Shown piece by piece: positions 1 through 41,212 of a DNA stretch of 41,212 nt (within the stretch, counting starts at the first letter, position 1; every line of letters starts with the position of its first letter). The translations under genes and the position numbers were made by a program. The DNA is taken from the NCBI GenBank assembly GCA_002707605.1, contig PANK01000001.1, forward strand, positions 1,472,050 to 1,513,261, in the 5' to 3' direction. The notes under the pieces were generated by a model. It searched no databases. It saw only the letters and a program-made list of their open reading frames with translations, and was not told the origin of the DNA. This stretch comes from Hoeflea sp. Lineage in GTDB: Bacteria; Pseudomonadota; Alphaproteobacteria; Rhizobiales; Rhizobiaceae.

Positions 1-2
1 GT

Positions 3-1016
3 GCACTTGAAGCCCCGCTGAGCCCGCCCGAAAAGGCGGCCGCGGTTCTTTTGGCCATGGGCAAGCCGGTGGCGGGCAAACTGCTGAAATTCTTCGAGCA
101 GGACGAGTTGCAGACCATCATCAAGAAGGCACAGGCACTGCGCACCATCCCGCCGCAGGAACTCATCGAGCTCGTCAACGAGTTCGAGGACCTGTTCAGC
201 GAAGGCGCCGGCCTGATGGACAACGCCAAGGCCATGGAAGGCATTCTCGAAGAAGGCCTGACACCGGATGAAGTCGACGGCCTGCTCGGCCGCCGTACCC
301 AGTTCCAGGCATTCGAACAGACCATCTGGGACAGACTGCAGGACAGCGACCCGGACATGATCGGTGCCTTCCTCGCCAAGGAACACCCGCAGACGGCAGC
401 CTACATCGTCTCCATGCTTCCGTCCGCCTTTGCCGGCAAGACGCTGATGAAGCTGCCGGATGATGTGCGCGCGACCATTCTGCACCGCGCCGTCAACATG
501 AAGAACGTCAATCCGCGCGCCGCCGAGATCATCGAGCGCCGGGTTGAGGAACTCGTTGCCACGATCGATGCGGAAAAGGGTTCCGCCGGCACCGCGAAGG
601 TGGCCGAAATCATGAACGAACTCTCGAAGCCGGAAGTCGATACTTTGCTCGGCCAGCTCGAGACCGTCAGCAAGAAGGACGTCGAGAAGGTCCGTCCGCG
701 CATCTTCCTCTTTGACGACATCCGCCTCATGCCGGCGCGCAGCCGTTCGACGCTGTTCAACGACATTTCGGGCGAAGTCATCACCATGGCGCTCCGCGGG
801 GCAGATGGCGAACTGAGCGAGTCGATCCTGTCCGCGATCGGCGCGCGTCAGCGCCGCATGATCGAATCCGATCTCGCGGCAGGCGATCAGGGCATCAATC
901 CGCGCGAGATCGCGGTTGCCCGTCGGACCATTACCCAGGAAGCCATTCGTCTGGCAGGGCAGAATCAGCTAAGCCTGCGCGAAGAAAACGCGGCCCAGAC
1001 GCAAGAGGCGGCTTGA
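3..1016 (+). CDS. fliG: Flagellar motor switch protein FliG, truncated at the 5' window edge
   Basis: The frame is open to the window edge (ALEAPLSPPEKAAAVLLAMGKPVAGKLLKFF...), so the TTG at 51 in the ORF track is not the true start; FliG-like C-terminal region with LMPARSRSTLFNDISGEVITMALRGA. Confidence 0.93.
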   Translation, partial: ALEAPLSPPEKAAAVLLAMGKPVAGKLLKFFEQDELQTIIKKAQALRTIPPQELIELVNEFEDLFSEGAGLMDNAKAMEGILEEGLTPDEVDGLLGRRTQFQAFEQTIWDRLQDSDPDMIGAFLAKEHPQTAAYIVSMLPSAFAGKTLMKLPDDVRATILHRAVNMKNVNPRAAEIIERRVEELVATIDAEKGSAGTAKVAEIMNELSKPEVDTLLGQLETVSKKDVEKVRPRIFLFDDIRLMPARSRSTLFNDISGEVITMALRGADGELSESILSAIGARQRRMIESDLAAGDQGINPREIAVARRTITQEAIRLAGQNQLSLREENAAQTQEAA

Positions 1017-1034
1017 TCAGCAAGCCGGTAGGCC

Positions 1035-2126
1035 ATGGCTGACAGTCCCGACAAGGACTCCAAAACAGAAGAACCGACAGAGAAGAAAATCCGCGACGCG
1101 GTAGACAAGGGCAATGTGCCCTTCTCCCGCGAGGTGCCGATTTTCGCATCTCTGCTCGCGATCCTGTTCTATACCGTCTTCATCCTGCCGGGAGCGGCCG
1201 GCACGTTGTCGGTGCAACTCAAGGACCTGTTTTCCAAGGCGGACGACTTCCGTCTGGATAATGGCGGCGACGCCATGGCGCTCTTCCAGCAGCTGTTTCT
1301 GATGGCAGGCGGCGTTCTGCTGCCCGCGTTTGCGCTTTTCATGGTGTTCGGGCTGGCTGCCTCGGTGTTTCAGAACATGCCGAGCCCCGTACTCGACCGC
1401 ATCCAGCCGAAATTCGAACGCATCTCACCAATGGGTGGCTTCAAGCGCATTTTCGGCCCCAAGGGTTTGGTCGAATTCGGAAAATCGCTGATAAAAATTC
1501 TGGTGGTGTCGGCCATTATCGGCGTCGTTCTGCGCAATGATTATCTTCACGTGCTTGCAGACATGTTCTCAGATCCCCGCGGCATTGCGCCTGAAATGGC
1601 GCGCCTCGGGGTCAAGATCATCACCGTCGTCCTGATTGCCACACTCGTCATTGCCGTCGCTGACGTCTTCTGGACGCGCTACACCTGGCACACCGACCTG
1701 ATGATGACCAAGCAGGAGATCAAGGACGAGGTCAAGCAATCCGACGGCGACCCAATTCTGAAAGCCCGCCAGCGCTCTCTTGCCCGGGACCGCGCCCGCA
1801 AGCGCATGATGACTCAGGTGCCACGCGCCACCTTGGTTATCGCCAACCCAACCCACTATGCCGTGGCCCTGCGCTATGTGGCCGGACAGGACGGCGCGCC
1901 AATGGTTCTTGCCAAGGGGCAGGACCTTATTGCGCTCAAAATCAGGAAGATTGCCGAAGAGAACGGAATTCCCGTTTTTGAAGATCCTCCGCTCGCTCGA
2001 TCCATGTTTGCGCAAGTCTCGGTCGATAACTTCATTCCCACGGAGTTCTACAAAGCCGTCGCGGAGCTTGTGCATCGCGTTTACCAGTCAAAGTCGAAAC
2101 CCATGAGTATGAGCGGCAGAAGATGA
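1035..2126 (+). CDS. flhB: Flagellar export apparatus protein FlhB
   Basis: 363 aa; contains [27 protein letters not shown] and the NPTH autocleavage motif ([14 protein letters not shown]). Confidence 0.96.
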
Positions 2127-2581
2127 AGCCAACCTACCCCTCCCGGGACCGTGAAAAGATCGTAGCCGATGCCATCTGGCCCGTCGCGAGCGAATTGCGG
2201 ATGATCGATGTCGTGGATCTGATTTCCATGCTTCGCTTCGAGCGCTACGCCAATCTGGCGGACATCGTGGCGACAGCATCGGAACTTTATTATCTGCCGG
2301 ACACCGTGAAGCTCGGGATCGGCGGCGACTACAAGCTCGACTGGGATACCGCTGCAAAGGTCGTTCTCGACCTCGAACTTCGACCGATCGGCGTGACCAT
2401 CTATGTGCGGCTCACCCTGGAGCACGACAAGGCGGGCGTCGAGATCGCACATATCGTCTTTGATCAGCCGGATGAAGATCCTGACGTCAATACGGCGTTC
2501 TTGGAGGCGGCACTCGCTACCGCCGCCTACCGGCCTCTACCGGAAGCAATGAGCGCAGAAACCCGCTCGGAAGCGGCGTAG
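2123..2581 (+). CDS. Conserved small protein downstream of flhB, function unknown
   Basis: 152 aa; start overlaps the flhB stop (ATGA); position matches an uncharacterised ORF between flhB and visR in rhizobial flagellar regions. Confidence 0.75.
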
Positions 2582-2593
2582 ATCAATTCGAAA

Positions 2594-3322
2594 TCAGCTG
2601 ATCAGGCCAAGGCGGATCGCCTTGGCGATCGCCTGGATGCGATTGACCGCATCGAGCTTGGTGGTTGCCGATCCGAGATAGGCGTTGACGGTGTGAACCG
2701 ACAGGCCGAGACGTTCTCCAATGGCTTCGCTTTTGAGACCGTCTCCGACAAGCTGCAGACATTCGATCTCACGTTCGCTCAGAAGCTCCGACGTCGTCAG
2801 GCCGCCGAACTCAAGCTTCAGTGCGTCTCGCATGAGGCCGATCGCCTTGCGGTGCAGGTCGAGACAAAGATTGACATCCATCTCGGCCCGAACGTCGAAC
2901 AGAATGACATATCCATTGCCCATGGCTCCGAGCTGGACCGGAAAGGCTAGCCCGAAGGACCCGTCCGGGGGACGCCTGTTCTCATGATCCGGTCCGGCCA
3001 GAACGCATGGCTCCATGCCCTCGGCATTGAAATGCAAAGGCATCGGCGACGTGCGAAGATGTGAGACCAGAACCTCACCATGGGTCTGGATAAGAGCCTG
3101 CAGTTCCTCGGCCTCATGATCACCCGCGCTGTGTATCCGGACAGCCATGTTGCCGGGGCTGACCGCCGTCTGCGCATTCACGGAAACAACTGCAAAGGCT
3201 CCCGCATTGGCAGCACGCTGAACGGCTATGGCCTTCGGATAGAGATCCGACAACGTGGCGCCGAACTTCTTGGATTCAGCAATGGCGATCGACTTATCCA
3301 TGGTTTGCGAGAAAAACGCCAT
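2594..3322 (-). CDS. visR: LuxR-family flagellar master regulator VisR
   Basis: C-terminal LuxR HTH (SEREIECLQLVGDGLKSEAIGERLGLSVHTVNAYLGSATTKLDAVNRIQAIAKA); next to visN and fliF. Confidence 0.88.
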   Translation of the reverse strand: MAFFSQTMDKSIAIAESKKFGATLSDLYPKAIAVQRAANAGAFAVVSVNAQTAVSPGNMAVRIHSAGDHEAEELQALIQTHGEVLVSHLRTSPMPLHFNAEGMEPCVLAGPDHENRRPPDGSFGLAFPVQLGAMGNGYVILFDVRAEMDVNLCLDLHRKAIGLMRDALKLEFGGLTTSELLSEREIECLQLVGDGLKSEAIGERLGLSVHTVNAYLGSATTKLDAVNRIQAIAKAIRLGLIS

Positions 3323-3331
3323 TCCAGGGCC

Positions 3332-4018
3332 TCAAATGATCTGGTTTCGCACGCCGAATGCAACGGCTTCCGAACGGGTTCGTGCGCCAGTCTTGTTCAT
3401 GATGGACGTGATGTAGTTGTTCACGGTGTTGCGCGAAATGCCGATGATCAGCGCAATCTCGTCGCTGGTCTTGCCCTCACCGATCCATGACAGACATTCG
3501 ACCTCGCGCTCGGTAAGATCGGCAGATCGATCAGATCGACCGCAGTCGCCGGGGAAACCGGCGGCGTAGTAGGAAATCGCGACCGCTGAATCGCGCAGTC
3601 GGTCATGAGAGAGAAACAGGCCGTCATCGAAGAGCAGCATCAACAGCATGCGCGCTTCGCCGGCATTGAATGGAATCATGCAGACCCGACGGGACAGTCC
3701 GGCAGGTATGACAACCTCCTCGGGCGCATCATGGAAGGTTGGTTCGAAGGCGCCGAGGCACCGCCTGAACTCGCTGGTTCTGGAATGAGCGGTGATCAGG
3801 GATGTGCCGAGGGAGCGCACAAGATCGAACGGCCAGTCGGACGTAACAATCGTATCCATGTGGGCATCCGAATATTGGTCGAACCGTGCCACCAAAAAAT
3901 GGCGTGCCCCGGCATAGTCGCGAATCAATTCCAGCCCGGAATGCCATCCGCCGCCACTCAACTCGTACAAAGACCCCAGGAAGGTCCCGCGCGTCACTAT
4001 GATTACCCCTTGCCGCAT
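3332..4018 (-). CDS. visN: LuxR-family flagellar master regulator VisN
   Basis: C-terminal LuxR HTH (TEREVECLSWIGEGKTSDEIALIIGISRNTVNNYITSIMNKTGARTRSEAVA); tandem with visR. Confidence 0.88.
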   Translation of the reverse strand: MRQGVIIVTRGTFLGSLYELSGGGWHSGLELIRDYAGARHFLVARFDQYSDAHMDTIVTSDWPFDLVRSLGTSLITAHSRTSEFRRCLGAFEPTFHDAPEEVVIPAGLSRRVCMIPFNAGEARMLLMLLFDDGLFLSHDRLRDSAVAISYYAAGFPGDCGRSDRSADLTEREVECLSWIGEGKTSDEIALIIGISRNTVNNYITSIMNKTGARTRSEAVAFGVRNQII

Positions 4019-4328
4019 TCACCGCGTCACAAACGCGGGAAAATTCCGTCCAAACAGACACCCGTTACACGGTGGCCTGCGAATTCCCCTCCAATTGCGC
4101 GATACGTAGAAAAACGTGCCTTGGCCACAGATATACGCAGATTCGCGGAAAACCTACAAAAATTAAATCGCTCGAATGTGGGTATTTACAAACGTGAAAA
4201 TGCTCGAGCCGGACTGTGAAACAGCGAAGTAACGGTAAGTGGAAGCTTATTAGGAAGTCAGTTTCCCGAACCTCACCCCGATCAGGATTGATTATCCCCA
4301 GATTTAGGTTAGACGCCGGTCAAGTTGC

Positions 4329-6023
4329 TCAGGCGGCTTCCGCACTTGCCCACTGGCGAAGGATCTTGGCCGCACGCTCCTCGTTGATCTCGACCATGCG
4401 TGCCAGTCTGCGCTCCGGCCCTTCCTTGATCCGACGGCTGGAAACCTCGCCCTCTTCCATTTCGAGACCGCCAACGCCCTCGTTCGGATCGAAGCCGAAG
4501 TCCGCGCCGAAGCCTTCCATGCTGCCGGCGCCGCCGTCCGCACCCATCGCAGCGGGGCTGAAGTCAGGCAATTCGAGACCAAGGTCATCGCCGTCCAGTT
4601 CAGCCTCGGCTGCAGCCTTGCGACCGATCGCGGTTCCGAGAAGCGGCCGGAAACCGAAGAAGATGAGCAACGCTGCGACGACAACGAAGGCGATCGCATT
4701 GATGATCGTACCGATCTGAGCCTGAAGTGCGTCCATGAAGCCGGGCTGGGCAGCTTCAGCCGTCAGCAGTTCGCTGGCAAGGAACTCCATCGTGGTAATG
4801 GAAGCCGTGTCGCCACGAGCCTGGTCGAGCCCGGCAGCGGTATCGACGATTTGACGAAGCTCGGCAATATAGGCGTTGACCTGTGCATCGCTGGGCTGAC
4901 CGCCGAGCATGCCCGCGACGCGCGCCTTGTTGACCACCACCGCGATCGAAAGCTTTTCGACCGAATAGCTGTTGCGCACGGTGTTGATGGTCTTCTGGTT
5001 GATCTCGTAGTTGGTCTGCTCTTCCTTGCGCTCGGCCTGGTCGCTGGATTTCGGACCCGCCGCGCCGGCTGCCGGAGCCTGATCGGGAATGTTCTGCTCC
5101 ACCGTCGCGGGCGCCTGGCTGGACGACTGGTTCGATTGCTGGTTCTCACGGGTGATACGCGTAGAGCGCTCGACACGCGATTCCGGGTCGAAGATCGTTT
5201 CCTGGATCTGCTGACTGTCGGTATTGACTGCGGCCGTCACGCTGGTGCGGAAGTTCTCGACACCAAGGAAGGGTGCCAGCGCACGATCGATATTGTCCTG
5301 CACCTCGTTCTGAACGAGCTGGACGATCGACATCGAGCGGTTGAGATTTGAATTGGAGAAGTCGTCACCCGAGGCCAGGAGCTTGCCGGTAGCATCCAGG
5401 ACGGTGACTTCATCCACCGTCAATCCTGGCACTGAGGATGCGACAAGGTGGCGGATCGAATCTGCCGCACGATTGGCCGTCGCATTGTTCGTGCGCACCA
5501 TAACGGAAGCTGACGGTTTTTGTTCGCCACGACGGAAGTTGCCGCGATCGGCAAGGACGATATGGACGCGAGCCGCCGAGATACCGTTGATCGACTGGAT
5601 CGTGCGGGCGATCTCGCCTTCCAGCGCGCGGACACGGGTGACTTCCTGCATGAAGCTGGTCAGGCCGAGCGAGCCGACCTGGTCGAAAAGCTCATAACCC
5701 GATGTGGAGGACGACGGCAGGCCACGCTCTGCAAGCAGCATGCGGGCGCGCCCCGTCATGCCTGCGGGAACGGTAACGGAGGTTCCGTCGGTGCCGGTGG
5801 AGAAATCGATATTGGCTTCAGCAAGGACCTGGGAAATCTGGGAGATATCCTCGCCAGACAGGCCGATATAGAGCGTTTCACGAGTAGGCTTGTTCAGGAA
5901 CATGCCGGCGACCACGATCAACGCGATTGCCGCGGCGCCCACGGCGCCCAGTCCGATCAATCTTGCCTGGCCCAGCCCGGCCAGGTTTTTTCCGATTTGT
6001 GTTAGCTGGTCGAACAGATTCAT
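4329..6023 (-). CDS. fliF: Flagellar MS-ring protein FliF
   Basis: MNLFDQLTQIGKNLAGLGQ start; FliF features (ETLYIGLSGEDISQISQVLAEANIDF; ARVHIVLADRGNF). Start moved to the internal Met at 6023. Confidence 0.96.
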   Translation of the reverse strand: MNLFDQLTQIGKNLAGLGQARLIGLGAVGAAAIALIVVAGMFLNKPTRETLYIGLSGEDISQISQVLAEANIDFSTGTDGTSVTVPAGMTGRARMLLAERGLPSSSTSGYELFDQVGSLGLTSFMQEVTRVRALEGEIARTIQSINGISAARVHIVLADRGNFRRGEQKPSASVMVRTNNATANRAADSIRHLVASSVPGLTVDEVTVLDATGKLLASGDDFSNSNLNRSMSIVQLVQNEVQDNIDRALAPFLGVENFRTSVTAAVNTDSQQIQETIFDPESRVERSTRITRENQQSNQSSSQAPATVEQNIPDQAPAAGAAGPKSSDQAERKEEQTNYEINQKTINTVRNSYSVEKLSIAVVVNKARVAGMLGGQPSDAQVNAYIAELRQIVDTAAGLDQARGDTASITTMEFLASELLTAEAAQPGFMDALQAQIGTIINAIAFVVVAALLIFFGFRPLLGTAIGRKAAAEAELDGDDLGLELPDFSPAAMGADGGAGSMEGFGADFGFDPNEGVGGLEMEEGEVSSRRIKEGPERRLARMVEINEERAAKILRQWASAEAA

Positions 6024-6132
6024 TCTGTACCCACGCTGCCCATAAGAGTTACAGGCTCCCAATGCCCTGACGGCACACTAGAAGCTGAAACTTGCGCGAA
6101 GGTGTTCGAAGATTGCCCGCCGCCCTCCGGCG

Positions 6133-6522
6133 TCAGAAGAAATCGAGATCGCCGGAGGCCGCCTGATAGGTTTCAGCCGACTGTTTGGTGTCAACGGCCG
6201 CACGCAGACGCATTTTCATGTCGGAAAGCGTAACCAGATTGAGCGCGGTGGTAATGTCGACCAGATGATCGACATCCAGTTCATCGCTGACGCTATCGAG
6301 AAACGCCGCAAGCCCCTTGGACTTCTGCACGGCGAGATCGATCCCCTGCAACAGGCGCATGTGCTCAGGCGATTCAAGATACTCGTCGGACTGCGCGTCC
6401 GACAGCATCGGTTCGAGCTGCTCGATGAGCTTGGCCACGTCCCGCAATTCCGTGCTTACCCTTCCGATTACATCGAATAGGGGCTCGTGCGAGAACTGTG
6501 GTGCTCCCTCTCCAGTAGCCAT
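6133..6522 (-). CDS. cheT: Chemotaxis protein CheT (rhizobial che-operon protein)
   Basis: MATGEGAPQFSHEPLFDVIGRVSTELRDVAKLIEQLEPMLSDAQSDEYL; immediately downstream of cheD with a GAGAGG-type RBS; start revised from 6627. Confidence 0.75.
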   Translation of the reverse strand: MATGEGAPQFSHEPLFDVIGRVSTELRDVAKLIEQLEPMLSDAQSDEYLESPEHMRLLQGIDLAVQKSKGLAAFLDSVSDELDVDHLVDITTALNLVTLSDMKMRLRAAVDTKQSAETYQAASGDLDFF

Positions 6523-6535
6523 TGTACGAACCTCT

Positions 6536-7096
6536 CTAGAAAAACTCGATCGACGTTTCCGCGGGCTTCCGGACCTCGGGCTTGGGAACAGACTGCTCCC
6601 GTGCAACGGTCTTCTGAGTTTCCGCACCTGTAAGTGGAATCTGGCGTGCCCGGCCGCTGACCGGCCAGTATTCCAGCTTCCTTCCGTTATCGCCGCCTAC
6701 GTTGATTCCAACGATCTTGATGCCTTCGTCCTTCAGGAACTGCTGGGCGAAGGCCGCATTCTGTTCGCCAATGTTGGAAAAAGTTGCAATGGTCTTGGCA
6801 CCGCCGATGATCTTGGCTTCCAGTCGGTCGCGACGCGCGCCGGCCTTCAACAGTCCGTTGATCAGAAGCTCCATCAGATGGACGCCGTAGCGACTGGCCT
6901 CGGTGCCAGTCGCCCCGCTCCCGACATTGCCCGGGAGAAGAAAGTGGTTCAGCCCGCCAACTCCTGCGACGGGGTCACGCATACAGGCGGCTACACAGGA
7001 GCCAAGGATGGTGCAGAGCACGACATCCGGATCGCTGGAGACCTTGTATTCGCCTTGTATGACGTGAATTCGCCGCGTTGACGGATCATGTATCAC
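6536..7096 (-). CDS. cheD: Chemoreceptor glutamine deamidase CheD
   Basis: [29 protein letters not shown] motif with catalytic Cys context. Confidence 0.95.
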
Positions 7097-7482
7097 TTGA
7101 GAGCTCCAAACACGGCTTCGATAGCCGCCTGCATTTTGGGGATGGTGAAAGGCTTAGCCAACACATTGTTGGCGCCCAGCGCCGCCGCTTTTTGCACCAG
7201 AGCACGATCGCCTTGCGCGGTCAGCATGATGAATGCCGCGCGCTTGGTTGCCGGGTTGGATCGAACTGCCTCAAGCAATCCGAGACCATCCATCTTCGGC
7301 ATGTTGAAGTCCGAGATCACGAGGTGATGGGGCTGCTGGGCCATGATTTTCATGCCCTGTTCGCCATCACCCGCCACCGTGATCTGCTTGAAGCCGAGCT
7401 GCTGCAGCGCATCGCCGAGAAGCAAACGACTCGTAACCTGATCGTCTACGATCAAGACCTTGATTTTTTCTGCAATAGACAT
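7093..7482 (-). CDS. cheY2: Chemotaxis response regulator CheY2
   Basis: Receiver domain ([44 protein letters not shown]) between cheB and cheD. Confidence 0.92.
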
Positions 7483-8532
7483 TTATGCGACCCTATCCTT
7501 GCGTGTGGTGGTGGAGCGGAGGATCTCCTCTCCGATATCATTCAGAGGCACTTGGGTCCCGACCGCACCCATTTCGTACGCAACGCGGGGCATTCCGTAG
7601 ACCACACAGGTCTTTTCGTCCTGACCGATGGTCGTTGCACCGGCCTGCCGCATGTTGAGAAGTCCGCGCGCGCCGTCGCGCCCCATTCCCGTGAGAATTA
7701 CGCCAACGGCCCGACTGCCCGCCAGGCTGGCGACCGAATCGAACAGCACATCGACCGAAGGGCGGTGACCGTTGACGGGATCGCTTTCAATCAACCGGCA
7801 GGAGGGAGCGGCAGCGTTCCCTACCTCGAGATGCTGGTCTCCGCCTGGCGCAAGGTAGATGCGGCCGATCTCCAGCCTGTCGCCGTTCTCGGCCTCCTTG
7901 ACCTTCGGCTTGCACAGCCGGTCGAGACGTTGCGCGAAGCTTTTGGTGAAGGCTGCCGGCATGTGCTGCGTGATGACTGTGGGCGGACAGTTTTCCGGAA
8001 ACTTCGAAACGACCTGGATCAGCGCCTCGACGCCGCCGGTGGAGGCGCCGATGGCGATGATCTTGCGCGACGGAGCGTATTGTATTGCCGCTGACGGACG
8101 CGCCTGCGTCACCGGTGCCGGTGCAGCAGGTTGCTTGTGGCGCTGCGAACGGGCGGCTGCCTTTACGGTTTCAATCAGCCCTCCGAAGGGTGCCGGGTCG
8201 CCTGGAGTCGGCTTGCCGACACAGTCGAAGGCGCCGATCTCGAGCGCGGCAAGCGTTGCCTCGGCGCCGCGGTGGGTCAACGTCGAAACCATGATGACCG
8301 GCATGGGCCGAAGCGTCATGATCTTTTCGAGAAACTCGAGGCCGTTCATGTTCGGCATCTCGACATCCAGTGTCACGACATCGGGGTTGAGCTGCTTGAT
8401 GGCCGCACGCGCTTCCATCGCGTCGCCGGCCTCGCCGACAACCTCGATCTGCGGATCGCTCGACAGAACGCCACGGATCAGACCACGCATGGTCGGGGAA
8501 TCATCTACAACAAGTACGCGTGCCATTGTCAT
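7483..8532 (-). CDS. cheB: Protein-glutamate methylesterase CheB
   Basis: Receiver domain plus methylesterase ([46 protein letters not shown]). Confidence 0.97.
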
Positions 8533-9422
8533 TTCCGCGCTCCTCCCCGATAGCGGTAAGTGGTGATGCCAACATTATCGAACCAGTCCTTTGCCTCGCC
8601 CCAGAGGCGCTCGGAGTGACCGATGTAGAGGTGACCGGACACAGCGAGCTTCTCGGCGTAGCGTGTCCAGATGCGCGCCTGCGTGGGTTCATCGAAATAG
8701 ATGACGACGTTGCGGCAGAAAATCACATCGAACGGCCCCTTGAAGGGCCAGGGCTGCATGAGATTGAGTTCACGATAGGTGATAAGCGATTTCACCTTCG
8801 CATCGACCGCAAAGCCGCCCTCGGCAGAACGCTTGAAGAGATTATGTCTCATACCGGATTCAACGGCTTCAAGCGCAGCCTCCTCGTAGATGCCGTTCTT
8901 GGCCTTCTGCAGGATCTTCGGATCAATGTCGGTGGCCAGGATCTTGAAGTCGTAATTGGCCACGTCCGGGAACGCCTTCAGCACGGTCAGCGCGATCGAG
9001 TACGGCTCGGAACCGTCGGAACACCCCGCCGACCAGATTCGGACCCGGCCGCCGGCCTTGGCACGCGCGATCAGCTCAGGCAACACCGTCTTTTCGAGAT
9101 GCTCGAAGTGGTGGTTCTCGCGGAAGAATTTGGTGAAGTTGGTCGTCAGCGCCGACAACATCTCACGACGTTCGGCGGCTCCCTCTTCCGCGGCAACGAA
9201 ACGGCAATACTCGCTGAAGGCGGAGAAACCCAGCCGACGCAAGCGCTTCGACAGGCGCGAATAGACAAGCGACGCCTTGCTGTCGTTGAGGGAAATCCCC
9301 GCATCAGCATGGATCATGGCGGCGATGTCCGCCAGATCTTTCCGGGTCATCGGGAATTCCCCGCTAACCACACATTCTTCCTGTTTCCCGCTAGGGGCAA
9401 CTGCACTGGTGTTCATCGGCAT
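8529..9422 (-). CDS. cheR: Chemotaxis methyltransferase CheR
   Basis: [54 protein letters not shown]. Confidence 0.97.
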
Positions 9423-9451
9423 CGACTTTCCTGATGGTCGCCAACGGCATG

Positions 9452-11809
9452 CTATCCAGCAGCCGCGAGCGACATCTCTCCACGCATTGACTGTCCCCGC
9501 GACGCCGCCACCACGGAATCCACATCCAGAATGAGAGCAACACGCCCATCACCAAGGATGGTTGCGGCCGCAATGCCCGGCACGCTGGTGTAATTTGCCT
9601 CCAAAGACTTAATGACTACCTGACGCTGGCCCTGAATTGCGTCGACCATGAGCGCACGCTGTCCGCCGCCCTCGCTCTCGACGAGGAGCGCAACACCTTC
9701 GGCCGGGTCCGCATAGTCCGGGCGGAAGCGCAGGATGTGGCCCACATCAACGAGCGGGCAGAAGCTGTCGCGGATCGCGATAAGGCGCTGGTTGGAGCCG
9801 AAGGAATGGATGTCCCCCTTCTCCGGCTGCAGCGTCTCGACGATCGCGGTGAGCGGAACCACCAGTGTCTGGCCTGCAACAGTGACCACCATGCCGTCGA
9901 GGACGGCAAGGGTGAGCGGCAGGCTCATCGTGAAGATCGAGCCCTTGCCCGGCGTCGAGGTGATGTTGATGCGGCCGCCGAGCGACTGGATCGAGCGCTT
10001 CACCACATCCATGCCGACGCCACGGCCTGAAATGTCGGAGAGTTTCTCAGCGGTCGAAAAGCCCGGATGGAAGATCAGGTTGTCGATTTCCTCGTCGGGC
10101 AGGTTCTGTTCCGCCGTGATGAGACCGTTGTCGATCGCCTTCTGTCGAACGCGCTCGCGGTTGATGCCGGCGCCGTCATCGGCAATCTCGATGACGATGC
10201 GGCCTGAACGGTGCTTCGCCGAAAGCCGGAGCACGCCTTCCGCGCTCTTGCCGGCGGCCTGGCGCTTTTCGGGTGTTTCCAGACCGTGGTCGACGGCGTT
10301 GCGGATCATGTGGGTCAGCGGCTCGGCCAGCTTGTCGATGACCGTCTTGTCGACCTCGGTGTTTTCACCCTCGGTGACCAGACGGACACTCTTGCCGGTC
10401 ATGTCCGCGATTTCGCGAACGATACGCGACATGCGCTGGAAGACCGGCTTGACCGGCTGGGCGCGGATCGCCATGACCGAATCCTGGATCTCGCGGGTAA
10501 GCTGTTGCAGCTCCTCAAGGCCCAGATTGATGGCCGATGCGCCGCCGGTTTCGTTCTCGACGACACTCTGGGCCAGCATGGCCTGATTGATCACCAGCTC
10601 GCCGACGAGATTGATGAGACGATCGACGCGATCGAGATCGACGCGGATTGTCTGCGGCGCGGCAGGGACGGCAGCAACGGCTGCGACCTTCTGCTTTTCG
10701 GCGTTCGCGGCGATTGCAGCTGCTGCTGCCGGCAGTTCAGGCGCAGGCTGCTCACCAGGGTTGTCAGCTTTGCCGGATGCGGCGCCAGCCGGAGCTTCTT
10801 CAGCCGCGGCCTCGGCAGCGGGAGCTCCTTCCGGTGACGCAGCAGTTTCGTCTTCGAGAAGGGAAAGATCGAACGGCACGGCTTCCATCGGCGCTTCTTC
10901 CGGCTGTTCGACAGCAGCCGTTTCAGGCATTTCGACGTCCGGCTCGCCGGCAGTTATTTCCAACTGGCAATCCCATTCGACAAATTCGAAGATCGAACGG
11001 ATCTCGTCTTCTGCGGAGTTGGTCGATATCTCGATCAGCCAGGACAGGTAAGCACCTTCCGGATCGAGCTTGTCGATGGCGGGAAGATCGTCGTTTTCGC
11101 AGCGCACCCGCATTTCGCCGAGCTTGGCAAGATCGCGCAGAAGCAGCACGGTTTCGTTGCCGTTGGCATAAAGATCCGAGCGCGGCTTGAACTTGACGGT
11201 AAACTTGTTGCTGTGACCTTCAGAACCGGTCGTCTCGACAGGCTCGGAAGCATCGCCATCCTCGTCAGAGAAATCGTCGAAGGAGAAGGGAACCGGCTGG
11301 AAGCCGCTCTCATCGGTGGGCTCGGGCGCTGGCGCAGGCTCAGGTTCGGGTGCCACAGCGACGGGCTCTGGAGCTGCCGGTGCAGGTGCCTCCGGTGCCG
11401 CTGCAGCCGGAGCTGCGGGCGGTGCCTCACCCTTGGCGAGAGCCTCGAGCTCCTTGGCCAGAACGGCCGTTCGTTCCGCGTCCACCGAGCCGCCTTCGCG
11501 TGCAGCGGCGGTCAGATCTGCAAGCACGTCGGCCGAGCGAAGCATGACCTTCAGGACATCCTGCGTCGGCTCCAGCGTCTGGGATCGAACGCAATCAAGC
11601 GTGGTCTCGAAGACGTGGGCGAACCCGACCAGGTCATCCAGGCCGAAGGCACCCGCCCCGCCCTTGATGGAGTGAACCGCTCGAAAAACGGCGTTAACCG
11701 TCTCGATATCCGTATCACCATCGTTAAGGGCGAGCAGACCTGATTCCAGCTCCGCGAGTTGCTCCTCGCACTCCTGGAAGAAGATCTCCTTGATTTCGTT
11801 CATGTCCAT
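9452..11809 (-). CDS. cheA: Chemotaxis histidine kinase CheA
   Basis: P1 HPt (AVFRAVHSIKGGAGAFGL), HATPase (IRNAVDHGLETPEKR; GRGVGMDVVKRSIQSLGG) and CheW-like C terminus. Start at MDMNEIKEIFFQECEEQL. Confidence 0.97.
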   Translation of the reverse strand: MDMNEIKEIFFQECEEQLAELESGLLALNDGDTDIETVNAVFRAVHSIKGGAGAFGLDDLVGFAHVFETTLDCVRSQTLEPTQDVLKVMLRSADVLADLTAAAREGGSVDAERTAVLAKELEALAKGEAPPAAPAAAAPEAPAPAAPEPVAVAPEPEPAPAPEPTDESGFQPVPFSFDDFSDEDGDASEPVETTGSEGHSNKFTVKFKPRSDLYANGNETVLLLRDLAKLGEMRVRCENDDLPAIDKLDPEGAYLSWLIEISTNSAEDEIRSIFEFVEWDCQLEITAGEPDVEMPETAAVEQPEEAPMEAVPFDLSLLEDETAASPEGAPAAEAAAEEAPAGAASGKADNPGEQPAPELPAAAAAIAANAEKQKVAAVAAVPAAPQTIRVDLDRVDRLINLVGELVINQAMLAQSVVENETGGASAINLGLEELQQLTREIQDSVMAIRAQPVKPVFQRMSRIVREIADMTGKSVRLVTEGENTEVDKTVIDKLAEPLTHMIRNAVDHGLETPEKRQAAGKSAEGVLRLSAKHRSGRIVIEIADDGAGINRERVRQKAIDNGLITAEQNLPDEEIDNLIFHPGFSTAEKLSDISGRGVGMDVVKRSIQSLGGRINITSTPGKGSIFTMSLPLTLAVLDGMVVTVAGQTLVVPLTAIVETLQPEKGDIHSFGSNQRLIAIRDSFCPLVDVGHILRFRPDYADPAEGVALLVESEGGGQRALMVDAIQGQRQVVIKSLEANYTSVPGIAAATILGDGRVALILDVDSVVAASRGQSMRGEMSLAAAG

Positions 11810-11822
11810 AGCAGTTGTCCTG

Positions 11823-12191
11823 TCAGGCGGTAACACGCTCGATCGCGGCAATCAGTTTGGCGGGGTCGAACGGCTTCACGATCCAGCCGGTCGCACCGGC
11901 CTCGCGGGCGCGGTTCTTCTTTTCCGCATCGCTCTCGGTGGTGAGAACGAGGATCGGAATGGCCCGGTAGCGGTCGTTGCGACGCACGCCTTCGATAAAG
12001 CCGAAGCCATCAAGCCGGGGCATGTTGATGTCGGTGACGATCACGTCGGGATCGGATTCCTCAAGAACCTCGAGACCCTCGACACCATCCTCGGCCTGCA
12101 CAGTTTCGAAGCCCGCATTGTTGAGGGTAACGAGCAGCATGTTGCGGATGGTGCGCGAGTCATCAACCGTCAGAACTTTCTTCTTCATCAT
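11823..12191 (-). CDS. cheY1: Chemotaxis response regulator CheY1
   Basis: KVLTVDDSRTIRNMLLVTLNNAGFETVQAEDG; DVIVTDINMPRLDGFGFIEGVR. Confidence 0.95.
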   Translation of the reverse strand: MMKKKVLTVDDSRTIRNMLLVTLNNAGFETVQAEDGVEGLEVLEESDPDVIVTDINMPRLDGFGFIEGVRRNDRYRAIPILVLTTESDAEKKNRAREAGATGWIVKPFDPAKLIAAIERVTA

Positions 12192-12496
12192 ATGATCTCC
12201 ATTGGAACGACAGATTCATCCGTCACGCCGAGAAGCTGAAGCGTTCTCGCAAATGTTTCGGACGACTGGTTGACCGAGAACGCACGGCCTGCACTACGCC
12301 AACTCTCTGCCGCTGAAAGCAGAACCTGTATGCACTGCGCACCGACCCGCGAAACTTCCGACGCGTCGACTGCGATGTTCTTCTCCTGAAGCGTGAGCAC
12401 CTGCTCATGCAACCTGCTTGCGGCCGGCAAATCCAGAACCGCCGGCAGCTTCAGCACGTGCGGTGCCTCATCTGCACTTGTCATTGGCTTCTCCAA
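12188..12496 (-). CDS. cheS: STAS-domain protein CheS (CheX/Orf2-like) of the rhizobial che operon
   Basis: STAS-like fold (LPAVLDLPAASRLHEQVLTLQEKNIAVDASEVSRVGAQCIQVLLSAAESW); ATGA-type overlap with cheY1. Confidence 0.85.
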   Translation of the reverse strand: MEKPMTSADEAPHVLKLPAVLDLPAASRLHEQVLTLQEKNIAVDASEVSRVGAQCIQVLLSAAESWRSAGRAFSVNQSSETFARTLQLLGVTDESVVPMEII

Positions 12497-12509
12497 GTTT
12501 CATGGGCCT

Positions 12510-14027
12510 TCATCCTGCCAGTCTCCGACCGGCAATTTCGATATGTTCGAACGTACGGCACGAGCGGATGCGCGCACCAAGGTCTGCGATGATCATGCCC
12601 AGATCGCCGGCACCTTCCGCGACAGTTTCTGCACGCCTGGATTCGTTGCCGACCCGGTCGCCTGCCACGCCGATCTGCCGCGCAGCACCCTCGATCTCGC
12701 TGGCATGGCCGAGACCGGATGCCCCGACACCGCTCACAGCATCGTTGATGCGCTCGACCTGGGCGACGAGATCGGAAATGACCGAACGCGTGTCGCCCAC
12801 CAGTTCGACGCCGCGGCCGACCTGCGTCTTCGTCCCCGCAACCAGTTCCTTGATTTCGCTCGCAGCCCCCGCCGAGCGCTGCGCGAGAGCGCGGACTTCC
12901 TGCGCCACGACGGCAAAACCGCGTCCTGCATCGCCTGCGCGCGCTGCCTCGATACCGGCATTGAGCGCAAGCAGGTTGGTCTGGAATGCAATCTCGTCGA
13001 TCACGCCGATGATCTTGCCGATTTCCTCTGCGGAGGATTCGACACCTGCCATCGCGTCGATGGCACGGGCAACGACGCGGTCGCTTTGTTCGGCGCTCGC
13101 ACGCGCGACCGCAATGACTTCCTCGGCGCTCTTGGCGCCTTCAGCCGCACGGCGAATATCGCGGGCGATTTCCGAAAGGCGTTCGCCACCCGACACGAGA
13201 TCGCCGGCGGTCTCACCGAGTCCGGCGCGCACGCTTGCCGCCTCCTGCGAAAGTTCGCCGAGCCGTGACGCGGCACCTTCAGCGCCTTCGCCCGTGTCGT
13301 GGAGCATCGAGGTCAGATGATCGATCATCGCGTTGAAGCGATTGGCCAGATCCGAGTGCGGACCGGCTTCATGCGCCTGCACCCGTTCGTCGAGCTGGCC
13401 CTCGGCCAGGGCATCGATGACGCGGCCGAAGCTCTCAGCGACACGCGCATGGGCCTCTTCCAGTTCAACGCGGTGGGCTTCATCGCGTTGGCGAAGCTCC
13501 TCGCCGAGACGGTGCGTGAACTGGACATCGATGTCGAGCAGGACCGCCTTGACAGCGGCGATGACGTTATCGGCGAATTCGGCGCGGTCGCGGCCGTTCG
13601 AGAAAAGGCTGAAGCGTCCCGAGCTCTTGGCCGCCAGCTTGCGGATGACAGCCTCGAGAACCATTGTATGCCCGCCGATCGACCAGCCGGGCTCGAGGCC
13701 GATGCGCTGGCGGACATCGCCGAGGATGACGGAGCGATCCGTATACAGACCGTCGAAACGTCCGTCGGCGAGGATGGACCAATGAGCGACTTCCAGTTCC
13801 TGAAGGCGATCGATCTGGCGCGAGGAGGAGAAGAGGCGCGTGGTCTCGGGCTGAACTTCGAGTTTACGGAAGTATTCGGCAAGCGCGGTGCGTGCTTCCG
13901 CTTCGACCAACGGACGCATGGCGCTCAGACGTGCGCGATCGGATTCATTCATCCCGATCAGGCCAAGGCGCGACTGAAGACCGGCAAAAGCTGCCGGATC
14001 CCGCGCCGTCTGGTTGGCTTGCGTCAC
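12510..14027 (-). CDS. icpA: Cytoplasmic methyl-accepting chemotaxis protein with N-terminal protoglobin-like domain (IcpA/McpE-like)
   Basis: Globin-coupled-sensor-like N terminus (VLGDVRQRIGLEPGWSIGGHTM region) and MCP hairpin (EIAFQTNLLALNAGIEAARAGDAGRGFAVVAQEVRALAQRSAGAASEI); no obvious TM segments. Confidence 0.88.
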   Translation of the reverse strand: MTQANQTARDPAAFAGLQSRLGLIGMNESDRARLSAMRPLVEAEARTALAEYFRKLEVQPETTRLFSSSRQIDRLQELEVAHWSILADGRFDGLYTDRSVILGDVRQRIGLEPGWSIGGHTMVLEAVIRKLAAKSSGRFSLFSNGRDRAEFADNVIAAVKAVLLDIDVQFTHRLGEELRQRDEAHRVELEEAHARVAESFGRVIDALAEGQLDERVQAHEAGPHSDLANRFNAMIDHLTSMLHDTGEGAEGAASRLGELSQEAASVRAGLGETAGDLVSGGERLSEIARDIRRAAEGAKSAEEVIAVARASAEQSDRVVARAIDAMAGVESSAEEIGKIIGVIDEIAFQTNLLALNAGIEAARAGDAGRGFAVVAQEVRALAQRSAGAASEIKELVAGTKTQVGRGVELVGDTRSVISDLVAQVERINDAVSGVGASGLGHASEIEGAARQIGVAGDRVGNESRRAETVAEGAGDLGMIIADLGARIRSCRTFEHIEIAGRRLAG

Positions 14028-14415
14028 GTCGTCCCCCGTTTCTGCTCCGTCCGACTTGGATTCCGGACAGATCCGCTTCCCGAATGCGGAGATGATCCAC
14101 CGTCGGGTGCGCTTCTTTGAACTGTTGCTGTTTACTCAACTAATTCCGGGCCCAACCGGAGTAGGAGGAGCGGCTTCATGCCTGTGCAACCTGTCACCCC
14201 GAAATCGGTCGGTCGCACTCCTTCCTGTTAGGGACAATCATTATGGTTAATTCCTTGCTCGAAGGTTAACACATTGTTGCGGCTTAATGGGATCGCCCTG
14301 CTAACGTTAAGAGCTTGTTAAGATTTGGGAAATGGGCACGCAGGCAAGGCTCGCGCAAGAATAGCCGGCGATATTCGTCAGCGACAAAGGCAATGAAGCC
14401 TTCGGAGTACGAGCA

Positions 14416-14526
14416 ATGACTGTTCTTGGAATTGGTGCCCTGGTGATCGCTGCCGCTACACTTGCGAGTGTCTCGGCTCTTCTTCATTGCGGCGAGAAGC
14501 GGCCGCCGCTTGCGACGACTTTCTGA
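14416..14526 (+). CDS. Candidate 36-aa single-TM small protein
   Basis: MTVLGIGALVIAAATLASVSALLHCGEKRPPLATTF*; GGAG upstream of the ATG; hydrophobic N-terminal helix; strong intrinsic terminator 28 nt downstream. Absent from the ORF track because of its length. Confidence 0.5.
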   Translation: MTVLGIGALVIAAATLASVSALLHCGEKRPPLATTF

Positions 14527-14553
14527 AGACAGATACCTGAGGTCGGACGATCC

Positions 14554-14584
14554 GGCGCTCCTAGCTGATAGGAGCGCCTTTTTT
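14554..14584 (+). terminator. Strong Rho-independent terminator
   Basis: GGCGCTCCTA-gctga-TAGGAGCGCC followed by TTTTTTC: 10-bp perfect stem, 5-nt loop, T tract. Confidence 0.9.
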
Positions 14585-14629
14585 CTTGGCCGGCATCCGG
14601 CTTGGCGACACTTAACCAAGCCGTGAGCT

Positions 14630-14830
14630 TCAGAATGCCGGACCGGGCTTGACGCCGAGCTTTCGAAAGATGACTGCCGCCGGGCAGAAGCCGGTAAAGG
14701 CAGATTGCAGCATGTTCGCACCGATGAACACGGTGAACCACACGAAATAGGGCGACACCCAGACCGTGAGCGCCACCGACAGAAAAATCATCAAGCCCGC
14801 AAATGCGAGAACAAGCCTGTCCAACGTCAT
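14630..14830 (-). CDS. DUF2892 (YgaP-type C-terminal membrane domain) protein
   Basis: MTLDRLVLAFAGLMIFLSVALTVWVSPYFVWFTVFIGANMLQSAFTGFCPAAVIFRKLGVKPG; GGAGGCGATA RBS before the internal Met at 14830. Confidence 0.82.
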   Translation of the reverse strand: MTLDRLVLAFAGLMIFLSVALTVWVSPYFVWFTVFIGANMLQSAFTGFCPAAVIFRKLGVKPGPAF

Positions 14831-14847
14831 TATCGCCTCCAAATATT

Positions 14848-14879
14848 TTAATCCTTATATAGGCATGTATTTATATTAA
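14848..14879. promoter_or_regulatory. AT-rich imperfect inverted repeat upstream of the DUF2892 gene, possible ArsR/BigR-type operator
   Basis: TTAATCCTTATATAGGCATGTATTTATATTAA; outer arms TTAAT/ATTAA plus inner partial symmetry. Confidence 0.4.
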
Positions 14880-15247
14880 AGCGTCTTTGCAAGCTGCCGT
14901 GTTAAGAATTTAACTTGCGATTTGTCTTTATCGCCTTGCAAAACGAAGGCTTCGCTGCACTGCAAAAATATCCGCCCGATTTGCGATGTCTTTACGCGCG
15001 GGTTCCAGATGACACGCGCACTGGTTACATAGATGCTTTATTATTTATGCGTAAGCTTTCTGACATAATGTCGGAATACTTGAATTTCTTACTTCCCGGC
15101 GCCGCGTTAACCATGCTAAGTCCTTGGGACCCGCCCTGAAATGTCGTTCAAGACATCAAAGCGGATGCGTGGTTTCTGCTCCACCCATGGGAGTGGCGTC
15201 TGCGTCGAACAAAAAATGCGGCGAAAGAAATTCAACATCCTGATGAT

Positions 15248-15583
15248 ATGAACAACTTGCAACCATCCAAGATGCGTGAAAGCGCGGATGCGGCCTCGGA
15301 GCTTCTTGCTGCGGCGGCAAATCGCAACCGCCTGATGATTCTGTGTCATCTGGTGAACAGGGAGGTCACCGTCACCGAGCTGATGGAGCTTGTGGGCATG
15401 AGCCAGTCGGCCATGTCGCAACAACTCGCGAAGCTTCGGGCGGCCAACCTCGTTGCTACCAGACGTAACGGCCAACAGATCTACTACAGCCTTGCGTCCG
15501 AAAAGGTCGAGCAGCTGCTGCAGTTGATTTACGGCATGTACTGCATGGAAGAGACACAGGGACTGATGCTCAAGAAAGCCTGA
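15248..15583 (+). CDS. ArsR-family regulator, BigR/SqrR/YgaV-like (two conserved Cys)
   Basis: LLAAAANRNRLMILCHLVNREVTVTELMELVGMSQSAMSQQLAKLRAANLVATRRNGQQIYYSLASEKVEQLLQLIYGMYC; Cys in ILC and in the C-terminal YC motif. Confidence 0.85.
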   Translation: MNNLQPSKMRESADAASELLAAAANRNRLMILCHLVNREVTVTELMELVGMSQSAMSQQLAKLRAANLVATRRNGQQIYYSLASEKVEQLLQLIYGMYCMEETQGLMLKKA

Positions 15584-15616
15584 CCTCGCGATCGCGCGAG
15601 GCCTCCAAAGTGGGAA

Positions 15617-15645
15617 AAAAAAGCCGGGCACAAGCCCGGCTTTTC
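15617..15645. terminator. Bidirectional intrinsic terminator between the arsR-family gene and xylA
   Basis: AAAAAAGCCGGGC-acaa-GCCCGGCTTTTCTTTT; convergent flanking genes. Confidence 0.92.
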
Positions 15646-15667
15646 TTTTGCGCTTTCGCCTTCGAAG

Positions 15668-16978
15668 TCAGACGTAACGATTGACGATGTTTTCGAGATA
15701 CTCCTGACGGCCGGAGCGCGGTTCGGGATTGATGTTTTCCCGCTCCACCTTCTCGGCGATCTGCTCAAGCGTGTATTCACCCTTGAGCATCTTCTGCGCT
15801 TCGGCGCCGTCCCAGTCGGCGTATCGCTCGTCAAGCGGCTTCTGCAGCGCGCCGTCCTCGACCATCTTCGCGGCGGCCTTCAAGCCGCGGGCACAACAAT
15901 CCATGCCGCCGATGTGAGCAATCAGCAGATCTTCCGGATCGATTGACTGGCGGCGCAGCTTGGCATCGAAATTCGTGCCGCCGGTGGTGAACCCGCCGGC
16001 CTTGAGCACTTGGTAATAGGCCAGAGCCATTTCAGGCACGTTATTGGGGAACTGATCGGTATCCCAGCCCGACTGATAGTCGTTCCGGTTCATGTCGATC
16101 GAACCGAAGATGCCGAGCGTGGATGCGAGTGCCAGTTCGTGCTCGAAGGTGTGACCGGCAAGGATCGCATGCCCCTGCTCGATGTTCATCTTCACCTCGT
16201 TCTCAAGTCCGTACTTCTTGAGGAACCCGTAAACGGTCGCGACATCATAGTCGTACTGGTGCTTGGTCGGCTCCTGCGGCTTCGGCTCGACCAGGATCGC
16301 GCCCTTGAAGCCGATCTTGTGCTTGTAGTCGACCACCATGTGAAGCATGCGCGCCATCTGGTCGAACTCGCGGCCCATATCGGTGTTGAGCAGCGTCTCG
16401 TAACCCTCGCGGCCACCCCAGAGCACGTAGTTCTGGCCGCCGAGCTTCATGGTGGCATCCATGCAGGACTTGATCGTGGCTGCCGAGTAGGCAAACACAT
16501 CCGGATCCGGATTGGTCGAGGCACCGCTCATGAAGCGGCGATTCGAGAACAGGTTGGCCGTGCCCCAGAGAAGCTTGATGCCGGTCTCTTCCTGCTTCTG
16601 CGCGAAATAGTCGACGATCTCGTCGAGATTCTTCTTGCTCTCGGCGAAGGTGCTGCCTTCGGGACGTGCGTCGGCGTCGTGGAAGCAGTAGTAGGGCACG
16701 CCGAGAATCTTGAACATCTCGAAGGCGACATCGGCTTTCAGCTTGGCCTTGTCCATTTCCCCGTCATACCAGGGACGATCGAAGGTCCGTCCGCCAAACG
16801 GGTCGCCGCCTTCCCAGGCAAAGGAGTGCCAGTAGGCCACTGCAAAACGGAGGTGATCTTCCATCCGCTTGCCCATGACGACCTCTTCCGGATCGTAGAA
16901 GCGATAGGAGAGCGGGTCGGTTGAATCCGCGCCCTTGAACGGAATTTTCTCGATATTACCGAAAAAGCCGGTTCCCAT
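15668..16978 (-). CDS. xylA: Xylose isomerase
   Basis: [81 protein letters not shown]. Confidence 0.98.
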
Positions 16979-17008
16979 TTGGTTTCCTTCCCTATGGTTG
17001 GTGGTGTG

Positions 17009-17031
17009 GGCGGCCTTCAAGCGAGGCCGCC
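17009..17031 (-). other. Intercistronic hairpin between xylG and xylA
   Basis: GGCGGCCT-tcaagcg-AGGCCGCC perfect 8-bp stem in the 63-nt gap. Confidence 0.6.
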
Positions 17032-17041
17032 TCGTTGTCTT

Positions 17042-17829
<788 letters not shown>

Positions 17830-17830
<1 letters not shown>

Positions 17831-19125
17831 TACTTCGCTCCCGTACGCATGCGGTAGATCGTGTCGATAAGGACGGCAATCACGAGAACCGCGCCGACGA
17901 CAATGTTCTGGAAAGGTGCATCGACGCCGACCATGGCCATGCCTGACTGCAGCGACTGCATGATCAACGCACCGAGAATGGCGCCATAGATCGTGCCGAC
18001 GCCACCGGCGAGCGCGGTGCCGCCGATGACGGCTGCGGCGATGACCCGGAGCTCATCAAGCGTGCCGATATCGTTCGAGTGGAACGACAGGCGTGCCGAG
18101 GCGACCAGTGCCGCCAGTCCGCACAACCCGCCCATGATGGCGAAGATCTTGACAGTCAGCAGCCGGGTGTTGATGCCGGACAGCTCGGCCGCATCCGGGT
18201 TGCCACCGGTTGCGAAGATATAGCGGCCAAGGCGGGTGCGCCGGGCGACGATCGTCATGACAATGGCGACGGCGATCAGCAGCAGAACCGAGATCGGCAG
18301 CCCATAGCCCTGGGTAAATCCGTCCGGCATAACCTCGCCGCGTGCCTCGAACATCTGCTGCAGCCTACGGCGTGGAACGTCGTAATTGTTCAGCACGGCA
18401 ACGAAGCCGAGGATTGCGATGGCGGTGATGCCGGCCATGACCACTTCAGCCCAGACCGGCTTGACCGGAAACTCATGGGCAATTTTGCTGCGGCGGCTGC
18501 GCCAGAACGAGTAGAAGGCGAAAAGCACGGCGATGATGCCGATGATCCAGCTCCAGGTTTCGCCAAGCGTGCCGTTGATACCGCCGAACTGCATGAAATT
18601 GCGGTCGAGCGGGCCGATCGTCTGACCGTTTGTCAGATACCAGGCGACGTTGCGCCATACGAGAAGTCCGCCGAGCGTGACGATAAAGGCCGGCACACCG
18701 AGATACCCGATGATATAGCCCTGGAACGCGCCGATCACGACGCCAGTCGCAATACCGACAACGATGGCAATCGGAGCGGTTGCCGGATGGTTCAGCCCAA
18801 GGCCGAAAACTTCAGGCGTGATGAACGTCTGGGTCATCGCCATCACCGCCGAGCAGGTGGCCAGCAGCGAACCGACAGACAGGTCGATATTGCGGGTGAC
18901 GATCACGAACACCATGCCGGTTGCCATGATGGCAACGCTGACGGTCTGGATGGTCAGGTTGAAGATATTTCGCGAGGTCAGAAACCTGCCGTCGGTCACG
19001 AGATGAAAACCAATGCACAGGATGATGAACGCGCCGATCATGCCGAGAAGGCGCGTATCGAGTTCGAGCTGTGCGAAGAGGTTTTTCTTTTGCGCCGGGC
19101 GGGCTGGCTTGTCAGCGTCAGTCAT
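17830..19125 (-). CDS. xylH: Xylose ABC transporter permease
   Basis: Many TM segments; [75 protein letters not shown]. Confidence 0.9.
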
Positions 19126-19165
19126 CGGAAAAGTCCGTCATTGCGTCGGGAAAAGCGCCCATAAA

Positions 19166-19193
19166 CACCGCGCCGCAAAATCGCGGCGCGGTG
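19166..19193 (-). other. Intercistronic hairpin between xylF and xylH
   Basis: CACCGCGCCGC-aaaatc-GCGGCGCGGTG, perfect 11-bp stem. Confidence 0.7.
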
Positions 19194-19214
19194 AAGGTTT
19201 GATCTAAAACAGTC

Positions 19215-20246
19215 TTAGTTGCAGGGAGCCGGGCCGTCGGTGACACCCTGGCAGAGATCTTCCTTGCTGATCCAGCCCGCGTCGACGACGGTCTCAAGGT
19301 TGTCCTTGGTCACCGGAACCGGCTTGAGGAACTTGGCCCAAAGCTCGGTGCCTGCCGGCGAGGTCCACTTTTCTGCGCCCTCGATGTCCGACATTGCGGT
19401 GCCGCGCGCCAGTTCGACGGCAATCTTGCCGGCTTCATGGCCGAGTTCACGCGCGTCCTTCCAGACGGAGACGGTCTGGGTGCCCTTGGCAACGCGGTTC
19501 AGCGCAGCGTGGTCGCCATCCTGGCCGGAGACCGGGATACCTTCCATGCCCTGAGCGGTCAGAGCCGCAACAGCGCCACCTGCAGTACCGTCGTTCGAAG
19601 CCACAACGGCATCGACTTCGTTGTTCTGCGCGGTCAGGATCTGCTCCATATTGCGCTGAGCGTTGGCCGGAAGCCAGCCGTCGGTGTAGGCTTCGTCGAC
19701 GATCTTGACCTTGCCGGCATCGATGGCTTCCTGCAGGACTTCCTGCTGGCCGCCACGAAGGAAGTCGGCGTTCGGGTCGGTCGGCGAGCCCTTGATCATG
19801 ACGTAGTTGCCTTCCGGAGCCGCTTCGAGAACGGCGCGAGCCTGCATGCGGCCGACTTCGACGTTGTCGAAGGTCAGGTAGAAGGCGCGGCTGTCTTCGA
19901 TGAGACGGTCGTAACCGACGACCGGAATGCCATTGTCAGCAGCAGACTGGACAGCCGGGCCGATGGCCTGGGAGTCCTGAGCCAAAATGATCAGGCCGTC
20001 GATGCCCTGAGCAATGAGGCTTTCGATGTCGGACAGCTGCTTGGACGAGGAGCTCTGCGCGTCGGTGGAAACGTATTTCGCTCCCATTTCCTCAAGCGCC
20101 TTCTTGATGGCTGCTTCGTCGGTTTTCCAGCGCTCTTCCTGAAAGTTCGACCAGGACACGCCGATGGTTTCGCCTTCGGCCATAGCCGCAGTCGAAACGC
20201 TCATGGCCAGCGCGAAGCCGGCCAGTGCCAGAATGCTCTTCTTCAT
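19215..20246 (-). CDS. xylF: Xylose ABC transporter periplasmic substrate-binding protein
   Basis: Signal peptide MKKSILALAGFALAMSVSTAAMA; periplasmic sugar-binding motifs (IPVVGYDRLIEDS; AVVASNDGTAGGAVAALTAQGMEGIPVSGQDGD). GAGGAAAC RBS; start revised to 20246. Confidence 0.93.
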   Translation of the reverse strand: MKKSILALAGFALAMSVSTAAMAEGETIGVSWSNFQEERWKTDEAAIKKALEEMGAKYVSTDAQSSSSKQLSDIESLIAQGIDGLIILAQDSQAIGPAVQSAADNGIPVVGYDRLIEDSRAFYLTFDNVEVGRMQARAVLEAAPEGNYVMIKGSPTDPNADFLRGGQQEVLQEAIDAGKVKIVDEAYTDGWLPANAQRNMEQILTAQNNEVDAVVASNDGTAGGAVAALTAQGMEGIPVSGQDGDHAALNRVAKGTQTVSVWKDARELGHEAGKIAVELARGTAMSDIEGAEKWTSPAGTELWAKFLKPVPVTKDNLETVVDAGWISKEDLCQGVTDGPAPCN

Positions 20247-20429
20247 AGTTTCCTCCCGAATGCGCCCGAACAAAGGGGCGCGAATAAACTCTTCGATAGT
20301 CCGGCCCTCCCCTTCTCCCGCCAAATGCAATCAAGGAGAATGATCCGGACGACCCTTTAATTCGAGGGTCAAAAAAAAGAGTGACGCACGGCCCGGGCTG
20401 TGTCAAGGTGAATCTTCAACCGGCTAACT

Positions 20430-20460
20430 CATTGCGCTGCAACAATGTTTTGCTGCAATG
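20430..20460. promoter_or_regulatory. Candidate ROK (XylR) operator
   Basis: CATTGC-N5-AACA-a-TGTT-N5-GCAATG: inner and outer half-sites share one dyad axis, in the divergent xylF/xylR intergenic region. Confidence 0.65.
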
Positions 20461-20498
20461 CCAAAAAAGCGAGGGCCGGCCATGGGAGGAAATCACGG

Positions 20499-21755
20499 AT
20501 GACACTCATCGCCCGCTCGGACGATTTGCGTCGGGAAAACCAGCGTCGGGTGCTCGCCGCACTGCGCGCCGACAGTCCGCTGTCGCGCACCGAACTCGCT
20601 GCCGCGACCGGGCTCAGCGCATCGACGGTGACCACGATCACCAGCTCGCTTCTGGCCGCCGATTATCTGGTGGAAGCGCCGCGCAAGGATGGCGGCACGG
20701 GCGAGGAAGCGCTTTCACGCCGCGGGCGGCCGCAGGTCGCGCTGGCGCTCAATCCCAAATCCGCCTCCATTGGTGCGCTGACACTTACGCTCAACCGCCT
20801 TTCCGCTGTCCTCGTCGACTACTCCGGCAGCGTCATCCTCGAAGTCACCGAAAAGGTTGAAACGCAGAGCCTGGCGCGGGACGAATTCGGCCGGCGCTTT
20901 GTGTCGCTGCTGAAAAAAGCCGTCGATGATGCGGGGCCCTCGGCGGGACCGCTTCGTCACGTTGCACTGACGGTCCAGGGTGTGAGTGACGCCAAGGGCA
21001 CGCGCATCCACTGGTCGCCGATCCTGCGGCACCGCGATCTGCAGATCGACGAAGATCTGAGCGAGGCCTTCGGCACCTCCGTCTCGATCGCCAACGATGC
21101 CAACATGATCGCCACCGCGCTCAAGTCACGCGAACCCCATATCTATGACCAGTCCTATGCGGCGATCCTCCTGTCGCATGGTATCGGCATGGGTCTGGTG
21201 CTCGGCGGACGTCCGTTCAACGGCATTCTCACCTCGGCCGCCGAGTTCGGCCATATGTGCCACATCCCGCAAGGCGCGCTCTGCCGCTGCGGCCGCCACG
21301 GCTGCATCGAGGCCTATGCCGGAGACTACGGGATCTGGCGCACGGCGACCGGCGGCGATCCGGAAGTCGTCCCTGACTGGGACATCGATCGGGAGAAGAT
21401 GGCCGAGCTTGCAAGCCGGGCGAAGGCAGGCGACCTGAATGTAAGGGATGCCTACACCTCGGCAGCTTCCGCCATCGGCCACGGCCTGCGCAACCTCTTT
21501 ACCCTGCTCGATCCGTTCCCGATCGCCTTCGTGGGATCCGGCGTGCTGGCATTCGACCTGATGGAACCGATGATCCGCACCTCGCTGGGGCGGAAAGGGA
21601 TCGGGCTTGCCTATGATGACGCTGAATTTCACTGTTACGAGAACGACCTGGAACTCACCCTCCTCGGCACCATCGTCACCGGGCTGACCACGCTCGACCG
21701 ATCACTGCCGGTCAACAAGGAAGCGGCGGGAGGCGATTATGCGACTGCGGGATGA
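20499..21755 (+). CDS. xylR: ROK-family transcriptional repressor (xylose regulator)
   Basis: N-terminal wHTH (LSRTELAAATGLSASTVTTITSSLL), ROK domain (ILLSHGIGMGLVLGGRPFNGI; CRCGRHGCIEAYAG); GGAGGA RBS. Confidence 0.88.
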   Translation: MTLIARSDDLRRENQRRVLAALRADSPLSRTELAAATGLSASTVTTITSSLLAADYLVEAPRKDGGTGEEALSRRGRPQVALALNPKSASIGALTLTLNRLSAVLVDYSGSVILEVTEKVETQSLARDEFGRRFVSLLKKAVDDAGPSAGPLRHVALTVQGVSDAKGTRIHWSPILRHRDLQIDEDLSEAFGTSVSIANDANMIATALKSREPHIYDQSYAAILLSHGIGMGLVLGGRPFNGILTSAAEFGHMCHIPQGALCRCGRHGCIEAYAGDYGIWRTATGGDPEVVPDWDIDREKMAELASRAKAGDLNVRDAYTSAASAIGHGLRNLFTLLDPFPIAFVGSGVLAFDLMEPMIRTSLGRKGIGLAYDDAEFHCYENDLELTLLGTIVTGLTTLDRSLPVNKEAAGGDYATAG

Positions 21756-23178
21756 TCTGACGGCGGGCCTCGTTGTGGCGATGGGCCTTGCGACCACCCT
21801 CCCCGCCCTGGCCGATGGCACCAAGCTGCCAGCCCCTTGGGAAGAGCGGGCGATCAGCGCACCGCTCGACCGGGCGGATTTTTCGGGCACGTTGACGCGC
21901 GAGAAGCTCGACGAGTTGACGACCGTTGGGGAGCATCTGTTCGGTGCGCATTTCACGCCGCTTGACGGCGTCGGTCGTCCGATGGCGACACAGGCGATCA
22001 TCCCGACCAAGCGGCGGCGCGAAACCCGCCTTTCCTTCCAGCGGATGGCCGGCATGGATGCCGCGTCCTGCGCGAGCTGCCACAACATGCCGGTCGCGGG
22101 CGGTGCCGGTGACTTCGTCGCCAATGTCTTCGTCTCGGAAGGGTTTTCGAACGCCGATTTCGATTCCATCGACCCGCAATTCTCCAACGAGCGCAATACC
22201 AATCACCTCTTCGGCGCCGGGCTGATCGAACTGCTTGCCCGCGAGATGACGGTTGACCTGCAAGCAATCCGCAATGAAGCCGCCAGACAGGCGCGCGCCA
22301 GTGGCGAAACCGTCACGCTGCCGCTCGAGACGAAGGGCGTTTCCTTCGGGTCGATCACGGTGGAAGCCGACGGCATGGTCGATCTGTCGGGTCTCGATGG
22401 CGTCGACACCGATCTCGTCATCCGCCCGTTCAGCCAGAAAGGTGTGATGACCTCGCTCAGGCAGTTTACCGTCAACGCGCTGAATCAGCACCATGGCATG
22501 CAGTCGACCGAACGTTTTGGCGCACGCTGGACGGGCGAAATCGACTATGACGAAGACGGCAAGGGTGACGAAATCTCGCCGGGCGATGTCTCCGCCATGG
22601 TGGCCTGGCAGGCAACGCTCGAGCCGCCCTTCGCAAAGGTGCCTGAAGACGAAGAATGGCGGGCGGCTTCGGCCAATGGCGACAAGCTGTTCGATACGAT
22701 CGGCTGTTCCTCCTGCCATATCCGCGCACTGCCGCTGTCATCGCTCAAGTTCGCCGACCCCGGTCCTGTCGATGCCGCGGGAACGCTGCGCGGCGATGAA
22801 GACGGTGCGGCTGCTGTCTACGATCTCGGGCTTTATGAATGGGCGTCGCTGCTCGCACGCAACGACAAGGGCGAGGTGATGGTGCCGCTCTTCGGCGACC
22901 TCAAGCGCCACCGCATCGCCGATCAGAAAGTCGCCGTCCTCGGCAATGAACTGCTGGCCCAGCGCTTTGTCGACCGCGATGTCTTCATGACCAGCGAATT
23001 ATGGGGCATCGCTGATACCGGGCCTTACGGTCATCGCGGCGACCTGACGACGCTCGACGAAGTCATCCGCGCCCATGGGGGCGAAGGCTCGCAATCGGCC
23101 CGTGCCTATGAAGCGCTTCCGGACGCGGACCGCTCCGCACTCATCGCCTTTCTCAAGACACTGGTGATCGAACGATGA
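21739..23178 (+). CDS. Exported di-haem oxidoreductase / putative peroxidase (DHOR, DUF1111-like)
   Basis: Signal peptide (LTAGLVVAMGLATTLPALA); two CxxCH haem sites (CASCHNMP, CSSCHIRA); C-terminal GPYGHRGDLTTLDEVIRAHGGEG. Start lies 17 nt inside xylR. Confidence 0.88.
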   Translation: MRLRDDLTAGLVVAMGLATTLPALADGTKLPAPWEERAISAPLDRADFSGTLTREKLDELTTVGEHLFGAHFTPLDGVGRPMATQAIIPTKRRRETRLSFQRMAGMDAASCASCHNMPVAGGAGDFVANVFVSEGFSNADFDSIDPQFSNERNTNHLFGAGLIELLAREMTVDLQAIRNEAARQARASGETVTLPLETKGVSFGSITVEADGMVDLSGLDGVDTDLVIRPFSQKGVMTSLRQFTVNALNQHHGMQSTERFGARWTGEIDYDEDGKGDEISPGDVSAMVAWQATLEPPFAKVPEDEEWRAASANGDKLFDTIGCSSCHIRALPLSSLKFADPGPVDAAGTLRGDEDGAAAVYDLGLYEWASLLARNDKGEVMVPLFGDLKRHRIADQKVAVLGNELLAQRFVDRDVFMTSELWGIADTGPYGHRGDLTTLDEVIRAHGGEGSQSARAYEALPDADRSALIAFLKTLVIER

Positions 23179-24854
23179 ACCGTTCATGGCTCACATCCCT
23201 CCTCGCCGTCCCTGTGGTTCTGCTGGCCGGACCGCTTACGGCATCCGGCGAAGAGGCCGTTTCGGAAGAGCGGAATGTCCCGATGGATGTGCCGCTCATG
23301 GTGGAAGAGGCACTTCAGGCAGGGATCGACCACAGCTATGTCGGCCCGTGGGAATTCTTCGTCGGCGGCGGCGCCGCAGGTCTCGACTGCAATGGCGACC
23401 GCAAGACCGATCTCTTCATTGCCGGCGGCAAGAACCCGGCGGGTCTCTATGTCAATCGATCAGCGACAGGCGGCGAACTCAAATTCGAGAAGACCGAGAC
23501 CGGGCTCGACGACACGGTGATGACCAATGTCACCGGCGCCTATCCGATCGATATCGACAATGACGGTTACAAGGATCTCGTGGTCCTTCGCGTCGGCCGC
23601 AATGCGATCCTCAAGGGCGGACCGGGCTGCACGTTCACCAATGCCTCGCGGCAGTTCGCCTATGACGGTGGCCGCGAGTGGACCACCGCCTTCGCAGCCA
23701 CGTTCGAGGAAGACGCGACTTTTCCCACACTCGCTTTCGGCAATTATGTCGACCGCTCCGCACCGGGCTCCCCTTGGGGCACCTGCCATGACAACGACTT
23801 CTTCCGCTCGCAAACTCAAGGCAAGGAAGCGGCACCGGACTATTCGCTGCGGACGGCCCTGTCGCCAGGCTATTGCGCGCTCTCGATGTTGTTCACCGAC
23901 TGGGACCGGACCGGCAAGGCCGATCTCAGATTCACCAACGACCGGCAATATTATCGCGGCGGCGAGGAGCAGCTCTGGAAGATGGATCCTGACCGTCCGC
24001 CGCGCCTCTATCGATCGTCCGAAGGCTGGCGCCACGTCACCATCTGGGGCATGGGGATCGCCGAGGCTGACCTGAATGCCGATGGCTATCCGGAATATGC
24101 CCTGACCTCGATGGGCGATACCAAGTTGCAGACGCTTGACGAGGACGCCGAGGAAGGCCGTCCGGTCTATCGCGACGTGGCCTTCGAAAAAGGCGCTACC
24201 GCCCAGCGCCCCTATGTCGGCGAAGCAATCCGCCCCTCGACCGGCTGGCATGCGGAATTCGACGACTTCAACAATGATGGCAATCTCGACCTCTTCATCG
24301 CCAAGGGCAATGTCGAGCAGATGCCGGATTTCGCGGCCTTCGACCCGGACAACCTGCTGCTCGGCACGTTCGACGGCAAATTCGTCGAGGCGGGAGATCT
24401 CGCAGGCATCGACAAGCCGACCAAGGGGCGCGGTGCCGTGGTCGCCGACTTCAACAATGACGGCATGCTCGATCTCCTGGTGGTCAATCGCGGCGGTCCG
24501 GCGAGCCTCTTCCGCAACGCCGGCGGGCGCGCTCAAGATGGCGGCGCGGCGCGGCAGATGGGCAACTGGCTGGAGATCGAATTGAAGCAGAAGGGCGCGA
24601 ATCCTGATGCGATCGGCGCGCGGGTTTCAGTCAAGAGCGGAAACGAGACGCGCGTGCGCACGATTGCCGTGGGTGGCGGTCACGCCTCGGGACGGCTCGG
24701 CTTCGTCCATGTCGGCCTCGGCGTTGCCGAACGCGCGCAGATCCGCGTGCAGTGGCCGGACGGCGAATGGAGCGCGCCCTACCGCGTCTTCGCCAACCAG
24801 TTCGTTCGCATCGACCGGGACGCGCCCCAGGCCAGATACTGGCTGCCGGAGTAA
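23175..24854 (+). CDS. Exported FG-GAP repeat / ASPIC-UnbV (CRTAC1-like) protein
   Basis: Signal peptide; Ca-binding FG-GAP motifs (DIDNDGYKDL, DFNNDGNLDLF, DFNNDGMLDLL); C-terminal ASPIC/UnbV (GARVSVKSGNETRVRTIAVGGGHASGRLGFVHVGLG). Confidence 0.88.
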   Translation: MNRSWLTSLLAVPVVLLAGPLTASGEEAVSEERNVPMDVPLMVEEALQAGIDHSYVGPWEFFVGGGAAGLDCNGDRKTDLFIAGGKNPAGLYVNRSATGGELKFEKTETGLDDTVMTNVTGAYPIDIDNDGYKDLVVLRVGRNAILKGGPGCTFTNASRQFAYDGGREWTTAFAATFEEDATFPTLAFGNYVDRSAPGSPWGTCHDNDFFRSQTQGKEAAPDYSLRTALSPGYCALSMLFTDWDRTGKADLRFTNDRQYYRGGEEQLWKMDPDRPPRLYRSSEGWRHVTIWGMGIAEADLNADGYPEYALTSMGDTKLQTLDEDAEEGRPVYRDVAFEKGATAQRPYVGEAIRPSTGWHAEFDDFNNDGNLDLFIAKGNVEQMPDFAAFDPDNLLLGTFDGKFVEAGDLAGIDKPTKGRGAVVADFNNDGMLDLLVVNRGGPASLFRNAGGRAQDGGAARQMGNWLEIELKQKGANPDAIGARVSVKSGNETRVRTIAVGGGHASGRLGFVHVGLGVAERAQIRVQWPDGEWSAPYRVFANQFVRIDRDAPQARYWLPE

Positions 24855-24908
24855 AGCTGCACTAGATCTGGAGAAGCTACCTCTCCAGCAGTGACAGTCA
24901 GGACCGAC

Positions 24909-25331
24909 ATGCCCCAGACCAGACTTTCCATCTCGACGCGCGGACAGGGACTTTACGAGTTCACCCACGCGATCGAGGAATTCGTTGCTGACCACGGTAG
25001 CGACGAGGGGCTTCTGACCGTCTTCGTGCGTCACACCTCCTGCTCGCTGCTGATCCAGGAAAATGCCGACCCCGACGTGCAGCGCGATCTGCAATCATTC
25101 TTCTCGAGGCTGGTGCCGCCGAGCGATGATCCATCAATGAGCTGGGTCGTCCACACGATGGAGGGGCCGGACGACATGCCCGCCCACATCAAAGCCGCAC
25201 TTAACCAGGTATCGCTGTCCATTCCGGTTACCGAGGGGCGTCTCGCACTCGGCACCTGGCAGGGGATCTATCTCTTCGAGCACCGCGATAGGCCGCACCG
25301 ACGCGAGATCGTGCTGCATCTCTCACACTGA
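24909..25331 (+). CDS. yjbQ: YjbQ-family (UPF0047) protein
   Basis: VRHTSCSLLIQENADPDVQRDLQSFFSRLVP; LGTWQGIYLFEHRDRPHRREIVLHL. Confidence 0.93.
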   Translation: MPQTRLSISTRGQGLYEFTHAIEEFVADHGSDEGLLTVFVRHTSCSLLIQENADPDVQRDLQSFFSRLVPPSDDPSMSWVVHTMEGPDDMPAHIKAALNQVSLSIPVTEGRLALGTWQGIYLFEHRDRPHRREIVLHLSH

Positions 25332-25341
25332 CGAGGATACC

Positions 25342-26619
25342 CTATCGTCGATGCGCGGCGAAATGGGTGAGCTTGGCGCCCAGTTCATAGTAAGTGGCCT
25401 TCGCGGCGGTCAGACGCTCCTGATGGCGCTCCACCGGAATGACTGGCAAGCCGCTTTCGTCGCCTCTCAGAAGCGCTTCCGCCGCGGCCGCGCCGAACAC
25501 CGTGCCCGGTGAGATGCCGCGCCCGGAATAGCCGAAACAGGCATAGGCGTTCGGCCCGAAGGCGACGATCTTCGGGATATGATCATCGGTCATGGCGATG
25601 CGGCCGCTCCAGACATGCTGGAAGCCGATATCGCCGAGTTCGGGATAAAGCGCGCGCAGTTTTCGCCGTGCCCAGGCCTCGTGCAGTCCCGCACCCGGAT
25701 CCTCGACGCTGCCGACACCGCCGACGATCAATCGGCCGGCGCGATCAAGCCGGATTGATGACATCACCATGGCGGTATCCCAGCACCCTTCATCGCCCGG
25801 CAGGATTTTTGCGCGCTGGCTTTCGCTCAGGGGTTCGGTGGCAAACTGACAGAAATTGAAACGGACGAATTCCGGCTGGAAGGGATCGTCAAAGCCCGTG
25901 TGATAGGCGTTGGTCGCAATCAGCAGCTTTTCCGCGCGAACCACATGGCCATTGGCGCGCGCGGCCCAGACGCCATTGTCCTGGCGCAGCTCGGTGACGG
26001 GCGCATTCTCGCAAATCATGGCGCCTGCGGCCTGTGCGGCGCGGGCCAGCCCGCGGCAATAGGCGAGCGGCTGGATGGTGCCGGCGCGCGGATCGAAGAG
26101 CGCGCCATGAAAGGCTTCCGTCCCTGTACGCCTGACCGTTTCATCAGAATTGATGAGGCGTAGAGGTGCGCCGTGACGATTGCCCTGGCGGTAACGGTCC
26201 TCGATATCCTTCAGCCCCTCCGGAGAGTGGGCGAGATGAAGCGTACCCTTGCGCGTCGCTTCGCAGTCAATCCCTTCCCGTTCGATGATCTCGAAGACTT
26301 TCGCAGGACCCGCACCGAGCGCATCAACGAGCTTGAGGCCCGCCGCCTCCCCCATCGTCTCGATCACCTTGTCGGGCGGCAACCAGAGACCGGCATTGAC
26401 CAGACCGACATTGCGCCCCGAGCCGCCATGCCCGATCGTTTCCGCTTCCAGCACGACGACCGAGGCGCCTTCGCGGGCGGCATGAAGTGCCGCGGAATTA
26501 CCCGTGAAGCCGCCACCAATCACGAGAAGATCGACATCGAGATCCGACGTCAGCGGCGGAGCGGCAACTGTCTCCGCAGCACTATGGTGCCAGAGATTGG
26601 AGGTGTGAGTGGCATTCAT
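25342..26619 (-). CDS. FAD-dependent oxidoreductase (DAO / PuuB-like)
   Basis: DVDLLVIGGGFTGNSAALHAAREGASVVVLEAETIGHGGSGRNVG; YACFGYSGRGISPGTVFGAAAAEALL. Start revised to 26619. Confidence 0.87.
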   Translation of the reverse strand: MNATHTSNLWHHSAAETVAAPPLTSDLDVDLLVIGGGFTGNSAALHAAREGASVVVLEAETIGHGGSGRNVGLVNAGLWLPPDKVIETMGEAAGLKLVDALGAGPAKVFEIIEREGIDCEATRKGTLHLAHSPEGLKDIEDRYRQGNRHGAPLRLINSDETVRRTGTEAFHGALFDPRAGTIQPLAYCRGLARAAQAAGAMICENAPVTELRQDNGVWAARANGHVVRAEKLLIATNAYHTGFDDPFQPEFVRFNFCQFATEPLSESQRAKILPGDEGCWDTAMVMSSIRLDRAGRLIVGGVGSVEDPGAGLHEAWARRKLRALYPELGDIGFQHVWSGRIAMTDDHIPKIVAFGPNAYACFGYSGRGISPGTVFGAAAAEALLRGDESGLPVIPVERHQERLTAAKATYYELGAKLTHFAAHRR

Positions 26620-26692
26620 GGCAAGGCACGTCCGGGCTGATTTCCCGAAAGTTGTAGCCGGATTCTCTTGCCGACGCACTCGTCAAAACGTT

Positions 26693-26715
26693 CTGACCGC
26701 AGAAGCCGCGGTCAG
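26693..26715 (-). terminator. Likely intrinsic terminator for the GGDEF-EAL gene
   Basis: CTGACCGC-agaagcc-GCGGTCAG perfect 8-bp stem just beyond the stop; on the minus strand followed by AACGTTTTG. Confidence 0.55.
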
Positions 26716-26718
26716 GCG

Positions 26719-28821
26719 TCATGATGTCCCGTGTTTTCGGGAGGCGCTTTGTCCGTGCACCAGCAAGGACGGCCGGCTGAACATGAAGCCCTGTACCTCC
26801 GAGCATCCCTCGGCGGTGAGAAAATCCATCTGGGAGGCCGTCTCGACCCCTTCGGCGAGAACCGAAATGTCGAGCGACGAGCCTAGCGCGAGCATGGCGC
26901 GTACAAAAGCGTTGGACTGGCGGTCCTTCCCGAGCGCGGATGTGAAAGACCTGTCGAGCTTGATCCGGTCGAACGGGAACGAGCGGAGGGTCTCCAAGGA
27001 CGAATGACCGGTGCCGAAATCATCCATGGCGATCCGGATGCCCATATTCTTGAACTGCCGGAGAATGTGCAGAGCCCGTTCGCGATCGGCGATAACGGCA
27101 GTTTCGGTGACTTCCAGTTCCAGCCGGTGGGGGCTGAGGCCCGACTTGATCAGAACGTCGTGCACCTTGTTGACGATGGAGACATTGTTGAGTTGGAGTG
27201 GCGAGAGATTGACCGCAACCTTGCACAGTTCATATTCGACAGCATCGGCGCAGGCCCGGTCGAGCACCCATTCGCCGAGCGGAACGATGGCGCCGCATTC
27301 CTCGGCAATTGGAATGAAGTCTGCCGGGGCCAGCATGCCAAGCACCGGGTGGTTCCAGCGAACCAGCGCCTCATAGCCGGTGATTTCGCCGGACGAAACG
27401 GAATGCTGGGCCTGATAGTGAAGGACGAACTGCTTCTCGCTCAGTCCGGTCCAGAGATCGGAAGCCAGCGCCCGGCGGCGGCGCGCCCGCTCATCCATTT
27501 CGGCCTCGTAATAGCAGACGCCGGTTTCGACTGAGCCCTTGGCCCGGTACATCGCAAGATCCGCGTTGTTGATGAGCTTGTCGCGGTCGTTCGCATCATC
27601 GGGCCAAACCGCGATACCGAAGCTGGCCCCGGGGGTGAGATCGGAATGGGGCAACCTGACCGGTCGGGTCAGCGCGAGCTTCAGCCGCTCGATGAAATCG
27701 GTGAGTTGGGCCGGTGAATGGTGGACCTTGTAGGCCACGAACTCGTCGCCGCCGAAACGGGCGACCATCTCGCCCGCACGCAGACCGGCGGACATCCGCG
27801 CGGAGAGTGCGCGCAGAACCGTGTCACCAACCGCATGGCCGTGCGTATCGTTGATGGCCTTGAAGCCGTCGAGATCGATGTTGATGAGGGCGACCTTGTT
27901 GCCCTTTGCGTCGGAACGCTTAAGCGCCACATCGAGATTGTCGACGAACTGCCGGCGGTTCGGCAAATCGGTCAGTGCGTCGTGGCACGCCATATAGGCT
28001 ATCCGCTCCGCATTCTGGTTGTACTCCGTGCGGTCGCGGGTGATCTTGGCGAAGCCGATCAGTGAGCCGTCTTCCTCGTAGATTGGATGGATCACGACAT
28101 GAGCCCAGAAGCTCGAGCCGTCCTTGCGCAAGCGCACGCCTTCTTCTTCGAACCTGCCCTCCTGAAGTGCGATTTCGAGACAGCGCGCGGGGGCTCCGGT
28201 CTTCTGTTCGTCAATTGAATAGAAACAGGCGAAACTCTGGCCGACTATCTCCTGGGCCTTGTAGCCCTTGACGCGTTCGGCGCCGGAATTCCAGTTCACA
28301 ACAATCCCCTCCGGATCGATCATGTAGATCGCATGGTCGGTGATGCCATCGACCAGAAGCCGGAAACGTCGCTCGGCGAGACGCCTGGACATTTCGAGTT
28401 CACGTTGTTCCGATTTGTCCCGGGTAATTTTCGCAAATCCCAGCAGGGAGCCGTCATCTTCGAAGATCGGATCGATAATCACATGGGCCCAGAAACTGCT
28501 TCCATCCTTGCGGTAGCGAAGGCCTTCATCCTCGAAACGGCCCCGTTCCAGGGCGATTTGAAGATTGCGCTCGGGAATACCGGCTGCCTGATCCTGGGAG
28601 CTGTAGAAGCGACGATAGTGAAGCCCGACTATCTCCGCAGCAGTGTACTGCTTGAAGCGTTCGGCCCCGGCATTCCAGTTGGCGACAGTGCCATCGGGGT
28701 GGAGCATATAGATGGCATAGTCCGTGATCCCCTGGACAAGCTTTGCGAAGACCCGCTCCGAGTTCGTGCCGGTGTCCGATTCCAGCTCATGCACTGCATT
28801 CAATTCGTATTGAGCAAACAT
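26719..28821 (-). CDS. PAS-PAS-GGDEF-EAL cyclic-di-GMP signalling protein
   Basis: Two PAS domains (RKDGSSFWAHV twice), ARFGGDEFVAYKV, EAL motif ITGYEALVRWNHP. Confidence 0.93.
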   Translation of the reverse strand: MFAQYELNAVHELESDTGTNSERVFAKLVQGITDYAIYMLHPDGTVANWNAGAERFKQYTAAEIVGLHYRRFYSSQDQAAGIPERNLQIALERGRFEDEGLRYRKDGSSFWAHVIIDPIFEDDGSLLGFAKITRDKSEQRELEMSRRLAERRFRLLVDGITDHAIYMIDPEGIVVNWNSGAERVKGYKAQEIVGQSFACFYSIDEQKTGAPARCLEIALQEGRFEEEGVRLRKDGSSFWAHVVIHPIYEEDGSLIGFAKITRDRTEYNQNAERIAYMACHDALTDLPNRRQFVDNLDVALKRSDAKGNKVALINIDLDGFKAINDTHGHAVGDTVLRALSARMSAGLRAGEMVARFGGDEFVAYKVHHSPAQLTDFIERLKLALTRPVRLPHSDLTPGASFGIAVWPDDANDRDKLINNADLAMYRAKGSVETGVCYYEAEMDERARRRRALASDLWTGLSEKQFVLHYQAQHSVSSGEITGYEALVRWNHPVLGMLAPADFIPIAEECGAIVPLGEWVLDRACADAVEYELCKVAVNLSPLQLNNVSIVNKVHDVLIKSGLSPHRLELEVTETAVIADRERALHILRQFKNMGIRIAMDDFGTGHSSLETLRSFPFDRIKLDRSFTSALGKDRQSNAFVRAMLALGSSLDISVLAEGVETASQMDFLTAEGCSEVQGFMFSRPSLLVHGQSASRKHGTS

Positions 28822-29303
28822 GGTCCCACCCGATTCATGCACGACACGGCCCATATCTTCCACCCGCCGGAGTGTGCCTTTACCTCAGCAGCACGTGGGT
28901 CGATTTGGCCTGACGGCTCATCTCCCAGCGCTGCGCCTGCTACCACCGGTAGTGCTCCAGCCGTTAAGAACAGGTTGCGTGAAAATACCTATCCACACCC
29001 AAAATGGCACAAGTCGCGCATACATTGTGAAGAGGGTGAATCAACGCCGAAGGTAGAGCAGGCAAAAACTGGCACTCGTCGGGGTTGCAGGCACAGTCCC
29101 CGGCCTGCCCCGCAGTCCAGCGCTCTTCGCGCAGGTGCATTACCGGATTACCGAAAATTCATCGGCCTATCCAAGCTGACGGTTCGCCCCCCCGAAGTCG
29201 AAATGGAGCCACTCATCAAACTTAATAGCCTTTCCTGTTTGGAGCGAGTAGGCTCGACTCGGAGCAATTTTTCCGTGCGGCAACAGGGGAAACGAGCCGA
29301 GGC

Positions 29304-32300
29304 ATGACATCAAAAGATCGAGCGGTGCGGGCTACAACACCTATCGTCGCTATCGGCGCTTCCGCGGGCGGATTGGAAGCCATCAAAGAATTTCTCTCGG
29401 CGGCCCCAAACGATAGTGGTGCATGCTTTGTTTACGTCCAGCATCTCGACCCGTCACATAAAAGCATGCTGGTGGAACTGCTCGCTCGTTGCACCGACAT
29501 GAAGGTCTTGCAGGCGGAGGACAAGGTTGTTCCCGAGCCCGACACCGTTGTTCTCATCCCTCCCGACACAACGCTGACCTACGCCGATGGCGAGTTGAAG
29601 ATTGAAAGGCCTGCCCCGCCTCGCCGGCATCGCACGCCGATTGATACCTTTTTCGAATCCGTCGCCTCCGAGCTGGCGGAAGATGCGATTTGCGTTCTCC
29701 TATCGGGCACAGGCAGCGACGGCACCCACGGCCTCGGGCTGGTGAAGGAAGGCGGCGGGCTGACCATTGCGCAAAAGCCGGGCTCGGCGAAATATGATGG
29801 CATGCCACAAAGTGCGATCGCCACCGGTTTTGTGGATCATGTGCTTCCGCCAGAGGAGATGCCACAAATCATAATTGAACATCTTCAGCGCGTCGCGGAC
29901 CTGAAGGCGAACGGCGGTGTGGAAAGCCTTCGCGAGAAAATGAGCAGCAACCTTGCGAAGATTTGCAATGTCCTGGGCGCGCGGACCGGTCATGAATTTC
30001 GCGAGTACAAGGAAGCGACGCTCCTAAGGCGAATTCATCGCAGAATGCAGGTGCTGCGGATCGATGACGCGGCCCACTATCTCGAGCACCTTCAACAGGA
30101 CAGTATGGAAGTCGGCAAGCTCTTGAGGGAGCTGCTGATCTCCGTAACCGGCTTCTTTCGCGATCCCGACGCGTTTGAAGAGCTCGATCGTTTGGCAATC
30201 AGCTCACTGGTCGAAAATGCCAAGGAGGGGACCGTACGGGTTTGGGTCCCCGGATGCGCCACCGGAGAAGAAGCCTATACGTTGGCAATGCTGATACATG
30301 CCCGCTTCGAGAACGCGGGCCACCGCGCCAAAATCCAGCTGTTCGCGACGGATATCGATGAACGCGCGCTCGAGATCGCTCGCCGCGGGTGTTATTCCGA
30401 AGCTCTCGTCAATCATGTGCCCGAAGAGTATCGGAAGCGGTATTTCCGCCGTGAGGGAACCGACTACCGGATTGTCGAAGAGCTCCGGGAACTGTGCATT
30501 TTTTCAGTCCAGAACGTGATCAAGGATCCGCCGTTCAGCAGGATGGATCTGATCTCCTGCCGAAACCTGCTGATCTACCTCACCTCGCCTCTTCAAGACC
30601 GGTTGCTGCCGGTCTTCCACTACTCACTGCGCGAGAACGGTGTCCTTTTCCTCGGGACATCGGAGAACGTCACCCGCCAGTCGGATTTGTTCAAAACGAT
30701 ATCACCGAAGTGGCGCATTTTCCGGCGCGAGCAGGGTGAAACCCCGGTCGGCCAGCGGTTTGCGCACTATTCGCGGGCCGATGCGCCTTCCGACACCAAC
30801 ACACCCAAGCGCGGGAAATCGGCATCCTCTCAAACGCCCACTGCGCTCGAAGCTGCGGAACAACTCATACTCAATCATGTCGGGCCACCCTTCGCAATTG
30901 TGGCTGAGGACAGGTCGATCCTCTACACGATGGGCGCGATCGATCGATATCTCAGTTTCCCGCGCGGCGCCCCCAGCCTGGACATCATCAACGCGGTCAA
31001 GCCGGACCTGAAAATGGATGTCAGGTCGGTCCTCCATAGAGCCATGTCGGGTGAGGACGCGATCGTCAATGCTCAGTTACTCATGGTCGAACAGGACAAG
31101 CGTCGCAGGCGACTTCGCATCGAGTGCCGTCCGGTCGGCTCAGTGCAGGGAAAACACAGCTATCTGATTGCGTTCCATGATTGTGGCGACGTGGATACGA
31201 TCATCGATGAAACGGAAAGCGGCGCAGGCCGGACCGACATCGAAGCCCTCGAGAAGGAGCTGGCTGCCACCAAGGAGTATCTTCACACAACGACAGAAGA
31301 GCTCGAATCCTCAAACGAGGAACTGAAATCGGCCAACGAAGAGCTGATGTCGATGAACGAGGAGCTTCAAAGCTCAAACGAAGAACTCGAGACGTCTAAA
31401 GAAGAGCTTCAATCCGTCAATGAAGAGCTCGAAACCGTCAACGCCGAGCTTTCGGCGAAGGTCGAAGAGCTCGCGCAAAGCAATGGCGATCTGCAAAACC
31501 TTTTTGAAAGCATCGACATCGCGACGATCTTTCTGGACCAGAACCTGCTGGTTCGCAAATTCACGCCGCGCGCCAAGGAGCTGTTCCACCTTATCGAAGC
31601 CGACGTCGGGCGAACAATAACGGATATCACGACGAAAATCACAGGTGACAGCCCGCTGACCATGGTCGGCAAAGTCATCGAGAACCATCAGGGCGCGACG
31701 GAAGAGGTCGGCATCGTCGGAGCAAATCGCCGGTTCATGATGCGCATTCTTCCCTATCGCAAGCCGCACGGCTCTTTCGATGGCGCGGTCATGACCTTCA
31801 TCGACATCACCGATCTGAGCAATGCGGAATCGACGGCCCGGCGACGCGCCAAACAGCAGCACTTCGTTGCGCGTTTGGGCCAATCAATTCTCGAGGGGGT
31901 GTCGCGGGAGACATTCTTACCGGAACTTCCGGGTCATGTCGCCCAGTTGCTGGATGCGGATTTCGCCAAAATTCTCAAATTCAGGCCGGAAAGCTCTGAC
32001 TTCGAACTCGTGGCTGCGACAGGCTTCCCCGAGATTATCGGAACGATCGTGCCGGGCGGAGAGGAAAGTCAGGCAGGATATACCCTTGGAGCCGGAGAGC
32101 CGGTCATCGTCGAGAATCTCACCAGAGAGAAGAGGTTCAGCGGACCGGAAATCCTCACCGCAAACGAGGTCAGAAGCGGAATCAGTGCCGTCATCCCGGG
32201 ACCCGACGGGCAATGGGGCGCAATCGGCGTTCACTCGAAGCATGTGCGCTCGTTTACGAGAGAGGACACCAATTTCATTCTGGCGATTGCCCATCTGGTT

Positions 32301-33320
32301 TCGGCCAGCTTGAAACAGGAAGCCATCCTTCGGGACCTGCACGAAAGTCAGAATCGCCTCAGCGAGGCACTGAAGGCGGGCAATTTGGGCGTGCACGACT
32401 TCGATCCCCAGACGGGAGAGATCACTTTTGACGAAAGGGCTTGCGAGCTTTGGGGCATACCAAGTGGTACAAGGTTCTCGTACGACCAGTTTGTCTCCTC
32501 CCTGCATCCGGAAGATCGGGCTCGGGTCGAGACGACGGTCCAGCAGGCTCTCGATGCTGACGGTGCCGGTCACTACCTCGCTGAATACCGTGTGCTTGAC
32601 GGCGTTTCAGGGAGACCGCGCTGGGTGCGCGCCGACGGAAATGTCACGTTCGAAAGCGGCAAGCCGGTCCGGCTTGTTGGAACCGTAGCCGACATCTCCG
32701 AGGAAAGGCGCGCGCAAGAGCAGGAAAAGCTCCTCATGCGCGAGGTCAATCATCGGTCGAAGAACCTCCTGGCGATCGTGCAGGCCATCGCAAGGCAAAC
32801 GGCCAAAGATCAGAAGCAGGACGTCTTCGTGCAGATTTTCGGTGAACGGCTCGCCGGCTTGGCACATGCCCAGGACCTGATCATCGAAGGGAACTGGTCT
32901 TCGGTCGACATGGAAGACCTGGTGCAATCGCAAATAACCCATCTTGGAAGCGAGTTTCTCGACCGCATCTCCCTGCACGGTGACGAAATGCGGCTTTCCC
33001 CCGCTGCAGCACAAGGAATAGCTCTGGCTATCCACGAGCTCGCGACAAACGCGATCAAATACGGCTCCCTGTCAAACGACGCCGGGTCGGTGACGATGGA
33101 CTGGCGAATAAAGGACGACGAGGTCATCATCGAGTGGTTCGAGGTTGACGGCCCGAAAGTCAAACCGCCTGAAAAAAAGGGCTTCGGCAGCAACGTGATC
33201 GAACGCCTCGTCGCCAGTTCCGTCAACGGCACGGTAAAGGTGGACTTCAAGCCTACCGGCCTTGAGTGGAAGCTCAGCGCCGCGGCGAAGGCGGTCCTTG
33301 CCTCCGAAGAACACGAGTGA
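29304..33320 (+). CDS. CheB-CheR-coiled coil-PAS-GAF-PAS-HWE histidine kinase hybrid
   Basis: CheB (IVAIGASAGGLEAIKEFL; YVQHLDPSHKSML; LLSGTGSDGTHGL), CheR (VWVPGCATGEEAYTLAMLI; MDLISCRNLLIYL), heptad coiled coil, HWE kinase (LMREVNHRSKNLLAIVQAIARQTA; AIHELATNAIKYGSLS; IIEWFEVDGP). Confidence 0.94.
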   Translation: MTSKDRAVRATTPIVAIGASAGGLEAIKEFLSAAPNDSGACFVYVQHLDPSHKSMLVELLARCTDMKVLQAEDKVVPEPDTVVLIPPDTTLTYADGELKIERPAPPRRHRTPIDTFFESVASELAEDAICVLLSGTGSDGTHGLGLVKEGGGLTIAQKPGSAKYDGMPQSAIATGFVDHVLPPEEMPQIIIEHLQRVADLKANGGVESLREKMSSNLAKICNVLGARTGHEFREYKEATLLRRIHRRMQVLRIDDAAHYLEHLQQDSMEVGKLLRELLISVTGFFRDPDAFEELDRLAISSLVENAKEGTVRVWVPGCATGEEAYTLAMLIHARFENAGHRAKIQLFATDIDERALEIARRGCYSEALVNHVPEEYRKRYFRREGTDYRIVEELRELCIFSVQNVIKDPPFSRMDLISCRNLLIYLTSPLQDRLLPVFHYSLRENGVLFLGTSENVTRQSDLFKTISPKWRIFRREQGETPVGQRFAHYSRADAPSDTNTPKRGKSASSQTPTALEAAEQLILNHVGPPFAIVAEDRSILYTMGAIDRYLSFPRGAPSLDIINAVKPDLKMDVRSVLHRAMSGEDAIVNAQLLMVEQDKRRRRLRIECRPVGSVQGKHSYLIAFHDCGDVDTIIDETESGAGRTDIEALEKELAATKEYLHTTTEELESSNEELKSANEELMSMNEELQSSNEELETSKEELQSVNEELETVNAELSAKVEELAQSNGDLQNLFESIDIATIFLDQNLLVRKFTPRAKELFHLIEADVGRTITDITTKITGDSPLTMVGKVIENHQGATEEVGIVGANRRFMMRILPYRKPHGSFDGAVMTFIDITDLSNAESTARRRAKQQHFVARLGQSILEGVSRETFLPELPGHVAQLLDADFAKILKFRPESSDFELVAATGFPEIIGTIVPGGEESQAGYTLGAGEPVIVENLTREKRFSGPEILTANEVRSGISAVIPGPDGQWGAIGVHSKHVRSFTREDTNFILAIAHLVSASLKQEAILRDLHESQNRLSEALKAGNLGVHDFDPQTGEITFDERACELWGIPSGTRFSYDQFVSSLHPEDRARVETTVQQALDADGAGHYLAEYRVLDGVSGRPRWVRADGNVTFESGKPVRLVGTVADISEERRAQEQEKLLMREVNHRSKNLLAIVQAIARQTAKDQKQDVFVQIFGERLAGLAHAQDLIIEGNWSSVDMEDLVQSQITHLGSEFLDRISLHGDEMRLSPAAAQGIALAIHELATNAIKYGSLSNDAGSVTMDWRIKDDEVIIEWFEVDGPKVKPPEKKGFGSNVIERLVASSVNGTVKVDFKPTGLEWKLSAAAKAVLASEEHE

Positions 33321-33377
33321 CAACAGGGCCGAGAGGCCTGCCAAAAGGGAGCGGCGCTTTTCCAAGAAGGTCGGAAC

Positions 33378-33402
33378 GGAACATCTCGAGGGTCGGCCTG
33401 TT
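33378..33402 (+). promoter_or_regulatory. EcfG/RpoE2-like promoter motif upstream of the AI-2E family gene
   Basis: GGAAC-N16-TGTT, 48 nt before the ATG at 33451. Confidence 0.4.
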
Positions 33403-33450
33403 GTGCAGTTGAGACTAATCGCGAACATGGGAGGCCAGTAGCGGAACCGA

Positions 33451-34518
33451 ATGGCTTCGCCGACATCGCATATGCAAACATCCCGGACCCATTTTTCCCC
33501 CGTTCAGCTTGTTCTGATAAGCGGCGCGCTTGTTCTCGGCGTGCTCTTGCTGTGGAAGCTGACCCACCTCGTGATGCTGGTTTTCGGGGCCGTCCTGATC
33601 GCGGTCCTGCTCTCGGCCATTGCTGACAAGATCGGAAAGCTCAGCGGTTTGTCGCGCGGACCGTCGCTGGGGCTTTCGATCCTTCTGGTGATCATCTTCG
33701 TCGCGGCTTTTGCCTATTTCATGGGATCTCAGCTGGTGGCCGAGGCGAACGCGCTCATCGAGCGCGCACCGGAACTGGCCAAGACCGTCGAGCAATATAC
33801 CCAAATCGAGGAACTCGAATCCTGAATCGGTTCGCATGTGAAATCGATGATGGGCAGCGGCTCCCTGGTCGGCAATGTAACCGGCTTCTCAACAGGCTTG
33901 TTTTCCGTCACGATCAACTTCGTTCTCGTCCTGTCAGGCGCCGTCTACTTTGCCATTCAGCCCGATCTCTATCGCAAGGGTTTCCTTGCACTGTTTCCCG
34001 AGGAGATGCGACCGCGGGCGAACGACATTCTCGGCGAAATCGCCACGACGCTCAAATATTGGTTTATCGGCCAGCTCGTCTCCATGACCTGCATTGGCGT
34101 GGTGACCACCATCGGCCTGCTTATCCTCGGCATCCCTTCCGCCTTCGCGCTCGGGTTCATCGCGGGCATGCTGGAATTCGTGCCCTATGTGGGGCCGATA
34201 GCCAGTGCCGTTCCGGCCATAGCCGTGGGCCTGACGGAGGGCGGATGGACCGCGCTCTGGGTTGTCGTTCTCTACATCGTTATCCAGCAGGCGGAATCGA
34301 TCCTGCTGACACCGCTTATTCAGCGCAAGGCCGTCGATCTGCCACCGGGGCTGATTATCTTCTCGATTCTTGCCTTCGGAATCCTCTTCGGCATGGGCGG
34401 GGTCGTTCTCGGCACACCGCTGACGGTCGTCGCAGTGATCTTGGTCAAGAATTTCATTCGGGAGCGGGACCGCCGGCGGGAAGAAACCAAATCGGAGGGA
34501 GACGCCGCCTCATCCTGA
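33451..34518 (+). pseudogene. AI-2E family (UPF0118) transporter interrupted by one in-frame TGA
   Basis: 33451..33825 and 33838..34518 are in the same frame, separated only by TGA (33823-33825) and ATC GGT TCG CAT; combined length about 355 aa with typical AI-2E motifs (GMLEFVPYVGPIASAVPA; QQAESILLTPLIQRKAVDLPPGLIIFSILAFGILFGMGGVVLGTPL). Confidence 0.85.
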
Positions 34519-34530
34519 AGAGGCGGTTTT
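34505..34530 (+). terminator. Intrinsic terminator overlapping both convergent stop codons
   Basis: CCGCCTC-atcctgaa-GAGGCGG-TTTT; contains the AI-2E TGA (34516-34518) and the CDF stop (TCA at 34510-34512 on plus). Confidence 0.65.
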
Positions 34531-35454
34531 CCTCAGCGACCGAACCGGGCCCGCGCTCGGCCGGATGTAGACCGCCCAGATCTGCGGCAGCTGCGACCGG
34601 ATCGTCTTCTCGATGCGCAGGACACCCTCTTCGATCTGGTTCGTGTCGAGACGGTCCTTGAGTTCGACGTCGACCGTAACCATGACGTCGGTCGGGCCGA
34701 GGTGAACCGTCATCAGCTTGTGGATCTCCACCACATCCGGATCGTTGGCGACGATTTCGCGAATACGCGCCTCGACCTGAGGCAAGGCGGGCTCGCCAAG
34801 CAGCAGCGCCTTGCTCTCGCGTGCCAGGAACAGGGCAGTCGCCGTCAACACGATACCGATGCCGATCGAGCCGACCCCGTCGAGGACCGGCATGTCGAAA
34901 TAGTCGGCTGCGCTGATTGCGATAAACGCGATGATCAGCCCGCACAGTGCGGCGGAATCCTCCAGCAACACCGTGAACGAGGTGGGGTCCTTGCTGCGCC
35001 GTGCGGCCGCGAGGTAGCTGCGGTTCCCCTTCTCCTTGCCCACGCTGCGCAAGGCGATGTACCAGCTCACGCCCTCGAATATCATCGAGAGGCCGAGTAC
35101 GATGTAGTTGGTCATGACGTCGCTGACGGGCTCGGGATTGCGGATGTGAACGAAGCCCTCGTAGAACGAGATACCTGCACCCAAAGCGAAGACCAGAACC
35201 GCGACGATAAAGGCCCAGAAATAGACCTCGCCGCCGTAACCAAGCGGATGATCGGCATCGGCAGGCTGACGGGAGCGATGGAGACCATAGAGCAGCAGGA
35301 GCTCGTTGCCGGTATCGACGAGCGAGTGGACGCCCTCGCTGAGCATGGACGAACTGCCGGTGAACGCGGCCGCAACGAATTTGGTGATCGCAATCAGAAA
35401 ATTTCCGGCCAGCGCGGCATAGATGACGATCAGCGATCCGTTCTGCGAGGCCAT
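34510..35454 (-). CDS. Cation diffusion facilitator (CDF) family transporter
   Basis: SSSMLSEGVHSLVDTGNELLLLYGLHRSRQPADADHPLGYGGEVYFWAFIVAVLVFALGAGISFYEG. Confidence 0.95.
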   Translation of the reverse strand: MASQNGSLIVIYAALAGNFLIAITKFVAAAFTGSSSMLSEGVHSLVDTGNELLLLYGLHRSRQPADADHPLGYGGEVYFWAFIVAVLVFALGAGISFYEGFVHIRNPEPVSDVMTNYIVLGLSMIFEGVSWYIALRSVGKEKGNRSYLAAARRSKDPTSFTVLLEDSAALCGLIIAFIAISAADYFDMPVLDGVGSIGIGIVLTATALFLARESKALLLGEPALPQVEARIREIVANDPDVVEIHKLMTVHLGPTDVMVTVDVELKDRLDTNQIEEGVLRIEKTIRSQLPQIWAVYIRPSAGPVRSLRKTASSG

Positions 35455-35551
35455 ACGGCAAACTCCCTGTCTTGTCCGGTCGGCGCTCTGAAAATTCTGG
35501 AAAAATCCGCCGAATCTCTCAGGCGTTCAGTCCGCCGAACGGCCAAGCCTT

Positions 35552-35576
35552 AACATGTCGCACTGACGAATGTTCC
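35552..35576 (-). promoter_or_regulatory. EcfG/RpoE2-like promoter motif directed toward the CDF gene
   Basis: Minus strand GGAAC-ATTCGTCAGTGCGACA-TGTT. Confidence 0.4.
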
Positions 35577-35582
35577 GGAAAG

Positions 35583-35607
35583 GGAACCTTCAAGCCAGCG
35601 ATCTGTT
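35583..35607 (+). promoter_or_regulatory. EcfG/RpoE2-like promoter motif directed toward the 104-aa ORF
   Basis: GGAAC-CTTCAAGCCAGCGATC-TGTT ending 8 nt before the ATG at 35616. Confidence 0.4.
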
Positions 35608-35615
35608 GAACAGGC

Positions 35616-35930
35616 ATGGAACACCGGATTTTCAAGCTTATTCCCACCGCCGCCGTCGACGACCCCAATTGGGATCGCGCACACAACCAGGGCGAGGTCG
35701 TGGTGCGTGCGATATCACCGGCCGATGCGCGACTCGTGGCAAGCGAAGCCGAGCCTGACTTTCTCGGCCAGGACAGCAAGCCCGGAGGCGGGACGACGAC
35801 CCGTTTCGCAAGCGCCTTCCGAGACGACAAGCTCTATTCGGTGGTGGAGATCGATGACGCAGCTTATCCCGAGGACGGGCCTCGCGAGGTGCTTTCCGGC
35901 ACCATCAGCAATCCGATCAAGGGCAGCTAG
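35616..35930 (+). CDS. Small protein of unknown function, 104 aa
   Basis: MEHRIFKLIPTAAVDDPNWDRAHNQGEVVVRAISPADARLVASEAEPDFLGQD...; no competing ORF; promoter-like motif upstream. Confidence 0.7.
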   Translation: MEHRIFKLIPTAAVDDPNWDRAHNQGEVVVRAISPADARLVASEAEPDFLGQDSKPGGGTTTRFASAFRDDKLYSVVEIDDAAYPEDGPREVLSGTISNPIKGS

Positions 35931-35951
35931 GAATCGATCAGGGATCGCGCC

Positions 35952-37154
<1,203 letters not shown>

Positions 37155-37169
37155 GGCTTGGTATTCCTT

Positions 37170-37856
37170 CTAAAGGACCTTAGCGACGAGGACGCCGACA
37201 TCGCCCTTGGTTTTGAGTTCTGCGCCGGTCACCGCCTGCAGATCGTCAAACGAGAGAGCCTCCAGCTTCTCGCGCAGCACGAAATGGCCGTCCTCGATAT
37301 CGATCACGGCGAGCGAGGTGTAGACTCGCGTCACGCAGCCGACGCCCGTCAGCGGCATGGTGCAGCGCTTGAGAAGCTTCGGCTCACCTTTCTTGGTGAC
37401 GTGATCTGTGACGACCGCCACACGCTTGGCGCCGTGGACGAGGTCCATCGCACCACCGACGGCGGGCACGCCGCCCTTGCCTGTCGACCAGTTGGCCAGG
37501 TCTCCGTTCTCGGCTACCTGATAGGCCCCCAGAACCGCGAGATCGAGATGGCCGCCACGAACCATGGAAAAACTGTCCGCATGGTGGAAAAAGGCCGCAC
37601 CAGGCTTCAGCGTGATCGCCTTCTTGCCGGCGTTGATGAGGTCCCAGTCCTCCTCGCCCGCCGCCGGTGCCTCGCCGAATCCGAGAACACCGTTTTCCGT
37701 GTGGTAGACGACATCGCGGCCCTCCGGCTGGAAGGTGGCGATCATTTCGGGAAAACCGATGCCGAGATTGACATAGGCGCCGTCCTCGAGATCCTGCGCC
37801 GCGCGCCAGGCGATCTGCGCATTTGTGAGCTTGATCGTGTCGAGTTGCGTGCTCAT
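37170..37856 (-). CDS. pcaJ: 3-oxoadipate CoA-transferase subunit B
   Basis: AQDLEDGAYVNLGIGFPEMIATFQPEGRDVVYHTENGVLGFGEAP; AVGGAMDLVHGAKRVAVVTDHVTKKGEPKLLKRC. Confidence 0.93.
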   Translation of the reverse strand: MSTQLDTIKLTNAQIAWRAAQDLEDGAYVNLGIGFPEMIATFQPEGRDVVYHTENGVLGFGEAPAAGEEDWDLINAGKKAITLKPGAAFFHHADSFSMVRGGHLDLAVLGAYQVAENGDLANWSTGKGGVPAVGGAMDLVHGAKRVAVVTDHVTKKGEPKLLKRCTMPLTGVGCVTRVYTSLAVIDIEDGHFVLREKLEALSFDDLQAVTGAELKTKGDVGVLVAKVL

Positions 37857-38572
37857 GCCGCCACCTCCGGATAGGCCGCGCCTTCGCGATTAAGCGTTTC
37901 TTCCTGTTTCGGCTCGGCGACAGTAACGAGACGATCGACGAAGATGCCGGGTGTCACCACATTTTCGGGATCGATCTCGCCGAGCTGCACGACACGCGAG
38001 ACCTGCGCAATGGTCGTCCCTGCGGCCATCGCCATCAGCGGATTGAAGTTCCGGGCGGCCATGCGATAGGTCAGATTGCCCATCGGATCGCCCGTCTCGG
38101 CCTTGATCAGCGCGAAATCGGCCTTCAGCCAGCGCTCCTGGACGTAAGGGCGGCCATCGAATTCAGCGACCGGTTTGCCCTCGGCAATATCGGTGCCATA
38201 GCTACTTGGCGTGTAGAAGGCCGGAATGCCTGCCCCGCCGGCACGAATGCGCTCGGCGAGCGTGCCCTGCGGCACGAGTTCCAGTTCGATCTTCCCGGCC
38301 AGATAGAGGTCGGTGAACACCTTTGGGTCGGCCGAGCGCGGAAACGAGCAGATCAGCTTGGCGACCTGCCCTTGTTCGATGAGGGCCGCAAGGCCAACGT
38401 GTCCGTTGCCGGCATTGTTGTTGATCACAGTGAGGTTCTTCGGACCCGCATCGATCAGCGCGTGGATCAGTTCGATCGGCGCGCCCGAGCCGCCGAAACC
38501 GCCGATCATGACGCTGGCGCCATCGCCGATACCGGCAACGGCCTCCTGGAGCGAGGCAACTGTCTTGTCCAT
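37853..38572 (-). CDS. pcaI: 3-oxoadipate CoA-transferase subunit A
   Basis: VMIGGFGGSGAPIELIHALIDAGPKNLTVINNNAGNGHVGLAALIEQGQVAKLICSFPRS. Start revised to 38572 (GGAGAG RBS). Confidence 0.93.
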   Translation of the reverse strand: MDKTVASLQEAVAGIGDGASVMIGGFGGSGAPIELIHALIDAGPKNLTVINNNAGNGHVGLAALIEQGQVAKLICSFPRSADPKVFTDLYLAGKIELELVPQGTLAERIRAGGAGIPAFYTPSSYGTDIAEGKPVAEFDGRPYVQERWLKADFALIKAETGDPMGNLTYRMAARNFNPLMAMAAGTTIAQVSRVVQLGEIDPENVVTPGIFVDRLVTVAEPKQEETLNREGAAYPEVAA

Positions 38573-38642
38573 GGAATACTCTCCGTACTGCATCCGGACG
38601 CGCGCCGGAAAAGCGCGAGCCCGGACACCGGTCGTCAATGAA

Positions 38643-38662
38643 GGCGCGCTCGTCAGCGCGCC
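38643..38662 (-). other. Hairpin overlapping the stop codon of the FAD hydroxylase gene
   Basis: GGCGCGCT-cgtc-AGCGCGCC perfect 8-bp stem; stop (TCA on plus) at 38653-38655. Confidence 0.6.
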
Positions 38663-40410
38663 AGAATGGTTTTCAGTACCCGTGTGAGATCAGCTTTCGG
38701 ATCGTCCGACAGCGAACTGGCCCGCCAGCAGACATGGTGGTCCGGACGCACGAGCAGGCAGCCGCTGTCGCTGATTTCGGCGAGACGCGCCCATTCGCCA
38801 CTGTGATCGATGTATGTCTGGCGCGGACCGATCACATGGGCCTCGATCTCGATCCCGAATTCCTCGGCGACCTTTTTCACCGCCTCCACCCAAGGCTCAC
38901 CGCCGAGGCCGGTCAGCAGCGTGAAGCGACCGTGTCCGCAGATGTCGAGCGTGGAGGTCTCGGCCCCGTCGCCGTGGCGGTAGAGCCAGACATGCGGCAG
39001 CCGCGCACCCGGCCAGGTGGTCGGCTGGTAATGCAGATCCGCATCGAGCTGGAAGGCCGGCTCGATCTGCCCGTCGGTGACCACCGCATTGGAGCGGTAG
39101 CGCTGGTTCATCTCCACCCCGTGGGCGTCGAATTCGTATTTCTTGAAGGCGATCGCCTTGCGGATTGCTTCGCGCTGCGCCTCGGCCGCGGCGGTGCCGT
39201 CGGTCCGGGCCTCGAGGTTCTTCTGCATCTGCTCCGGATCGACGCCTTCCGCCATCCCGAGAGCCGCAAAGATCGGACCGGTCTCGCCAATCGACTGGTT
39301 GGCGCGGGTGACGATCTGCTTGGCGATCGGCGCGCGCTCGGCATTATAGCTTTCGAGAAGACGTTCTCCCGCCTGTCCCTTCAGAACCATGGCGAGCTTC
39401 CATGCCAGGTTGAACGAATCCTGGATCGAGGTATTCGAGCCCAAACCGTTGGACGGCGGATGCCGGTGGATGGCATCGCCCATGCAGAAGACGCGGCCGT
39501 TGGAGGTTTTGGTCGCGTAGTAGTTGTTCACGGTCCAGGTGTTGGCCGACAAGAGTTCGATCTCGAGATCCGGATCGCCGATAAGCTGCCTTGCCACGTC
39601 GGTGGCGAATTCGGGCGTTACCTCGGGTTCGGGCTCGTTGATGTCGTAGCCCCAGACGATCAGCCACTCGTTCCACGGTCGGACCATGCGGACCAGACCC
39701 ATGCCGATGCCGCCGACATCGGCGCCCGGCTGCATGACCCAGTAAAGCACCGATGGCCGGTGGGCGACATATTTGGACAGATCGGCCCGGAACAGGATGT
39801 TCATCGAGCCGCCGACGCCCATCTTGCCCTCGAAGGGCAGGCGTTCGTTTTCCGCGACCAGCGATTTGCCGCCGTCGGCTCCGACCAGATATTTGGAGCG
39901 GATGGTGAATTCCTTGCCGGTCAGGCGGTCGAGGCAGGTGGTCGTCACGCCCTCGATGTCCTGTTCGTGGCGGAGATACTCCGTCGACATCCGGGCCTGG
40001 GTGCCGCGCGAGCAGGCCGTCTTGAACAGAAGCGGCTCCATGAAGGTCTGCGGCAGGTCGTTCATCTGGGTCGGCGACGACATCAGGTGCTCGGCCTTGG
40101 AAAGCGGATGGTTGCCCCACGCCTTCATCCGTCCGATCTCCTCGCCCGCAAGGCTTTCGCAGAAGATGTTTTCGCCCATCAACTCCTGATGGGTGGCGAA
40201 CATATAGGCTTCGTCCTCGACCTCGCGGCCCAGATCGCGCAGCACTTCCATGGCGCGCTGATTGGTAATGTGAGCGCGCGGCGTGTTGGCCAGCCAACGA
40301 TAGCGGTTGATCGCCATGTTCTCGACCCCGTAGGTCGAAAGCAGCGCGGCCGTGGCCGACCCTGCCGGGCCGGTTCCGATGATCAGGACATCGGTTGTGA
40401 TATCGGGCAT
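38653..40410 (-). CDS. FAD-dependent aromatic hydroxylase, TfdB / phenol-resorcinol hydroxylase-like
   Basis: TTDVLIIGTGPAGSATAALLSTYGVENMAINRYRWLANTPRAHITNQRAMEVLRDLG; MGENIFCESLAGEEIGRMKAWGNHP; VFCMGDAIHRHPPSNGLGSNTSIQDSFNLAWKLA. Start revised to 40410. Confidence 0.9.
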   Translation of the reverse strand: MPDITTDVLIIGTGPAGSATAALLSTYGVENMAINRYRWLANTPRAHITNQRAMEVLRDLGREVEDEAYMFATHQELMGENIFCESLAGEEIGRMKAWGNHPLSKAEHLMSSPTQMNDLPQTFMEPLLFKTACSRGTQARMSTEYLRHEQDIEGVTTTCLDRLTGKEFTIRSKYLVGADGGKSLVAENERLPFEGKMGVGGSMNILFRADLSKYVAHRPSVLYWVMQPGADVGGIGMGLVRMVRPWNEWLIVWGYDINEPEPEVTPEFATDVARQLIGDPDLEIELLSANTWTVNNYYATKTSNGRVFCMGDAIHRHPPSNGLGSNTSIQDSFNLAWKLAMVLKGQAGERLLESYNAERAPIAKQIVTRANQSIGETGPIFAALGMAEGVDPEQMQKNLEARTDGTAAAEAQREAIRKAIAFKKYEFDAHGVEMNQRYRSNAVVTDGQIEPAFQLDADLHYQPTTWPGARLPHVWLYRHGDGAETSTLDICGHGRFTLLTGLGGEPWVEAVKKVAEEFGIEIEAHVIGPRQTYIDHSGEWARLAEISDSGCLLVRPDHHVCWRASSLSDDPKADLTRVLKTILAR

Positions 40411-40438
40411 GTAATCTCCTCCCAAGGCAACAAAAGAG

Positions 40439-40456
40439 GGCGGGCCACGGCCCGCC
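40439..40456 (-). other. GC-rich hairpin between the maleylacetate reductase and hydroxylase genes
   Basis: GGCGGG-ccacgg-CCCGCC; on the minus strand followed by CTCTTTTGTTG. Confidence 0.5.
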
Positions 40457-40462
40457 GAAAAC

Positions 40463-41212
40463 TCAGACGACGGGCTCCTCTCCCGCCCATGCGGCCTGCA
40501 ACAATTTGCGGATCGCATCCCGCTCCACCGGGCGCGGATTCCAGTATGGCTTGGTGACGGCCAGATCTGCCGCGCGATCCAGATCGGCTTCCGAAAGGCC
40601 CAGATCCTTCAGCGCCATCGGCGAACCGACCTTCTTCGCGAAGCGATGCAGGCCGCGGCCGGCGTGGCTGTCGTCGAACAGGTCGGCGAGCGGTGCAAGC
40701 TGGTCGGGAACAGCCTGTGCGTTATAGGCGATCGAGTGCGGAAGCATGATCGCATGGGTCTGCGCATGCGGCAGATCGAAACTGCCACCAAGCGTGTGGC
40801 ACAGCTTGTGGTGAAGGGCCATGCCGACCTGACCGAGAACGGTGCCGCAGAGCCAGGCGCCGTAGAGCGTTTCACCACGCGCCGCCGTGTCAGCCGGATT
40901 GTCCAGAACCCCCGGCAGTGCATCGCGAAAGGCACGCAGCCCCTCGATCGCCATCAGCGTGGAAATCGGGGAGCGGTCCTGCGCATAAAGACCTTCCGCT
41001 GCATGCGCCATGGCATTGAGCGCGGAGGTCACGGTCATCTCGACCGGCAGCGTGGTCACCAGTTCGGCGTCGTAAATGATAACCTCAGGCTGGACCTTGG
41101 GTGTCGACTGCGTGGTCTTCACACCGTTTTCGGTCTGGCCGATGACGGGTGTCGCCTCGGAACCGGCATAGGTAGTCGGTACGACGATCTGCGGCAGGTC
41201 GGTCCTGAGCGC
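40463..41212 (-). CDS. Maleylacetate reductase (iron-type alcohol dehydrogenase family), truncated at the right window edge
   Basis: Frame stays open to 41212 (ALRTDLPQIVVPTTYAGSEATPVIGQTENGVKTTQSTPKVQPEVIIYD); HHKLCHTLGGSFDLPHAQTHAIMLPHSIAYN. Confidence 0.92.
   Translation of the reverse strand, partial: ALRTDLPQIVVPTTYAGSEATPVIGQTENGVKTTQSTPKVQPEVIIYDAELVTTLPVEMTVTSALNAMAHAAEGLYAQDRSPISTLMAIEGLRAFRDALPGVLDNPADTAARGETLYGAWLCGTVLGQVGMALHHKLCHTLGGSFDLPHAQTHAIMLPHSIAYNAQAVPDQLAPLADLFDDSHAGRGLHRFAKKVGSPMALKDLGLSEADLDRAADLAVTKPYWNPRPVERDAIRKLLQAAWAGEEPVV

Follow-up and report, generated by a model that had tools for sequence, protein, structure and literature searches.

Why would a ROK-family repressor gene placed beside xylose genes run straight into the genes of two exported redox-type proteins? 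The question is raised by a stretch of 41,212 nucleotides from Hoeflea sp. (hereafter, the window), and the features concerned are collected in Table 1. The answer inferred here is a xylose-induced periplasmic module, i.e., a xylose-controlled operon of ROK repressor, peroxidase, and UnbV protein, in which the exported pair is made with the importer and the peroxidase handles H2O2 for or with the UnbV protein. A probability of roughly 0.55 was given to this reading, and its chemistry is unproven.

Table 1. Features of the window, with positions counted from its first nucleotide.
Feature	Position	Strand	Basis
xylA, xylose isomerase	15668..17020	-	TIGR02630 703.6 bits, cut-off 533.25
xylG-type ATPase, single ABC domain	17042..17830	-	Profile matches
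xylH-type CUT2 permease	17830..19125	-	Profile matches
xylF, D-xylose binding protein	19215..20246	-	TIGR02634 478.6 bits, cut-off 389.55
ROK-type operator CTTTAATTCGAGGGTCAAAAAAAAG	20355..20379		34.1 bits in PWM
xylF promoter TTGACA-N17-CACTCT	20378..20406	-	-10 overlaps operator
ROK-family repressor (XylR-type), HTH and sugar-kinase-like domain	20499..21755	+	Pfam, CxCGxxGCxE motif, divergent to xylF
Exported di-haem peroxidase-like protein (divergent DHOR / CCP-MauG superfamily)	21739..23178	+	Two CxxCH, His446 at axial-ligand position
Exported FG-GAP / UnbV-ASPIC (CRTAC1-like) protein, conserved core of the module	23175..24854	+	Pfam, CRTAC1 match, 96 conserved residues
yjbQ, judged not part of the module	24909..25331	+	Linkage confined to own genus

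By Pfam search, a ROK domain (109.6 bits) and an N-terminal HTH_24 were found in the repressor, and the yjbQ product was assigned to UPF0047/YjbQ (135 bits). The UnbV product met the test for a CRTAC1 or UnbV-ASPIC protein, i.e., FG-GAP repeats (76.9 bits) and a UnbV_ASPIC domain above its cut-off (42 bits against 23.4). The test for a D-xylose importer was also met, i.e., XylF passed its equivalog cut-off. The xylA ORF begins with TTG, and its real start is probably somewhat further in. No matches were obtained in the PHROGs search. Both exported proteins carry plausible Sec-type signal peptides, as the preliminary description had proposed from the sequence alone, although this was judged by inspection only, without a predictor.

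The same description had read the three genes as tightly coupled, and the coordinates agree. The ROK ORF has a GGGAGG upstream at 20484-20489. The di-haem gene starts inside the ROK frame with a 17-nt overlap at 21739 and its own GGGAGG at 21728-21733, 5 nt before the ATG, and the UnbV gene starts in an ATGA overlap with the di-haem stop at 23175-23178. By ORF-based gaps in the relatives, 44 of 47 loci have ROK and di-haem genes that overlap or are spaced by at most 4 nt; between peroxidase and UnbV genes, the gap is exactly -4 in 59 of 88. Where a vanadium haloperoxidase (VHPO) gene follows ROK, the gap is -4 or -28 in six loci, and ROK and UnbV genes with no peroxidase between them mostly overlap or abut as well. 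A few loci were counted twice, as one genome can have duplicate records. Start codons were assigned by rule, so that single overlaps are possibly wrong. Because the spacing is kept among relatives, the overlaps are not chance. The three genes are likely one operon, but co-transcription is inferred and no expression data exist. yjbQ had been placed next in the same row. Its spacing is as described, i.e., 54 nt separate the UnbV stop from the ATG (the gene could also start at an in-frame GTG, at 24891), but linkage was absent beyond its own genus, where it was seen in L002 and L003. It was therefore excluded as an operon member.

Neighbourhoods of UnbV relatives were drawn from family, order, class, and phylum samples. 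XylF is encoded within 6 kb of UnbV in 88 of 111 distinct loci, which span family, order, and class. Outside the class, a single genome (L223) carries xylBAFHG, UnbV, and VHPO genes in one row. In the family sample, each of the 121 genomes with a strong UnbV match also has XylF, versus 95 of 178 without UnbV (Fisher p 7e-24, phylogeny not corrected for), and 61 of 71 checked UnbV-XylF pairs are at most 8 kb apart. XylF-linked members occur in all three UnbV clades, and nearly all linked relatives have ROK and xylF in divergent orientation. The position of the pair varies: it is 3' of xylG in L132-L135, between xylBA and xylFHG in L136, and convergent with ROK in L069-L075. The neighbourhood conservation search, suggested earlier as a check, thus gave strong co-occurrence, the opposite of the outcome that would have refuted the arrangement. 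The gene order that was noted is confirmed far beyond chance.

Simple inheritance can explain synteny within one clade, and ROK-xylFHG could be a conserved block in which the exported genes are retained by descent without any joint function. The 95 family genomes with XylF and no UnbV fit such hitch-hiking. However, no UnbV-bearing genome of the family lacks XylF, the gene overlaps are conserved, and the pair stays beside xylFHG in several gene orders, in different orientations, and with any of three partner types, which makes this explanation very unlikely. Two side observations concern gene placement. The best xylB candidate of the Hoeflea genome (57% identity) is on another contig (C4:94325-95779), and in many relatives xylB is beside xylA. 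In L072, L069, and relatives, genes of PhoU, a PhoB-type regulator, and a phosphate-type ABC transporter adjoin the VHPO-UnbV pair on the side away from xylF.

The repressor met the test for a ROK repressor of xylose genes, i.e., a ROK domain with an N-terminal HTH, divergent from xylose genes, with an operator between. A common 25-bp palindrome with the consensus ATTTTTTTCGAGCCTCGAAAAAAAT was found in 76 of 76 xylF-ROK intergenic regions, and it was these same 76 regions that built the motif. Zero matches were found in shuffled loci. The site of the window, for which 0.01 would be expected by chance in the window, is the better of two in the genome. A promoter TTGACA-N17-CACT(A/C)T facing xylF, with its -10 overlapped by the operator, was observed in 55 of the 76 intergenic regions. 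A sigma-70 scan gave no matches, because the -10 of this promoter is CACTCT. The operator is an AT-rich palindrome with a CGA...TCG core, which we take to resemble Mlc/NagC sites.

Three other sites were noted. The second operator-like palindrome of the genome, with two mismatches, is at C9:79577-79599 (L235), 3' of a CO-dehydrogenase-like gene and 5' of a dipeptide-type ABC binding protein-like gene; it was not counted as evidence. TTGC/TGCAGCAA-type repeats are found at 20430-20465, directly upstream of the ROK start, and similar ones are present in several relatives. A PhaR-like box TGCRNYGCASMA near ROK (20433 and 20451) was rejected, as 17 occur in the window versus 14.8 by chance.

The xylose link that had been proposed for the regulator is supported by synteny with xylFHG(AB) and by the conserved operator over the xylF promoter. 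The tie of the exported pair to this regulator does not hold everywhere. The operator was also found upstream of the DHOR-like gene in L164 and L177. Almost all VHPO-UnbV pairs apart from xylF are without it, although the genomes checked do carry it at xylF; over all unlinked loci, L145 is a clear exception and L181 a weak one. The absence at most unlinked pairs means that the xylose response, itself inferred, is not universal, and it is one more point for mere retention by descent. Putative control by ROK is therefore well supported where the genes are arranged as in the window, but this does not extend to every pair, and there are no binding or expression data.

The first exported protein had been labelled a di-haem oxidoreductase (DHOR). 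This label holds only in part. Two CxxCH motifs (residues 111-115 and 323-327) are conserved in aligned relatives, but the C-terminal PF06537 match covers only residues 416-475 (35 bits, above the cut-off of 22) and falls short of a full-length DHOR profile match. A canonical full-length DHOR (320 bits) is encoded elsewhere in the same genome. The protein is rather a divergent member of the CCP/MauG di-haem superfamily, the test for which was met by two CxxCH and a C-terminal PYxHxG region. In classical bacterial CCP, Met is the sixth ligand of the second haem; His446 aligns with this position, so that the test for a classical CCP was not met (by alignment only, with a weak score). The MauG/MbnH test was not met either, again by alignment only, as the window protein and the L084-type partner have His versus Tyr in 6e1c. 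The His at the position of the CCP Met and the 6e1c Tyr suggests a bis-His haem in both haem partner types, as far as alignment can tell. AlphaFold2 models built with 14 sequences each were poor (mean pLDDT 50 for the di-haem protein and 55 for UnbV), and consequently no active site was placed for either protein.

The neighbour of UnbV is not the same everywhere. Over 111 loci, it is a DHOR-like di-haem protein in 57, a VIPO1-type VHPO in 28, and a CCP/MauG-type di-haem protein in 13; the other 13 have no such neighbour. The partner types sort onto three UnbV clades (SH-aLRT 99 for VHPO, 100 for MauG, and 84 for DHOR). The VHPO partner matched Zobellia VIPO1 (E 1.6e-77) and met the test for a vanadium haloperoxidase with the vanadate set K-x6-RP, SGH, and SR-x5-H; compared with 4CIT, K323, R330, SGH359, R409, and H415 are conserved in 28 sequences. 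The MauG-type partner scored best with TIGR03981, the His-Xaa-Ser-associated MauG-like model (266.8 bits, below the cut-off of 340), and also matched MbnH. All three partner types thus belong to peroxidase families. UnbV is the constant part of the module and its neighbour is exchangeable. The window UnbV matched human CRTAC1 (9ETN, E=1.3e-18). In every partner group, 96 of its positions are conserved at 90% or more and only few are class-specific, so that what UnbV itself does seems not to depend on the partner. Four Cys, Trp358, and Trp527 are invariant, and no cofactor was recognised in the UnbV sequence.

In the proposed mechanism, the ROK repressor (XylR) would be bound to the operator between two divergent transcripts, i.e., xylFHG(A), for the xylose importer and isomerase, and an autoregulated operon of ROK, peroxidase, and UnbV. 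Xylose would release the repressor, both transcripts would rise, and the exported pair would be made alongside the importer. The propeller-type UnbV protein may be the periplasmic functional core, which would bind or process something tied to aldose uptake. The neighbouring peroxidase, probably a bis-His di-haem protein here and a vanadium iodoperoxidase or CCP/MauG-type protein elsewhere, would supply H2O2-dependent oxidation. Most likely it would consume peroxide produced by, or required for, the UnbV reaction. Gene order, gene overlaps, conservation, the operator, the exchange of partners, and intact catalytic motifs were observed; co-transcription, the xylose response, the functional or physical partnership of the two proteins, and the role of H2O2 are inferred. 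Peroxide handling was given the most weight because the use of H2O2 is common to the partner families, and the 13 of 111 UnbV loci without an adjoining peroxidase count against it. A possible precedent is Arenibacter C-21, where sugar-dependent peroxide was proposed to feed a haloperoxidase (PMC5064120).

The main rival to peroxide handling is a MauG/MbnH-like maturase, which would install an oxidative modification derived from Trp, Tyr, or Cys in UnbV, and only then would UnbV be active. MauG acts in this way on methylamine dehydrogenase and MbnH on MbnP. The adjacent and overlapping genes of the peroxidase and its would-be target fit the idea, as do the invariant Cys and Trp residues and the fact that the UnbV clade predicts the partner type. 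So does the best score of the MauG-type partner, and the weak matches of the window di-haem protein are to the same models. Yet the conserved core of UnbV is unchanged whether the neighbour carries haem, carries vanadium, or is missing, the axial position has His and not the Tyr of 6e1c, and vanadium haloperoxidases are not known to modify partner proteins. A maturase is rather unlikely on this balance.

The shared use of H2O2 would also suit a defence against a host. Here, xylose would be a cue of plant or algal tissue, the extracytoplasmic peroxidase would counter the oxidative burst of the host, and UnbV would be a scaffold or docking protein. The nearest match of the VHPO type is the iodoperoxidase of a bacterium that degrades algae, and many of the bacteria with these loci belong to genera known as marine or plant-related. 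This explanation is nevertheless doubtful, as UnbV without a peroxidase still adjoins XylF or other ABC importers (L147, L154, L155, L167, L131, L169, and L173), which links UnbV with uptake and not with peroxide.

The component families are known. The arrangement is real and conserved, and it seems not to have been described. ROK-type XylR and xylose operons (Bacillus XylR, Mlc/NagC family) have the same ROK repressor with an N-terminal HTH beside xylose genes, but the window transcript would run through overlapping genes into the exported pair. In MbnH/MbnP and MauG/methylamine dehydrogenase, the gene of a di-haem CCP-superfamily enzyme is likewise beside that of an exported partner; the window differs in its FG-GAP/UnbV partner and its axial His, and another clade swaps in a vanadium peroxidase. 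Zobellia VIPO1 (4CIT) belongs to the same family as the VHPO partner, vanadate-binding residues included, but VHPO is paired with UnbV in the xylose loci of relatives and is absent from the window. Human CRTAC1 shares the FG-GAP repeats and UnbV/ASPIC domain of the window protein but is an extracellular matrix protein, and we know of no peroxidase partner for it. In anaerobes, a CRTAC1 gene is clustered with CCP-like proteins in relatives of hydrazine synthase (PMC12758564), which shows that this combination is also met in other settings. The beta and gamma subunits of this enzyme and their relatives resemble the window pair in joining a beta-propeller to a CCP-like di-haem protein with bis-His haem (PMC12758564). 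In contrast, the window has a xylose context and no alpha subunit, and no hydrazine synthase chains were among the PDB sequence matches of the window proteins up to E=1. In a literature search that left subscription journals mostly out of scope, no paper joined UnbV with xylose or di-heme or vanadium haloperoxidase with FG-GAP, the papers found for UnbV together with peroxidase or cytochrome were all on other subjects, judged by title and abstract, and no biochemical role was found for bacterial UnbV/CRTAC1 proteins.

That the arrangement is kept despite the swap to an unrelated peroxidase points to an undescribed peroxide-dependent step beside pentose uptake. A tentative but possible extension is that UnbV is itself an enzyme of the periplasm, that it acts on pentoses or their derivatives through peroxide-linked chemistry, and that peroxidases of unrelated fold serve it interchangeably. 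If true, the bacterial UnbV/CRTAC1 family would have a function for the first time, and sugar uptake would include a new kind of peroxide-coupled step. With a UnbV subfamily linked to xylose uptake, a candidate repressor and operator, and a peroxidase slot of three types, the function becomes testable in culturable alphaproteobacteria, i.e., Hoeflea, Nitratireductor, and Mesorhizobium relatives. Away from xylF, the VHPO-UnbV pair adjoins an IlvD/EDD-family gene in L203, L211, L215, and L078, which is an L-arabinonate dehydratase by NCBIfam in L211 and L078 and by the same cluster in L203 and L215. In L131, L169, and L173, UnbV without a partner has an alpha-glucoside-type locus or genes of other ABC importers next to it, and LIV-type ABC importer genes adjoin peroxidase-less UnbV in L168, L169, and L173.
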